This document shows, piece by piece, positions 1 to 64,000 of a stretch of 64,000 nt of DNA. How positions within the stretch are numbered: the stretch's first letter is position 1; every line of letters begins with the position of its first letter. This DNA comes from Geitlerinema sp. PCC 7407 (GTDB lineage Bacteria; Cyanobacteriota; Cyanobacteriia; PCC-7407): contig NC_019703.1 in the NCBI RefSeq assembly GCF_000317045.1, positions 918,501 to 982,500 of the forward strand, given 5' to 3'. Made by a program: the position numbers and the translations under genes. The notes under the pieces were generated by a model. It was not told the DNA's origin. It worked only from the letters and a program-made list of their open reading frames with translations, and did no database searches.

Positions 1-948
1 AGCCTGCCGGACCTAGAGCGGGTGAAGGCGGCAATGCTGCGATCGCCCTTTACCGTCTATCAAGACGCCTACTATCCCACCGAGACGGCGGCCTACGCCC
101 ACGTGGTGCTGCCAGCGGCTCAGTGGGGCGAAAAAACCGGCACCATGACCAACTCCGAGCGCTATGTAACCCTGTGTCCGGCCTTCCGCGATCCGGTGGG
201 TTCAGCACGGCCTGACTGGGAAATCTTCGCGGAGGTGGGCCGGCGGCTGGGCTATGGGACTCACTTCGACTTTGCGGATTCGGCGGCGGTGCACCGCGAG
301 TTTGTGCAGCTAACCCGCGATCGCGTCTGCGACATGACGGCCATCAGCTACGAGCGGCTGCGGACCGAGGGGCCGCTGCGGTGGCCCTGCTCGGAGATCA
401 CCGGCGGAGTCTCGGTGCCTCGCCTGTACACCCAGCTGCGCTTTCCCACGCCGGACGGCCGCGCTCGCTTTGCTGCCTACCACTCGCGCGGCCTCGCCGA
501 GCCCCCTGACCCTGCCTATCCCTGGGTGCTCACCACGGGCCGTCTGTACGGCCACTGGCACACTATGACCCGCACAGGCCGCATCGAAAAGACGCGTCAG
601 ATGCATCCCCAGCCCTTTATTGAGATTCATCCTCGCGACGCTGCGCAGCTCGGCATCCAAGAAGAATCCTGGGTTGAGGTGCGATCGCGCCGGGGCAAGG
701 GACGCTTTCCCGCCAAGATCACGACGGCGATCGCCCCGGGGACTGTCTTCGTGCCCATGCACTGGGGCTCTCTGTGGGCCGACGACGCCGAGGCCAACGC
801 CCTCATGCATCCCGAGGCCTGCCCAGACTCCAAGCAGCCCGAGCTCAAGGCCTGCGCCGTGCAGCTAGCGCCCTGGACCCCGGAAGAGAGCAGTCTAGAT
901 TCAATGGCGTCTATCAGTAGTCCTCTATCTATGTCAACTACCTATTAG
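1..948 (+). CDS. narB: Ferredoxin-nitrate reductase, C-terminal part (cut by window start)
   Basis: Reading frame 1 is open from base 1 to the stop at 948, so about 315 C-terminal residues of a roughly 700-residue enzyme are present. It contains the end of the molybdopterin oxidoreductase domain and the C-terminal molydopterin-dinucleotide-binding domain, seen in [20 protein letters not shown] and in the segment starting [20 protein letters not shown]. The enzyme reduces nitrate to nitrite in the cytoplasm with electrons from ferredoxin, using a 4Fe-4S cluster (N-terminal, outside the window) and Mo-bis-MGD. The identification is strengthened by narM two genes downstream. The true start is outside the window; the GTG at 22 is internal. 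Confidence 0.93.
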
Positions 949-1035
949 GGGATTCATAGATTTGGATCTTGCTCATTTGACCTCTGTGCTCCAAAGTGTT
1001 GATGGATTGCGTTCACCCTAGCCTCACTTTGGACC

Positions 1036-1500
1036 ATGCTGTGGCTCAGACGACTTAAAAATCGCCTCTCTCGAACTGGATCGGATGAAAACTTTCTCAA
1101 GCTCATCGAGCTGACCGAAAGCGTCGTTTCGAAAGTCCTCTCGCTGCTGATGATCGTCGTCATCTTTGTGGCGCTGATCGATCTGGCTTGGTTTTTGCTG
1201 CTAGAGCTGTTTTCGTCTCCCTACGGCTTTTTCAACCGCACGCTGATCGAAGTGTTTGGGCTCTTTTTGAGCGTGCTGATTGCCCTAGAAATTTTGGAAA
1301 ATATTACGGCTTATCTGCGCAAGCACGTGGTTCAGGTAGAGTTGGTCATCGTCACTTCCCTGACGGCAGTAGCGCGGAAAATTATCATTCTCGATCTGGA
1401 AAAGGTGTCTGGCATTGACATTGTTGGCTTGGCGGCCGCGATTTTGGCCCTGTCCCTGAGCTACTGGATCGTTCGCCATACCTCTCCCTCCTCGCACTAG
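1036..1500 (+). CDS. PsiE-family four-helix membrane protein
   Basis: 154 residues with four hydrophobic segments at about residues 37-60, 73-93, 103-121 and 126-146, joined by short charged loops, matching the PsiE (phosphate-starvation-inducible) membrane family in length and layout. The molecular role of the family is not known. It sits 87 bases after narB and 26 bases before narM on the same strand, so it is probably co-transcribed with the nitrate reductase genes. I infer no phosphate role here: the neighbours point to nitrate assimilation. The N-terminus is basic (RRLKNRLSR), suggesting it faces the cytoplasm. Confidence 0.8.
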   Translation: MLWLRRLKNRLSRTGSDENFLKLIELTESVVSKVLSLLMIVVIFVALIDLAWFLLLELFSSPYGFFNRTLIEVFGLFLSVLIALEILENITAYLRKHVVQVELVIVTSLTAVARKIIILDLEKVSGIDIVGLAAAILALSLSYWIVRHTSPSSH

Positions 1501-1526
1501 CGAGCCCTGCACGAAGGCTAGAAACT

Positions 1527-1979
1527 ATGACTGATTTTTTTGAGTTTGAGGCAGATTTTGTAGAGTCCCTGCGCTGCATTCCGATGCAGGTGCGCTACAA
1601 ACTAGACACCTGCGGGATCAAACTCAAGCTCGATCACTGGCTTGCCTTTAGCCAAATGGAGCGGCAGGCGATCGTCGCTCAGCCCTGCACAACGCCGACC
1701 CAGATCCAGGAGTGCCACACGCTCATTCAAGACCTGGTGCAGCAATACACGGGCGCTCCGGCCTCAGAGCTGCCGATAGAGCCAGAACCAGCATGGCTTC
1801 AGGGGGTAGAGGTGCCGGAGGCGCTGCTGACCAAGGCCCAAGCGGTGGGAGTGGCGATCGCCCCGCAGCAGTGGGCGGGCCTGACGCCGCTCCAGCGCTT
1901 TGCCTTGCTCAAGCTCAGCCGTCCCAGCCACGAAAGCCGCAACTTTTTGCCAGCGCTGCGCGAGTTTCACCTCGCCTGA
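1527..1979 (+). CDS. narM: Nitrate reductase-associated protein NarM
   Basis: 150 residues, beginning MTDFFEFEADFVESLRCIPM and ending near ESRNFLPALREFHLA, features of the cyanobacterial nitrate-reductase-associated family (Nitr_red_assoc). In Synechococcus elongatus NarM is needed to make active nitrate reductase although it is not a catalytic subunit. The protein is soluble with no signal peptide. It lies one gene after narB, 26 bases after the PsiE-like gene and 49 bases before the HEAT-repeat gene, so all four probably form one transcript. The ATG at 1527 is the only sensible start before the conserved N-terminus. Confidence 0.9.
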   Translation: MTDFFEFEADFVESLRCIPMQVRYKLDTCGIKLKLDHWLAFSQMERQAIVAQPCTTPTQIQECHTLIQDLVQQYTGAPASELPIEPEPAWLQGVEVPEALLTKAQAVGVAIAPQQWAGLTPLQRFALLKLSRPSHESRNFLPALREFHLA

Positions 1980-2028
1980 TCGAGCGAGGCCCCTGGTTTT
2001 GTTCACCCTTGTTATTTGCGGGTTCTGA

Positions 2029-3360
2029 ATGCTGACCTCTTTTGAACAGGCGCAGCTGGCTGCGCAGCGGCAAGACTGGGCGCTGGTGTACCAGTGCCTG
2101 TGCCAGATGCAGATAGCGCTGGACGCGGAAGCGGGCGATCGCCCGCTGGCGGCGGACCTTTTGGAGCTTGTGGCGGAGGCGCTGCTCAAGGTGCTGAGGC
2201 TGGGGGACTTCCAGCAGCGCTGGGAGATTGCGAAGCTGTTTTCCCAGATTGCGGCGGCCCCCCTCTCTGAGGACCAGCGATCGCGGCTCGTGATGCCCTG
2301 GGTAGCGGCCCTCCAGACCGACGGCGACGACGAAGAGCTGTGCTGGTTTGTGGCGCGCCTCTTGGGGGAAGTGGCCCATCCGGCGGCCGTGGACGCCCTG
2401 GCGGAGCTGTTGCAGCAGACCGAAGATGACGACGTGCGCAGCGCGGCGGCGGCTTCCCTGGCCAGCCTGGGTCCCCTCAGCACCTTGGCCCTCACGGAGC
2501 TGCTGGCGGAGCCGGAAACTCGCCTAGTGGCGGTCCAGACCCTGGCCCACGTCCGCAGCGCTGCCGTTGTTGAGCCCTTGCTGAGCGTTCTCGATGATCC
2601 GGACCCTGCGGTGCGATCGGCGGCCCTCGAAGCCCTCAGCAGCGTCCATGAGCCCCGGGTCTCGGCAGCCTTGGTGCGCGCCCTGAGCGATCCGGCCTCC
2701 GCCGTCCGCAAAGAAGCCGTGATCGGGCTGGGGCTGCGGGCCGATCAGGCGATCGCCCTGGACTTGGTGCCCCTGCTGAGCCCCCTGCTGCGCGATCTCA
2801 ACGGGGCTGTGGCTGAGCAAGTGGCGATCGCCCTGGGACGCATCGGCACCCCGGCGGCCGTCCTGGCCCTGTCTGTGCAGTTTCAGCCCCTCACGCCGAT
2901 CTCCCAGCAAATCGCTTTGGTGCGCGCCCTCGGCTGGATGAAGGTCCCAGAGGCTCTGGCAGCCCTAGAAAGCATTTTGGAGACGGCCCCAGCGCCGGTC
3001 CTGCTGGAGGCGATCGCCGCTCTGGGGCGGACCCAGGAGCCTCGCTGGCGGCCCAAGGTGGCTCAGCGGCTCCAGTCGCTGCTGTCCCAGCCTGGGGTCC
3101 AGGCCTCTGCGGCTGCCAAGCAGGCGATCGCCCTGGCCCTGGGGCAGCTCGGCGATCGCGCCGCTCTAGGGGGCCTGACGGGCCTCCTGGCCGACGAGGA
3201 CGCTGGCGTCCGTCTCCACGCGATCGCGGCCCTCAAGGCCCTCGATCGCACCGCTGCCCAGCAGCACCTGCGGACCCTCGCCCAGGACCCCCAGACTCCC
3301 GCTCCCCTGCGCCAAGGTATCACCCAGGCGCTTCAGGAATGGGAGTTGGGGCAGGGCTGA
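2029..3360 (+). CDS. HEAT-repeat protein in the narB-narM operon
   Basis: 443 residues. From about residue 95 to the end it is a run of roughly ten HEAT-like helical repeats of the PBS-lyase type, recognisable from recurring segments such as DPDPAVRSAALEAL, DPASAVRKEAVIGL and DEDAGVRLHAIAAL; the first 90 residues are helical without clear repeats. Such solenoids bind proteins; relatives in cyanobacteria include phycobilin lyases (CpcE/F) and NblB. No catalytic motif is seen. Position directly after narM suggests a role in assembling or stabilising a nitrate-assimilation protein, which is inference. The stop is 5 bases from the stop of the convergent gene. Confidence 0.8.
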   Translation: MLTSFEQAQLAAQRQDWALVYQCLCQMQIALDAEAGDRPLAADLLELVAEALLKVLRLGDFQQRWEIAKLFSQIAAAPLSEDQRSRLVMPWVAALQTDGDDEELCWFVARLLGEVAHPAAVDALAELLQQTEDDDVRSAAAASLASLGPLSTLALTELLAEPETRLVAVQTLAHVRSAAVVEPLLSVLDDPDPAVRSAALEALSSVHEPRVSAALVRALSDPASAVRKEAVIGLGLRADQAIALDLVPLLSPLLRDLNGAVAEQVAIALGRIGTPAAVLALSVQFQPLTPISQQIALVRALGWMKVPEALAALESILETAPAPVLLEAIAALGRTQEPRWRPKVAQRLQSLLSQPGVQASAAAKQAIALALGQLGDRAALGGLTGLLADEDAGVRLHAIAALKALDRTAAQQHLRTLAQDPQTPAPLRQGITQALQEWELGQG

Positions 3361-3365
3361 GCTGC

Positions 3366-4157
3366 CTAGGTGCCCGGGAAGCGATCGATTTGAGCGTAGC
3401 CGCTAAACAGCAGATTTTTGCCCTCAGTCTCCAGGCGATTGAGCCGCAGCGTCACGCCGTCTAGGTCAAAGCGCTCGAGGTCGACCATGTCGTTGAGCAC
3501 CTCCGCAAAGGCCCGAGAGAGCGTCTCCGACTCGCTGCGTACCGCCTCGGGGACTGGCTCCGGGCGAAACTGCGCTTCCTGGAAGAGAATGCGGCGCCGC
3601 CGCTCAATAGCGAGTCGCGCCGTCAGGCTCACCGGAATCGAGTCGCGTCCCGGAATCTGGGTGTCTGCAAAGAGCGTCACGCGGTTGTCAGGCAGCAGCT
3701 CGATCTGAACATTGGTAAAGGAAACTGCCTGGCCGCCCGTGAGGGACTCCAGCGCCGGGATTTGGACCTCCTGGATGCGCTTGCGCACCAGCTCTGCCCG
3801 GAAAGACTGATTGATATCGGCCTCGGTCAGGGTCACTTGGGCCACCGCCTGGGTGGGCTGCTTGAGGCGCATCTGGCCCCCGAGCGCCGCCCCGATATCG
3901 ATAGCCACCGCATCGGTTTCAAATGTCAACTCAGCGGTTCGGAACTCGCGCCGAATCACGAGCCCCTTGCCATTCATTTTGAAGCTGTCAATGCTGCCCT
4001 GGAGCAGCTTGCTTGAGGGATAACAGCGGACTTCCACATCAACCGATTCGCTGCTTGTGAACAGGTGGCGAATCGATTGGCTGGCGACGGCATTGAGCAT
4101 GCGTTCGCCAAAATCTGTGCCCGAAGGACTCGTTAAGCCAGTTAAGCCACCAAACAT
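3366..4157 (-). CDS. DUF2993 (LmeA-like) phospholipid-binding-type protein
   Basis: 263 residues from the ATG at 4157 (MFGGLTGLTSPSG), chosen because cyanobacterial members of this family begin close to this motif; the open frame continues 35 residues further upstream without family-like sequence. The body matches the DUF2993 pattern: an amphipathic N-terminal helix (RMLNAVASQSIRHLF), then alternating beta strands, ending EGKNLLFSGYAQIDRFPGT. In actinobacteria LmeA of this family binds phospholipids; in cyanobacteria the function is unknown. There is no clear signal peptide. It converges on the HEAT-repeat gene and is divergent from the YbjN-like gene. Confidence 0.75.
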   Translation of the reverse strand: MFGGLTGLTSPSGTDFGERMLNAVASQSIRHLFTSSESVDVEVRCYPSSKLLQGSIDSFKMNGKGLVIRREFRTAELTFETDAVAIDIGAALGGQMRLKQPTQAVAQVTLTEADINQSFRAELVRKRIQEVQIPALESLTGGQAVSFTNVQIELLPDNRVTLFADTQIPGRDSIPVSLTARLAIERRRRILFQEAQFRPEPVPEAVRSESETLSRAFAEVLNDMVDLERFDLDGVTLRLNRLETEGKNLLFSGYAQIDRFPGT

Positions 4158-4542
4158 GCAGTTATTGGTCTCTAGGCGTTCTACCCTGTTTGTAACAAAA
4201 TATGAAGAACTCGGCAATTCAACCAGGGGACGAAGCCCATCAGAACCCCTGATGAATGCCATCAGACCTGCGATGGTTGGGACGCCACAAATCCCCTAAT
4301 AGACAGGTGTTTGGCCCTCTGGTGCCGCCTTTAGGAAGAAATTGTGGGAAAATTTAGCCTATCAAAACTCAGGAATCGCGGTGGCTCTGAACTCAAACTG
4401 GAGCTGGAAGTCTGCGAAACAGGGTGTATTGGGTGAGCTGAGGGCAAAGCGGCCGAAATTTCTAAAAAATTCTCGCTATCGGAAACCTGGGCGCGCTTGG
4501 TGAAGCATTCTAACGAATGATGATGCTAAAAGGGCTGGGATC
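4158..4542. other. Intergenic region between divergent genes
   Basis: 385 bases between the DUF2993 gene (minus) and the YbjN-like gene (plus). It has no HIP1 octamer, lower GC than its flanks and an A/T-rich stretch near 4330-4370 and 4460-4480. It must hold both promoters, but I cannot place convincing -35/-10 pairs. No open frame in it resembles a protein. Confidence 0.5.
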
Positions 4543-5004
4543 ATGGAATTTGAGACTGAGCTGCAGCAGTCTTGCTACCAAAAAATTCTGCCTTGGATGC
4601 AGGAGCTGTTTGGCGAAAAGCTGATTCGCTACCCGGAGGAACCGCTGTTTGCGGTGAATTTTGGGTCGGCAGTGGCCTACACCGAGGTGATTCCCTGGGA
4701 TACCGACGAGGCGATCGTGATTACGCGCGCCTACGTGGTCACAGATGTGGAGCTGACGACGGAGCTGCTCTACTATCTGCTGCGCGAAAATGACAGCCTT
4801 TATTTTGGCCGCTTTGCCATCGACGACGATGGCGACGTGGTGTTTGAGCACAGCATCATGGGTTCAACCTGCGATCGCGAGGAGCTGCGGACCTCGGTAA
4901 TGGCGATCGCCAAGTTTGCCGATGACTACGACGACGAAATTGTGGCGCGCTGGGGCGGCCAGCGGGCGGCGGACCGGCTGCTGAGTCGGGCGCTGATGAG
5001 CTAG
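4543..5004 (+). CDS. YbjN-like (CesT/T3SS chaperone fold) protein
   Basis: 153 residues, acidic and soluble. The alternating pattern with LIRYPEEPLFAVNFGSAVAY, the strand VITRAYVVTDVELTTELLYY and the segment NDSLYFGRFAIDDDGDVVFE is typical of the cyanobacterial YbjN/CesT-like family, which has a secretion-chaperone fold but no established function in cyanobacteria. The start is the ATG at 4543 preceded by a GGG-rich segment. Its stop overlaps by 4 bases with the stop of the convergent TPR gene (shared 5001-5004). Confidence 0.7.
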   Translation: MEFETELQQSCYQKILPWMQELFGEKLIRYPEEPLFAVNFGSAVAYTEVIPWDTDEAIVITRAYVVTDVELTTELLYYLLRENDSLYFGRFAIDDDGDVVFEHSIMGSTCDREELRTSVMAIAKFADDYDDEIVARWGGQRAADRLLSRALMS

Positions 5005-7508
5005 CTGGCGGGCGGCTCGAGAACGCGGGGCCGCGGGACAGCGGTGAGCCGGACAGGATGGGGACTCAGGTGCGGAGTCCGCTGGATTTTCTTGAGGGTG
5101 TCGAGGGCGCGCCGGTGGTTTTCCCAGTCGCTGCGCTCGGCAAAGAGACGGGCGGCGGTGGTGAGGTCGAAGACGGCCCGCTGGAGGTCGCCCAGCTGCT
5201 GGCGCAGCAGCCCCCGACAAAAGTGGGCGAGGGCGTGGCGCGGGTTGAGCTGGAGGGCGTGGGTGTAGTCGGCGATCGCCTCCGAAAACTGGCCGAGCTT
5301 GCCGCGGGCGAGCCCCCGATGGAAGTAGAGGGAGGCGCGCTGGGGCTGATGCTGGCGGGCGGCGGTGTAGTCGGCGATCGCCTGGGTCCAGTTTTCTAGC
5401 TTGGCGTAGCTGAGGCCCCGGCGCAGATAGGCTTCGGCGTTGTGGGGCTCCAGGTGCAGGGCGCTGCTAAAGTCCGCGATGGCGTTGGCAAATTCGCCCT
5501 GCTCGGCGTGCAGGATGCCCCGGTTTTGGTAGAGCATGGCCTGGTCGTTGCGCAGGGTCAGGGCGGTCCGGAAGTCATCGAGGGCTCCCAGGCGATCGCC
5601 CAGGGCGTGGCGGGCCACGCCGCGATTGTTGTAGATCAAGCCGGTGCGCGCCCCTTGCTTGATGGCCTCTGTGTAGGCCTCGATCGCGCCCATCCAGTCG
5701 CCGAGGTCTTGGCGGGCGATGCCTCGGCGCAGAGCGCTCTCCCAGGCGTTGGCGGCGGGCGGCTCAAAGCGCTCTAGCAGCTCCTGGACGGCGGCGGGCT
5801 GGAAGGTGCGGCGGCTGGGGGCGTCGCTGGACTTGGGCGCGGGGGAGGGCGGCTGCTCGAGAATGGCAAAGCGGCGATCGCCCACCAAAAACGCCGTGGT
5901 TGTTTCGAGGTGCTGATAGCGAATCTGGCTGGGGTAGTGCTGCCGCAGCAGGGTCAGCTGCTGCAAGAGGGCCTCATCGCTGGGAATGCCTGAACCCGCT
6001 TCTGGGGCGATCGCTCGCGGGGTGTAGGCGTCTCTCTGGGCGCTGCTGGCGCCCCAGCCGATATCCAACGAGCCACCGCCGTCGAGAAACAGCGCCAGCT
6101 TGCGCAGCATCTCCCCCGTCAGCGGGCTGGCTTCCAGGCTGGGCCACCCCAGGGCCAGGTGGCTGTGGGTCTGCTCCAGGGCCAGCTCCAGGGCCGTCAA
6201 GCTCTCGACTGTGGCCGGAAACTCTTCGTCGGGCGGCACCGCAGGCTGCACGGTCTGGACCAGGGCGATCGCCGCTTGGGAAATCTGGGTGTCCAGCGCC
6301 TGCTGGGTGGCCTCAATGCCGCTCTGGACGCGGCCCAAAACCGCCTGAATGTGGGCCTGAAATGCTTGCCAATCGGCGGTGCTGGGGGTCTCCGCTTGCC
6401 ACTGGTGCTGCTGATCTTCCAGGGTCTGTAGGTGCTGCCGGAGCTGCTGGAGGTCTTGGCGCCAGGTCTGGGTGTGGGCCCCCACCACGGCTTCGATGGT
6501 GGGCCGAAAGTCCTCAGGCAGGGGATGGGTTAGATCTTGGAATGCGGCCTTCAGGCTAGAAATTTGGGCGTCTAAATGGCTAAAACTTGTTTCTATGGCT
6601 TCGAGCTGCTCAAGACGCGGACGATCGCCCATTTGCTGTTCTAGATCGCTCGTTTGCGCTTGCAGAGCGACCACTTGGGCCTGACAAAGGGCGATCGCCT
6701 CCCGCATCGGCACGGTGCCGCGATCCAGCAGCTCGATCTGCTCTCGGAGCTTCTCCACCTGGCCCACCAGCCCGTCAAATTCGGGCCGAGCCACCAGGGT
6801 CGTCACCACCTTCATTACGGACTCCATATCCTGGCGCAGAGCGCTGGCGTCGAAGGGCGGCGGCAAATTGTTGATCCGGCGATTGAGCCGGTCGATCTGC
6901 TCCTGGAGGGGCCGAATGTTTTGGCGCGCCTCCTTGGCCAGCATTTCCAGACCCAGGCGCAACTGGCCGCTCTCGCCGCCCAGCTCGGCGATCGCCCGCT
7001 CCAGCGCCTCCACCTTCGAAGACTTGGGCAGTCCGGCGATCAGGGCCGCGAGCTGATTTTGGGACTCCTGCAAAGTGCCCTGCTGCTCTTGCACCTTGCC
7101 CACCTGCTGGCGCACCGGCTCCAGAGTCCGCTGTTCAAACTGGTTGAGATAGGCCGCCAGATCGCCGTGCAGCGCGTCAATGGCGTCATGCTGCTCATCG
7201 AGGGTCTGGATCACCACCTCTTGCAAGCTGTTGAGGTCATCCGGCGTCGGCAGCGACAGCACCCGCTGGTTGAGGGTGTTGAGCGCCTCGGTGAAATAGC
7301 GACTCGACTGGTTGACCGTGGTGCGCGTACTGATTTCTAGCTCTTGCTCCGCGCGCCGCCGGTTGATCAAGCTGAGCAGGGCCGCGAGGGTCAGCGGGGC
7401 CGACGCAAAAGCCGCTTCCTGGAGCACGATGGAGGCGACAGAGCCCACCCCCGAACCAACAATCAACAGAGATTCAGCAATCTCCGACCAAGGGCGTTGT
7501 TTCACCAT
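5001..7508 (-). CDS. Membrane-anchored coiled-coil / degenerate PLD-like / TPR protein
   Basis: 835 residues from the ATG at 7508 (MVKQRPWSEIAESLL). Residues 5-50 hold two hydrophobic segments (LLIVGSGVGSVASIVL and SAPLTLAALLSLI) and then NRRRAEQELE; residues about 60-460 are Gln/Glu/Leu-rich coiled coil; residues about 465-560 resemble the phospholipase-D-like module common in cyanobacterial proteins (LDIGWG ... LLRQHYPSQIRYQHLET ... AFLVGDRRFAILEQ), but the His-Lys pair of the HKD motif is replaced; residues about 590-800 are six TPR repeats (for example LIYNNRGVARHALGDRLGAL). A scaffold at the membrane is likely; no enzyme activity is expected. The longer frame to 7610 adds unrelated sequence rich in HIP1. 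Confidence 0.7.
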   Translation of the reverse strand: MVKQRPWSEIAESLLIVGSGVGSVASIVLQEAAFASAPLTLAALLSLINRRRAEQELEISTRTTVNQSSRYFTEALNTLNQRVLSLPTPDDLNSLQEVVIQTLDEQHDAIDALHGDLAAYLNQFEQRTLEPVRQQVGKVQEQQGTLQESQNQLAALIAGLPKSSKVEALERAIAELGGESGQLRLGLEMLAKEARQNIRPLQEQIDRLNRRINNLPPPFDASALRQDMESVMKVVTTLVARPEFDGLVGQVEKLREQIELLDRGTVPMREAIALCQAQVVALQAQTSDLEQQMGDRPRLEQLEAIETSFSHLDAQISSLKAAFQDLTHPLPEDFRPTIEAVVGAHTQTWRQDLQQLRQHLQTLEDQQHQWQAETPSTADWQAFQAHIQAVLGRVQSGIEATQQALDTQISQAAIALVQTVQPAVPPDEEFPATVESLTALELALEQTHSHLALGWPSLEASPLTGEMLRKLALFLDGGGSLDIGWGASSAQRDAYTPRAIAPEAGSGIPSDEALLQQLTLLRQHYPSQIRYQHLETTTAFLVGDRRFAILEQPPSPAPKSSDAPSRRTFQPAAVQELLERFEPPAANAWESALRRGIARQDLGDWMGAIEAYTEAIKQGARTGLIYNNRGVARHALGDRLGALDDFRTALTLRNDQAMLYQNRGILHAEQGEFANAIADFSSALHLEPHNAEAYLRRGLSYAKLENWTQAIADYTAARQHQPQRASLYFHRGLARGKLGQFSEAIADYTHALQLNPRHALAHFCRGLLRQQLGDLQRAVFDLTTAARLFAERSDWENHRRALDTLKKIQRTPHLSPHPVRLTAVPRPRVLEPPAS

Positions 7509-7756
7509 GAATTCAGTCCGCGATCGGTGAAAAATGGGGTCGAGGGGCGATCGCTGCGGCGATCCGTCAAGGCTGCACCCCCAGCGGTGAGGGCGATCGC
7601 CCCGGGCCAAGGTGCGACTCCCGCTCGCATCAGCGAAATCTGGGAGCGTCTCAGCCGAGGGATGCCACTCTCTTGTGTTTTCTAATTTCGCCGGGTGGTA
7701 TCCGGAAAGCCCCTCGCTCCTGCGCTCAAGGTGGCTGGAGATTGGGCAGCGACAGT

Positions 7757-9976
7757 CTAGCCAGTCTCCAGAGCTGGATTGCGCGGCAAATCAACCCAAA
7801 ACTCCGTCAGGCAGCAGCTGCTGCGAACGGTCAGAGTGCCGCCGAGGTGCTGCACGAGCTTTTGGACCAGGGCCAGCCCCAGGCCGGTGCCGCCTTGCTT
7901 CCAGGGATCGGCCTTGGGAATGCGATAGAACTTGTCAAAGATGCGGTGAATTTCGGGGGCGGGAATTTCGACGCCGGAGTTGCTAATGCGCAGGTGCCAC
8001 GCCTCTTCCGAAAAGTGGATGGCCAGGGCGATCGCCTCTTGGGCCGGGGTGTACTTGCACGCGTTGTTGAGCAGCTCGGTGAGGACGCGGGCCAGGCTGA
8101 GCCCGTTGGAGATCACGGGGGGAGCCGGTTCGGGGATGTGCAGATGAAACTGCTGCTGGCGGCTGCGCGTGCGCTCGTGAAAGGGGGCCAGGAGGGGCGG
8201 CAGCCAGCGATCGAGGTGAATGGTCTCCAGGGCGACCGGCTGGCTGCCCTCTTCGAGGCGCTGCAGGTCCAGCAGATCATTAATCAGGTTGATTTCCCGC
8301 TCACACTCTTGATTGAGAATCTCAAAGTAGCGATGGGCTTTGGCGAGGGCCTCGCTGGCGGTGCTGCTGCCCATCTCGGGCAGACACTCTTTGAGGGCGA
8401 TCGCCAGCATGTGAATCGCCATTTTCATGCTGGCCATGGGCGTGCGCAGCTCGTGGGACACCGTGCTGAGAAAGTCGTCCTTGAGCTGATTGATCTGCTC
8501 GAGCTCCTCCACCTGGGTTTGGGCGGTTTGGTAGAGGCGGGCCTGGCGAATGGCGATCGCGCACTGGTTGGCCACCTGCTGCACCAGCCGCTGCTCGAGC
8601 TCACTAAACGGGCGATCGGGCGGGTTGATCAGCCACAGATCCCCCAGCACGCCCTGGTCATCCAGGATTGGGCAGGCCAGCATCGCCACGCGGCCCCGCA
8701 CCGGATTGGGCGCGATGGAGCAAAACTGAAAATCCTGCCCCTGGCGCAGCTGCCCGTAGATTTCGGCAAAGCCGCTCATCTGGGAAACGCGTCCCTGAGA
8801 GCTGGGAATCGTCGTGGTGTACTCGTAGCAAATCATGGAAATCTCGGCCTCAAGGTCGTAGCGAGACGCGTTGCAGCCGCTGGCGTTGAGGCCGAGGGCC
8901 AGCTCGCGGACAGCGCTTTCGAGAATTTGCTCCTCGACCAGGCTGTCGCGGACCTTGTCGGTGATCCGCTTGAGGAGCGCCTCGCACTCGAGGGCCTGCT
9001 CTAGTTGTCCGGTGCGCTCTTGGACCTGGCGCTCGAGGTCGGCGTTGAGCCACTGGACTTTTTGGTACAGCTCGGACTGCTGAATGGCGATGGCGATCTG
9101 GTCGGCGAGCTGGCAGAGCAAATCGATCTCAAAGGCCTCCCACAGGCGAGGACTAGAGTGCTGGTGGGCGCACAGAAACCCCCAAGTCATCGCCTGACGG
9201 GTGATGGGCATGACCAAGCGAGCCCGCAATCCTAAAAGCGCGGTGGGCGATCGCCTGTCAAGGGGGCTGCTGTGGCTCAACACATCGGCGATGGCGATCA
9301 CGCCGGTCGGGGAGGTGCTGGCCTCGGCTCCCAGGGGACAGGCCATGCCCAGAATGGACGGCAAACCCGGCTCGGTCGACTCCACCACAAAGCTGGTATG
9401 GCCGCTGGTGTGGACGCGGGCGATCGCCACCTGCTCCACCCCCAAGAGCGATCGCACCTCCCGGGCCGCCGTCGCCAGCACTTGCTGGAGATCAAGAGAC
9501 TGCCGCACTTGCAGCATAATGCGCCGCAAAAGCCGCTCACATTCCCCCTGGTGGCGCAGTTCCTGGGTGGCCCGACTGCCCTGCAACAAGCGCCGGACCC
9601 GCTGCCGCAGCACCGCCCAGTGCACCGGCTTGGTGATGTAGTCCGTCGCGCCGACCTCAAAGGCGCGATCGATCGACGCTTCGTCGTCCAGGCTAGTGAT
9701 AATCAGCAGCGGAACGTCGAGACCGTTGGGCTTCTGGCGCAGCTGAGCGCAGTACTGAAAGCCGTCCATCACCGGCATCAGGGCATCGGTCAGCACCAGA
9801 TCGGGCTGGTAAGACTCAAAAATCTGTAAACCCTCTTGGCCATTGCTGGCTTCGATGATTTCATAACCCTCCTCGGCCATGATCTTGCGCAGCACCAGCC
9901 GCGTGGACTGGTCATCGTCAATGATCAAAATCCGGGGAGGGGTGTGCTGTCGGGGGCTGGATCGATCGGTCAACAT
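7757..9976 (-). CDS. REC-GAF-GAF-histidine kinase
   Basis: 739 residues. Order: receiver domain (about 12-130, [10 protein letters not shown], acceptor Asp in [13 protein letters not shown], Lys in DYITKPVHW), GAF (about 150-315), a helical linker, a second GAF (about 345-495), HisKA with phospho-accepting His in [20 protein letters not shown], and HATPase_c with the G box [13 protein letters not shown]. Neither GAF has the Cys expected of a bilin attachment site, so it is not obviously a photoreceptor. Start: the ATG at 9976 has GGGAGG 10 bases upstream; a GTG at 9985 is too close to it. The start overlaps the end of the upstream kinase gene by 7 bases, implying translational coupling. It may receive a phosphate through REC from that partner. 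Confidence 0.88.
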
Positions 9977-12843
9977 AGCAGGCACACCTCCCGCAGCGCT
10001 GCCTCAACCCGTAAATATTCCTGCTGTAGCTGGGCCAAGAGGGCTGGCGCTGGGGGCAAGCTGCTGGTGCGGCCCAGGGTTTCTAGCTCCTGGCTGAGCC
10101 GAGAAAGGCCCAGGGCTCCGACGGTCGCGCTGCTGGACTTGAGGGTGTGGGCAGCGCGCTGGAGACTGAGAGCGTCGGCCTGGGCGATCGCCTGCTGCAT
10201 CTGGCCCAAAAGCGCCGGTGCTTCCTGTAGGTAGCTGTCGATAACCTCAGCCAAGATTTCGGTTGTCACATCACCAAGTTGGGCTTGCAGCGTTTCTAGA
10301 AGCGTGGAGACAATGGGCGGCAGCGGTGCAACGGGCGATCGCACGGTGCACGACTGTAGAACCCGCATTAATTCTGCAATTCGCAGCGGTTTGCTGGTGT
10401 AGTCATCCATACCCGCCGCCAAGCACTGCTCGCGATCGCCCTGCATGGCGTTGGCTGTCACCGCGACAATGCGGGGCCGCTCCTGGGCCGGGAAATCGGC
10501 GCAGATTCGCCGCGTCGCGCTCAGACCGTCCATTTCGGGCATCTGAATGTCCATAAGCACCAGATCGTAGGCGCGGCGCTGTAGGCTTTCCAGGGCCTCG
10601 CGGCCATTGTGGGCGACATCGGCGCTGTAGCCGAGGCGCTTGAGCAGATGGAGGGCTACCTTCTGGTTGACCAGGTTATCTTCAGCGAGCAAGATCCGCA
10701 GCGATCGCGGCGGCAAAGCGTCTGCGGCCGGGGCCAGGGGCGGCGGTGCTGGCGAAGCAATGGGGTCCGGGGCCTCCGACAGCACCTCGCTCAGCACCCC
10801 GTACAGCTGGGCCTGCCGCACCGGCTTGTGGACCTCTGCCTGGAACAGAGCCCGCTCATCGACCTCCGGAATCGGCAGATTGCCCAAAGGCGCCAGCAGC
10901 ACCAGCGCCAGCGGCTGATCGGCGTAGTCTTCGCGCATGCGCAGGGCCAGGGAGTGGCCGTCGGTGTCCGGCAGGGTGTGATCGATCAGGGCCACATCGA
11001 AGCGATCGCCCGCCGCCAGCCGAGCCAGGGCCGCCACCCCCGAATCCACCGCGCACACCCCCATGCCCCACGCCTCTGCGTCGGTCGTCAGGCTGTGGCG
11101 CACCAGGGCGTGATCGTCCACCAGCAGCAGACGCTTGCCCGCTAAGGGCCGCTCCCGCCCCGGCGCTGGGGCCGCAGGTCGCGCCGCCATCAGCACCGAC
11201 ACATAAAACGTTGAGCCCTGCTCCACCTCGCTGTCGACCCAGATGCGGCCGCCCATCATCTCGCTGAGGCGCTGGCTGATCACCAGGCCGAGGCCGGTTC
11301 CGCCATACTGCCGCCCCGTGAAGGAATCCACCTGGCTAAAGGGCCGAAACAGCCGATCGAGGCGATCGGAGGGAATGCCGATCCCGGTGTCCTGGACCGT
11401 AAACCGAATAGTGTACAGCGGCGCCTCCGAGGAGGCCTGGGAGTCGGGGGTCAGCGATCGCCCCGTCACCGCGATCGCCACAAACCCCTCCGCCGTGAAC
11501 TTCACCGCGTTGCCGACCAGATTCACCAAGATCTGTCGCAGCCGCACCTCATCCCCCACCAGCTCCGTCGGCACGTGGGGCTCAATGAAATACACCAGCT
11601 CCAGCTGCTTCTCGGCAGCCTTGGGGGCCAAGAGGTCGAGAGCGCTCTCGATACAGCTGCGCAGATCGAAGGGGTGATTTTGAATATCCAGCTTGCCCGA
11701 CTCGATTTTGGAGAAATCCAAAATGTCGTTGATGATCGCCAGCAGCGCCTCGCCGCTGGTGCGAATGGTCTGGGCAAAGTCCTCCTGCTGGGGCGTCAGG
11801 GACGTGTCCAGCAGCAGATCCGTCATGCCGATGACCGCATTCATGGGCGTGCGGATTTCGTGGCTCATCACGGCCAAAAAGCTGCTCTTGGCATGGTTGG
11901 CCGCCTCGGCAATGTAGCGGGCGTGCTCGAGGGCGGCGTTCTTTTCGGTCATTTCCTGGCGCTGCCGGGTTTCCTGGGCCAGCACCTGGGCCTGGGCCAA
12001 GGCGATGCCCACCTGGTCGGCGATCGCCGCCAGCAGCTCCGTCTCTTCGGGGGACCACTGGCGTTGGGCGCTGCACTGCTGCAAGCTAATCAGGCCGTTG
12101 GGCTCTCCCTGATAGGAGGTGCGGATCGCCAAAATCGACTGAAGCTCTAGGGCCTGCCACAGGGGCGCAAAGGAGGCGATGCGCGGCTCAGCGTTGACGT
12201 CTTCGAGGGCGATCGCCTCATTTTGGGCCAGCAGCTGCTGGATCAGCGGATTGTCAACCAGCGAAATGCTGTAGTGCAGCATGGACGGGTAGCTGCCCTG
12301 GCGGTACTCGGCGACGATGGGCAGCTGGGGCTGGGCCGTCGCGCTGTAGCCAAAGATGACGCACCGATCGACCTGAAACGCTTGGCCGATCTGGGTAGCC
12401 GTCGTCTGAAAAATCTGGCCCGCATCTAGGCTCTGACGAATCTCCAGGGTGATATTGCGCAGCAAGACAGCCCGCTGGAGCTGATCTTGCAGGTTGCGGC
12501 GGGCGGAGATCTGGCTGAGCTGCCATCGGCCTCCCGCCACCAGCACCAAGCCATTGAGCACCGCCTGGAGCAGCTGCAAGCTACCCACAAAATTTGCTGA
12601 GAGAGGCTGGCCTGCCCAGTGCGCCACCGCGGGTAACCCGGCGCACACCACCAGCACCGCGCTAAAACCAAGGGCGATCGCCGGCGCAACCCATTTCTGG
12701 CGAGCGGCCAGCCAGCCCACGCCTAGGACAAGGGCCAAGTGACTCAGGGTCAGGAGGCGATCGCTGGCCAAAAACGGCGTGAGCGCTCCTAGGGCAGTCG
12801 AGGACACCCCCAGCCCCGCTAGCGGGCCTATCAACATTGACAT
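9970..12843 (-). CDS. Hybrid sensor kinase: TM-GAF-HisKA-HATPase-REC-REC-HPt
   Basis: 957 residues. The ATG at 12843 is favoured by GAGGAG 9 bases upstream; 20 further upstream residues are open but not needed. Hydrophobic helices (about 1-100), a GAF domain (about 140-290), HisKA with [14 protein letters not shown], HATPase_c with [13 protein letters not shown], a first receiver ([10 protein letters not shown], Asp in [12 protein letters not shown]) whose usual Ser/Thr switch position looks altered, a second canonical receiver ([30 protein letters not shown]) and a C-terminal HPt with His in [15 protein letters not shown]. This is a BarA-like phosphorelay in one chain. It is the first gene of a two-kinase operon. 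The signal is unknown. Confidence 0.88.
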
Positions 12844-13309
12844 AGGGCAAATCTCCTCACGGTCCTGGGCAGGTAGCCCGCCAAAGTCGAGGCCCTTTGG
12901 CAAGCGGGGAAACAGGTGGCGGGTTTAAGGGCTATTTTTCCCAAAATCTTGGAGAGTCCGTACGAACTGTGGGGAGAATCCGCAAATTGGCTGAGAGATC
13001 TGAATTTCTCTGATGGGAGAGCCTAGTCGCGCTGATTTCTGAGCTGATTTTGGGGCTCAGGTGGGTGCTTTGGCAGAGCCCAGTGCCCTGTGCAAGGGCG
13101 ATCGCCCCCTGCTAGAAAGCTACCAAGGGGATCTACTCGATGGACCTCCCCTGCCCAAAAGATTTAACGCTGCTGCGAGCAGCCGCCAATTTTGTCGATC
13201 TTCTGCTGCTACAGTGAGCGATCGCCCAATTTCTGGCCCCGGTCTCGCCTGTTGCCCCCAGAGCCGTAGAAATCAAGCGATCGCGCTAAGCTGATCGTTT
13301 TGTAGCTCA
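12844..13309. other. Intergenic region between divergent genes
   Basis: 466 bases between the hybrid kinase gene (minus) and the TauE/SafE gene (plus). It contains four HIP1 or HIP1-like sites (near 13098, 13218, 13278 and flanking) and no open frame resembling a protein. The kinase ribosome-binding site GAGGAG lies at 12853-12858. No promoter could be placed with confidence. Confidence 0.5.
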
Positions 13310-14137
13310 ATGTCTTCTTGGAGCCAGCTCAGCGTGCTCGACGACATCGCACCCTTGGTGATGGGTGGCCTGGCCATTGGGGGGTTCCTCGCGGGGATCC
13401 TGGCCGGATTTCTCGGCATCGGCGGCGGCACGATTCTGGTGCCCCTCATGGTTACCCTGGGGTTTGCCCCCGTCCAGGCCGTCGCCACCAGCAGCCTCGC
13501 CATTTTGATCACCTCCCTCTCCGGCAGCCTCCAAAACTGGCGCATGGGCTACCTGCGTTTCCCGCAGGTTCTGGCCCTGGGCCTGCCAGCCCTGCTGACG
13601 GCGCAGATCGGAGCCTTCCTCGCCAACTACATCGCCCCCTACCTGCTTCTGCTGGCCTTCGGCCTGGTGCTCTGGCTCAATATCGCCCTGATGCAGCTAC
13701 GGCGCTCCCTGCTGGCGGCCGCTGTGCCGCCCCAGGCCCGCCTCAACCCCCGCCTCGCGCAGCTGCTCACGGGCGGTGGGGCTGGTCTGCTGGCGGGGCT
13801 GTTTGGGGTGGGGGGCGGCGTGGTGCTGGTGCCCCTGCAAATGCTGTTTTTGGGAGAAGCGATCAAAATGGCCATCCAAACCAGCTTGGCTGTGATCGTC
13901 ATGACAGCCATTTCGGCGGCTTTCGGGCATGCCTGGAATGGGCATGTTTTAGTGTGGCCTGGGCTATTGCTGGGAACCGGGGGGCTGCTGGGGGCTCAGG
14001 TGAGCACGCGCTTTTTGCCCAAGCTGCCCGACCGGGCGATCGCGATCGCCTTTTGTACCTTGCTGACCCTGCTGTCAGGCTATACCTTTTGGCAGGCGTG
14101 GCGAAGCTACCTGGCTGTCGGAGCGATCGCGCTTTAG
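13310..14137 (+). CDS. TauE/SafE-family membrane permease
   Basis: 275 residues with about eight hydrophobic helices in two similar halves. Each half carries the glycine-rich signature of the TSUP family: GFLGIGGGTILVPLMV near residue 38 and GLFGVGGGVVLVPLQM near residue 163. Family members export sulfite or organic sulfur anions, or move other small anions; the substrate cannot be read from sequence. It lies 188 bases before an ABC importer of the sulfonate/nitrate/pyrimidine type on the same strand, so a functional link is possible but unproven. Confidence 0.87.
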   Translation: MSSWSQLSVLDDIAPLVMGGLAIGGFLAGILAGFLGIGGGTILVPLMVTLGFAPVQAVATSSLAILITSLSGSLQNWRMGYLRFPQVLALGLPALLTAQIGAFLANYIAPYLLLLAFGLVLWLNIALMQLRRSLLAAAVPPQARLNPRLAQLLTGGGAGLLAGLFGVGGGVVLVPLQMLFLGEAIKMAIQTSLAVIVMTAISAAFGHAWNGHVLVWPGLLLGTGGLLGAQVSTRFLPKLPDRAIAIAFCTLLTLLSGYTFWQAWRSYLAVGAIAL

Positions 14138-14222
14138 GCGATCGCCCCGCATGGACCCCAGCGCTGCTTGAGCTGGGCGATCGCCCTCTCCCGAAACGGA
14201 GCCTCAGTTGTATGCTACCTAC

Positions 14223-14243
14223 GGGGTTGAGGCTTTCGACCCC
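14223..14243 (+). promoter_or_regulatory. Stem-loop in the leader of the ABC importer operon
   Basis: Arms GGGGTTGA (14223-14230) and TCGACCCC (14236-14243) form eight base pairs in RNA, one of them a U-G wobble, with a 5-base loop. It lies 82 bases before the lipoprotein start. It does not match the riboswitch classes I know by consensus and has no U-run, so I list it only as a possible leader structure. Confidence 0.4.
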
Positions 14244-14325
14244 CTGTCAGAGACCCGCATCGTCCCGATTTTTGATCCAGTGAGTGGCCGCGTCCCCCCG
14301 TGGCCCCGTTCCTTGAGGAAGCACC

Positions 14326-15405
14326 ATGCATCACACATCTCGGTCTCGTCTGAGCCTGTCAAAGCTCAATCGGCGTCGGTTTTTGCAGTACAGCGGCCTG
14401 GCCCTGGGCAGCAGTCTAGCGGCGGCCTGTGCAGGGCTGCCCAGCGATCGCTCCAGCAGCCCCTCGGCCAGCGCCGACGGCCTCGAAAAGCTGGTCTTTG
14501 GTACAAACTGGGTCGCCGAAGCTGAGCATGGCGGCTTCTACCAGGCGGTGGCAACCGGGCTCTACCGCGAAGCGGGCCTGGATGTCACGATCAAAATGGG
14601 AGGGCCTCAGCTGCCCAGCGGAACCCAGCTCCTGATGGGCGGCGCAGTGGACCTGTTCATGGGCTACGGCATCGACGCCATCAAGGCCGTCGAAGAAGGC
14701 ATCCCCAAAGTGACGGTTGCGGCGATTTTCCAAAAAGATCCCCAGTGCCTGATCGCCCACCCCAACACCGGCGTCACCACCCTAGCGGACCTCAAGGGCC
14801 GCCCCATATACGTCTCGGCCTCCGCAAATGCCACCTACTGGCCGGTGCTGCGCGCCAAATACGGCTTCACCGACGACCAAAAACGCCCCTACAACTTCAA
14901 CCCGGGGCCTTTTCTGGCAGACAAGACCGTGGCCCAGCAGGGCTACGCCACCTCTGAGCCCTTTGCCATCGAGAAGCAGGGCAAATTTGAGCCCGTGGTC
15001 CTGCTGCTGACCGATAGCGGCTACACGCCTTATTCGACCACCATCGAGGCGAAGACAGAGCTGGTTGAACAAAACCCCGAGCTAGTGCAGCGCTTTGTGG
15101 ATGCGTCGATCAAGGGCTGGTACAGCTACCTGGAGAACCCAACTCCCGCTAATCAGCTCATCAAGCAGGCAAACCCCGAAATGAGCGATGAGCACTTGGC
15201 CTTTAGCCTTCAAAAAATGAAGGAATATGCCATGGTGTTGGGGCCGGACGCCCTGCGCTTGGGGATTGGGGCGATGACCGAGGAGCGCTGGAAGACGTTC
15301 TTTGACGAGATGGCGTCGGTGGGAATCTTGAAGCCAGAGACGGACTACCGCAAGGCGTACACGCTGAAGTTTGTGAATCGTGGACCGGAGTACTACAAGG
15401 CGTAG
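14326..15405 (+). CDS. ABC importer substrate-binding lipoprotein (NMT1/SsuA type, Tat signal)
   Basis: 359 residues. The N-terminus has a twin-arginine motif (NRRRFLQYSG), a hydrophobic stretch and a lipobox LAAAC, so it should be exported folded by Tat and anchored as a lipoprotein. The mature part is an NMT1/THI5-like binding domain: LVFGTNWVAEAEHGGFYQAV, then GLYREAGLDVTI and later DLKGRPIYVSASANATYW. Relatives bind sulfonates, nitrate, thiamine pyrimidine precursors or other N-heterocycles. GAGGAAG lies 8 bases before the ATG. The ATPase and permease genes follow, then an amidohydrolase and a flavin oxidase, which argue for an N-heterocycle rather than nitrate or sulfonate. Confidence 0.88.
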   Translation: MHHTSRSRLSLSKLNRRRFLQYSGLALGSSLAAACAGLPSDRSSSPSASADGLEKLVFGTNWVAEAEHGGFYQAVATGLYREAGLDVTIKMGGPQLPSGTQLLMGGAVDLFMGYGIDAIKAVEEGIPKVTVAAIFQKDPQCLIAHPNTGVTTLADLKGRPIYVSASANATYWPVLRAKYGFTDDQKRPYNFNPGPFLADKTVAQQGYATSEPFAIEKQGKFEPVVLLLTDSGYTPYSTTIEAKTELVEQNPELVQRFVDASIKGWYSYLENPTPANQLIKQANPEMSDEHLAFSLQKMKEYAMVLGPDALRLGIGAMTEERWKTFFDEMASVGILKPETDYRKAYTLKFVNRGPEYYKA

Positions 15406-15505
15406 GCCGAACGGAGAGCAAAGCGACAGTGGCGGTGCGATCGGAGGGTTTGATGCGGGAGATCGGAGGCAAGGGGATGTGGGCTCCCCCAGGGAGGAAA
15501 GGGGT

Positions 15506-16339
15506 ATGAGCGATCGCCCAGCAATTCGGCTCAGTCAGGTGACGAAGGTCTACCGCAACGGGACGGTGGCCCTCGAAAATCTGGATTTGGCGGTGCCAGA
15601 GTCTCAGTTCGTCAGCCTGGTGGGGCCGTCGGGCTGCGGCAAAAGTACGGTGCTGCAGCTGATGGCGGGTCTCGGTACCCTCACATCGGGCCAGGTGGAG
15701 TGGGCAGATCCCGGCATTGCGGCGGCGGTGCGATCGCGCAATGCCGAGGCCCAAGAGAGCCACGGCTTGGCCTTTGTGTTTCAGGAGGCGGCGCTGATGC
15801 CCTGGGCGACGGTCCTAGAGAATGTGTGTCTGCCCTTCAAGCTGGCCGGGGTGCCGCCCCGCAAGGCGGCGATCGCCGCTCGCGAGGCCCTGCACCGGGT
15901 GGGCCTGGAGGGAGCAGAGCGCTGCTATCCCCGCGAGCTATCGGGGGGCATGAAAATGCGGGTTTCGATCGCCCGAGCCCTGGTCACTCGCCCCAAGGTG
16001 CTGCTGATGGATGAGCCCTTTGGCGCTCTCGACGAGATCACCCGCAGCCGCCTCAACGAAGACTTGCTGGCCCTGTGGAGCGAAATGCGCTGGACGGTGG
16101 TTTTTGTCACCCACAACATTTATGAGGCGGTGTATCTTTCCAATCGCGTGGTGGTGATGGCGGCGCGGCCTGGCCGGGTGGTGGCGGATATCCCCATCGA
16201 AGCGCCCTATCCCCGCTCGGAGAGCTTTCGCACCTCCCCCCTGTTCAATCAGTACTGCCGCCGAGTGTCGGCGGCGTTGGCCGAGGCGATCGCCCCTTCG
16301 CCCCTGGCGGACCCCGGCGTTCTAGATTCGCCTGTTTGA
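15506..16339 (+). CDS. ABC importer ATPase (SsuB/TauB/NrtD family)
   Basis: 277 residues from the ATG at 15506, preceded by GGAGGAAAGGGG. Walker A GPSGCGKST, Q-loop FVFQEAALMPWATVLEN, signature ELSGGMKMR, Walker B VLLMDEPFGALDEITR and H-loop VVFVTHNIYEA are all intact. A small insertion with a HIP1 site (near residue 75, IAAAVRSRNAEAQ) lengthens the loop after Walker A. The gene is 100 bases after the lipoprotein gene and 18 bases before the permease, so the three form one importer operon. Confidence 0.92.
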   Translation: MSDRPAIRLSQVTKVYRNGTVALENLDLAVPESQFVSLVGPSGCGKSTVLQLMAGLGTLTSGQVEWADPGIAAAVRSRNAEAQESHGLAFVFQEAALMPWATVLENVCLPFKLAGVPPRKAAIAAREALHRVGLEGAERCYPRELSGGMKMRVSIARALVTRPKVLLMDEPFGALDEITRSRLNEDLLALWSEMRWTVVFVTHNIYEAVYLSNRVVVMAARPGRVVADIPIEAPYPRSESFRTSPLFNQYCRRVSAALAEAIAPSPLADPGVLDSPV

Positions 16340-16357
16340 CGCTCTAACGAAATTGCC

Positions 16358-17236
16358 ATGCCCCCCTCCGGTGCCCCTTTTCGTGTGCCCAAACCCAAGC
16401 CCCCGGTGCGATCGCCCCAGAGGCGTCCTAGAATCCAGCGCCTGAGGTCTCGGCTGCTCTCGGCGGATGTCCTGGCCCCGGCGGGGGTGGGCCTCGCTAG
16501 CCTGCTGCTGTGGGAGGGACTGGTTCGCTGGCTAGATGTGCCGCCCTACCTGCTCCCGGGGCCGCTGCTGGTGCTCCAGACCCTGGGGACGGAGGGGGGC
16601 GAGCTGTTTGGGTCCCTGCTGATCACCCTCCAGATCACGGTGGTGGCCTTTGGAGCGGCGGTGGTTTCGGGGCTGCTGATTGCGGTGCTGTTTGCCCAGA
16701 GCAAATGGATCGAGCGCAGTTTGTTTCCCTACGCGGTGATCCTCCAGACGACCCCCGTCGTGGCGATCGCCCCCCTGATCATCGTCTGGCTGCGCAACAA
16801 CACCTTTGCCGCTCTGGTCGTCTGCGCCTGGATTGTGGCCTTCTTCCCCATCGTCGCCAACACCACCCTCGGCCTCAACAGCGTCGACCACAACCTGCAA
16901 AACCTCTTTCGGCTCTACCGGGCCTCGCGCTGGCAAACCCTGCTGTATCTGCGCCTGCCCAGCGCTCTGCCCTACTTCCTGGCGGGGCTGCGCATCAGCG
17001 GCGGGCTGGCCCTGATCGGGGCCGTGGTGGCGGAGTTTGTGGCGGGCACCGGCGGCGTGCGATCGGGGATCGCTTACCAAATTCTGATTTCTAGCTACAA
17101 TCTCCAGATTCCGCGCATGTTCGCGGCCCTGCTGATGACCACGGGGCTGGGGGTCGTCATCTTTGTGCTGCTGACGGTGCTGTCGGACTACTGGCTGCGT
17201 CACTGGCACGAGAGCGCGGTGCGCCGCGATCGCTAG
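16358..17236 (+). CDS. ABC importer permease (SsuC/TauC/ThiX family)
   Basis: 292 residues with a basic N-terminus rich in Pro/Arg (about 1-35) and six membrane helices. The cytoplasmic EAA-like loop that contacts the ATPase is at about residues 185-215 (LFRLYRASRWQTLLYLRLPS). It forms a homodimeric channel in this family. It follows the ATPase by 18 bases and precedes the amidohydrolase by 132 bases on the same strand. Confidence 0.91.
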   Translation: MPPSGAPFRVPKPKPPVRSPQRRPRIQRLRSRLLSADVLAPAGVGLASLLLWEGLVRWLDVPPYLLPGPLLVLQTLGTEGGELFGSLLITLQITVVAFGAAVVSGLLIAVLFAQSKWIERSLFPYAVILQTTPVVAIAPLIIVWLRNNTFAALVVCAWIVAFFPIVANTTLGLNSVDHNLQNLFRLYRASRWQTLLYLRLPSALPYFLAGLRISGGLALIGAVVAEFVAGTGGVRSGIAYQILISSYNLQIPRMFAALLMTTGLGVVIFVLLTVLSDYWLRHWHESAVRRDR

Positions 17237-17368
17237 GCCCCAGATCGCGAATGGGGCCGCGGGGCCGCTGTTTTTTCGAAAAAATTGGTCAAGAATGGAA
17301 AGAGCGCGCGGGGGCGATCGCTGCCTCTAGATCGCGCTGACTTGCTGGGGCTGGGCGTTAAATTGAGC

Positions 17369-18733
17369 ATGATTCCGAAGGCGACGACATACTGGCTGTG
17401 CAATGTCCGGGTTCCGGCAGCCCTGCTGGAAGGGGTGGATCCTGGCCTCTTGGCGACCCGCGATCGCGATGATCTGGTGCGGGTGGATCTGCAAATTGAC
17501 GCCGGGGCGATCGCCCAGATCGCGGCGGCCGGAGACGGCGATCGCCCGCAGCCGGCGGTGGACTGGCGCGGCGGTCAGGTCTGGCCCTGCTTTGTCGATC
17601 TGCACACCCACCTGGACAAGGGCCACACCTGGGAGCGCACCCCCAACCCCGACGGCTCCTTTGAGTCGGCCATCACCAAAATCAAGCAGGACGCCGCCCA
17701 GCACTGGCAGTTCGAAGACCTCTACCGCCGCATGGAGTTTGGGCTGCGCTGTAGCTATGCCCACGGGACCCAGGCCCTGCGGACCCACCTCGACTGCTAC
17801 GACAATGGGCTGGCAACAACGAACTTGGCGGTGTTTCGGGCGCTCAAGGACGCCTGGGCCGGTCGCCTGGAGCTCCAGGCGGTCACCCTGACCTCGATTG
17901 ATACCTTTTTGACGCCTTTGGGCGATCGCCTCGCCGACCAGATCGCGGAGGTTGGGGGCGTGCTAGGGGGCTTGGTCTTGATGCACCCGGAGCTGCCCCA
18001 GCAGCTCGATCGCGTGTTTCAGCTGGCTCAGGAGCGGGGTCTGCCCCTGGATTTCCACACGGACGAGACCGGCGACCCCAGCAGCATTACCCTGCGCTAC
18101 ATCGCTGAGGCGGCCCTCCGCAATGGCTTTGAGCAGCAGATTGTCTGTGGGCACTGCTGTAGCCTGGCGGTCCAGCAGCCCGAGGCGGTGATGGCGACGA
18201 TCCGGGCGCTCCAGCAGGTGCGGGCCGGGGTGGTGAGCCTGCCGATGTGCAATCTCTATCTGCAAGATCGCGCCCAAAGTGCGTCTCAGCGCTGGGTGAA
18301 TCTGTCAGAAAGCTTGCCAGGGGCGATCGCCACGACCCCCCGCTGGCGAGGCGTGACCCTGATCCACGAGCTCAAGCACCAGGGAATTCCGGTGGCGCTG
18401 GCTAGCGACAATTGCCGGGATGTCTTCCACAGCTTCGGCGATCACGACGTCCTCGAAGTGTTTAGCCAGTCGGTGAAAATCGCCCATCTCGATCGCCCCT
18501 ACGGCGACTGGCCCCAGGCCGTCACCAAAACCGCTGCGGACCTGATGGGGCTGCCTCAGGTGGGCCGCATTGCGCCCGGGCTGCCAGCCAACTTGGTGCT
18601 GTTCCGGGGGCGCAGCTACAGCGAGCTGCTGTCGCGTCCCCAGGGCGATCGCGTGGTGCTGCGCCAGGGCCAGCCCATCGACACCACCCTGCCCGACTAC
18701 GCCGAGCTGGACGATCTGGTCGGCGGGTCCTAG
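17369..18733 (+). CDS. Cytosine-deaminase-like amidohydrolase
   Basis: 454 residues from the ATG at 17369; a TTG at 17285 would add 28 unlikely residues. Metal-ligand motifs of the CodA/AtzC branch of the amidohydrolase superfamily are visible: FVDLHTHLDKGHTW (HxH), PLDFHTDETGDPSS (the catalytic HxDE step), IVCGHCCSLA (His) and VALASDNCRDVFHSFGDHDV (Asp). Relatives deaminate or hydrolyse ring C-N bonds in cytosine, isocytosine, creatinine, pterins or triazines, so the exact substrate is open. It follows the importer genes and precedes a flavin oxidase. The gene contains several HIP1 sites in loops (GDRP and similar peptides). Confidence 0.83.
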   Translation: MIPKATTYWLCNVRVPAALLEGVDPGLLATRDRDDLVRVDLQIDAGAIAQIAAAGDGDRPQPAVDWRGGQVWPCFVDLHTHLDKGHTWERTPNPDGSFESAITKIKQDAAQHWQFEDLYRRMEFGLRCSYAHGTQALRTHLDCYDNGLATTNLAVFRALKDAWAGRLELQAVTLTSIDTFLTPLGDRLADQIAEVGGVLGGLVLMHPELPQQLDRVFQLAQERGLPLDFHTDETGDPSSITLRYIAEAALRNGFEQQIVCGHCCSLAVQQPEAVMATIRALQQVRAGVVSLPMCNLYLQDRAQSASQRWVNLSESLPGAIATTPRWRGVTLIHELKHQGIPVALASDNCRDVFHSFGDHDVLEVFSQSVKIAHLDRPYGDWPQAVTKTAADLMGLPQVGRIAPGLPANLVLFRGRSYSELLSRPQGDRVVLRQGQPIDTTLPDYAELDDLVGGS

Positions 18734-18839
18734 ACCCCCGGGCTTGAACCCCTGGTGGATTGCTTGGACCTCGCTTGAGCCTTGCTGGAGCCTCGGCTAA
18801 ACCCCCTTTAAATTCCTTGCCTACTTTTCTAGAGCTGTC

Positions 18840-20195
18840 ATGACCGCAACGCCTTCGCCTGTTATCAACTGGGACGCTGTCCAGCGCGACTTGGTCAATC
18901 TGGAGCTGATCGCAGACCCGGCCCAGATCACCAAGCTTTCCCAGGATTACTACACCTTTAGCCCGGTGCTGGTGCCCCTCTTGAGCGATAAGCGGGGCGA
19001 CCTGGTGGTGCGTCCGGCCAACGTTGACGAGATTCTCCAGGTGGCTCGGGTCTGCGTCCAGCATCGGGTGCCCCTGACCGTGCGCGGGGCGGGCACCGGC
19101 AACTACGGCCAGTGTGTGCCCTTGCAGGGCGGCATCATCCTGGACGTGAGCCGTCTCAACCAGATTCACTGGATCCGGCCCGGGCTGGCCTGCGTGGAGC
19201 CCGGCGTGAAAATGGCGGCCTTTGACAAAGAAGCGCGCCCCCAGGGCTGGGAGCTGCGCATGGTGCCCTCGACCTACCGCACGGCGACGATCGGGGGCTT
19301 CATTGCAGGGGGCAGTGGCGGCATTGGCTCGATTACCTACGGCCAGCTGCGCGATCGCGGCAATCTCCAGGCCCTCAAGGTCGTCACCATGGAGGACGAG
19401 CCCCGCATCATCGAGCTGCGGGGAGACGACGTCCAGAAGGTCAACCACGCCTACGGCGTCAACGGCATCATTGTGGAACTGGAGATGCCCCTGGCCCCGG
19501 CCTACCCCTGGACCGAGCTGATCGTCGCCTTCGAAGATTTTCTGGCGGCGGCCCGCTTTGGTCAGGCCCTCGGAGAGTCGGACGGCATTATCAAAAAGCT
19601 GATCAGCATTCACGCTTGGCCGATTCCTAGCTACTTTGTGCCGTTTCGCGATCGCATTCCGGAAGGGCAGCACTGCGCCCTGCTGATGGTGGCTGAGCCC
19701 TCCCTAGAGCCGCTCCAGGACCTCGTGCGGGAGTACGGCGGCACGATCTGCTACGACAAGCCGGCCCAGGATACCCACCGGGGCACGGCGATCGGCGAAT
19801 TTACCTGGAATCACACCACGCTCCATGCCCGCAGCGTCGATCCAGACTTTACCTATCTCCAGACTCTGCTGCCTCCGGATCCAGAGTTTGCGTTCCTAGA
19901 TCATCTCTACCACCACTTCGGGGATGAGGTGCTTCTGCACCTGGAGTTTCTGCGATTCCACGGCAAGGTGCGGCCTGCGGCCCTACAGCTGGTGCGCTAC
20001 ACCACCGAAGAGCGCCTCAATGAGATCATTCGCTACCACGAGGAGCGGGGAGCGTTCATTTTCAATCCCCACACGTACATCCTCGAAGACGGCGGCATGA
20101 AAACCATTAACCGCGAGCAGCTCCAGTTCAAGGAGCAAGTAGATCCCTACGGCCTGCTCAATCCGGGCAAAATGCGCGCCTGGCTTGAGCGTTGA
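18840..20195 (+). CDS. FAD-binding oxidase/dehydrogenase (GlcD-like, VAO/PCMH fold)
   Basis: 451 residues. The FAD-binding PCMH fold spans about residues 50-225: LVVRPANVDEILQVAR, the pyrophosphate loop VRGAGTGNYGQCV, then VEPGVKMAAFDKEA and TATIGGFIAGGSGGIGSITY. The C-terminal half is a substrate/cap domain ending DPYGLLNPGKMRAWLE, as in glycolate oxidase GlcD and related flavin enzymes. The His or Cys usually used for covalent FAD attachment is not evident. It is 106 bases after the amidohydrolase, on the same strand. Its likely job is oxidising the imported compound or its hydrolysis product, which is inference. The stop is 10 bases from the convergent nrtS stop. Confidence 0.82.
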   Translation: MTATPSPVINWDAVQRDLVNLELIADPAQITKLSQDYYTFSPVLVPLLSDKRGDLVVRPANVDEILQVARVCVQHRVPLTVRGAGTGNYGQCVPLQGGIILDVSRLNQIHWIRPGLACVEPGVKMAAFDKEARPQGWELRMVPSTYRTATIGGFIAGGSGGIGSITYGQLRDRGNLQALKVVTMEDEPRIIELRGDDVQKVNHAYGVNGIIVELEMPLAPAYPWTELIVAFEDFLAAARFGQALGESDGIIKKLISIHAWPIPSYFVPFRDRIPEGQHCALLMVAEPSLEPLQDLVREYGGTICYDKPAQDTHRGTAIGEFTWNHTTLHARSVDPDFTYLQTLLPPDPEFAFLDHLYHHFGDEVLLHLEFLRFHGKVRPAALQLVRYTTEERLNEIIRYHEERGAFIFNPHTYILEDGGMKTINREQLQFKEQVDPYGLLNPGKMRAWLER

Positions 20196-20205
20196 AGCAT
20201 CGGGC

Positions 20206-20481
20206 TTAGGGGCGGCCCACTTTCTCGAGCTCTTTGGGGGGCGCGGGGGTAGAGCGCGATCGCCGCACAGACTGGCCGTGGACGTTGACCATGTAGGGCA
20301 CCATGTAGGTCATCGCCGCCGAAATCCAGCGCTCCCGGGTCATTTTCCCCTGGAGGAGGGCAGGGCCATGGTTGATCGTGAAGAGCACGGTCCCCACCAC
20401 CAGCGCCACCTTCCAAGCGGTTTGGGCAAACTCCGGGTTGAATAGCGCTGCTGGAAACCGCTGATTGGGATGGTCAGACAT
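20206..20481 (-). CDS. nrtS: Nitrate/nitrite transporter NrtS
   Basis: 91 residues with two hydrophobic segments: WKVALVVGTVLFTINHGPAL and, after LQGKMTRERW, ISAAMTYMVPYMVNVHGQ. This INHGPALLQGKMT core followed by VPYMVNVHGQ is the hallmark of NrtS, a small bispecific nitrate/nitrite transporter described from Synechococcus sp. PCC 7002 and marine relatives. The N-terminal 18 and C-terminal 22 residues are variable and polar. It converges on the flavin oxidase. Together with narB/narM at the window start it shows that nitrate use in this organism includes a NrtS-type route; whether NrtABCD also exists is not visible here. Confidence 0.9.
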   Translation of the reverse strand: MSDHPNQRFPAALFNPEFAQTAWKVALVVGTVLFTINHGPALLQGKMTRERWISAAMTYMVPYMVNVHGQSVRRSRSTPAPPKELEKVGRP

Positions 20482-20665
20482 CTAGGGGGTGGGTACTCCA
20501 AGCTGAGGGTCGTACGGGAAATCGAGCGAATGCTGAATTCAAAGATTTGCATTCAGTACTCGAATTAATAGAGGAGACCTGCCCAGCGAAACGTATCCAA
20601 TCGCACAAAAGGGGCGATCGCCTCGCGAAATCGCCCCAGCCTTCCCCAGCGGAATGGCAAAATAG

Positions 20666-21292
20666 GTGAGGTATCCCCCGACCCAAAGGAGGTTTCCCGT
20701 TTACACGCGTCCCCTTGCCCGCCTAATCGAACAGTTTCAGCGTCTTCCGGGCGTTGGGCCTAAAACGGCTCAGCGGCTTGCTCTTCATATCCTCAAGCGC
20801 CCCGAAGAAGAAGTCTATGCCCTTGCTCAGGCCCTCGTGGAGGCCAAGCAGCAAGTGGGCGTTTGCTCTGTCTGCTTTCACTTGTCTGCCGAGCCGGTGT
20901 GCGAAATCTGCCGGGCTCCCAGCCGCGACAGCACCACGGTCTGTGTGGTCGCCGACTCCCGAGATGTCATCGCGCTGGAGCGGACGCGCGAGTACAAAGG
21001 GAAGTACCACGTGCTGGGGGGGCTGATTTCGCCCATGGACGGCATCGGGCCAGACCAGCTCAATATTCAGCCTTTGGTGCGTCGGGTCAGCCAAAACGGA
21101 ATCCAGGAGGTGATCCTGGCCATTAGTCCCAGCGTCGAAGGGGAGACGACGACGCTCTACGTCGGTCAGCTGCTCAAGCCCTTCACCCGGGTCACTCGGA
21201 TTGCCTTTGGGCTGCCGATGGGCGGCGACTTGGAGTATGCCGACGAAGTGACCCTGGCCCGCGCCCTAGAAGGTCGCCGCGAGCTCGACTGA
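20666..21292 (+). CDS. recR: Recombination mediator RecR
   Basis: RecR acts with RecF/RecO in loading RecA at gapped DNA. Visible are the helix-hairpin-helix [19 protein letters not shown], the four-Cys zinc finger [16 protein letters not shown] and the Toprim segment [20 protein letters not shown] ending [15 protein letters not shown]. The start is problematic: family proteins begin [12 protein letters not shown], which here is encoded from GTT at 20699, 6 bases after an ideal AAAGGAGG (20685-20692). The only in-frame canonical start is the GTG at 20666, upstream of that site and adding 11 residues; I give it as the conservative coordinate. The stop is 5 bases from the convergent regulator gene. 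Confidence 0.92.
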
Positions 21293-21297
21293 CGGGG

Positions 21298-21870
21298 CTA
21301 TTTGAGCTTTTGCTTGATGAAAGCCAGGATTTGCGCCGTTTGTTTCTTGAGGGCGTTGATCTCGGCCTGCATTCTGGCGACTTGCTCTTTGAGGGCTTTG
21401 ACCTCGGCGGCATCGGCTCCACCGCCAGCGGCGGCTGCGGCGGCAGGAGCGGTGGCTGCGGCGGCAGGAGCGGCGATCTTGCCGGTGCGGGGGAGCCGCG
21501 CCTTGGCCATGGCGGATTTGATGGCATCGATGAGCTCTTTGTTCTCAAAGGGCTTTTCGATGAATTCAAAGAACTCAAAGGGTTCTTGTAGTTTTTCGGT
21601 GACTTCTTCTTTGCGCCCTGACATGAGCACGAGGGGAATGCTCTGAAGCGTGGCATCGCTTTGGATGTGCTGGAAAACTTCCCAGCCGCTCATTTTGGGC
21701 AGCAGGAAGTCGAGCATGATCAAGTTGGGGTGCTCTTGGCGAATCAGATTCAGTCCTTCCACTCCATCCTTGGCTTCGAGGACTTCAAAGTTTCCCTTGG
21801 GCAGCATGTCCCGAACGCGCATCCGGATGACTTTGCTGTCATCAATGACCAGGATCTTGTGACTTGCCAC
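21298..21870 (-). CDS. Response regulator with Ala-rich linker and C-terminal coiled coil
   Basis: 190 residues. A canonical receiver domain fills about 1-125: ILVIDDSKVIRMRV, acceptor Asp in LIMLDFLLPKMSGW, Ser in LVLMSGRKEE, Lys in FFEFIEKPFENKEL. An Ala/Pro/Gly linker (about 130-155) follows, and then a heptad-like helix KALKEQVARMQAEINALKKQ to the end. No DNA-binding domain is present, so output is probably by protein contact, perhaps by dimerisation through the coiled coil. The linker is encoded by a tandem DNA repeat. It is a lone regulator: no kinase is adjacent. Confidence 0.85.
   Translation of the reverse strand: MASHKILVIDDSKVIRMRVRDMLPKGNFEVLEAKDGVEGLNLIRQEHPNLIMLDFLLPKMSGWEVFQHIQSDATLQSIPLVLMSGRKEEVTEKLQEPFEFFEFIEKPFENKELIDAIKSAMAKARLPRTGKIAAPAAAATAPAAAAAAGGGADAAEVKALKEQVARMQAEINALKKQTAQILAFIKQKLK
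21433..21473. repeat. Tandem repeat, period 21, inside the regulator linker
   Basis: Two identical 20-base copies (21433-21452 and 21454-21473), separated by one base, start GGCTGCGGCGG. The period of 21 bases keeps the reading frame and encodes an Ala/Pro block of the response-regulator linker. Confidence 0.85.
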
Positions 21871-22236
21871 GACTGACTCCTCTGAGGTTGATTGAAGGTC
21901 TGAGCTACGGAGATCTGAGCTACTGATAAAGGTTATAGCTTTTTGCTGCTTTCACCGATGGATTTTGGCAGGAAATCTTGGGGGGAGACGGGGGCGGAGA
22001 AGGTGAAGAGGTCTGCGGGGGCGATCGCCTGAGCCAGGGCACAAGGGACAGAAAGCGGGCTTTTGACCCATTATTTCATTTGCCTGGGCGCCTGGAATTA
22101 AGGTACCCGTTTCCCATCAGAAATTTCTGCTGGGGGAAGGGACGGCAGAACTACAAGATGGGCTGAAGAAACCGCTATCTTGGGAAGAGCGCGATCGCCC
22201 GAAGTTGTTGTGGTGGGCGGCGTGAAAGGGACTGCG
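21871..22236. other. Intergenic region between divergent genes
   Basis: 366 bases between the response regulator (minus) and lipA (plus). A 10-base direct repeat TCTGAGCTAC occurs at 21899-21908 and 21914-21923, within the likely regulator leader or promoter. A G-rich stretch at 21976-22020 and one HIP1 octamer near 22020 follow. No open frame looks like a protein and no known riboswitch consensus was recognised. Confidence 0.5.
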
Positions 22237-23187
22237 ATGACCTCTCCGAAGAGACAGTCGGATTCGATGCCTGAAGCGTCAGGGGCGATCGCCCCTGAGC
22301 GGCCGGAGTGGACGCAGCTGCCGCCGTGGCTGCGACGCCCGATCGGCAAGGCTAGCGAGATTTCGACGGTGCAGCGCATCATCAAGCAGCGCCAGATTTA
22401 CACCATCTGCGAGGAGGGCCGCTGTCCCAATCGGGGGGAGTGCTATGCCCAAAAAACCGCGACTTTTTTGCTGATGGGGCCGACCTGCACGCGCTCCTGC
22501 GGTTTTTGCCAGGTGGATAAAGGGCACTCGCCTATGCCCCTCGATGCCCAGGAACCGGAAAAAATCGCCGAGTCGGTGCGCCTGCTGGGGCTGCGCTATG
22601 CGGTGCTGACATCGGTGACCCGCGACGATCTGCCGGACCAGGGAGCGGGGCACTTTGCGGCGGTGATGGAGCGGGTGCGCCAGGAGAATCCGGCGATCGC
22701 CATTGAGGTGCTGACGCCCGACTTTTGGGGCGGCCATCCCCAGGAAGCAGCGGCGGTGCAGGCCCAGTACGAGCGCATTGCCACGGTCGTGGCGGCGGGG
22801 CCGGTGTGCTACAACCACAATCTGGAGACGGTGCGGCGGCTCCAGGGGCCGGTGCGGCGCGGCGCGAAGTACGAGCGATCGCTGCGGGTGCTGGAAATGG
22901 TCAAAGACCTCAACCCGGAGCTGCCGACCAAGTCAGGCCTGATGCTGGGCCTGGGGGAAAGCGAAGCAGAAATTTTGGAGACGCTCCAGGACTTGCGGAA
23001 GGTCGGCTGCGATCGCCTGACCTTGGGGCAGTACCTGCGGCCATCCCTGGCCCACCTGCCGGTGGAGCGCTACTGGACGCCGTCGGAGTTCGAGCGCTGG
23101 GGGGCGATCGCCCGCAGCATGGGCTTTAGCCACGTGCGATCGGGGCCTTTGGTGCGCAGCTCCTACCACGCCGGAGAAAACGCCTAG
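22237..23187 (+). CDS. lipA: Lipoyl synthase
   Basis: 316 residues from the ATG at 22237 with GAAAGGG just upstream; earlier in-frame starts would add nothing conserved. A radical-SAM enzyme that inserts two sulfurs into octanoyl groups on carrier proteins. Both clusters are present: the auxiliary one, [12 protein letters not shown], and the SAM-binding one, CTRSCGFC. The conserved C-terminal RSSYHAGE segment supplies the Ser ligand. Targets in a cyanobacterium include the glycine cleavage H protein and the pyruvate dehydrogenase E2 subunit; gcvT lies 1.3 kb downstream on the same strand. The stop is separated from the convergent permease stop by one base. Confidence 0.95.
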
Positions 23188-23188
23188 G

Positions 23189-24058
23189 CTACATCGTGCC
23201 CTTAAACAAGCCCTGAGGCCGAAACAGCAGCACGGCAATCATGACCAGCAGGGCCACGGCGAGCTTGTACTCGGTGGGCAAGAAATAGGTGCTCAGCTCT
23301 TGGACAATGCCGATGACAAAGGCCCCGGCGATCGCGCCGTAGGGGTTGCCAATCCCGCCCAAAATGACAGAGGCAAACATCGGCAAAATCAAGAACCAGC
23401 CCATATTGGGCCGCACCGCCGTGATCAGGCCGTACATGCCGCCTCCTAGGGCCGTCAGCGTCCCGGCAATCACCCAGGTCCACAGGACGACCTGATCCAC
23501 ATTGATGCCAGACACCCGCGCTAGATCCAGGTTGTCTGCCACTGCCCGCATGGCCTTGCCGATCTTGGTGTTGCGCAGGAGGTAGTGCAGGCCCAAAATC
23601 GCCGCGATCGCCATCACCACCACCACGATGCGGTAGTAGGCGATCCGGAGCCCAAACACGTTCAGCGCTGCGGCAACTGGCAGATCGTAGGCCTGGTTGC
23701 TGCTGCCCCACAGGAAAATAATTCCGTTGCGCAAGAACAGCGCCAGGCCAATGGAAATAATAATCAGGGTCGTTGAGGTGGCTCGCCGGTCCCGCATCGG
23801 TGCCCAGAGCAGCTTTTCGCTCAGCACCATCGCGCCCACGGTGCCCGCCGCTCCTAGGCCCATGGCTACCCAGACATTGATGCCAAAGCCATTAAATAGC
23901 AGCGTCAGATAGGCCCCCAGGGTCATAAAGTCCCCGTGGGCGAAGTTGGCCAGCCGCAAGATACCGTAGGTGAGGGTCAAACCGACGGCTGCCAGGGCAA
24001 TAATGCTGCCCACGGCAATGCCGTTGATGAGCAGCTGAGCAAGTTGTTGTCCGTCCAT
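23189..24058 (-). CDS. natD: Branched-chain/neutral amino acid ABC permease (LivH/NatD type)
   Basis: 289 residues with about eight membrane helices. Family signature segments: LTLTYGILRLANFAHGDFMT near residue 28, AMRAVADNLDLARVSGINVD in the ATPase-contacting loop near residue 170, and ASVILGGIGNPYGAIAGAF near residue 230. It is the LivH half of a LivHMGF-type importer; in cyanobacteria the equivalent is NatD of the neutral amino acid (N-I) system. The other subunits are not adjacent, which is common for the Nat system. The symbol rests on family resemblance only. Confidence 0.85.
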   Translation of the reverse strand: MDGQQLAQLLINGIAVGSIIALAAVGLTLTYGILRLANFAHGDFMTLGAYLTLLFNGFGINVWVAMGLGAAGTVGAMVLSEKLLWAPMRDRRATSTTLIIISIGLALFLRNGIIFLWGSSNQAYDLPVAAALNVFGLRIAYYRIVVVVMAIAAILGLHYLLRNTKIGKAMRAVADNLDLARVSGINVDQVVLWTWVIAGTLTALGGGMYGLITAVRPNMGWFLILPMFASVILGGIGNPYGAIAGAFVIGIVQELSTYFLPTEYKLAVALLVMIAVLLFRPQGLFKGTM

Positions 24059-24223
24059 TCTGTGCGAGTGCCGAGGAAGTTCGTTTTCGCTATTGTCCGT
24101 GAAGGGTCTGCCTTTGAAAAGCGCGGGCGATCGCCGCAGAAGAAACCCTTGACTCTCTAGTCCGGTCGAGACTTCACAATAGAAACTGTGAATCCTATCG
24201 GTTTTTGATTGGAGATTGATTTT

Positions 24224-24421
24224 ATGACTTTGGAACTCAAGGTGCCCAGCATGGCCTGTGATGCCTGCGCCAAAACCATTGCCGCTGCGGTGACGCAGCT
24301 CGATCCCAACGCGGCGATCGCTGCTGATCCCAAAACCAAACTCGTCCAGGTGGAAACCCAGCAGTCCCCCGAGGCCGTCAAGGCGGCGATCGCCGCTGCG
24401 GGCTATCCGGTAGAGTCTTAA
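24224..24421 (+). CDS. Small HMA-domain metal-binding protein
   Basis: 65 residues, a single heavy-metal-associated domain of the Atx1/CopZ size. The metal site is MACDACAKT (CxxC); the loop after it and the C-terminal AIAAAGYPVES fit the beta-alpha-beta fold. Start: the ATG at 24224 has GGAG 9 bases upstream. It likely carries copper or another soft metal in the cytoplasm. It lies 33 bases before gcvT, so the two may share a transcript although their functions are unrelated. Confidence 0.87.
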   Translation: MTLELKVPSMACDACAKTIAAAVTQLDPNAAIAADPKTKLVQVETQQSPEAVKAAIAAAGYPVES

Positions 24422-24454
24422 TCAACAAACGCTCAGACTTTTTGAGGTCGCCCC

Positions 24455-25570
24455 TTGGCTAGCCACGCTTCCTTGTCTCGCACGCCCCTCTACGGGGCGA
24501 TCGCCGCTCTCCAGCCCCGCCTGACCGATTTTGCAGGCTGGGAAATGCCGATCCAGTTCGCCAGCATCGCCCAAGAGCACCAAGCTGTCCGGCAAGCTAG
24601 CGGCATCTTTGACATCTCCCACATGGGCCGGTTTATCCTGCGCGGTCCCGGAGCGATGACTGCCCTCCAGCGTCTGGTGCCGTCGGATCTGGCATCATTG
24701 CAGCCGGGGGCCGCTCAGTACACCGTCCTCCTCAATGAGCAGGGGGGTATCCTGGATGACCTCATCGTCTACTACCAGGGCCAAGCGCCGGATCGAGCGG
24801 AGCGAGCCCTGCTGATCGTCAATGCTGCGACCCGTCAGCAGGACTACGACTGGATTGCTAGCCATTTGGAGAATCCTGCCCTCGAGCTGCGGGACGAATC
24901 TTCGCAGACGGTGTTGCTGGCGGTCCAAGGCCCCGAAGCCTTGGCCTTGCTACAGCCCCATACCGATCTCGACTTGGCCGCGATCCAGCGCTACGGCCAT
25001 CGCGAGGGCCGGGTGCTGGGGCAGCCTGCCTTCGTGGCGCGCACGGGCTACACCGGAGAGGATGGCTTCGAGGTGATGGTGCCGCCAGCCACGGGTCTGC
25101 TGCTGTGGCAGCAGCTGGTGGCGGCGGGGATGACCCCCTGCGGTTTGGGCGCCCGCGATACCCTGCGCCTGGAGGCGGCCATGGCCCTCTATGGCCAAGA
25201 CATCGATGCCCAAACCACGCCCTGGGAGGCTGGACTGGGGTGGCTGGTGCACCTCGATCGCGCAGGGGACTTCATCGGGCGGGCGGCTCTGGAGGCGCAG
25301 CAGGAAGCAGGCATTCCCCGACGTTTGGTGGGAATCCAGATGGAGGGGCGCAACATTGCTCGTCACGGCTATCCGGTGCTGGCAGAAGGAACGCCCGTGG
25401 GCATTGTGACTAGCGGGACGTGGGCTCCGAGTCTGGGGCGGGCGATCGCTCTGGCCTATGTTCCGCCGCACCTGGCCAAGGTCGGTCAGGCGATCGCCGT
25501 CGAAATTCGCGGCAAAGCCTGCCCCGGCACCGTGGTCAAGCGCCCCTTCTACCGGCGATCGCCCCAGTAG
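24455..25570 (+). CDS. gcvT: Glycine cleavage system aminomethyltransferase (T protein)
   Basis: 371 residues. The folate-binding domain shows RTPLYGAIAALQ, FAGWEMPIQF, GIFDISHMGRF and ARTGYTGEDGFEVM; the conserved GLGARDTLRLEAAMALYGQD follows, and a C-terminal barrel ends CPGTVVKRPFYRR. T protein takes the aminomethyl group from lipoylated H protein to tetrahydrofolate, in photorespiratory glycine breakdown. The start is TTG at 24455, with GAGG 7 bases upstream; no ATG precedes the conserved sequence. No glycine-riboswitch consensus was seen in the 33-base spacer or upstream of the HMA gene. Confidence 0.95.
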   Translation: MASHASLSRTPLYGAIAALQPRLTDFAGWEMPIQFASIAQEHQAVRQASGIFDISHMGRFILRGPGAMTALQRLVPSDLASLQPGAAQYTVLLNEQGGILDDLIVYYQGQAPDRAERALLIVNAATRQQDYDWIASHLENPALELRDESSQTVLLAVQGPEALALLQPHTDLDLAAIQRYGHREGRVLGQPAFVARTGYTGEDGFEVMVPPATGLLLWQQLVAAGMTPCGLGARDTLRLEAAMALYGQDIDAQTTPWEAGLGWLVHLDRAGDFIGRAALEAQQEAGIPRRLVGIQMEGRNIARHGYPVLAEGTPVGIVTSGTWAPSLGRAIALAYVPPHLAKVGQAIAVEIRGKACPGTVVKRPFYRRSPQ

Positions 25571-25606
25571 CCGCCCGAGACCTTCTTCTAGGAGCTCTGC
25601 CAACCC

Positions 25607-25765
25607 ATGTCTTTGCTTGTCATGCTCGCCACCCTCACCCTAGCCCTGAGCCTGGTGAAATTTTTCGCCTACGCTCCCATCATCGTGCTGGACTGGCTGC
25701 ATTTACCGACCTGGCTGGGCTTGACGCTGCTGCTGGCCCTGTTTACCTGGTGTTTCGGCGATTAA
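25607..25765 (+). CDS. 52-residue hydrophobic membrane protein
   Basis: ATG at 25607, TAA ending at 25765; AGGAG lies 13 bases upstream. The protein is almost entirely hydrophobic with two predicted helices, one from MSLLVMLATLTLALSLVKFF and one after the turn LHLPTW, ending FTWCFGD. I do not recognise a family. It is 36 bases after gcvT and immediately before a strong terminator, so it closes the HMA-gcvT transcript. Its real expression cannot be judged from sequence alone. Confidence 0.55.
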   Translation: MSLLVMLATLTLALSLVKFFAYAPIIVLDWLHLPTWLGLTLLLALFTWCFGD

Positions 25766-25777
25766 GCCCCAATGCGC

Positions 25778-25804
25778 AAAGGGGCGAGATTTTCTCGCCC
25801 CTTT
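25778..25804. terminator. Bidirectional terminator hairpin
   Basis: A perfect 12-base-pair stem with arms AAAGGGGCGAGA (25778-25789) and TCTCGCCCCTTT (25793-25804) and a 3-base loop. A-rich on one side and T-rich on the other, it suits both the gcvT transcript (plus) and the R3H ATPase transcript (minus), whose genes converge here. Confidence 0.8.
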
Positions 25805-25847
25805 GCAGCTCACCCTTGAATAGATAGTCCAGTTGCGCTGGGTCGGC

Positions 25848-27665
25848 CTAGGCCGGATAAATCCTCAGACGCCGATTGGGCTCCTCGCCAAAGCTCGTGG
25901 ACTTGAGGTGATAGTGCTCCACCAGTTCGTGCTGCATCTTGCGCACGGCGGCGGAGCGAGGCAGCAGCTCGACGGGCTGTCCCTTCGGCAGCACAATCTG
26001 CTCCACAGCGAGTCTGGCCTCCTCGAGGGCGTCTAGCTCGTCATCGCTGCCCTTTTGCGTAAACAGGCGCAGATCGACCGCTTCCGGGTTGCTGGGGTCG
26101 TCCATGTTCAGCATTCGCCGCAGTCCCCGGGCGATCTGAGGCACCGTATTGGACTTGATGATGTGGATGGGGATGTGCCGGCTGCGGGCCAGATGGCGCA
26201 GCTTGGCGTGGTTTTTGATGTGCGATCGCAGGGCCAAGATCGCGTCAGCGCCATCTAGATCCTTGGTCGGCACCACCGGCAAATTCAGGGTTTGAATCAC
26301 CTGCTCTAGGTGCTGGCGGCTGACCGCATAGGGGTAGATGTACAGCGGCAGCTCTTCCCCATTGGGGCCAGGAATGCGCTCTGGGCGATCGCCCTCTTCT
26401 AGCAGGCTCTGGTCAAGGCGCGATCGCGGCGGCAGCGACTCATTGAGCAGCTGCTCAAAGTAGCTCTCCTCCCGCGTCGCTTCCCGCCGCGCCTGGGGCG
26501 GTGGGGGCACCATCTGCCCAGACGATCGCCAGCCTGCGCGGCCCCCTCGAGACGGAGGGCTCTCCGGCTCGGGACGCGAAAGCTCCCGCGTGATCGTCAC
26601 CTTGCCGCCTTCGCTGACCGTCCGAATTTGGGGATTGGGCTGGCGTCCCCGCAGGAGCTGGTCCACGGTGTCGGCCACGTTTTCGTGAACCACCCAGCGC
26701 TCGCGCTCCAGCATCTCCACCGCAATCTCAAAGGTGGGCGGCGCTTTGCGCTCCAAAACCGTTTTTTGGCTGCCCCGCCGGCGCGCCTCGTCATCTCCTA
26801 GCGTGACCGACTGGATGCCGCCCACGAGATCCGACAGGGTGGGGTTTTTGATCAAGTTAGCGATCTGGTTACCGTGGGCTGTGCCGACCAGCTGGACCCC
26901 GCGTTCTGCGATGGTCCGCGCGGCCAGGGCCTCTAGCTCGGTGCCGATCTCGTCGATCACGATCACCTCGGGCATGTGGTTTTCCACGGCCTCGATCATG
27001 ACCTGGTGCTGGAGCTCGGGCCGCGCCACCTGCATTCGCCGCGCCCGGCCGATCGCGGGATGGGGAATGTCGCCGTCCCCCGCAATTTCGTTGGATGTGT
27101 CGATAATCACGACCCGCTTTTCCAGGTCGTCTGCCAGCACACGGGCAATTTCCCGCAGCGCGGTGGTTTTGCCGACGCCCGGTCGGCCCAGCAGCAAGAT
27201 TGATTGGCCTGTCTCGACTAGGTCGCGGATCATGCCGATGGTGCCGAAGATGGCGCGGCCTACGCGGCAAGTCAGGCCGATCACGTCGCCGCTCCGGTTG
27301 CGGATGGCGCTGATCCGGTGCAGGGTTCGCTCGATACCGGCGCGGTTGTCCCCGCTAAAGCTGCTGATGCGGGCAAGGCAGTGGTCGATGTCCTCTAGCG
27401 AGACGGGCAGATCGGAGAGATATTCAGCTTTTCCCGGGAAGCGAGCCTCGGGACGGCGCCCGAGGTCAAGGACAACTTCGACGAGCTTGTCCCGTTGGGG
27501 ATGCTGATCGAGCCGTTGCTGGAGCTCAACGGGAAGAATGGCCAGGAGTTTGGGCAAGTCACTGCTGGGTTGCCCGGGGGCTTGGGTCATTGTTTCAGGC
27601 GAGACAGAGGCAGGAGTCGAAAGGTCGGATTGCTCGAAGAAGTTGGTGCCGTTGGGACTGACCAT
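25848..27665 (-). CDS. Ycf45-like AAA ATPase with C-terminal R3H domain
   Basis: 605 residues from the ATG at 27665; a TTG at 27710, 2 bases after the ldpA stop, is an alternative, and neither has a clear ribosome-binding site. After about 40 variable residues: a conserved N-region ([26 protein letters not shown]), a P-loop ATPase ([20 protein letters not shown], Walker [15 protein letters not shown], then [15 protein letters not shown]) of the SpoIIIAA/Ycf45 type, a charged Pro/Arg linker (about 375-440) and an R3H nucleic-acid-binding domain at the end ([16 protein letters not shown]). It should bind single-stranded nucleic acid in an ATP-dependent way; its process is unknown. It is the third gene of ndhN-ldpA-R3H. 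Confidence 0.87.
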
Positions 27666-27712
27666 GATGCTTGGGGAACGGGGACTGTGCAACGAAGAAG
27701 CCGGTCGCAACT

Positions 27713-28924
27713 CTAGGTAGGTGCTGGAGGCCTTGGCGCCTTTTGGGGGGCGGCTTGGGTGCCAAACTTGAGGGGGGCGACAAGGGCGTGAGCGGCGGCT
27801 ACGGCCTGCCAGAGCAGGTCAGGGGTGTTTTCCAGGCGATCGCCCCCGCGATCGCCGGTCTCGAGTTTGGGGATCTCTGACCGGTGAGCGCCTTGGGCGA
27901 TCGCCTCCATCTGCAAAACTGCGGGGCTGCCATCGAGTTCTTCGAGGAGGGGTGCCAGCAGCGATCGCGCATAGCTCCCGTAGGCCACCCCCGAAATGTA
28001 CTGGCCGATCGCCGCCGCTTCGCCCCCAGCGCGCTGGGGATTGAGCAAGCTTTGCTGATCGAGCTTGACCACTGTGTGGCGATTGGTTCCTCCCGCCAGC
28101 TGCACAAAGCCGGGCAGACCCGCCGCCAAAACCTTTTGCCCCAGCTTGACCGCTGCCCGGGTAGCTCCATCCCCGATATCACCGCTCATCGGACGCCCAT
28201 CGGTCTGCCACACCAGCGCGCAGGGCAGCGGCGCCATCACCTCATAGAGCGATCGCAAATAGTCAATGAGGCCCTCTCCGTCCGGACAGCTCACTGCCAC
28301 CAGCTTCAGCTGAGAAACCCAAGGTGCCACCGCCTCCCAGAGCCGCCGAAAGTCGGCGAAGTGGCCTACCTGTGTGTGAATCTCCAGGGCATCGACGCCA
28401 CTTTGGAGCACCAGGGGCGCGATCGCCGCTGGGGTTGAAACATAAGATCGAGCCGTAATCTGCTGGATCGGACAAACCGGCAAACAGCGACCGCAGCCAT
28501 AACAGCGCTGGTCAATCACCCCTGAGAACCGATCTGGAACGCGCTCAAAGATAATTGCCTGGGCCGGACAAATTGTCTCGCAAGGCCGCGAACAGTCCGC
28601 TGGACATCGCTGGGGATCAAACGTTGCCTTGCGAAAATGGGGGTCTTCCGCATCATTGAGACTCACCATCAGCCAAGGACGCGCGATCGCCCCAAATCCT
28701 CGCGACTGGGCCTCCGCGATCAGCTCCTGGGCAACCCTCAATCCATCTTGAGCCGCGGACACCACTGCCGGATCCGCCGAAACATCAACGCAATCAACAC
28801 CTGCTAGGGCATAGGCCAAAGTCAGGTTACGAACAGCTGGGAGATGCTGGAAACTTGCACCGCAAATGAGCTTAAACCAGCGCCCCTCTCGCAAAGACCG
28901 TAAGGGATAGTGCAAATGTGTCAC
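27713..28924 (-). CDS. ldpA: Circadian redox-input iron-sulfur protein LdpA
   Basis: 403 residues from a GTG at 28924. The N-terminus [20 protein letters not shown] and the Cys-rich block [13 protein letters not shown] plus [12 protein letters not shown] (two 4Fe-4S ferredoxin-type sites, about residues 112-160) match LdpA, which in Synechococcus elongatus adjusts the clock period to light/redox state and associates with Kai-interacting proteins. The segment after residue 165 is a TIM-barrel-like domain ending near APLKFG. It is somewhat longer than typical (about 350), mainly through a C-terminal extension with HIP1-encoded residues. It lies 151 bases after ndhN on the same strand, a neighbourhood that fits redox sensing of the quinone pool. 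Confidence 0.9.
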
Positions 28925-28959
28925 CCTTACATGCTAATCTGCACAGCCAAAAATGAGGA

Positions 28960-29048
28960 GAGAAGCCGAGAAAAGTTGGTTTTTCGTCCCTTCTGAGTCC
29001 ATCCACCCGAAGCCATCGCTTCGCTAGGATCGAGCCCCTCGGCTTCTC
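28960..29048 (-). promoter_or_regulatory. Nested inverted repeats between ndhN and ldpA
   Basis: Outer arms GAGAAGCCGAG (28960-28970) and CTCGGCTTCTC (29038-29048) are perfectly complementary over 11 bases. Within the 67-base interval is a second perfect hairpin, CGAAGC (29008-29013) / GCTTCG (29018-29023) with a 4-base loop. The transcript of the minus strand would carry this as a folded spacer or as the ldpA leader. Confidence 0.5.
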
Positions 29049-29075
29049 CGCTCTAGTACTCACTGAGACCGTTTG

Positions 29076-29528
29076 CTAGGCTGCTGCCACATCTTGCAGC
29101 GACTTCCACTTGAAGGTGCGATCGCCCCCCATCTCCACCACGACCTTCAGCTTCGGATTTTGCTGGGTCAGCGAGATCAAGTACTCCAGCTCTTGGCGGG
29201 ACAACACCGTTCCCTCCAAGAGCCACAGCACCAGCCCCTTCGTATTGGCAGGCAGGTGCTCCAAGTGGTACTCCAGCAGCGGCAGAATATACTGCGTCCG
29301 AATCTCCTTTTTCCCCAGGTGAGGCGGCCGAACGCCGTGAATTCCCATCAAAAAGCTCGCTGGATCTCCCAGACCGCGGGACGTCAGCTGAACCATGCTA
29401 TATCCCGCAGCCCGCACCCGCCGACGATACCGTCCCTCGGCACCACCCTCTAGTGGAGCGTAGACGCCCAAAGCGCCCGCTTGCTCTAGGTTCTTGATGA
29501 ACTGTCTGCCCGTCGTCAACAGTGCCAT
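29076..29528 (-). CDS. ndhN: NAD(P)H-quinone oxidoreductase subunit N
   Basis: 150 residues from the ATG at 29528 (MALLTTGRQF), with GAGGAAGG 7 bases upstream; the longer frame to 29606 lacks support. Sequence features of NdhN are evident: GALGVYAPLEGGAEGRYRRR, ASFLMGIHGVRPPHLGKKEI and LVLWLLEGTVLSRQELEYL. NdhN is a peripheral subunit specific to the oxygenic-photosynthesis NDH-1 complex, on the cytoplasmic side of the thylakoid, in cyclic electron flow and respiration. First gene of ndhN-ldpA-R3H ATPase. Confidence 0.93.
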   Translation of the reverse strand: MALLTTGRQFIKNLEQAGALGVYAPLEGGAEGRYRRRVRAAGYSMVQLTSRGLGDPASFLMGIHGVRPPHLGKKEIRTQYILPLLEYHLEHLPANTKGLVLWLLEGTVLSRQELEYLISLTQQNPKLKVVVEMGGDRTFKWKSLQDVAAA

Positions 29529-30574
29529 AGGCTCGCCTTCCTCAACTGCTAAACGCTCTTGTAAATCCCTTGGGTCACAGTTTTTCAGTGATCTCATTGC
29601 AGCCAAGGATCAGTGCCAAGCTGCATGCCCCAAAACAGGCCCAAATGGCACGCTAATCCTGCTGTAAGGCCCACTGTCACGTAACCCGTAGACGTTATCA
29701 ATCTTAACCCGCTCCGCAGCCCTGCCAAACCGAAGCTTAGATCCTCCCCTAGCTTTCTCCAAAATCTCATTTATCTGCCCCGCCTCCATGCCGTACACTG
29801 AGACTCTGTGCTTCTTCCGTAAGGTTCAGTTTGTTTGGACAAATAAAATTCTGGCCGCCAAACTGCTCTAGACAACGTTACGCAAATTGTTTATAGTGTT
29901 TCATTGTCGCCAAAATCGGGTTGCGAAGTTCCTCCCAACGAAAGAGATCTCTTGAAACCAAGATTTCTCAAGCATTAACAGGCGATCGCTCACTGCAAAA
30001 CAGAACAGTATAGTGAGCGCCGACGGCAGGGGAACTTAGCTGGAGTTGAGGCCAATTAACGAAAAGAAACGATCACCGTTTCCCAACGTTAATCTTCTAC
30101 TTCCAGGCAAAGTCTAAGCCAAGGATACTGAGCAGGCTGCTGCTCAAGTCCCTTTAGACAAGACGCAGTAATGACAGGCCAGCTGCCCAACTTACAGGAA
30201 AGGCAGCTTCTCGAAGATGCAGCCTCACTAGCGCAACAGGTTCGTTGATTCCTAGGCGGCGATCGCTTGCAAAAGCCCGCTCGACCTTAGCTTCAACTCG
30301 CAGATTGCTGAGGCCCTGTCTTCGCCAGCCTGTTTGTGGAGTTGAAAACCCCCAACCTGAACCGTTCAGTCGACTCAGGAGAAGGGACCTCAACACGAGA
30401 GCCAAGCGGCCTTGCCGCCTGGTAATCCATCCAGATCAAGCCCTTGTGGCTGACAGTTTGTCAACCTGTACTCCAATGCTGGTTGGCTCAAAACTGTGGG
30501 GCTGGGTTTCGCTGACAATCAGCAACTAAAACCCAGCGCTTTTGTAGTGTGTATGAAAAGGGAGACCAGTTGCC
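29529..30574. other. Long intergenic region upstream of the ribosomal-protein cluster
   Basis: 1046 bases between ndhN (minus) and rplC (plus), with lower GC than most of the window. It should hold the promoter of the whole ribosomal transcript and that of ndhN. Contents seen: an AT-rich stretch near 29840-29910; HIP1 sites near 29982 and 30258; a 7-base-pair hairpin (30129-30146, TGAGCAG/CTGCTCA) just before a 25-codon open frame (ATG 30171 to TGA 30248) of uncertain meaning; and a nested stem-loop directly before rplC (separate entry). Larger open frames here have unconvincing composition. A long leader RNA is likely. Confidence 0.6.
30501..30537 (+). promoter_or_regulatory. Nested stem-loop in the rplC leader
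   Basis: Outer arms GCTGGGTTT (30501-30509) and AAACCCAGC (30529-30537) pair perfectly over 9 bases. Inside is GCTGA (30511-30515) / TCAGC (30519-30523), a perfect 5-pair stem. It ends 37 bases before the rplC GTG and is followed by GCTTTTG, so it could be an attenuator or a ribosomal-protein binding site. No known class recognised. Confidence 0.55.
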
Positions 30575-31213
30575 GTGTCCGTCGGTATTCTCGGGACCAA
30601 ACTTGGCATGACCCAAGTCTTTGACGAAGCAGGAAGAGCGATTCCTGTGACCGTTATTCAGGCCGGTCCTTGCATTGTTACGCAAGTCAAAACCAAAGAA
30701 ACGGATGGCTATAACGCCATCCAGCTTGGCTACAACGAAGTCAAGGAAAAAGCACTGTCTAAGCCTGAACTGGGCCACCTCAAAAAAGCAGAAGCGCCAG
30801 CTCTGCGTCATTTGAAAGAGTATCGTGCTGACGACTCCAGCCAGTTCCAACTCGGCCAGTCTCTTGGGGCAGACACCTTCTCCGCTGGACAAATTGTTGA
30901 CGTGACCGGTACCAGCATCGGTAAAGGCTTTGCCGGCTACCAAAAGCGTCACAACTTCAAGCGAGGCCCCATGGCCCACGGTTCTAAGAACCACCGTCTG
31001 CCCGGTTCCACCGGTGCAGGTACGACCCCTGGACGCGTCTACCCCGGTAAGCGCATGGCGGGTCGTCTCGGCGGTTCCCAAGTGACAATCAAAAAGCTCA
31101 CCGTGGTGCGAGTTGACGCTGAGCGCAACCTGATTCTCATTCAAGGCGCTGTGCCCGGTAAGACCGGCGCGCTGCTGAGCATTGCACCGGCGAAATTGGT
31201 CGGTCGCGCCTAG
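30575..31213 (+). CDS. rplC: 50S ribosomal protein L3
   Basis: 212 residues starting at GTG ([20 protein letters not shown]) with GGGAG 11 bases upstream. L3 is an early assembly protein near the peptidyl-transferase centre; the loop [17 protein letters not shown] carries the conserved tip. It is the first gene of the cluster here: rpsJ, which precedes rplC in many bacteria, is absent, as is usual in cyanobacteria. Confidence 0.98.
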
Positions 31214-31223
31214 ACAGGCTGTA

Positions 31224-31265
31224 TGTAGCGCCTCTCTCAGCATTGGCGTCAAAAAAGAGGCTACA
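31224..31265 (+). promoter_or_regulatory. Stem-loop between rplC and rplD
   Basis: Arms TGTAGCGCCTCT (31224-31235) and AGAGGCTACA (31256-31265) give ten base pairs with a 2-base bulge and a 20-base loop. It lies 16 bases before the rplD start. Confidence 0.45.
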
Positions 31266-31281
31266 GGACAGGGTATTAAAG

Positions 31282-31914
31282 ATGGTTAATTGCGTAGTTC
31301 GAGACTGGCAAGGACAAGAAGTTGGGCAAGCCTCGCTAGATCTCAAAGTTGCAAAAGAAGAAACAGCAGCCCACATCGTTCACCGCGCCCTTGTGCGTCA
31401 AATGGCAAATGCCCGTCAAGGCACTGCTTCCACCAAGACCCGCGCTGAAGTGAGCGGTGGTGGTCGCAAGCCCTGGCGTCAAAAAGGGACTGGTCGCGCC
31501 CGCGCCGGTTCTAACCGTTCTCCCCTCTGGCGGGGCGGCGGCGTGATCTTTGGACCCAAGCCCAGAGATTACAGCGTCAAGATGAACCGCAAAGAGCGCC
31601 GACTGGCTCTGCGGACTGCCTTCCAAAGCCGCTCTGAAGACCTGATCGTGGTCGAAGAGTTTGCAGATAAGCTGGCTCAGCCCAAGACCAAGGAACTCAT
31701 GTCGGCGATCGCTCGCTGGGGCGTTGGCGCTGACTCCAAAGTTCTCTTGATCGTCTCCGAGCGAAACGAGACCGTTTATCTGTCGGCTCGAAACGTTGCG
31801 AACCTCAAGCTCATTTCCGCAACGAATCTGAATGTTTTTGACTTGCTGGCCGCCGACAAGATCGTCACCACGACCACGGCCCTAGCAAAAATCCAGGAGG
31901 TATACGGTGAGTAA
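31282..31914 (+). CDS. rplD: 50S ribosomal protein L4
   Basis: 210 residues from the ATG at 31282 ([15 protein letters not shown]), the start matching cyanobacterial L4; an upstream extension of 13 residues is unsupported. The long loop reaching the exit tunnel is seen as [20 protein letters not shown]. In enterobacteria L4 also represses its own operon; whether it does so here is unknown. Its end overlaps the rplW start by 8 bases, so translation is coupled. Confidence 0.98.
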
Positions 31915-32209
31915 GTTCGAAGCACGTGACTATGCAGACATTGTGCGCCGTCCCATCGTCACTGAAAAAGCCGTGCGCCTACTGGAAAACAACCAGTACA
32001 CCTTCGAAGTGATGCCCAAGGCCACAAAGCCTGAAATCAAAGCCGCGATTGAAAGCCTGTTTAGCGTGAAAGTGACCGGGATCAGCACCCAGCGTCCTCC
32101 CCGCAAACAGCGTCGAGTCGGCCGCTTTGTGGGCCATCGTGCTCAGTGCAAGCGCGCCATTGTCACCCTGGCAGAAGGCGACTCCATCACGTTGTTCCCA
32201 GAAGTCTAA
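31907..32209 (+). CDS. rplW: 50S ribosomal protein L23
   Basis: 100 residues from a GTG inside the end of rplD, with AGGAGG 8 bases upstream. The conserved segment [19 protein letters not shown] is present, and the C-terminus has the RNA-binding [14 protein letters not shown]23 lies at the exit tunnel and is the docking site for trigger factor and SRP. The overlap with rplD suggests coupled translation. Confidence 0.97.
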
Positions 32210-32269
32210 GCACCCCATTGAGTGCTTTCTCTGACAACGGTTTAGCAGTGCAGTCAACGAGATTGAGTT

Positions 32270-33133
32270 ATGGGCATCCGTATTTACCGGCCATATACCC
32301 CTGGCACCCGTGAGCGGTCTGACGCTGACTTCAGCGAAATCACACGTAGCGAGCCTGAAAAGTCGCTAACTCGTTCCGTTCACCGCCCCAAAGGACGCAA
32401 CAACCGAGGTGTTATCACCTGCCGCCACCGCGGCGGTGGCCACAAGCGTCTGTACCGTGTCATTGATTTCCGTCGCGACAAGCGCTCTGTGCCTGCGAAG
32501 GTTGCCTCGATCGAATACGATCCCAACCGCAACGCACGCATCGCCTTGCTCCATTACCTCGACGGCGAAAAGCGCTACATCCTGCATCCCAACAACTTGG
32601 CAGTCGGCACCGTCATTCAGTCGGGCCCCGACTCTCCCATTGAAATTGGTAATGCTCTTCCCCTCGCCAATATCCCCCTGGGTACCAGCGTCCACAACGT
32701 GGAGCTAGTGCCGGGTAAGGGTGGCCAAATTGTTCGCGCTGCTGGTGCTTCTGCCCAGGTAGTCGCGAAAGAGGGTGACTTTGTCTTGGTGAAGCTCCCT
32801 TCTGGAGAAGTTCGCCGAATCCGCCGGGACTGCTACGCCACCATTGGCCAAGTGGGCAATGCTGACGTTCGTAATACCAGCTTCGGTAAGGCTGGACGCA
32901 AGCGCTGGAAAGGACGTCGTCCGGAAGTTCGCGGTAGCGTCATGAACCCTGTCGATCACCCCCACGGTGGTGGTGAAGGTCGCGCTCCTATCGGTCGTAG
33001 CGGCCCTGTTACGCCTTGGGGTAAGCCTGCTTTGGGCTACAAGACCCGCAAGAAGAAAAAGCAGAGCGACAGCCTCATCGTTCGCCGTCGTCGCCGCTCT
33101 TCCAAGCGCGGTCGTGGTGGTCGCGATTCTTAG
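32270..33133 (+). CDS. rplB: 50S ribosomal protein L2
   Basis: 287 residues from ATG. Features: [19 protein letters not shown] near residue 45, [17 protein letters not shown] and the C-terminal [20 protein letters not shown] containing the His needed for peptidyl-transferase-centre function. The basic tail (KRGRGGRDS) is normal. A 6-base inverted repeat (AAGCAC/GTGCTT) lies in the 60-base spacer after rplW. Confidence 0.98.
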
Positions 33134-33140
33134 GGCACTT

Positions 33141-33170
33141 GACTGCCGGTCATTCTGTATTCGGCCAGTC
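33141..33170 (+). promoter_or_regulatory. Stem-loop between rplB and rpsS
   Basis: GACTGCCG (33141-33148) pairs with CGGCCAGTC (33162-33170) over eight base pairs with one bulged C and a 13-base loop. It begins 8 bases after the rplB stop, so a role in termination or mRNA stability is possible; there is no U-run. Confidence 0.35.
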
Positions 33171-33217
33171 GCCGAAGCTGTTGTAACGATTGCAAAAACC
33201 AGTGGGTTAGCAAAGTC

Positions 33218-33496
33218 ATGTCTCGTTCCTTGAAAAAAGGCCCTTTTGTCGCAGATCATTTGATGCGAAAAATTGAGGCCATGAACGCTAAGGGAGATAA
33301 GCAGGTTATCAAGACCTGGTCCCGTGCCTCGACCATCATCCCCAACATGATTGGTCACACGATCGCGGTTCACAATGGCCGTCAGCATGTGCCGGTTTAC
33401 GTGACCGAGCAGATGGTAGGACACAAGCTTGGTGAGTTTGCCCCGACCCGTACGTTCCGGGGTCACGCCAAGAGTGACAAGAAAGCTCGTCGATAG
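33218..33496 (+). CDS. rpsS: 30S ribosomal protein S19
   Basis: 92 residues, [20 protein letters not shown], with the conserved middle [20 protein letters not shown] and the C-terminal [13 protein letters not shown]19 forms part of the small-subunit head with S13 and contacts 16S helix 33. Gene order L2-S19-L22 is standard. Confidence 0.98.
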
Positions 33497-33570
33497 AAAA
33501 CGACAGGCCATCAGCCGGGTCCGCAAAGGTTTCGTTGGCTCGCATTTGCTGATAGCTGAAGGAGAAGTTT

Positions 33571-33930
33571 ATGGCTGTTGATACAAGAACAGAAGTTAAA
33601 GCGATCGCTCGGTACATTCGCATGTCACCGAGAAAGGTGCGGCGGGTCCTGGACCAAATTCGGGGACGTTCTTACCGGGAAGCATTGATCATTTTGGAGT
33701 TCATGCCTTACCGGGCGTGTGAACCCATCTTGAAGGTGCTGCGCTCTGCGGTTGCCAATGCTGAACACAACGAAGGCCTTGACCCGGCGTCGTTGTTCGT
33801 CAGCAAGGCCTTTGCTGATCAGGGACCGACGCTGAAGCGCTTCCGCCCCAGAGCGCAAGGACGGGCTTATCAAATTCGCCGTCCGACCTGCCACGTCACC
33901 GTTGTGGTGAGTCCTGGGGAAAAGGCCTAG
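33571..33930 (+). CDS. rplV: 50S ribosomal protein L22
   Basis: 119 residues from ATG (AGGAG 6 bases upstream). The segment [19 protein letters not shown] and the beta-hairpin tip [19 protein letters not shown], which lines the exit tunnel and is the site of macrolide-resistance changes, are intact. The ORF is in the normal position between rpsS and rpsC. Confidence 0.97.
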
Positions 33931-34013
33931 CGTCCGGTGTGAATCGCGCAAGGTTTAGCTAGCAGCTTTCTAACCCATACTCTTTCATTGCTTGTATACG
34001 AGAGGACTCATCC

Positions 34014-34748
34014 GTGGGACAAAAGATTCATCCAACTGGTTTCCGTCTCGGCGTTACTAAAGAGCACCGTTCTCGCTGGTTTGCCGACTTTGACCGCTAT
34101 CCTGAGCTTCTGCAAGAAGACTCCAAGATTCGGTCTTATGTCCAGAAAAACCTCAGCAATGCGGGAATCTCTGAAGTTCGCATCGAGCGGAAAGCTGACC
34201 AAATCGATCTAGAAGTTAGAACGGCTCGTCCCGGCGTTGTTGTGGGTCGTGGCGGCAGCGGTATCGAAAATCTGCGTACCGGCCTCCAGGATCTTCTTCA
34301 TAATGGCGATCGCCAAATTCGCATCAACGTCGTTGAAGTAGCGCGCGTCGATGCAGATGCTGCCCTCATCTCTGAGTACATTGCTCAGCAGCTTGAGCGC
34401 CGGGTTTCTTTCCGCCGCGTCGTTCGTCAAGCCATGCAGCGTGCCCAGCGAGCTGGTGTACAAGGCATCAAGGTCCAGGTGAGCGGCCGTCTGAATGGGG
34501 CTGAAATCGCTCGGACCGAGTGGACTCGCGAAGGTCGCGTGCCCCTGCATACCCTACGGGCTGACATCGACTACGCCTACTGCACTGCCCAAACTACCTA
34601 CGGTGTCTTGGGTATCAAAACCTGGGTCTTCAAAGGCGAAATTATTCCTGGCCAAGAAGAAGTTGCAGCGCCGCCCAGCAATCAGCCGCGTCGTCGCCAA
34701 TCGCAGCGCCGTCGCCAACAGTTTGAAGATCGTTCCAACGATAACTAA
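34014..34748 (+). CDS. rpsC: 30S ribosomal protein S3
   Basis: 244 residues from GTG ([20 protein letters not shown]). The KH-type RNA-binding motif [20 protein letters not shown] and the C-terminal domain with [20 protein letters not shown] are present, then [20 protein letters not shown]. The Arg/Gln-rich tail ([13 protein letters not shown]) is longer than in E. coli but common in cyanobacteria. S3 lies at the mRNA entry. Confidence 0.98.
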
Positions 34749-34813
34749 CTGTTTGCGGCTCTCAAGTTGCTGCCTCCAGGAAGAAACGTTATAGCCACAA
34801 CTTGTGATTAGTC

Positions 34814-35233
34814 ATGTTAAGTCCAAGACGAACTAAATTCCGCAAACAGCAGCGCGGACGTATGCGGGGTCAAGCAACCCGTGGCAACGAGCTGAACTTC
34901 GGCGATTTCGCACTGCAAGCCCTTGAGCCTGCCTGGATCACCTCCCGCCAAATCGAGGCTAGCCGACGTGCGATGACCCGCTACATCCGTCGGGGCGGCA
35001 AAATCTGGATCCGCGTGTTTCCGGATAAGCCTGTCACGATGCGTCCCGCAGAAACCCGGATGGGTTCTGGTAAGGGTAACCCAGAATTTTGGGTAGCGGT
35101 TGTCAAGCCCGGCCGGATTCTCTTTGAGATTGGGGGTGTACCTGAAGCGACTGCTCGCGAGGCTATGCGTCTTGCTTCCTTCAAGTTGCCCATCAAAACC
35201 AAGTTTCTTGCGCGTGAAGTGGAGCAGTCGTAA
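34814..35233 (+). CDS. rplP: 50S ribosomal protein L16
   Basis: 139 residues from ATG ([19 protein letters not shown]). The segment [20 protein letters not shown] followed by [20 protein letters not shown] is diagnostic. L16 binds near the A site and the central protuberance. It is followed after 3 bases by rpmC, so translation of the pair is probably coupled. Confidence 0.98.
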
Positions 35234-35236
35234 ACT

Positions 35237-35464
35237 ATGCCTCTTTCCAAAATTAGCGAATTCACCCAGCTAAGCGATCAAGAGCTCGCTGATGAGATTG
35301 TTGCTGTCAAGCGTCAGCTGTTTGAACTCAGAATGCAGGTGGCAACTCGCCAAGAGGTCAAGCCTCATCTGTTTAAGCATGCACGCCACCGCTTGTCTCA
35401 ACTGATGACGGTTGAGCATGAGCGCCAGCTAAAGGCGACAACCCCCAGTTCATCCGAGGAGTAA
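35237..35464 (+). CDS. rpmC: 50S ribosomal protein L29
   Basis: 75 residues, two antiparallel helices: [20 protein letters not shown] and the basic second helix with [17 protein letters not shown]29 lies at the exit tunnel beside L23. It is 3 bases after rplP and 6 bases before rpsQ. Confidence 0.96.
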
Positions 35465-35470
35465 AGTCCA

Positions 35471-35722
35471 ATGGCAACCAAAGAGAGAGTGGGGCTGGTT
35501 ATCAGCGACAAGATGGATAAAACCGTTGTGGTGGCGGTCGAAAACCGAGCTCCCCACCCCAAATACGGCAAGATTGTCGTCAAGACCAAGCACTACAAGG
35601 CACACGATGAGGAAAATCGTTGCCGCACGGGCGATCGCGTCCGCATTTCCGAAACACGTCCCCTGAGCCGCACCAAGCGCTGGATCGTGACGGACATCAT
35701 TACCACTGCCACCAACGTATAA
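35471..35722 (+). CDS. rpsQ: 30S ribosomal protein S17
   Basis: 83 residues, [22 protein letters not shown]-fold with [20 protein letters not shown] and [17 protein letters not shown] primary 16S-binding protein. Position after L29 is standard. Confidence 0.97.
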
Positions 35723-35740
35723 GGCGGAGGAAAGGTAACT

Positions 35741-36106
35741 GTGATTCAGCAAGAAACTTACTTGAATGTTGCCGACAATAGCGGCGCTCGAAAGCTGATG
35801 TGCATTCGCGTGCTGGGCGGCAACCGTCGCTACGCTGGCGTTGGCGATGTCATTATTGCCGTTGTTAAGGACGCCATCCCCAACATGGCGATCAAGAAGT
35901 CTGACGTTGTGCGAGCGGTGATCGTTCGGACTCGCAAGGGTCTGCGTCGCGACAGCGGTATGAGCATCCGCTTTGATGACAACGCCGCCGTGATCATCAA
36001 CGCAGACGGTAACCCGAAAGGGACGCGTGTTTTCGGTCCTGTAGCCCGTGAGCTGCGCGACAAAAACTTCACCAAGATTGTATCTTTGGCTCCGGAGGTT
36101 CTCTAA
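35741..36106 (+). CDS. rplN: 50S ribosomal protein L14
   Basis: 121 residues from GTG, with GGAGGAAAGG upstream. [20 protein letters not shown] and the C-terminal [20 protein letters not shown] are typical. L14 makes an intersubunit bridge. It ends one base before the rplX ATG. Confidence 0.98.
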
Positions 36107-36451
36107 ATGGCAGATAAGCGCCAAAATCGTCCGGCTTCCATGCATGTCAAGAAAGGTGACACGGTCCAAGTCATTTCTGGCAAGGACAAAGGCACGGTTG
36201 GGGAAGTTTTAAAAGCAATTCCCCAAGAAGGCAAGGTCATTGTGAAGGGCGTCAACATTCGCACGAAGCATGTCAAGCCTCGCCAGGAGGGTGAATCCGG
36301 TCAAATCGTTACCCAAGAAGCCCCGATCTACAGCTCTAAAGTGATGCTGTACTCCACCAAGCAAAAGGTTGCCAGCCGCATTGCGTACACCTTTACCGAG
36401 GACGGTCGCAAGGTGCGGATGCTGAAGAAAACCGGCGAAATCATTGACTAG
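36107..36451 (+). CDS. rplX: 50S ribosomal protein L24
   Basis: 114 residues, directly abutting rplN. The KOW motif [20 protein letters not shown] is near the N-terminus; [20 protein letters not shown] follows. L24 starts large-subunit assembly at the 5' end of 23S rRNA. The 85-base spacer after it contains only weak inverted repeats. Confidence 0.97.
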
Positions 36452-36536
36452 CTTGCAGCTAGCCCTGATCGCTTGAGTGTTCTAGACACACCTTCAACCC
36501 CTGACAAAGACCAGGGATTCCACAGATCTAAAAACT

Positions 36537-37085
36537 ATGACAGGTCAACGCATCAAAGAGCTCTACGAACAGACGGTCGTGCCTAAGCTTCAGGCACAGT
36601 TCGGTTACCAGAACATTCACCAAGTTCCTAAGGTGATCAAGGTGACGGTAAACCGAGGCCTTGGGGAGGCAGCACAAAATGCTAAGGCCCTGGAATCATC
36701 TCTGACTGAGATTGCAGTGATCACGGGTCAAAAGCCGGTGGTAACGCGCGCCAAACAGGCGATCGCAGGTTTCAAAATCCGCCAGGGTATGCCCATTGGT
36801 ATCATGGTCACCCTCCGGCGTGAGCGTATGAACGCATTTCTCGATCGCCTCATCAACCTCGCCCTTCCCCGGATTCGAGACTTTCGAGGCGTTAGTCCCA
36901 AGAGCTTTGATGGTCGCGGCAACTACACCCTAGGTGTGCGGGAACAACTGATCTTCCCAGAAATCAGCTACGACGATATCGACCAAATTCGCGGTTTCGA
37001 TATTTCCATTGTCACCACTGCAAACACCGATGAAGAGGGCCGCGCCTTATTAAAAGAATTAGGTATGCCCTTCCGGGATAACTGA
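36537..37085 (+). CDS. rplE: 50S ribosomal protein L5
   Basis: 182 residues: [38 protein letters not shown] and the conserved [21 protein letters not shown]5 carries 5S rRNA into the central protuberance. rpsN is not inserted after it (S14 lies elsewhere in cyanobacteria); the next gene is rpsH. Confidence 0.98.
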
Positions 37086-37108
37086 GGCAGTTTCATAGAG
37101 AGAAGACT

Positions 37109-37510
37109 ATGGCGGCTAACGATACGATTGCAGACATGCTGACGCGCATTCGCAACGCGAACCTCGCGCGTCACCAGACCACTGAAGTTCCGTCTACCAA
37201 GCTCACGCGCAGCATTGCGCAAGTGCTCAAGGACGAAGGCTTCATTGTTGATTTTGAAGAATCAGGCGACGAACCAAAGCGAAATCTGGTCATTTCGCTG
37301 AAATACAGAGGCAGAAATCGTCGTCCCATCATTACGGCCCTGAAGCGAGTCAGTAAGCCAGGTCTGCGGGTGTACTCAAACCGCAAAGAGCTGCCTCGCG
37401 TTTTGGGGGGCATTGGGATCGCGATTATTTCGACCTCCAGCGGCATCATGACTGACCGGGATGCCCGTAGACAAGGGCTCGGTGGTGAAGTCCTCTGTTA
37501 TGTTTGGTAG
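37109..37510 (+). CDS. rpsH: 30S ribosomal protein S8
   Basis: 133 residues: [20 protein letters not shown] near the start and the C-terminal [21 protein letters not shown]8 is a primary 16S-binder and in E. coli represses the spc operon at L5; no comparable site was identified here. Confidence 0.98.
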
Positions 37511-37590
37511 CCGCACTGAAATTTTAATTGGCCAGGGTGTTGACCTCTGGTTTCGGATCGGCACCTCAAACAGTTAGGAGTAATTCAGTC

Positions 37591-38130
37591 ATGTCTCGCA
37601 TCGGAAAGCGTCCAATTAGTATCCCGGCTAAAGTAACCGTCTCGATCAGCGGTCAAAGCATCACCGTGAAAGGGCCGAAAGGTGAACTTTCGAGAACTTT
37701 CCCTGCTGGTGTTGTCTTTGAACAAGACGGAGAAACCATTCTGGTGAAGCGTCGGGACGAATCCCGAGTTGCCCGGGAGCGCCACGGACTCTGTCGGACC
37801 CTTCTGTCCAACATGGTGGAAGGTGTCTCCCAGGGGTTCCAAAAGCGTCTTGAGATCCAAGGTGTTGGTTATCGTGCCCAAGTCCAAGGCCGTAACTTAA
37901 TTCTGAACGTCGGCTATAGCCACCAGGTCAATATTGAACCGCCTGAGGGTGTGCAGTTGGCCGTTGAGAACAACACCAACGTGATTGTTAGCGGTTTTGA
38001 CAAAGAAGCGGTCGGCAACATCGCGGCCAGTATTCGAGCTGTGCGTCCGCCTGAGCCCTATAAGGGTAAGGGAATTCGCTATGCCGGTGAGGTGGTTCGA
38101 CGTAAGGCTGGTAAAGCAGGGAAGAAGTAA
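37591..38130 (+). CDS. rplF: 50S ribosomal protein L6
   Basis: 179 residues from the ATG at 37591 ([20 protein letters not shown]) with TAGGAG upstream. The C-terminal signature [20 protein letters not shown] is present. L6 lies near the factor-binding site. The frame extends 21 codons upstream, but that part is spacer. Confidence 0.98.
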
Positions 38131-38133
38131 GTC

Positions 38134-38496
38134 ATGAAGATGAGTCGGAAAGAGTCGGTACGTCGCAGACATCAGCGCGTCCGACGGAAACTTTCAGGAA
38201 CGGCAGAGCGCCCTCGTCTGGCTGTTTTCCGCTCCAATCAGCACATCTACGTTCAAGCGATCGACGATGTGCAGCAGCAAACCATTGCGTCAGCCTCCAC
38301 TGTCGAACCGGCCCTGCGATCGCAGTTTGAGACTGGATCCACCTGCGAAGCCTCTGGCGTTGTTGGCAAATTGGTTGCAGAGCGCCTAATCGAAAAAGGC
38401 GTCAATCAAGTTGTCTTCGATCGCGGTGGTAACCTCTACCACGGACGCGTCAAAGCCCTGGCAGAGGCCGCTCGTGAAGCTGGGCTAGACTTCTAA
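38134..38496 (+). CDS. rplR: 50S ribosomal protein L18
   Basis: 120 residues: [38 protein letters not shown] and [21 protein letters not shown]18 binds 5S rRNA with L5. A HIP1 site encodes ALRSQ near residue 65. It is 3 bases after rplF. Confidence 0.97.
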
Positions 38497-38530
38497 ACCT
38501 TGGCAGTTGAGAACGAGTAAGGAAAGCATT

Positions 38531-39052
38531 ATGACGAATCGTCGTAAAAGCAACCGCAGCCGCGAAAAAGAAACCGATTGGCAAGAGCGTGTTGTTCAAA
38601 TTCGCCGGGTGACCAAGGTTGTCAAAGGTGGTAAGAAGCTCAGCTTCCGCGCCATCGTGATTGTGGGCAACGAGCGTGGCCAGGTTGGCGTTGGTGTTGG
38701 TAAGGCCAGCGACGTGATTGGCGCTGTCCGCAAAGGCGTTGCTGATGGCAAGAAGCATCTCGTTGATGTGCCCCTCAGCAAGAGCAACTCTATCCCTCAC
38801 CCCGTGAAAGGGGCTGCAGGTGGTGCAAAAGTCATGATGCGCCCTGCCGCTCCTGGTACCGGTGTAATTGCCGGTGGTGCTGTTCGAACCGTCCTCGAGT
38901 TGGCCGGCGTCCGCAACATCCTGGCAAAGCAGCTAGGATCAAGCAACCCGCTCAACAACGCTCGTGCAGCCGTTGATGCCCTGGCGACCCTGCGTACCTT
39001 CTCCGAAGTTGCGGAGGAGCGTGGAGTCTCCATCGAGAAGCTCTACATCTAA
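38531..39052 (+). CDS. rpsE: 30S ribosomal protein S5
   Basis: 173 residues from the ATG at 38531 ([17 protein letters not shown]), with AAGGAAAG upstream. The S5 core [20 protein letters not shown] and the C-terminal domain [20 protein letters not shown] are intact. S5 has roles in decoding fidelity. rpmD (L30), which follows S5 in many bacteria, is absent as in other cyanobacteria. Confidence 0.98.
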
Positions 39053-39068
39053 ATAGCCCTCGCTATTT
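39051..39068 (+). promoter_or_regulatory. Hairpin at the rpsE stop codon
   Basis: Perfect 7-base-pair stem AAATAGC (39051-39057) / GCTATTT (39062-39068) with a CCTC tetraloop. The left arm begins inside the rpsE stop codon. Confidence 0.45.
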
Positions 39069-39100
39069 GACTTGTCCTGTCTAACTAAGAGTTCTTCATC

Positions 39101-39547
39101 ATGAGATTGCAAGACGCTCAACCGCAAGAAGGCTCTCGCAAGCGCCGCCGCCGAGTGGGTCGAGGTATTTCTGCCGGCCAGGGTGCTAGCTGTGGTTTCG
39201 GTATGCGTGGTCAAAAGTCTCGTTCGGGTAGTGGTACCCGGCCTGGATTTGAAGGGGGTCAAATGCCCCTGTACCGCCGTATCCCCAAGCTGAAGCACTT
39301 TACGGTCATCAATCCCAAACAGTACACTACGATCAACGTCAGCCAACTTGCTTCTCTACCCGCAAATGCAGAAGTAACCCTGTCTTCCTTGCTGGAAGCG
39401 GGTATCTTGACGGCGACCAAAGGTCCCCTGAAGGTTCTTGGCAATGGTGACTTAGGGGTTGCTCTCAGAGTCCAGGCTGCTGCTTTTACCAAATCAGCAC
39501 AGTCTAAAATCGAAGCTGCTGGCGGTAGCTGTGAAGTTGTTGCTTAA
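39101..39547 (+). CDS. rplO: 50S ribosomal protein L15
   Basis: 148 residues. The glycine/arginine-rich N-terminal extension [20 protein letters not shown] and [20 protein letters not shown] snakes through the large subunit. The C-terminal half has [20 protein letters not shown]. Order rpsE-rplO-secY is standard. Confidence 0.98.
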
Positions 39548-39593
39548 ATAAAGCCGCTTCACCGCTGTGTCTGCACAAGCTAAACAATCGTTC

Positions 39594-39639
39594 CTCAGCA
39601 GAAGTAAGGTTCTGTTCTGTAATTCTTGCTTTTGCTGAG
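39594..39639 (+). promoter_or_regulatory. Long stem-loop between rplO and secY
   Basis: CTCAGCAGAAGTAAG (39594-39608) pairs with CTTGCTTTTGCTGAG (39625-39639) over 15 base pairs, two of them G-U wobbles, with a 16-base loop. It ends 27 bases before the secY ATG. It has no following U-run. Confidence 0.6.
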
Positions 39640-39666
39640 AGCAACAGTGGAGAAGGGATCTAAATC

Positions 39667-40992
39667 ATGATCGTAGGTCGAGACAAAGCCCCAAGTGCTC
39701 AGGAAACATTTTTGCAGATGGCACAGGCAGCCGGCCTTAGAAGCCGTCTGCTTTTGACTATTGGATTATTGATTCTAGTGCGCCTTGGCATTTTCTTGCC
39801 GGTGCCTGGAATTGATCGAGCAGCCTTTTCTGCAGACCTCCAAAACAATAATTTTGGAGGTGTAATCGGTTTTCTGGATGTATTTGTCGGGGGTGGTCTC
39901 TCGACTCTTGGCATTTTTGCATTGGGTATTCTGCCCTACATTAACGCCTCGATTATTCTTCAGCTTCTAACGGCTGCTTTGCCAGCGCTAGAAGATCTGC
40001 AAAAGAATGAAGGGGAGGCAGGGCGACGAAAAATTTCTCAGATTACGCGCTACGTCGCGTTGGGCTGGGCCGTGCTGCAAAGTTTTGGCCTTTCAGCCTT
40101 TTTGCTGAGCCGCTATGCGGAGAACCCAGGCCCGATCTTTGTTGCGGAGTCTGTGATTGCGCTCTGTGCAGGCTCAATGTTTGTGATGTGGGTGGGTGAA
40201 CTCATTACGGAGCAAGGCGTCGGGAATGGGGCATCATTGCTCATCTTCTTGAACATTGTGTCTTCTCTACCACGCTCTCTGGGCCAAACGATCGAGCTGG
40301 CGCAAAGTGGCGATCGCAGCACCGTTGGGGGGATCGTGATCCTTCTGCTGGTGTTTCTCGTCATGATTGTGGGCATCGTCTTCGTCCAAGAAGGGACGCG
40401 TCGAATTCCCATTGTCTCGGCTCGTCGCCAGGTAGGACGCCGCCTTTATCCCGAAAGCCGCAGCTATCTGCCTCTGCGCCTCAATCAGGGTGGCGTGATG
40501 CCCATCATTTTTGCATCTGCCGTTCTGATTTTGCCGGTGTCGCTGGCCAATAACTTCTTCCGGGGGAACGAGACGCTCAATCGAATCGCTCTTTCGCTGA
40601 GTCCCGGCGGCCCAATGCCTTGGCTCTACGTCTCCTTCTATCTGGTCCTGATTCTTTTCTTCAGTTACTTCTACGCCTCGCTGATTGTTAACCCAGTCGA
40701 TATGGCCCAGAACCTGAAGAAAATGGGAGCCAGCATCCCTGGTATTCGCCCAGGTAAGGCCACAAGCGAATATGTTGAGCGAGTTCTAAACCGTCTGACT
40801 TTCCTGGGAGCCATCTTTTTGGGAATGGTGGCAATCATCCCTACGGCAGTCGAAAGTGCAACTCGGGTTCGCACTTTCCAGGGTTTAGGCGCGACTTCGT
40901 TGCTGATCCTAGTAGGCGTGGCAATTGACACTGCCAAACAAATTCAGACCTACGTGATCTCGCAACGGTATGAAGGAATGGTGAAACAGTAG
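39667..40992 (+). CDS. secY: Preprotein translocase subunit SecY
   Basis: 441 residues with ten membrane helices. Features: plug region [15 protein letters not shown]2-TM3 segments [18 protein letters not shown], the cytoplasmic loop [20 protein letters not shown] and the late loop [20 protein letters not shown]. It forms the pore with SecE/SecG in the plasma and thylakoid membranes. The stop overlaps the adk GTG by one base. Confidence 0.98.
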
Positions 40993-41558
40993 TGACGAGA
41001 CTAATTTTCTTGGGGCCTCCGGGCGCTGGTAAGGGTACTCAGGCGCAAATCCTGGCTGCCTCCTTTGAAGTTCCCCATATTTCGACCGGTGACTTGCTGC
41101 GAGCAGCCGTCTCTCAGGGAACTCCTTTGGGACAACAAGCCCAAGCCTACATGGACCAAGGGGAATTGGTACCAGACCAGCTCATTTTGGACATGATGAA
41201 GGAGCGCCTCACGCAAGCAGATGCTGCTTCCGGGTGGATTCTAGATGGCTTTCCGCGGAATGTGCCTCAGGCGATCGCCCTCGATCAAATGCTGGCTTCT
41301 CTAAATCAGCACTACGACTGCGTGGTGAACCTAGACACCCCTGATGATGTCTTGGTCCAGCGAATGCTCGCCCGCGGTCGTAAAGATGATGCTGAAGACG
41401 TCATCCGCCGACGCCTAGAGGTCTACCGTGAGCAAACAGCTCCCGTGATTGACTTCTACAGCGATCGCAACCTTATCCCCGTAAATGGGAATCAGCCATT
41501 AGACGCCGTGACGTCCTCCTTGAAGCAAGCGATCCAGGCCCCAAAGCAAATTGCCTAA
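40992..41558 (+). CDS. adk: Adenylate kinase
   Basis: 188 residues from GTG at 40992, overlapping the secY stop. P-loop [16 protein letters not shown]-binding segment [13 protein letters not shown], and [17 protein letters not shown]. The LID is short, without zinc-ligand Cys residues, as in cyanobacterial enzymes. Catalyses ATP + AMP to 2 ADP. Coupled translation with secY is likely. Confidence 0.98.
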
Positions 41559-41593
41559 AAAAGGTTGCTGAGAATTCGATAAGCTAAATTCAT

Positions 41594-41648
41594 AAAGCGT
41601 CAAGGGGTAGCTGCGTTAGATTAGAGTCGACTATGCTGCCCCAGCTTT
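41594..41648 (+). promoter_or_regulatory. Two-part stem-loop between adk and infA
   Basis: GGGGTAGC (41604-41611) pairs with GCTGCCCC (41635-41642) with one U-G wobble; outside it AAAGC (41594-41598) pairs with GCTTT (41644-41648). The loop is 23 bases. It lies 42 bases before the infA start. Confidence 0.4.
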
Positions 41649-41689
41649 GTGACTAAATCAGCTGGCTTATTTCGTCAAAGGAGAAACCC

Positions 41690-41914
41690 TTGTCTAAACA
41701 AGACCTTATTGAAATGGAAGGAACCGTTACGGAATCCTTGCCTAACGCCATGTTTCGAGTGGATCTCGACAACGGCTTCAACGTCCTGGCGCATATCTCA
41801 GGCAAAATTCGCCGCAACTATATCAAAATTCTGCCCGGCGATCGCGTCAAAGTAGAGCTAACCCCCTACGACCTAACAAAAGGCAGAATCACCTACCGTT
41901 TGCGCAAAAAGTAA
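41690..41914 (+). CDS. infA: Translation initiation factor IF-1
   Basis: 74 residues from TTG at 41690 with AAAGGAG 7 bases upstream. The OB-fold sequence [20 protein letters not shown] and [20 protein letters not shown] is typical. IF-1 blocks the A site during initiation. TTG is a weak start codon that may limit IF-1 output relative to ribosomal proteins (inference). Confidence 0.97.
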
Positions 41915-41946
41915 ACCACTTCTCTTTGAGAATAATGCTTGGCTTC

Positions 41947-41976
41947 TTGCGCAAAAATATAAAAACTTGATATAAT
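41947..41976 (+). promoter_or_regulatory. Candidate sigma-70 promoter before rpmJ
   Basis: A -35 element TTGCGC (41947-41952), 18-base spacer and perfect -10 TATAAT (41971-41976), giving a predicted start near 41983, some 24 bases before the rpmJ ATG. It is the best consensus promoter in the cluster and lies in an AT-rich spacer. The -35 region repeats TTGCGCAAAAA found 47 bases earlier at the end of infA (41900-41910). Confidence 0.6.
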
Positions 41977-42006
41977 ATCGGTTTTGTAGTATTGCCAAAG
42001 TAAGGC

Positions 42007-42120
42007 ATGAAAGTACGAGCATCCGTTCGCAAAATTTGTGAGAAATGCCGCGTCATCCGGCGCCGCGGTCGCGTCATGGTCATCTGCTCGAACCCCAAGC
42101 ACAAGCAGCGTCAGGGATAG
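42007..42120 (+). CDS. rpmJ: 50S ribosomal protein L36
   Basis: 37 residues, [20 protein letters not shown] and on to NPKHKQRQG. The zinc ribbon is complete (CEKC, then Cys and His in ICSNPKHK), the zinc-dependent C+ form. Position between infA and rpsM is standard. Confidence 0.97.
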
Positions 42121-42133
42121 AGCTCTTAACTTT

Positions 42134-42188
42134 GAAGGATAGACAAAGCCGTTAGTTGATAACCCTAATACTAACGAAGTCATCCTTC
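42134..42188 (+). promoter_or_regulatory. Three-helix RNA element between rpmJ and rpsM
   Basis: Stacked complementary segments: GAAGGAT (42134-42140) with ATCCTTC (42182-42188); GAC (42142-42144) with GTC (42179-42181); CGTTAGT (42150-42156) with ACTAACG (42170-42176). All pairs are perfect, with a 13-base apical loop and small internal loops. It lies 55 bases before the rpsM GTG, where enterobacteria have the S4-binding alpha-operon element. Confidence 0.6.
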
Positions 42189-42243
42189 TTGCAGCCAGAA
42201 TAGCCGCCTAGCATAAACGTTCATCAGTAGGGAGTAGAGAAGC

Positions 42244-42624
42244 GTGGCACGGATTGCTGGGGTCGACCTTCCTCGAGACAAGCGGGTCGAGATTGGTCTG
42301 ACTTACATCTACGGAATTGGTCTGAGTCGTTCTCAGAAAATCTTGCAAGACACCGGAGTAAGTCCGGACACTCGCGTCAAAGATCTAAGCGATGCCGAAG
42401 TGGCCGCCCTGCGCGCTGCCATTGAGGAAGGCTACCAAGTTGAAGGGGATCTGCGACGCTGGGAAGCCATGAACATCAAGCGTCTCATGGACATTGGTAC
42501 CTATCGTGGCCGTCGCCATCGCATGGGTCTACCAGTTCGGGGACAGAGAACCAGAACAAACGCCCGGACCCGTCGGGGTACCCGCAGAACGGTCGCTGGC
42601 AAGAAGAAAGCAACCAAGAAGTAA
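42244..42624 (+). CDS. rpsM: 30S ribosomal protein S13
   Basis: 126 residues from GTG with AGGGAG upstream: [20 protein letters not shown], then [14 protein letters not shown] and [20 protein letters not shown]. The lysine-rich tail enters the P-site region. First gene of the alpha part (S13-S11-alpha-L17); rpsD is not in the cluster, as usual for cyanobacteria. Confidence 0.98.
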
Positions 42625-42711
42625 AGCTCTTAGCATCACTTCTGGCTAGCTAATTTCAGATTGTCACCAAGTGTCGGTGAGTTCTCCATAGAAGCGACAA
42701 AGAAAAGAGAT

Positions 42712-43104
42712 ATGGCGCGACAAACAAAAAAGACTGGAGCTAAAAAGCAAAAGCGCAATGTTCCTAGCGGCGTTGCCCACATCCAGTCCACCTTCAACAA
42801 CACGATTGTAACCATCACCGCTCCGAATGGAGAGGTCATCTCCTGGGCCTCAGCTGGATCGAGTGGCTTCAAGGGTGCGAAAAAGGGAACTCCCTTTGCT
42901 GCCCAAACAGCCTCCGAGAGCGCTGCTCGCCGAGCAACTGACCAAGGGATGCGTCAAATCGAAGTCATGGTCAGCGGTCCCGGCGCAGGTCGAGAAACTG
43001 CAATCCGTGCCCTCCAGGGAGCAGGTTTGGAAATCACGCTCATCCGTGATGTAACCCCGATCCCCCACAACGGCTGCCGCCCTCCCAAGAGACGCCGCGT
43101 CTAG
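42712..43104 (+). CDS. rpsK: 30S ribosomal protein S11
   Basis: 130 residues from the ATG at 42712 ([20 protein letters not shown]). Signature segments [20 protein letters not shown] and [18 protein letters not shown] are present. S11 shapes the platform and mRNA exit. Upstream open sequence (17 codons) is spacer. Confidence 0.98.
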
Positions 43105-43238
43105 GAAAGCGCTCACCAGAGTGGTTTGCGAGTAGTCCACTGTCTCGTAGCCCACTTTGGCATTTAGCCTTTATCCGAAACCAAAAAACAAATTAAATCT
43201 AGGCGTTTCATCAACGTCAGCAGAAGGGAGGTAGCCCT

Positions 43239-44186
43239 GTGGCGCAATTTCAGGTTGAGTGTGTAGATTCCATTACGGAAGACAATCAAAGTCAATACAG
43301 CCGTTTTGTCCTTGAACCGCTAGAGCGCGGCCAAGGTACAACCGTAGGTAATGCTCTGCGGAGAGTATTGCTCTCGAACTTAGAGGGCGTCGCAATCACT
43401 GCAGTTCGCATTGCAGGCGTGAGCCACGAATTTGCGACTATTCAAGGCGTGAGAGAGGACGTACTAGACATCCTCCTCAACATGAAAAAGGTGGTTCTCA
43501 AAAGCTATTCATCTCAGCCTCAGATTGGTCGCCTAGTAGTGCAGGGACCTGCCACCGTAACGGCAGAGCAGTTTGAACTGCCTGCCGACGTTGAACTTGT
43601 AGACCCAGATCAATACATCGCGACCCTAGCCCCCAATGCGACTCTTGAAATGGAGTTTCGCATCGAGAAGGGCAAAGGCTACCGCTCTGTAGAGCGAAGC
43701 CGGGATGAAGCTACGTCGCTAGATTTCCTGCAAATCGATGCGGTTTTCATGCCGGTTCGCAAGGTGAACTACACCGTTGAAGATGCCCGCGTCGGTGGTT
43801 CTTTGGAAAAAGACCGCTTGATCATGGACATCTGGACCAACGGTAGTTTGACGCCTCAAGAAGCCCTCAGCCAGGCCGCTAACATTTTGGTTGACCTCTT
43901 CAATCCTCTCAAGGACATTACGTTCCCTGCGGACGAAGAAAGTCCTGAAGAAACTGAGGGTCCTGAAAGCCAAATTCCCATCGAGGAACTACAGCTCTCA
44001 GTGCGTGCTTACAACTGCTTGAAGCGTGCCCAGATTAACTCCGTAGCGGACTTGCTGGATTACTCCCAGGAAGACCTCTTGGAGATCAAGAATTTTGGCG
44101 CAAAGTCTGCTGAGGAAGTGATCCAGGCCTTGCAGGATCGCTTGGGAATTACGCTGCCCCAAGAAAAGTCTTCAAAGAGTAGTTAG
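43239..44186 (+). CDS. rpoA: RNA polymerase alpha subunit
   Basis: 315 residues from GTG with AAGGGAGG upstream. N-terminal dimerisation domain (GNALRRVLLSNLEGVAITAV) and C-terminal domain (LSVRAYNCLKRAQINSVADL, then NFGAKSAEEVIQALQDRLG) joined by an acidic linker (EESPEETEGPE). The CTD contacts promoter UP elements and activators such as NtcA. Standard place after rpsK. Confidence 0.98.
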   Translation: MAQFQVECVDSITEDNQSQYSRFVLEPLERGQGTTVGNALRRVLLSNLEGVAITAVRIAGVSHEFATIQGVREDVLDILLNMKKVVLKSYSSQPQIGRLVVQGPATVTAEQFELPADVELVDPDQYIATLAPNATLEMEFRIEKGKGYRSVERSRDEATSLDFLQIDAVFMPVRKVNYTVEDARVGGSLEKDRLIMDIWTNGSLTPQEALSQAANILVDLFNPLKDITFPADEESPEETEGPESQIPIEELQLSVRAYNCLKRAQINSVADLLDYSQEDLLEIKNFGAKSAEEVIQALQDRLGITLPQEKSSKSS

Positions 44187-44207
44187 AGGACTTGTCAAAA
44201 AAGGCGA

Positions 44208-44233
44208 GTAGAAAACAGCTGAATGTTTTCTAC
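44208..44233 (+). promoter_or_regulatory. Perfect 10-base-pair hairpin between rpoA and rplQ
   Basis: GTAGAAAACA (44208-44217) and TGTTTTCTAC (44224-44233) with a 6-base loop GCTGAA, 21 bases after the rpoA stop and 39 bases before the rplQ ATG. No U-run follows. Confidence 0.6.
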
Positions 44234-44272
44234 ACGAGTAGCTGTGTAAAGTGTTCAGGTTGGTAAAGAATC

Positions 44273-44623
44273 ATGCGTCACGGTTGTCGTGTTCCATTAC
44301 TGAGTAAGCCCGCTGACCAGCGTCGCGCTCTCCTGCGATCGCTGACGACTGAGCTCATTCGCAACGGTCGGATCACGACCACGAAAGCTCGCGCCAAGGC
44401 CGTTCGGTCGGAAGCAGAAAAGATGATCTCCTTGGCAAAGGATGGCTCTTTGACGGCTCGCCGCCAAGCCTTGGGATACATCTATGACAAGAAGCTGGTC
44501 CATGCGCTTTTTGCTCAGGCAAAAGAGCGCTACGGCAATCGCAACGGCGGGTACACCCGCATTTTGCGAACAGTATCTCGTCGGGGTGACAATGCTGAAA
44601 TGGCCATCATTGAGTTGGTCTAA
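44273..44623 (+). CDS. rplQ: 50S ribosomal protein L17
   Basis: 116 residues: [40 protein letters not shown] and [21 protein letters not shown]17 lies near the exit tunnel. Its stop is 21 bases before truA. Confidence 0.98.
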
Positions 44624-44644
44624 AACCGGATTAATTCTGGAGTA

Positions 44645-45511
44645 ATGACAGTGGTGAGCCAACCTCCAACTCAGCGAATTGCTTTGGTACTTCAGTATCT
44701 AGGAACTCGCTTTCACGGTTGGCAGTGGCAACCGCGTCAGAGAACAGTCCAGCAAGAACTGGAAGAAGCTATTCAGTCAGTGCTTGACTATCCGGTACGA
44801 GTACATGCGGCTGGACGCACGGATACGGGTGTTCACGCCGCGGCGCAGATCGTCCATTTTGATGCGAAAACGCTCATTCCTGCTCATCGATGGCGCGATG
44901 TCCTAAATGCTCGCCTGCCGGATGATATGTTGATCCGGGCGTCAGCTCAGGTTGATTCTCACTGGCACGCGCGCTTTTCAGCTACTTGGCGTCGCTATCG
45001 TTATACGCTGTATACGGATGCCTGCCCTAATTTGTTTGTTCGTTCTTTGGCCTGGCACTACTACCAAGCGCCTCTGGACGAATCTCGGATGCGGGCAGCC
45101 CTTGAGCCTCTAGTAGGTCGTCATCACCTTGCTGCTTTCCACCGAGCAGGTTCTAGTCGCCCTCATTCCTGGGTAGATGTTCAAGATGTGCTCTGCGATC
45201 GCGATGGACCTTTCATCTATATCGAGGTGCAGGCTAGCGGCTTTTTGTACGGAATGATGCGTCTGTTAGTTGGCATGCTAGTGGACGTGGGGCAGGGCGC
45301 TCTCTCTCCTGAAGATTTCACCGCCCTTTGGCAAGGCCAACGGCGGGACGAGGTAAAGTATGCAGCTCCTCCCCAAGGACTGTGTCTGCTGCGGGTTGGT
45401 TATCCGACATCGCCTTTTCCTCCGGAGACTTGGTACGACACTCAGCCGCATTTAGCCTTACCCCAGGCACCTGAGTCTCTAGAGTCTCTACTCTGTTTGC
45501 CCAGAGTCTAA
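44645..45511 (+). CDS. truA: tRNA pseudouridine(38-40) synthase
   Basis: 288 residues. Catalytic Asp in AAGRTDTGVHAAAQIVHFD; LQYLGTRFHGWQWQPRQRTV near the start and ASGFLYGMMRLLVGMLVDVG near the end are typical. Modifies the anticodon stem-loop. The C-terminal tail of about 25 residues (after LLRVGYPTS) is variable. Position between rplQ and rplM is standard for this phylum. Confidence 0.96.
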   Translation: MTVVSQPPTQRIALVLQYLGTRFHGWQWQPRQRTVQQELEEAIQSVLDYPVRVHAAGRTDTGVHAAAQIVHFDAKTLIPAHRWRDVLNARLPDDMLIRASAQVDSHWHARFSATWRRYRYTLYTDACPNLFVRSLAWHYYQAPLDESRMRAALEPLVGRHHLAAFHRAGSSRPHSWVDVQDVLCDRDGPFIYIEVQASGFLYGMMRLLVGMLVDVGQGALSPEDFTALWQGQRRDEVKYAAPPQGLCLLRVGYPTSPFPPETWYDTQPHLALPQAPESLESLLCLPRV

Positions 45512-45566
45512 ATTAGTTGATTACTTGAGTTGACATTTCACACCGTCATCCGACATCTGGAGCGCT

Positions 45567-46022
45567 ATGAACAAAACCTATCTACCCAATGTTGAGTCTC
45601 GTGTGGATCAGTGGCATGTCATCGATGCGACTGACCAACGCCTGGGACGCTTGGCCAGTGAAGTTGCAAAGATTTTGCGTGGCAAGCACAAGCCTGACTA
45701 CACGCCTTCTATGGACACCGGTGATCACGTCATCGTGATCAATGCGGACAAGATCCAAGTGACTGGCCGCAAGCGGACGCAGAAGCTGTACCGCCGCCAC
45801 TCCGGTCGCCCAGGCGGTATGAAAGTCGAGACCTTCGCAAAATTGCAGGCTCGTCTGCCTGAGCGCATCATTGAGCATGCTGTGAAAGGGATGCTGCCTA
45901 AGAACTCCTTGGGTCGTCAGCTCTTTACGAAGCTCAAGGTCTATGCGGGTGCTGAGCATCCTCACCAAGCACAGAAACCTCAAATTCTAGAGATTCAGAC
46001 TGTTCCAGGAGGCAATAATTAA
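45567..46022 (+). CDS. rplM: 50S ribosomal protein L13
   Basis: 151 residues: [20 protein letters not shown], then [20 protein letters not shown] and [20 protein letters not shown]. Early assembly protein of the 50S. Its stop overlaps the rpsI ATG by one base (46022), so the pair is translationally coupled. Confidence 0.98.
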
Positions 46023-46435
46023 TGCAAGCGACTGAACAAGCCGGACGGGCAATGTATTGGGGGACGGGACGCCGTAAGTCTTCTGTGGCGCGAGTTCGCC
46101 TTGTGCCTGGCAGTGGCCAGATTGTCATCAATGGTCGACCTGGAACTGAGTATCTCCAGTTCAACCCCTCCTATTTGGGTGTTGCAAAGGCACCGCTTGA
46201 GACCCTCGGTCTGGAAAATGAGTACGACATTCTGGTGAATGTTCGTGGCGGTGGTCTGACGGGTCAGGCTGATTCGATTCGCTTGGGCGTTGCTCGAGCG
46301 CTGTGCGAACTGGATCCTGAAAACCGCAAGCCTCTGAAAATTGAGGGCTACCTCACTCGGGATCCGCGCGCTAAAGAACGTAAGAAGTACGGTCTCCGCA
46401 AGGCTCGTAAGGCTCCTCAGTTCTCGAAGCGTTAA
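46022..46435 (+). CDS. rpsI: 30S ribosomal protein S9
   Basis: 137 residues. [20 protein letters not shown] near residue 15, [20 protein letters not shown], and the C-terminal tail [16 protein letters not shown] whose last Arg contacts P-site tRNA. Overlaps rplM by one base. Confidence 0.98.
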
Positions 46436-46448
46436 TGGACTGGTCTAT

Positions 46449-46468
46449 AGGGGGATTGTGTGCCCCCT
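46449..46468 (+). terminator. GC-rich hairpin after rpsI
   Basis: AGGGGG (46449-46454) and CCCCCT (46463-46468), six perfect pairs with an 8-base loop, 13 bases after the rpsI stop. No U-run, so it may slow decay or terminate partially. Confidence 0.4.
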
Positions 46469-46525
46469 CTAGATGGGTCGCAAAAATCGACACGAAACGT
46501 ACCTGACAAGAGTTGAGATCAGTCA

Positions 46526-46768
46526 ATGGCAAAGCCCAATATTCATCCGGAGTGGCACCCTGAGGCCAAAGTTTATTGCAACGGTGAGCTCGTGATGACG
46601 GTGGGATCAACCCAGCCTGAAATCCATGTGGATGTTTGGTCTGGTAATCACCCCTTCTATACGGGTACCCAGAAGATTATTGATACCGAAGGGCGTGTTG
46701 AACGCTTCTTGCGGAAGTACGGCATGATGGATGGTAGCCAGGCAGGTTCGGCAGCGTCTGAAAATTAG
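46526..46768 (+). CDS. rpmE: 50S ribosomal protein L31 (zinc-free form)
   Basis: 80 residues: MAKPNIHPEWHPEAKVYCNG, then VDVWSGNHPFYTGTQKI and ERFLRKYGMM. Only one Cys is present, so it is the C-minus L31 without a zinc site, in contrast to the zinc-ribbon L36 of the same cluster. L31 bridges the subunits through 5S and S13. Confidence 0.96.
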   Translation: MAKPNIHPEWHPEAKVYCNGELVMTVGSTQPEIHVDVWSGNHPFYTGTQKIIDTEGRVERFLRKYGMMDGSQAGSAASEN

Positions 46769-46870
46769 GTCTGGCGACAGGTTTTATGCTCTCAGTTGTG
46801 GCGAGTGGTGTTCTCAGTCTAGTGATATGAGACATCTTGGGCGGCTGAGAGCTTGCCGTATAAATTTTGA

Positions 46871-48007
<1,137 letters not shown>

Positions 48008-48022
48008 ATTGGGATAGGTGTC

Positions 48023-50413
48023 TTAAGTCTGAAGCAGGGCTTCGCTGAGGGGCAGCGTGAACCAAAATTTGGTTCCCTGCCCTCGCTGACTTTCGACCCC
48101 AATTTCACCGCCGTGTGCTTTTATAATTTGTCGACAGAGATAAAGACCGAGGCCGATGCCGGTTAAGTGGCGGCTCTCGTGGCCCCGATAGTAGGGATTA
48201 AAAAGATTCGCGGCTTCCTCGGCGGAAAGGTTCATGCCGACGCCGTTGTCTGCAACGCTGCAGCGCAGCCGGTCTACTTCGGCGATCGCCCTGACCGAAA
48301 CCTCGATGCCGGGCGGATTGTGCTTGAGGGCATTGGTCACCAAGTTGTCAAACACTCGCCAAAGCTGATGGCTGTCGGCGTCAATGAGCGGCAGGGTCGC
48401 TGGGACGAGGTTGACACAAGTAGCCTGATTTTTGGCGATGACTGGCTCTAAATCCTTCAAAATTGAGACAATCAGCTCGCCTAGCTGCACTGGCTCTGGT
48501 TGCAAAATGATCCCGGTTGCTTCGCTGGCGTGAACCTCTAGCAAAGAATTAATGAGTGTCAGCTGGCGATCGCTGCTTTGGACCATGCGCTCCAAAATGC
48601 TCCGAGAAACCCGCACGGTTTCCTGAAGCGCGGGCTTCTGGGCATCTGGCTCCTCGCTTTTGAGCAAATTCTTGAGAACCAGCAGCATTCCCATCACGGG
48701 CGTGCGCAGGTCGTGGGAAACCGCGTGCAGGAAAACATCCTTGAGTCGATTGACCTCCTGAAGCTCCTGCATCTTTTGCTGTAGCTGGGCGGTACGCTCT
48801 TCAACTTGGCGCTCTAGGCTGGCATTGAGCGTCTGAACCTGTTCGTAGAGCTGGGCTTGCTGAATAGCGATCGCCACCTGCGTGGCCAACTGCTGCAGCA
48901 GCGCAATTTCAGCAGGCTGCCACTGGCGAGGGCCTGTGCACTGGTGAGCGACGAGAAGTCCATAGAGCTGTCGCCCCAGCATGATCGAAACGCCGATCGC
49001 TGCCTTCACTGCATAGGTTTTCAAAAACTCTAGCCTGCCGGAACTGTTGGGCTCTAGCTCCAGTTCTTGCAAATCCTCCATCACATGCACAGGCTGATCC
49101 TGAAACAGGGCCTGAATTTCCTCCAAAATTGAATCCTCTGCCACAGCCTGCCCGAGGCAAGATTGCTGGCCAGGCACAACAGCCTCGGCGATCACCTGCC
49201 CTCGCATGTTGGACCCCAGATAACTGATCAAGACCCGGTCTGCCTGCAAAAACTTCTGAACTTCATCGACTGTCCGGTTGAGAATCTGCTCAAGATCAAG
49301 AGACTGGCGAATTCGGAGGGCGATTTCACCCAACAGCCGTTCCCGCTCGCTAGATAGCCGGATGGCCTCCTCCGCTCGCTTGCGCTCGGTGATGTTGTTG
49401 ATCACCGACAGCAAACAGGATTGCCCTTCGACGTCGATGACCTCAGCTGAAAAGAGCCCGGTAATGCTTTCCTGAGTTCTGCGCACGCGAAACTCGCACT
49501 CTTGGTTGCGGACAGATCCTCGCTCGCGCAGCTGCTGAACAATCTGCTCCCGGTCTTCTGGGTTGGCCCACAGGTTCAGCTCGTTGGTGGTGAGCCCGAT
49601 GACTTCTTCGCGCGTAAAGCCGGTGTTTTCGAGAAAGCTGTCGTTGACTTCGATGACCCGGCCTTCGTTGAGGGTGGTGATGGTGACTGAATCTGGACTG
49701 GCCCGAAAGGCTTTGGAAAACTTTTCCTCTGAGAGGCGCAGAGCGGCTTCGGCTTGCTTGCGCTCGGTGATGTCGATACCGCTGCCGATGATGTACTGGG
49801 GCGCGCGATCGCCGGGCCGCAAAACGGTGTTGGACCAAGCAATCAGCCGCCGCTGACCGTCCTTGGTTTGCCAGTAGCTCTCAAATTCGCTGGGAAAGTT
49901 GCCGGATTTTAGGGCCTCGAAAACGGCTTTGACAGGCTCGATTTCTTCAGGAACGAGAAACAAGTCCCAAAACGGAATGCCTTGCACCTCCGAAAAGCGA
50001 TAGCCGGTGGTTTGTTCACAGGCTCGATTGAACCGGATAATGCGCCCATCTTGATCCAAAACAACAACCAGGGCACCAGCGGTTTCTAGGACGGCTGAGA
50101 CAAAATTTCGCTCAGCTTGGAGCTCGGCGATCGACTGCTGTAGCCGACGAGAGATCCGCCGAAACGAGAAGAACATGCCGGCGATCGCGCCGCCAATGCC
50201 TGACAGGAGCAGCACCTCCCACAGCCGCCACAAAGTCCGCGTGTTGTCGACGGACAGTGCCTGAAGACTCATCGAAAAAAGAACCCCTGCTAGGACCAGG
50301 AGAAAAAGACCGCTCAAAAATAAAAATCGCAGCAAATTTTGCTCCGAGATGAGCGGAAAGGCCAGGGAAGGAGAAAAACGCCATTTCGGGGGAGTCGGGC
50401 GACGGTGATTCAT
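48023..50413 (-). CDS. PAS-PAS-GAF sensor histidine kinase
   Basis: 796 residues from the ATG at 50413 (MNHRRPTPPKW); the open frame to 50566 adds 51 residues with little support. Two N-terminal membrane helices (about 30-50 and 65-85), a PAS (about 100-220, VLDQDGRIIRFNRACEQTTG), a second PAS (about 235-355, ending VINNITERKRAEEAI), a GAF of the cyanobacterial type (about 375-555), a coiled coil, HisKA with His in FLHAVSHDLRTPVMGM, and HATPase_c ending LTGIGLGLYLCRQIIKAHGG. No bilin-type Cys in the GAF. No response regulator is adjacent. Confidence 0.88.
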   Translation of the reverse strand: MNHRRPTPPKWRFSPSLAFPLISEQNLLRFLFLSGLFLLVLAGVLFSMSLQALSVDNTRTLWRLWEVLLLSGIGGAIAGMFFSFRRISRRLQQSIAELQAERNFVSAVLETAGALVVVLDQDGRIIRFNRACEQTTGYRFSEVQGIPFWDLFLVPEEIEPVKAVFEALKSGNFPSEFESYWQTKDGQRRLIAWSNTVLRPGDRAPQYIIGSGIDITERKQAEAALRLSEEKFSKAFRASPDSVTITTLNEGRVIEVNDSFLENTGFTREEVIGLTTNELNLWANPEDREQIVQQLRERGSVRNQECEFRVRRTQESITGLFSAEVIDVEGQSCLLSVINNITERKRAEEAIRLSSERERLLGEIALRIRQSLDLEQILNRTVDEVQKFLQADRVLISYLGSNMRGQVIAEAVVPGQQSCLGQAVAEDSILEEIQALFQDQPVHVMEDLQELELEPNSSGRLEFLKTYAVKAAIGVSIMLGRQLYGLLVAHQCTGPRQWQPAEIALLQQLATQVAIAIQQAQLYEQVQTLNASLERQVEERTAQLQQKMQELQEVNRLKDVFLHAVSHDLRTPVMGMLLVLKNLLKSEEPDAQKPALQETVRVSRSILERMVQSSDRQLTLINSLLEVHASEATGIILQPEPVQLGELIVSILKDLEPVIAKNQATCVNLVPATLPLIDADSHQLWRVFDNLVTNALKHNPPGIEVSVRAIAEVDRLRCSVADNGVGMNLSAEEAANLFNPYYRGHESRHLTGIGLGLYLCRQIIKAHGGEIGVESQRGQGTKFWFTLPLSEALLQT

Positions 50414-50706
50414 GGCAAAAGGGGGCGTCGGCGCTGAGAAGGAAAGCGTAGCGCTGAAAAGGGGCGATCGCAAATGTGTCCAAGACTCTCCCTCAGAATA
50501 AAAGCCAAAACGGAGCGATCGCATCCGTTGCCCACAAACTCTTCCCCCAAAAGCGAACCTAGCCACAAAGTGCCAGGAACTACAATGGGGTTAGCCCTTG
50601 CCGCTCGAAAATCACCGCGCTGTCGCTGTTTTAGGAAATACTTAAACGCGGCGGCTCTGTAGCAGCGCGTAGGGGTCAATCACGTAACTTCCGACGGGAG
50701 ACGGAC

Positions 50707-51993
50707 ATGGTGCCAAATCCTGCCGTTATGAAAGCGGTTGAGCAACTCAATTACCGCGCTACGGTTGGGGATGTCGCAGCCCAGGCTGGCTTGGATATCA
50801 AGGTAGCTCAGCGAGAGCTATTGGCCTTGGCCAGTGATGCGGGCGGCCACCTGCAGGTGGCGGAGTCTGGAGACATCGCGTATCAATTTTCGAAGGATTT
50901 TCGCACAATCCTGCGCAACAAGTACTTTCGGCTGCAGCTCCAAGAGTGGTGGCAAAAAGTCTGGCGGGTGCTGTTCTATCTCATCCGAATTTCCTTTGGC
51001 ATTGTTCTTGTTGCCTTGATAGCGCTGACGCTGCTGGCAATTATTGCGATTGTCATGAGCCTGAATCGCGATGGAGACGGCGACTCCAGCAGCGATAGCG
51101 ACTCAGGTAGTGGCTTTGGGCTGCCGCGCGTTTGGATTACCCCAGATTTGTTCTGGTTCTTTGATCCAGGCTATGGCTACGAGGCGCGCCCGGAGCGCCA
51201 GCAGTCTGAGAGCGGCATGAATTTCTTTGTGGCGATTTTTTCCTTCCTCTTTGGGGACGGTAACCCCAACGCGATTCTAGAAGAGCGTCGCTGGAAGCTG
51301 ATCGCTACGACCATTCGCAATCATCAGGGAGCAGTCGTAGCGGAGCAAATTGCCCCCTACCTCGATGAACTGGGAGATCGCAGCGCCCAATCGACCGAAG
51401 ACTATATGCTGCCGGTGCTGCTGCGCTTTGACGGTCGCCCGGAGGTCAGTCAGGAGGGCGGCCTGATCTACCACTTCCCAGAGCTGCAAACCATGGCTGC
51501 TCAAACCCGTACCCAGTCAGTAGCGGCTTACCTCAAGGAGATGTCTTGGCGCTTTAGCTTGGCCTCGTCGGGTCAGATCATGGGAGCGATCGCCCTGGGC
51601 GGTACCCTGCTGGTACTCTCGCTGGTTTTGGGCAGCCTCATTGCTGAAGCGGCCGTTTCCTCCAGTCTTTTTGTCCTGCTGTTCCGCGTTTCTCTGGGCT
51701 ACAGCGCGGCCTTTTTGACGATTCCCCTGGTGCGCTACTTCTGGGTGCAGTGGCGCAATGCCAAAGTGAACGCGCGCAACGAACAGCGGCAGGCACGGGC
51801 GATCGCCCTCAATCGCGCCACCCCTGAATTGCAGCACAAGCTCGACTATGCCCGCACCTTTGCCGCAGAAACGGTGGTTGATGCCAAGAATCTGGCCTAC
51901 ACGACCGAATCTGACCTCATTGAGCAAGATATCGAGCGTAAGGATCAAATCGACGCTGAGTGGCAGCGCCGCCTTGAGGCTCGAGATTCCTAG
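50707..51993 (+). CDS. Cyanobacterial membrane protein of unknown function
   Basis: 428 residues. The first 80 residues look like a winged-helix-type fold (YRATVGDVAAQAGLDIKVAQ); helices cross the membrane near residues 90-118 (FYLIRISFGIVLVALIALTL); an acidic Ser/Asp linker follows (DGDGDSSSDSDSGSG, about 121-137); then a soluble middle part and two to three more hydrophobic segments (about 285-350), and a charged C-terminal tail with KLDYARTFAAETVVDAKNLA. I do not know a function; the layout suggests a sensor or assembly factor. A GTG-proximal ATG at 50707 follows GGGAGA. Confidence 0.65.
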   Translation: MVPNPAVMKAVEQLNYRATVGDVAAQAGLDIKVAQRELLALASDAGGHLQVAESGDIAYQFSKDFRTILRNKYFRLQLQEWWQKVWRVLFYLIRISFGIVLVALIALTLLAIIAIVMSLNRDGDGDSSSDSDSGSGFGLPRVWITPDLFWFFDPGYGYEARPERQQSESGMNFFVAIFSFLFGDGNPNAILEERRWKLIATTIRNHQGAVVAEQIAPYLDELGDRSAQSTEDYMLPVLLRFDGRPEVSQEGGLIYHFPELQTMAAQTRTQSVAAYLKEMSWRFSLASSGQIMGAIALGGTLLVLSLVLGSLIAEAAVSSSLFVLLFRVSLGYSAAFLTIPLVRYFWVQWRNAKVNARNEQRQARAIALNRATPELQHKLDYARTFAAETVVDAKNLAYTTESDLIEQDIERKDQIDAEWQRRLEARDS

Positions 51994-52110
51994 TGGCTTG
52001 AGGATGCTAGCTCAGGCTTTGGCCGCAGGCTTCTCTCAACCGCTGAAGCTCTGCTGATAGGTTTGGAGCCTCCGAAGAGACAGCGCAAAAGCGCAGAGCA
52101 AAAAATCAAA

Positions 52111-52143
52111 AATAGGCGCGATCGCCACTGGATCGCGCCTATT
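52111..52143. terminator. Bidirectional terminator containing a HIP1 octamer
   Basis: AATAGGCGCGATC (52111-52123) and GATCGCGCCTATT (52131-52143) pair perfectly over 13 bases with a 7-base loop, flanked by an A-run before and a T-run after. A HIP1 octamer occupies 52118-52125. It lies between two convergent genes and suits both. Confidence 0.85.
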
Positions 52144-52200
52144 TTTTGTGAATTTCAAAGCAATTGGGACTGAATGCCCAAAAGCATCCCAAAACAAGAC

Positions 52201-53391
52201 TTATTCAACTTTAATCGCCGACAGCAGCGTGTTTTGGTAGTAGTGGGACAAAATCGTCTGATAGTCTTTACCCTGCTTGGCTAGGTTGTAGGCGCCCCAC
52301 TGACTCATGCCAATGCCGTGGCCCCAGCCGCCGCCTCGGAAGACGAACACCGACCCACTGGCGGCCTTCGTGCGATCGCTGCCGGCCGCCACTGAAAAGC
52401 GGGTGCTCTTGAGCCCTAGGGCTTGGCGCAGCGCGCTGCCGCTGAGGGTTCTTTCGCCCCCCGTACCCCGCACCCGCACCGACACCATCCGTCCTTCGGG
52501 CGTCTGCCGCACTGGCGCGATATCGAGCACCGTGCCCACGCCGGAGATCAGATTGCCCAGCTCGGCATCCGAGAAAGCCACTTCCCACTGGGCATTTTTA
52601 TTTTCAGGAATATTGTCGAAATCCTGCACCGCCCGCAGATACTGGCGGGGCTCGCTCCAGACATCTTCGACATTCGCTGTGTAGCCGCCCGAAGACGAGT
52701 GGAAGACGGCTTCAATAATCTGGCCGTTGTAAGTCAGGACTTGGCCTGCTGTACCGCTGACCGCCGCAACGGTGCTAGGCGCCTCTTTGCTGACGCCCTC
52801 ATACACCTGCCATGACTGGGTGTCGCCAACGTCAAAAACGGTATTACCGGCGGTTTTGCGCTGATAGAGCGCGTAGGAGCGAGCGGCTACTGCCTGGGCC
52901 TTGAGGGCTTCGAGGGGCCAGCTGGGGCTCATCTCGCTCCCGAGCACGCTGTAGAGATAGTGCTCCAGGTCCACGTAGTTAACGGCGGTGAGGCCTCCGC
53001 TGCTGGGAACTAGCAGCACTCGACCCCGATACCACTTGTCGCCGATCCAAACGAGGCCGTTTTCGCCCGAGGGCTCGATCCACAGGGCGGTGTTTTGCCA
53101 GCGATCGCCCGAACCGTCGCTCAGGACAATCCCGCCGCCCTGGAGCCTCGCTTCAAACCCATTCATCCCGGCGATTTCGCCGAGGGTCTCGCCACTCGCA
53201 GTGCGTACCGTCGCGGCGGTCGAGCTGCCTACTAGAACCTGGGATGTGTCTTCTTCGATGGCGACCCGTAGTTCGAGAGCGGCCCGAGCCGGGGCCATGG
53301 TGGCGAGCCACAGCAGCACTGAAAGCCAGGCGTGCTTGCCAACGAGCTTGGCTGTATTGAGGGGGAGGGAAGACAACCAACCAAATCTCAT
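52201..53391 (-). CDS. SpoIID/LytB-domain exported protein
   Basis: 396 residues from the ATG at 53391, with GAGGAG 10 bases upstream; the frame to 53451 is longer but not needed. A signal peptide (KHAWLSVLLWLATMAPARA, cleavage before ALEL) precedes a SpoIID/LytB domain: LEHYLYSVLGSEMSPSWPLE, LKAQAVAARSYALYQRK, FHSSSGGYTANVEDVWSE and the C-terminal GGGWGHGIGMSQWGAYNLAK. Sporulation SpoIID is a peptidoglycan lytic transglycosylase; relatives in cyanobacteria are thought to act in the periplasm on the cell wall. The role here is inference from the family. Confidence 0.85.
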   Translation of the reverse strand: MRFGWLSSLPLNTAKLVGKHAWLSVLLWLATMAPARAALELRVAIEEDTSQVLVGSSTAATVRTASGETLGEIAGMNGFEARLQGGGIVLSDGSGDRWQNTALWIEPSGENGLVWIGDKWYRGRVLLVPSSGGLTAVNYVDLEHYLYSVLGSEMSPSWPLEALKAQAVAARSYALYQRKTAGNTVFDVGDTQSWQVYEGVSKEAPSTVAAVSGTAGQVLTYNGQIIEAVFHSSSGGYTANVEDVWSEPRQYLRAVQDFDNIPENKNAQWEVAFSDAELGNLISGVGTVLDIAPVRQTPEGRMVSVRVRGTGGERTLSGSALRQALGLKSTRFSVAAGSDRTKAASGSVFVFRGGGWGHGIGMSQWGAYNLAKQGKDYQTILSHYYQNTLLSAIKVE

Positions 53392-53730
53392 GCTTTCAAC
53401 GCTCCTCAAAAATGGAAGGGAGTGATTTTTTATCAGGATGGGCGATCGCACAGCAGCCCCAAATTGGGTGAGCTTGGAGCCGCTTATTAAGGATGTTTGG
53501 GGGGCGTCAAAGGTTCCAGGAAATCCCCAACCTTTGGGCGTTCCATCATCCCCTTACTACGCTATCTGGGGTCCCTGCGTCCGCACAAAATCTGACCGAG
53601 GGACCACTTTCTTAACTGGAATACTATACCAGCAGATGTTGTTTGCAATCGGCATGGCCATCCTTTGGCGAAGGCATCTGTGCCACCATAGGGAGAGCTT
53701 TTGTTCACTGTTGCTTCCTTGTTTTCAGCC
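53392..53730. other. Intergenic region between divergent genes
   Basis: 339 bases between the SpoIID-domain gene (minus) and RNase Z (plus). It contains a HIP1 site near 53442, a 7-base inverted repeat AAAGGTT/AACCTTT (about 53509-53537) and an AT-rich tract with ACTATACC near 53622-53630 that could be part of the RNase Z promoter. No convincing open frame. Confidence 0.5.
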
Positions 53731-54690
53731 GTGCAAATCACCTTTCTTGGTACGAGTTCTGGGATCCCTACCCGCGCCCGCAACGTCTCTAGCGTGGCTC
53801 TCCGCCTGCCCCAGCGGGCGGAAATGTGGCTGTTTGACTGCGGCGAAGGAACTCAGCACCAAATTTTGCGCAGCGATCTCAAGGTCAGCCAGCTGACGCG
53901 CATTTTTGTCACCCACATGCACGGCGATCATGTCTTCGGGCTGATGGGGCTGCTGGCAAGCTGCGGCTTGGCGGGCAACACAGCGCGGGTAGACCTCTAC
54001 GGGCCGCCCCGCCTCGAGGAGTATTTGCGGGCCTGCGAGCGCTATTCCCACACCCATCTGTCCTACCCGGTGCAGGTGCACATGGTCGAACCCGGTCTGG
54101 TCTATGAAGATGATGAATTTCGGGTGTTCTGCACGCTGCTGAAGCACCGAGTACCAGCCTTTGGGTATCGGGTGGAGGAGAAGGACCGGCCGGGACGCTT
54201 TGATGCGGAGCGGGCTGCGGCGCTGGGAATTCCGTTTGGGCCGATCTACGGCCAGCTGAAGCGGGGTGAGGTGGTGACGCTGCCCGATGGACGCCAGGTG
54301 CGGGGGCACGATTTGTGCGGGCCAGATCAGCCAGGTCGCAAACTGGCATACTGCACGGATACGGTGTTTTGCGAGGAGGCGATCGCCCTAGCCCAGGATG
54401 TCGATGTGCTGATCCATGAAGCCACCTTCTCCCACCGAGATGCGGAGATGGCTTTTCAGCGGCTGCATTCCACCTCGACCATGGCGGCCCAGGTGGCCCT
54501 AGCCGCCCAGGTACAGCAGCTGATCATGACCCACTTCAGCCCCCGCTATGCGCCCGGAAATGCCATTCAGCTCGAGGACTTGCTGGCGGAGGCGCGGGCG
54601 ATTTTTCCCCAGACTCTCATGGCTCACGACTTTTTGACCTACGAGATTCCGCGCCGCGAGCCGTCGACTTTGACACCAGCGCGCGGCTGA
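53731..54690 (+). CDS. rnz: Ribonuclease Z
   Basis: 319 residues from GTG at 53731 ([20 protein letters not shown]), the start conserved in this family; a TTG at 53701 is 10 codons upstream and less likely. The zinc motif [15 protein letters not shown], then [10 protein letters not shown]-type segment and [16 protein letters not shown] with [10 protein letters not shown] are present. It cleaves tRNA precursors at the 3' end. Short (ELAC1-like) form. Confidence 0.96.
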
Positions 54691-54697
54691 GCCAGCA

Positions 54698-55432
54698 CTA
54701 GGAATTCCAGGCGGGGTGGTTCATGAGCGCTTCCATCATCCGAACGCCGCGCAGCTGATTGGTCAGGGGCAGATGGCCGCGAGGGGCGCTCAAATCCCAG
54801 GTAAAGCCGCCGGGATAGCGGGTCCAGGTCCGGCCGTCCTTCCAGCCGATTTTGGGCCACAGGCGATCCCAGCTGCGGCTGACGCCAAACCAGAGCTCCC
54901 GCTGGACGGAGAAGCCGAATTTACCTTCGGAGTAGACTTGCCACAGGCGATCGACGGTTTGCAGGTCGGCGATGGGAAAAGAGTTGACTTCGCTGAAGTA
55001 GACCCACTTGCGCCGCATGGCAATGGGGCCGGCGAGTTCACAAAACTTCTGGAGGGTGACGACGTCCGCTTCTTGGAAGTTTTGGGCAGCCAGCAGGTTC
55101 TCAAGGGGAAGATAGTCAATCTGCTGGTCTGAGGCACGGGGCATGACGCCGTTGGGAAATTCTTTCTCGAGGCTGTCGAGGGCGATCGCCGACCCGGAGG
55201 CGACCAAAAGCTGGTGCGCTTTCCCGACGGCCGGCGTGACGGGGTTGTCGCGCTGCGATCGCAGAAAGTCTAGCAAAACCATGAGGCCCGCCTCCCCAAA
55301 ATTTGCTAGGTCCTGGATCACCGGTAGCCAATTTTTTTCAGGCTCAGATTGCAGCTTTTCTCGAAGAACGGTGACCTGATCCATAGTGTTGGTGACAGAA
55401 TTTGATCCGCAATGGGTGGAGGGGCTACTCAT
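54698..55432 (-). CDS. gun4: GUN4-domain protein (chlorophyll biosynthesis regulator)
   Basis: 244 residues if started at the ATG 55432; an ATG at 55384 (MDQVTVLREKL) would give the 228-residue form close to the usual length, and neither has a clear ribosome-binding site. The N-terminal helical bundle (VIQDLANFGEAGLMVLLDFL) is followed by the GUN4 core: IDYLPLENLLAAQNFQEADV, KWVYFSEVNSFPIADLQTVD, FGFSVQRELW and the C-terminal FTWDLSAPRGHLPLTNQLRG. GUN4 binds protoporphyrin IX and Mg-protoporphyrin and stimulates magnesium chelatase. Converges on RNase Z with 7 bases between stops. Confidence 0.93.
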   Translation of the reverse strand: MSSPSTHCGSNSVTNTMDQVTVLREKLQSEPEKNWLPVIQDLANFGEAGLMVLLDFLRSQRDNPVTPAVGKAHQLLVASGSAIALDSLEKEFPNGVMPRASDQQIDYLPLENLLAAQNFQEADVVTLQKFCELAGPIAMRRKWVYFSEVNSFPIADLQTVDRLWQVYSEGKFGFSVQRELWFGVSRSWDRLWPKIGWKDGRTWTRYPGGFTWDLSAPRGHLPLTNQLRGVRMMEALMNHPAWNS

Positions 55433-55637
55433 AGTCGGTGGAAATTCATCCATAAATTCAACACTATCAAGAGTTATGCACCTGTGACCGTCTTCTTGGG
55501 GGGAGTTGTTTGGATCATCCGGCGATCGCGATCGCCTCAGGCCCCTTGCTCTAGACCGCGGCCCCGGCTCGGACGCTGGTGAGCCCAAGGGTCTGGGATC
55601 ATCGCTCGGTGGGGTCGAGGGCGCTGATGAAGAGCGG

Positions 55638-56156
55638 CTAGAGCACAGGTGGATGAGCGATCGCCCCGGCCAAGATCTGCTGGACGATCGCGCTGGTTGA
55701 ACTGGGAACTTCGACCTGAATCAGCTCGATGTGGCCGCCGTAGGCCTGCACTGCCGGCGCTTCGGGCAGCTGAGAAATCTCGTAGTCTCCGCCCTTGATG
55801 TAGATTTCGGGCCGTAGGGCCTCGATCAGGCGCGTCGCGGTAGTCTCCTCAAAGAGAACGACGCCGTCCACTGCCCGCAGCGCCGCTAAGACCTCGGCCC
55901 GCTGAATTTCTGGAATGATCGGCCGCTGCGGAAAGCCGGGACGGGCGGGCTTGATTGCTTGCACCGAGCGATCGCTGTTGAGACCCACCACCAGCGCCCG
56001 ACCCCGACGTCGGGCAGCTTGGAGATAGCGCACATGGCCAGCGTGGATCAAGTCAAAGCAGCCGTTGGTAAACACCAGAGGACGCCATCGCTGGGGATCG
56101 GCCTGGATTTGGGCAACCAGCGTTTCGAGCGTGTACAGACCAGACATCCCAGACAT
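55638..56156 (-). CDS. RfaE2-like nucleotidyltransferase (heptose-phosphate type)
   Basis: 172 residues from the ATG at 56156 (MSGMSGLYTLE). Nucleotidyltransferase fold with VFTNGCFDLIHAGHVRYLQA (the HxGH nucleotide motif), VVGLNSDRSVQAIK and the conserved EIYIKGGDYEISQLPE, resembling the adenylyltransferase domain of HldE/RfaE2 (D-glycero-beta-D-manno-heptose-1-phosphate adenylyltransferase). The kinase half (RfaE1) is not fused here. Cyanobacterial LPS usually lacks heptose, so the true substrate could be another sugar phosphate. It follows the REC-LuxR gene by 33 bases on the same strand. Confidence 0.78.
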   Translation of the reverse strand: MSGMSGLYTLETLVAQIQADPQRWRPLVFTNGCFDLIHAGHVRYLQAARRRGRALVVGLNSDRSVQAIKPARPGFPQRPIIPEIQRAEVLAALRAVDGVVLFEETTATRLIEALRPEIYIKGGDYEISQLPEAPAVQAYGGHIELIQVEVPSSTSAIVQQILAGAIAHPPVL

Positions 56157-56189
56157 CACTAGATTCAAAGATTCAACCCTAAACCTGCC

Positions 56190-56858
56190 CTAATCCTCCG
56201 CCATCTCCTCGCTGGGAGGGCGATAGCCCCGCTCGTAGGCGTAGCGAATGAGCTGCGAGCGATTTTCGAGCTGAAGCTTGCTCAAAATGTTGCTCAGGTG
56301 GGTTTGGACCGTACGGGGGCTGACAAAAAGGCGATCGCCGATTTGCTTGTTGGTATAGCCCTGAATCACTTCCCAAAAAACCTTTTCCTCGGCGGGCGTC
56401 AGCGGCAGCGGCTGAGGAGGGTGCTCCTCGGCGCCATTGGGGCTGCGGTCAGACTGCTGGATGAGCCGGACAATTTCTGCGTGGGTGCGGCGCGATCGCT
56501 CCAATTGCGCCTCGATCTTGGCCACCAGCTCTCTCGGCTCAAAGGGCTTGAGCAGATAGTCATCGGCGCCAATGTGATGACCCTGCACCCGGTCATCTAG
56601 CTCTCCCTTACTCGAGAGAAAAATAAACGGCACCAATTGTCCGGCCCGGGTGGCCCGCAGACGGCTACAAAACTCAAAGCCATCCATCTCCGGCATCATC
56701 ACGTCAGACACCACCACATCGGGCGGATTGTCTTCAAACACGCGCAATCCATCTAGCCCTGAAGCAGCAACTTGAACTGCAAAACCTCTATTTTCCAAAT
56801 AACGACTTAAAGCCGCCCTGAGAGCTGCATCATCGTCGACAATTAAAATTCGCTTCAT
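56190..56858 (-). CDS. Response regulator, REC-LuxR (NarL/FixJ) type
   Basis: 222 residues. Receiver domain (about 1-120): RILIVDDDAALRAAL, Asp in VVVSDVMMPEMDGFEF, Ser in FIFLSSKGELDDR, Lys in YLLKPFEPREL. LuxR-type HTH (about 150-215): LTPAEEKVFWEVIQGYTNKQ and QIGDRLFVSPRTVQTHLSNI. A DNA-binding transcription regulator; the cognate kinase is not adjacent. Its family in cyanobacteria resembles Ycf29-like and NblR-like regulators, which I cannot separate by eye. Divergent from icd. Confidence 0.9.
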   Translation of the reverse strand: MKRILIVDDDAALRAALSRYLENRGFAVQVAASGLDGLRVFEDNPPDVVVSDVMMPEMDGFEFCSRLRATRAGQLVPFIFLSSKGELDDRVQGHHIGADDYLLKPFEPRELVAKIEAQLERSRRTHAEIVRLIQQSDRSPNGAEEHPPQPLPLTPAEEKVFWEVIQGYTNKQIGDRLFVSPRTVQTHLSNILSKLQLENRSQLIRYAYERGYRPPSEEMAED

Positions 56859-57030
56859 TCGAAATCTCGCGCAGACGTCAAAGACGGTGACTATCTCTTT
56901 GGCAGTTAGCAGGCAGTCTGGCCTGGCCTAACTCCATTCTGCGGCAAGTCTGTTGCAATTCAACTGATCGTCAAACAACCGCAAAATCAAACTTTCAGGC
57001 TCTAGGGGTCAGGCAACTGCCAAGCTCAGA

Positions 57031-57069
57031 GTAAAACTTGTTGCGACTGATTCTGCTGAGCGGTATTCC
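57031..57069 (+). promoter_or_regulatory. Weak NtcA-type promoter candidate upstream of icd
   Basis: GTA (57031-57033), 8 bases, TGC (57042-57044; consensus TAC, one mismatch), then 19 bases to TATTCC (57064-57069) as a -10-like element, some 74 bases before the icd ATG. Spacing is close to NtcA class II sites (about 20-24 bases). Match is partial, so low confidence. Confidence 0.3.
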
Positions 57070-57143
57070 AAAGCGAAACACGAAGGAATCCCGCAGTGTA
57101 AGATCTACCCGGTCTATATGAGCGCTGAAAGCTAGGAGCCGCG

Positions 57144-58574
<1,431 letters not shown>

Positions 58575-58602
58575 AGCTCACGTCTAGGGGGCCTGCAAAG
58601 CC

Positions 58603-58632
58603 CCATGTGGGAGGCGATCGCCTCCCACATGG
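58603..58632. terminator. 30-base perfect palindrome centred on HIP1
   Basis: CCATGTGGGAGGCGA (58603-58617) is followed directly by its exact complement (58618-58632), so the 30 bases form a perfect palindrome whose centre is GGCGATCGCC. It lies between the convergent icd and Ser/Gly-rich gene, 28 bases after the icd stop; it would fold as a hairpin in either RNA with a few central bases unpaired. No U-run. Confidence 0.7.
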
Positions 58633-58703
58633 AGTTGTCTAGATCAACCGTCCCGTGTGGGGCGCTCTGGCCTCGCTACAGCGCCTCACCCTGTATGAAC
58701 CTG

Positions 58704-59912
58704 CTAGGGATCAGAAAACGTACCGATTCTGCCACCCCCCAGCGTTCGCCCCGGGACCGAGGATCGGGTGGTGAAAGCGCTGTTGTTGGTCTGTGGCAGG
58801 GTCGTTGTACCGGGAGCGCTACTAAAGCTGGATGTCCCAAAGCTGCCGTTGGAGCCGCTGTAGCTAGGCTGAACCGGCGTAGAGCTGTAGCTGGGTGAGC
58901 CCGTTGACGGCACGCTGCTGTATCCGCCTGGACTGCCCATGGGGCTGCCAGCGGGCTGAATCAGCTGAGTATAGGCATTGTTGACCGTTGGAGCGCTGGT
59001 ACTAGCGCTCGGTGCGGTGCCGTAGGGTGAGTAGCCACTGGGGCTGCTGCCTGTGGAGTACGACCCGCTGCTCAATGGTAACGAAGAGCTGCTGATGCCC
59101 GATCCGCCCGGTGCAACGTAGGGCTGGCCGTAGGACGTGCTGCCGTAGAGTGCGCTAGTGCTGGGAATTTTGGGGCGGCTTATCTGGCCAAGAGACTCGG
59201 TAGCCGCCGGGCGATCGCCCGACTCCTCCGCGACCGGTGCCTCTGCCGCTGGGAAGCCAGCAGCGCGATCGAGAGCCTGCTGGAGCTGGTTGACGGGGGC
59301 TGTTTCTGTCTCGGCGCTGCTCGTGCCCAAAGCATTGCTGCTGTAGGTCCCAAAGCTGCGGCTGCGGGAACGATTGGCCGACCCCAATAGAGATGTCAGA
59401 CCGTAGGGCGACTCAGAAGCCGACCCAGCGGGCTGGGATAAATCTGCAAAAATAGATGCTTCAGTTGGTCGGTTTGCTGCGCGAGAGAGCTGCGATCGCT
59501 GCTTGTCTTGAGAAGCTGAAGAATCCGGCCGCTCCGGCTCAGCGATCGCCTGGGACGCCGCCATCTGCAAAAGATCAACTTCCCCGGCGGGCGACACCTC
59601 TGTCTTGGCCTTCCCGCCCTCCGATGGATTGGGCCGGAGCTCTCCGAGCAGCACGTCCAAATTATCGATATCAGCGCCGATGGCATTATTCTCAGCGTCG
59701 CCGACCGCCTCTTGGGCCGCGCGGCTATTCATCAAATCTGAGTTTTCTGCCCCGTAGTTGGCCAGTTCTCCAGGACGCTGCCAGTAGTCCCAGGCAAACA
59801 GCAGCGCAATCACCAGCGTGATCGCAGGTCCCCAAAAAATTGGCTGAGCCAGGGGCCGCAGCCGGGCCAACAAATAGCGGGCAGTAGCGGGCGATCGACG
59901 CTTTGAAGACAT
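58704..59912 (-). CDS. Ser/Gly/Pro-rich single-pass membrane protein downstream of sigF
   Basis: 402 residues. A basic cytoplasmic N-terminus (RYLLARLRPLAQP), one membrane helix (about 26-44, FWGPAITLVIALLFAWDYW) and a long outside region. Residues 45-260 are polar and variable; residues 260-400 are low complexity, rich in Ser, Gly, Pro, Tyr and Thr (for example SSGSYSTGSSPSGYSPYGT), ending RTLGGGRIGTFSDP. I know no family. It follows sigF by 196 bases on the same strand, and sigF in cyanobacteria governs pili and surface functions, so a cell-surface job is a fair guess. Confidence 0.6.
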   Translation of the reverse strand: MSSKRRSPATARYLLARLRPLAQPIFWGPAITLVIALLFAWDYWQRPGELANYGAENSDLMNSRAAQEAVGDAENNAIGADIDNLDVLLGELRPNPSEGGKAKTEVSPAGEVDLLQMAASQAIAEPERPDSSASQDKQRSQLSRAANRPTEASIFADLSQPAGSASESPYGLTSLLGSANRSRSRSFGTYSSNALGTSSAETETAPVNQLQQALDRAAGFPAAEAPVAEESGDRPAATESLGQISRPKIPSTSALYGSTSYGQPYVAPGGSGISSSSLPLSSGSYSTGSSPSGYSPYGTAPSASTSAPTVNNAYTQLIQPAGSPMGSPGGYSSVPSTGSPSYSSTPVQPSYSGSNGSFGTSSFSSAPGTTTLPQTNNSAFTTRSSVPGRTLGGGRIGTFSDP

Positions 59913-60108
59913 AGGAGTTCTAGGAATCGCAAACTGATGTGCCAGTGTCGCTGGATTAGCAGCCTTTCTACTAGCGCGCCTGCTACTAGAATATCAACTA
60001 CTTTCGGGGGACACAGATGAAACGACGCACTCTGCAACATTTGCGAGCCAGCCTCTGAAAGTCAGCGATCGCCGCTTATTCTCTTGGCTTGTGCTCTACC
60101 CAGCACCC

Positions 60109-60891
60109 TCAGGACGCCTCATTGCCAGCAGCCATCATCTGCTTGAGAGCCTGTAGGCCTCGCTTGACTCGGCGCGATACCGTCACAGCACTAATGCCCA
60201 AGCGCTCCGCCGCTTCCTTCTGCGTCAAATCATAGAGAAATACAAACTCAAGCACATCGCGAGTGCGCTTCTCAAGCTGCACCAGCGCCTGCTGTAGCCG
60301 CAGCTGATCTTCCTGGGCTAGCTGGAAGCTGCGATAGTGACTATCCGGCAGCATTTCCCCCAGACTGGCTGTGCCCTCGTCATCATCGGACACCGGTGCA
60401 TCTAGGCTCAGCGGAGATCGGTTTTGGCAAGCTAGCTTGATTTGCTGCCACTCATCCAGCGTGATCTCCAGCGCTTCGGCTGTTTCTAAGTCGGTCGGCA
60501 GCCGGTTTAGCTTCACCTGCAGATCGCGAATCACCCAAACCGCTTGGCGCTGAATCGTCAACCACTGTCTCGGAATCCGAACCGGTGACCCCTTATCGCG
60601 CAGATAGTGCTGAATTTCGCCGCGAATGTAGGGAATCGCAAACGAACTAAAGGCATGCCCCTTCGTTATGTCAAAACGCTCGATCGCCCGAATGAGCCCC
60701 ATCGAGCCCACCTGAAGCAAATCCTCATAATTCTCAGTGCACTGGTTGATCCAGTGATGAGCTTCCTTCCGGACCAAGCCTAGGTTGAGCTGAACAAGTT
60801 CATTGCGGAGAGCAGGCGAAGGCGAGTCGCGATACTGCTTCAAAAGCTGAAGTGTCTTCTGCTTCAGGTCATGCGAGAGAGTTGTAGTCAT
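60109..60891 (-). CDS. sigF: Group 3 RNA polymerase sigma factor SigF
   Basis: 260 residues. Region 2 (NYEDLLQVGSMGLIRAIERF, then AFSSFAIPYIRGEIQHYLRD), region 3 and region 4 (LTQKEAAERLGISAVTVSRR) of a sigma-B/F-type factor, close to cyanobacterial SigF, needed for type IV pili, phototaxis and stress responses in Synechocystis. No anti-sigma gene is adjacent. The gene is 196 bases before the Ser/Gly-rich protein gene (downstream in its direction). Confidence 0.92.
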   Translation of the reverse strand: MTTTLSHDLKQKTLQLLKQYRDSPSPALRNELVQLNLGLVRKEAHHWINQCTENYEDLLQVGSMGLIRAIERFDITKGHAFSSFAIPYIRGEIQHYLRDKGSPVRIPRQWLTIQRQAVWVIRDLQVKLNRLPTDLETAEALEITLDEWQQIKLACQNRSPLSLDAPVSDDDEGTASLGEMLPDSHYRSFQLAQEDQLRLQQALVQLEKRTRDVLEFVFLYDLTQKEAAERLGISAVTVSRRVKRGLQALKQMMAAGNEAS

Positions 60892-61556
60892 GACGAATTC
60901 AGGGGGTAGAGCACGTGGGTTTAGTAGACGATGTCAGCCCCAGAAAATAATAAGACAGTGCAATATCTGCCAGTGTCCTGGGCTCATCATACCCGGCACC
61001 GTAGCTCAAGCGCCGGTCAAATCCAAAAAGAATGCTGAAGCTTGTAGATGCACCTTGCGTGGCTAGCACCCGTTGCTTGACTGCTGAGAGTCTGGGACCT
61101 CTGGGGTCACGGCTAGCCAAGTCAGCTTGAATTATCATTTCAAACTACGAGTTTTCGGAAGACGAAGCAACGCTAATTGTACGGAAGTACAGCCAGCCCG
61201 ACCCTAGCCTACCAAAGGCGATCGCTGGAATTAAAGCCAGAAACAGCTCAGATCTCAAGAAATTTAGCAGAGGTCAAAAAATTTCACCATAAATTTACTA
61301 ATTAGCGTGGCCTCAAAGATTACTTCCTAGAGTATTGGTTGTACGGTACTGCCAGCAGTCGAGCAGCCAAAGGACAGCCGCAATAACTATTTCCCAAAGA
61401 ACGCACAAAAAGAGGGAGAAGACTAGTTGTCTCTCCCCCGTTTTAAGCTTCCAGATCAATTCCCAGATCAGAAACTTTTAAGTTATTTGTGATCCGAACA
61501 TTGCAAACCGTGAAAGCTCTGAACAATGAGCTAAAGGGTTGAAGTCAACGTTTGGT
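60892..61556. other. Intergenic region upstream of sigF and downstream of psbO
   Basis: 665 bases with no gene I can support. It contains a short minus-strand frame (60899-61138, 79 codons) of no recognised family and no ribosome-binding site, one HIP1 site near 61218, A/T-rich sequence at 61255-61330 and the psbO terminator at 61413-61440. The sigF promoter should lie here but could not be placed. Confidence 0.55.
61413..61440 (-). terminator. psbO terminator hairpin
   Basis: GGGAGAAGAC (about 61414-61423) pairs with GTCTCTCCC (about 61429-61437) with a bulged A and a 5-base loop. Read on the minus strand it is followed by a run of five U, about 120 bases after the psbO stop, and so is the likely psbO terminator. 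Confidence 0.7.
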
Positions 61557-62378
61557 TTACGACGCTTCGACGCGAGCGTAGAAGAGGCCGCGGATTTTGA
61601 CATCGACAGGATCTTTTGCTTCCATGTCGGTATCAGAGGGCTGAATGCTCACGAAAGTACCCGCAACTTCGCCGGTGACCGGATCGACCTTGGCAACTTG
61701 CAGTGAGATGTTGCCTTCGCGCACGCGGAAGTTCTTGGTGTTCTCGCGGCTCAGTTCGCCACTGTCAGCTTGAGCGGGCAGGGCGACTGCGTTGTCGTAG
61801 CCGCTAGCAAGGCCCCGGCCTTTGGGATCGAGGAAGTTGGCGGTGCGGTAGCCAGGCACTTTGAAGCTGCCTTCAAAGTCGGTGGAGGTGTTGATGCTGT
61901 CGATACCCGGCTGGGTCTGAGCAACAAGACCTTTGATGGTGAATAGGAAAGGTACTTGCTCGCCACCGGGCAGCAGAACGGTGGTGGGCTGGAAGTCTAG
62001 GCCGTCTTCTTCATTGAAGGTGAGGCTACCATCGCTACCGATGCTGAGGCTGCCTTCCACCTGGTCAATGGTCGTCGTGTAGCGAGTCAGGGGTTTGCCA
62101 GGGACAAACGCAGACTCGCGCCGCTTGCTGCTCTCTTCCTTGACCAGATATTCGGTGGGCTGGAGGCAAAGGTCTCTCAGCCGATAGGACTTGCTGGAGT
62201 CGATGGAAATAGCGCCCCGGCTGGTTTCTTGGAGCTGAGGACAGTTGTTTGCTAGGCCAGTTCCGACGATCTGGTCGTAGGTCAGCAGATCGCTGCCAGC
62301 GGATGGTCCTTCGCTACAAGCGGTTAGAACGCTGAGGCATACAGCCACAAGCGCGGTGATCAGAGCACGGTATCTCAT
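61557..62378 (-). CDS. psbO: Photosystem II manganese-stabilising protein PsbO
   Basis: 273 residues from the ATG at 62378 (MRYRALITALVAVCL), with GAGG 6 bases upstream. Exported to the thylakoid lumen: the hydrophobic signal ends VLTACSEG, a lipobox-like sequence. Mature features: LTYDQIVGTGLANNCPQLQE, RDLCLQPTEYLVKEESSKRR (the two Cys of the conserved disulfide), DGLDFQPTTVLLPGGEQVPF and ASGYDNAVALPA. Stabilises the oxygen-evolving cluster. Transcribed alone, with its own terminator and an HLR1 element 122 bases upstream. Confidence 0.97.
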   Translation of the reverse strand: MRYRALITALVAVCLSVLTACSEGPSAGSDLLTYDQIVGTGLANNCPQLQETSRGAISIDSSKSYRLRDLCLQPTEYLVKEESSKRRESAFVPGKPLTRYTTTIDQVEGSLSIGSDGSLTFNEEDGLDFQPTTVLLPGGEQVPFLFTIKGLVAQTQPGIDSINTSTDFEGSFKVPGYRTANFLDPKGRGLASGYDNAVALPAQADSGELSRENTKNFRVREGNISLQVAKVDPVTGEVAGTFVSIQPSDTDMEAKDPVDVKIRGLFYARVEAS

Positions 62379-63115
62379 AGTTAACCTCAATACCAAATAT
62401 CAAAGTCCCTGCCAGTGCAAGTAAAGGGGTGCTTCTTCAAAGCTGATCCAAGCGGGTAAGTAATGAGTTCTAAACCAAATTAGGAAAAGATGAACACATT
62501 ACGTAACAATTTGTAATGTGTTTTTTCAAGACATTACCGATCGCTGGGGAGACGTTTTTGAGTTGATGCCAATTTTTAAAAAATGCCTCTATGATGCCGA
62601 AATGGTTCAACCCAAGTCCCACCAAAGCATTGTACACGGTCTTGTAACCTTTCGAGGTGCCGTTAAATTGCTAGAGGTTTTTTAAAAGAATTAATTTCTG
62701 GCTGCTGCTTTTCCCTCGTTAGATTAACGATTGATACATTTTGAAACACCTGAGTCTTGTAGATTGAGTTGACTTGGCTAGTAGCCCCGGCCCTGCTGCA
62801 AGGGTACGGAGGGGCAAGCTGCGGTTGACTGGGGCTCAAATCACGGGCGGGGGTTAGCGACGAATTGCCAAGGGTGCAAAAATTAGCTTGGTAATGTCCA
62901 TCGGCACCCCAGGTTTTTGGGAGCGTGAATCTGGTATGCGGAGCCTTGCGATAGGCGCTGAAGCGTATCTTCTGATGTGAAGCTCAAAGAACGAGGCTCC
63001 CGCAAAAACGAGTTTCTTTTGAGAAGCCTGGGCTGCGATCTTGGATTGAGTGTCGGAAGGTTTTCAGCCTAGGGCAGGTGTTGAGGGCTTAATCCTGAAG
63101 GACCAAAGGGGCGAT
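62379..63115. other. Intergenic region upstream of psbO
   Basis: 737 bases between psbO (minus) and the next plus-strand gene. It holds the psbO promoter with the HLR1/inverted-repeat element, A/T-rich sequence at 62560-62720, a 27-codon plus-strand frame (ATG 62602 to TAA near 62685) of uncertain value, and a GC-rich hairpin-prone part near 62760-62830. I see no known RNA or larger protein. Confidence 0.55.
62493..62522. promoter_or_regulatory. HLR1-like (RpaB) site inside an inverted repeat, psbO promoter
   Basis: Read on the minus strand (psbO direction), bases 62517 to 62500 are ATTACAAATTGTTACGTA: two TTAC-type half sites 10 bases apart, close to the HLR1 consensus (G/T)TTACAWWNN(G/T)TTACAWW bound by RpaB, with mismatches at the first base and at one A of the second half. 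It lies in a perfect 10-base inverted repeat, AACACATTAC (62493-62502) / GTAATGTGTT (62513-62522). It is about 122 bases from the psbO ATG. Confidence 0.6.
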
Positions 63116-63511
63116 ATGGAGGATCATCGATTGGAGCAGGTTCGGTGGCAGGAAACTTTGCAGGCGGAGTTGGAAGAAGTGCGGGCGATCGCCCATCAGC
63201 AGGAGGGGGATAGCCTCAATCTGCTGTTTGTGCTTCGGGAGCTGGAGCGTCTCCACAAGGAGATCTGTGATACGTGGTTTCAGGACTCGCTGCCCCAAAA
63301 CCGCCAGGCGCTCTATGCGCTGCTGCGAGATATTGAGGCGGAGGGCGGTTGGCCTTATATTCACCGGATGCGGCTGCGATCGCTGCTGGTGCGGATGGCG
63401 CCGGAAGACCTAGAGGCTCTGCACATCCAGTTTGGGGAACAGGCCGACCTGCAAAACGGGACGCGGCGATCGCCCTCGAGGCTATCCGCGCCTGAGGAAG
63501 ACCGGTCCTAG
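63116..63511 (+). CDS. Small cyanobacterial protein of unknown function
   Basis: 131 residues from the ATG at 63116 (MEDHRLEQVRWQETLQAELE), with AAAGGGG upstream; the frame from 63050 is longer but less likely. It is mainly helical and acidic: LLFVLRELERLHKEICDTWF, LPQNRQALYALLRDIEAEGG and RMRLRSLLVRMAPEDLEALH. No transmembrane helix, no motif I recognise. The last 25 residues are a variable tail with HIP1-encoded residues. Confidence 0.65.
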   Translation: MEDHRLEQVRWQETLQAELEEVRAIAHQQEGDSLNLLFVLRELERLHKEICDTWFQDSLPQNRQALYALLRDIEAEGGWPYIHRMRLRSLLVRMAPEDLEALHIQFGEQADLQNGTRRSPSRLSAPEEDRS

Positions 63512-63684
63512 CAGAGAGTAGAGAGCAGAAAAATTTGCGTTAAAGCGGATTTAATATGCGGTTATGTTTCTGACGTTGTGAAGCGCAGGGACTCCCAGCT
63601 AGGATGCAGTGGCGAATTCTATGTTAAACAGCTCTTGTCGGCTGTTTACTGCCGCGATTTCGACGGCTGCACGAGCTTTTCCCC

Positions 63685-64000
63685 ATGTCAATACTGCCCT
63701 GTCTTGATGCCTCGGTTGCTTCGCCAGTTCGCGAGATGGGCGATGCAGCGGTGAGTTTGGAATCAACGCTCTATCAGTTGGCGCTGCACGATTGCCAAGT
63801 GGATTTGCAGGCGCCAGCCCAGTCAGTGGCGGATGCTTTGGATCACAATCCTCTGCTGCCCGGGATTGTTGTTCGGCGGGAAGCGGAGTTTGTAGGGGTG
63901 ATCTCTCGTCGCCGCTTTCGGGAGCTGACAAGTCGTCGCTACGGCCTGGAAATTTTCCTGACGCGATCGGTGGAGGTGCTGTACCAGTTTGCCTCGACGG
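63685..64000 (+). CDS. N-terminal part of a further gene (cut by window end)
   Basis: From the ATG at 63685 the frame is open to the end of the window (105 codons). The protein begins MSILPCLDASVASPVREMGD and continues through LYQLALHDCQVDLQAPAQSV to VGVISRRRFRELTSRRYGLE near the end. The combination of GVISRRRF and RYGLEIFLTRSVEVLYQFA is a type of N-terminal region I associate with cyanobacterial signalling proteins (kinases, GGDEF/EAL proteins), a weak judgement. The catalytic part is outside the window. Confidence 0.5.
   Translation, partial: MSILPCLDASVASPVREMGDAAVSLESTLYQLALHDCQVDLQAPAQSVADALDHNPLLPGIVVRREAEFVGVISRRRFRELTSRRYGLEIFLTRSVEVLYQFAST

Follow-up and report, generated by a model that had tools for sequence, protein, structure and literature searches.

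The Five-Gene Row in the Window

Does a row of five genes in Geitlerinema sp. PCC 7407, encoding a substrate-binding lipoprotein, an ATPase, a permease, an amidohydrolase, and an FAD-linked oxidase, constitute a single system, and if so, on what kind of compound might it act? The initial annotation, made from the sequence alone, had proposed that the genes provide import, ring hydrolysis or deamination, and oxidation as a route to nitrogen from an external ring compound. I will refer to the 64,000-nucleotide stretch of NC_019703.1 that was analyzed (positions 918,501 to 982,500) as the window, and give positions within it unless otherwise noted. The host genome consists of one contig of 4,681,111 bases.

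The row lies at 14326–20195 on the plus strand, as claimed, and a check of open reading frames and profiles found all five genes intact, each with a Pfam domain that exceeds its cut-off. It begins with a substrate-binding lipoprotein of the NMT1/THI5-like family (14326..15405; PF09084, 1.2e-28, 100.9 bits against a cut-off of 20.5), followed by the ABC transporter ATPase (15506..16339; ABC_tran, PF00005, 6.5e-31, 108.2 bits), whose gene adjoins that of the permease in relatives as well, and the permease itself (16358..17236; BPD_transp_1, PF00528, 1.5e-26, 93.7 bits), which is 70–79% identical to its cyanobacterial relatives. The amidohydrolase, called AMH below (17369..18733, plus strand; Amidohydro_3, 99.5 bits), and an FAD-linked oxidase/dehydrogenase (18840..20195; FAD_binding_4, PF01565, 1e-30, 106.7 bits) complete the row. 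Since the gaps from the binding-protein gene to the FAD gene are only 100, 18, 132, and 106 bp, co-transcription is possible. The ATG at 17369 is probably the start of AMH, because the start of one relative, of similar sequence, coincides with it.

A gene for a TauE/SafE family membrane protein (13310..14137, plus strand; PF01925, 2.8e-47) lies immediately 5' of the row, a placement repeated at loci L037 and L038; at L073 the gene is about 4 kb away. It is a possible sixth member, of uncertain membership. Farther along the window, between 28000 and 54000, the GC content drops from about 0.62 to 0.52–0.56; this region, with secY (39667) inside it, resembles ordinary housekeeping genes, not an island.

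The N-terminus of the binding protein, MHHTSRSRLSLSKLNRRRFLQYSGLALGSSLAAAC, contains a twin-arginine motif and a lipobox cysteine, judged by eye, in accord with its earlier description as a Tat-exported lipoprotein. The closest solved structures are 4nmy, ThiY (3ix1), and THI5, and the protein falls short of the SsuA-type aliphatic sulfonate binding proteins (TIGR01728; 33.7 bits, cut-off 163.5). The FAD enzyme scores similarly far below glycolate oxidase GlcD (TIGR00387; 89.9 bits, cut-off 567.9). Its match to an FAD/FMN-containing dehydrogenase (PDB 6v42/6v43) spans nearly the whole protein (residues 12–448 with 6v42; E 1.3e-128, 433 bits). No papers citing 6v42/6v43 were found.

The Active Site of the Amidohydrolase

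AMH scores 631 bits against NCBIfam PRK07583, a model named cytosine deaminase, above the curated cut-off of 403 (the relatives from Klebsiella and Pantoea, at 230 and 221 bits, lie under it). The best structural matches to its predicted AlphaFold model, one of moderate quality (pLDDT 67), are E. coli CodA (1k6w; Z 26.6) and AtzC, N-isopropylammelide isopropylaminohydrolase (Z 25.7). The enzyme had been called CodA-like with complete metal motifs, and so far as fold and metal site are concerned, this holds. HxH, H231, E234, H263, and D348 of the cytosine deaminase group are all present, and the equivalents of the CodA metal ligands His61, His63, His214, and Asp313 and of the catalytic residues Glu217 and His246 are kept in 57 of the 57 relatives aligned.

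The likeness to CodA does not extend to the residues of substrate recognition. CodA Gln156, Phe154, Asp314, and Trp319 are all replaced in the alignment of 57 relatives (Gln156 by Ser, Thr, Pro, and others, Asp314 by Asn, and Trp319 by Phe), and AMH Lys85, Asn349, and Phe354 are invariant throughout it. Lys85 and Asn349, both extra with respect to CodA (where the equivalents are Thr66 and Asp314), correspond to Lys65 and Asn304 of AtzC; the roles of these two residues and of His219 in AtzC are taken from PMC4577212. AMH differs from AtzC in turn, with Glu in place of His219 (as in CodA), mostly Ser, Thr, or Pro in place of Gln160, and Phe in place of Trp309, the last two positions being equivalent to CodA Gln156 and Trp319. 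The predicted pocket is a mosaic of CodA and AtzC, distinct from each. With the cytosine-recognition residues of CodA lost and an AtzC-like Lys and Asn in all 57 relatives, the name cytosine deaminase appears doubtful, and the substrate is likely to be something other than cytosine. The host genome encodes a second amidohydrolase (G000:C1:2569258-2570430, at L006) that is 28% identical to AMH.

Gene Order in Other Genomes

The surroundings of AMH were read in 44 cyanobacterial loci picked blind to their neighbors. Two of these seem to be one contig, leaving 43 distinct loci, about 17 of which have ABC transporter genes directly 5' of AMH. The full five-gene row is found in L037, L038, and L073; a later, targeted sample added L098. 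All four are from other cyanobacterial families. Where a lineage has no AMH, the genes may run binding protein-ATPase-permease-FAD (L084 and L085) or may start with the ATPase (ATPase-permease-FAD; L086 and L087), in which case the binding-protein gene lies at another place on the contig.

The initial annotation considered the system as a cyanobacterial one, a scope that proved too narrow, since the row occurs also in Proteobacteria, including roseobacter plasmids. The exact order is found on plasmids of Rhizobium, Agrobacterium, Paroceanicella, Pseudooceanicola, Palleronia, and Sulfitobacter, and a rearranged order in Haematobacter, Mameliella, Alloyangia, Pseudosulfitobacter, Klebsiella, and Pantoea. 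The cassette on pRL12 of Rhizobium johnstonii 3841 (RL_RS34440–RL_RS34480) has the identical five genes in identical order, differing in that genes for a creatininase, a LysR protein, an NAD(P)H oxidoreductase, and RidA are adjacent too. Because the order recurs both in other cyanobacterial families and in Alphaproteobacteria, the arrangement is, on this comparison of genomes, a cross-phylum cassette and not the product of chance.

Recent transfer into the host genome is unsupported: in four gene trees, the sequences from cyanobacteria group apart from those of Proteobacteria, although support is weak. No relatives of the FAD enzyme were found in viral contigs. At five loci (L003, L004, L043, L056, and L057), AMH sits within an otherwise conserved gene block, and the importer is absent.

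Co-Occurrence of the Genes

Scattering of the genes in relatives had been named as an outcome that would speak against a common function. The FAD gene is indeed unlinked to AMH in most cyanobacteria, yet the two continue to occur together, and the full order recurs. Among 291 cyanobacterial genomes, AMH is found in 174 and a strong match to the FAD enzyme in 176, weak matches (E from about 1e-90 to 1e-117), most of them from the small-genome family f2, having been excluded by hand from the strong set. Both genes are present in 165 genomes (that is, in 165 of the 174 with AMH), AMH alone in 9, the FAD gene alone in 11, and neither in 106. A tally by family, made by hand, gives 21 with both, 1 with AMH alone, 3 with FAD alone, and at least 11 with neither (p 6e-6, a value that, like any p-value here, overstates independence, the genomes counted being kin). 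In genome G170, which represents the AMH-only family, two short fragments of the FAD enzyme lie near the intact AMH (L045:7278-7752), apparently a relic gene.

The binding protein is rarer than either enzyme, found in 86 of the 291 genomes, and in 96 genomes AMH and the FAD enzyme are both present without it. The substrate therefore need not be external, and one made internally is plausible. Two lineages without AMH encode a small TPR protein just 5' of the binding protein (L084:10480-10950 and L085:6200-6667), and another has such a gene just 5' of the FAD gene (L091:6397-6864).

The idea that the five genes form one functional module is borne out by the order of genes across phyla, the co-occurrence of AMH and the FAD enzyme, and the rows of importer and FAD genes where AMH is absent. 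The membership as first described was nonetheless incomplete, for it missed a creatininase-family enzyme, encoded in the host genome outside the window (G000:C1:805727-806530). A creatininase is found in 170 of the 174 cyanobacterial genomes with AMH and in 174 of the 176 with the FAD enzyme; its gene is near the importer-FAD row of L084 and, where the annotation of a proteobacterial locus is readable, is nearly always in or next to the cassette. By its distribution and position, this hydrolase belongs to the gene set. RidA and a flavodoxin-like NAD(P)H oxidoreductase are present as well in most of the proteobacterial loci read, and a 2OG-Fe dioxygenase in some. The host genome has two RidA-family genes elsewhere, an ordinary situation.

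Nitrogen Control

NtcA is the nitrogen regulator of cyanobacteria. Of 61 cyanobacterial regions upstream of the binding-protein gene, 22 contain a canonical NtcA promoter (GTAN8TAC-N20..25-TAN3T); shuffled sequence would give 0.4, and the opposite strand has 1. The mean identity of the sequence around the sites is only 41%, so the motif does not merely reflect shared ancestry, even if the genomes are not independent. Given what NtcA regulates, the importer is probably under nitrogen control in the strains that have such a promoter. No excess of NtcA sites was found upstream of AMH or of the FAD gene in relatives, and the window has no NtcA site. The proposed role in nitrogen acquisition fits the promoters of relatives.

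Clues to the Substrate

Two neighborhoods bear on the substrate. In some cyanobacteria, genes of URC uracil catabolism, for DUF1688 (URC4) and a GTP cyclohydrolase II homolog (URC1), adjoin AMH (L001 and L040) or the FAD gene (L085 and L091), with a gene for uracil phosphoribosyltransferase (UPRT) alongside in three of these four loci. URC1 is present in 112 of the 185 cyanobacterial genomes with AMH or the FAD enzyme and in 2 of the 106 without; put the other way, 112 of the 114 genomes with URC1 have AMH or the FAD enzyme. The URC enzymes differ from those of the cassette, and URC1 is absent from the host genome, where a GTP cyclohydrolase II-like region gives a partial match of 31% and nothing more. 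In one genome, a URC1 relic with six in-frame stops (G122:C165:61025-61828) shares a contig with AMH (62080-63393), about 250 bp away.

Directly beside the cassette in Klebsiella is an operon that encodes, behind a xanthine/uric acid riboswitch (63 bits, cut-off 36), a 43% identical binding protein together with an amidohydrolase (PRK12393) and a 2OG-Fe oxygenase. This operon matches the gene set published for the NMT1-motif (xanthine/uric acid) riboswitch class (PMC7373994), which features NMT1 binding proteins, amidohydrolases, and 2OG-Fe oxygenases. It is the only instance of the riboswitch in the 14 proteobacterial loci scanned, and there it belongs to the neighboring operon. None was found in cyanobacteria, a weak absence, as control genomes gave no match either. 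At the window locus, no riboswitch was found, neither TPP nor any other.

The two neighborhoods, uracil-catabolism genes in cyanobacteria and a xanthine riboswitch operon in Klebsiella, are independent, and both point to nucleobases. As both clues are missing from the host genome, a nucleobase-like substrate is a reasoned guess.

What the Gene Set May Do

The explanation I favor, with modest confidence, is that the genes constitute a conserved cassette for the import and degradation of a small amino-substituted N-heterocycle used as a source of nitrogen, the likeliest being a nucleobase or an oxidized, nucleobase-like ring. It is built on things observed directly: the gene content, order, and co-occurrence, the catalytic residues, and the NtcA promoters of relatives. 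The lipoprotein, ATPase, and permease would take up the ring compound. AMH, at a mononuclear metal site, would remove an exocyclic amine or hydrolyze the ring, the FAD enzyme would oxidize the ring or a side chain, and the creatininase-family hydrolase encoded elsewhere in the host genome would open a cyclic amide, with ammonium released. The class of substrate, the order of these reactions, and their products are conjectural, and the copy in the window would be presumed to act like the others. As to the proposal that prompted the study, the module and its nitrogen role are supported, and an external substrate is not required, considering the 96 genomes that have both enzymes and lack this binding protein.

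Those same genomes are what one would expect if AMH, the FAD enzyme, and the creatininase were mainly housekeeping enzymes that recycle or detoxify a ring made in the cell (for example, an oxidized base or a fragment of flavin, pterin, or thiamine), with the importer an add-on in some lineages. The retention together of FAD and AMH genes that are mostly unlinked points the same way. I consider this account unlikely, given the importer genes directly 5' of AMH in about 17 of 43 distinct loci and the single operon-like row of the entire set in Proteobacteria; moreover, unrelated transporters may stand in for the importer. Plain uptake of cytosine (or 5-methylcytosine) and its deamination to uracil would account for the PRK07583 equivalog score, for CodA as top structural match, and for the uracil-degradation genes in some relatives. 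It is improbable in view of the replaced CodA residues and the three invariant ones, and it leaves the FAD enzyme and the creatininase unexplained.

The binding protein's closest solved structures suggest instead the salvage or breakdown of the pyrimidine of thiamine (HMP or formylaminopyrimidine). The NMT1 family is broad, however, and scans of 8 cyanobacterial loci, 14 proteobacterial loci, and the window locus found no TPP riboswitch, making this reading quite improbable. That the FAD gene is an unrelated neighbor, with only importer and AMH belonging together, is suggested by its separation from AMH in most cyanobacterial loci. Already disfavored, it is rendered very improbable by the tight co-occurrence with AMH, the direct linkage across phyla, and the importer-FAD rows without AMH.

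A limited literature search, with subscription papers mostly outside its scope, found no published description of the cassette, which is apparently both widely conserved and uncharacterized. Taking the import-and-degradation reading further, I would propose, tentatively and at somewhat less than even confidence, a new pathway of nitrogen acquisition, present in Proteobacteria and in about 60% of the sampled cyanobacteria, that imports an oxidized or amino-substituted nucleobase-like ring and dismantles it with AMH, the FAD oxidase, and the creatininase-like hydrolase, by chemistry unlike the Rut, URC, and allantoin routes. If this is true, the annotation on many cyanobacterial genomes would need correcting, and the three enzyme families that currently bear the names cytosine deaminase, FAD oxidase, and creatininase would acquire one joint, testable function. 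Many cyanobacteria and plant-associated bacteria would then share an unrecognized supply of nitrogen from dissolved ring compounds, or else the recycling of a common ring metabolite.
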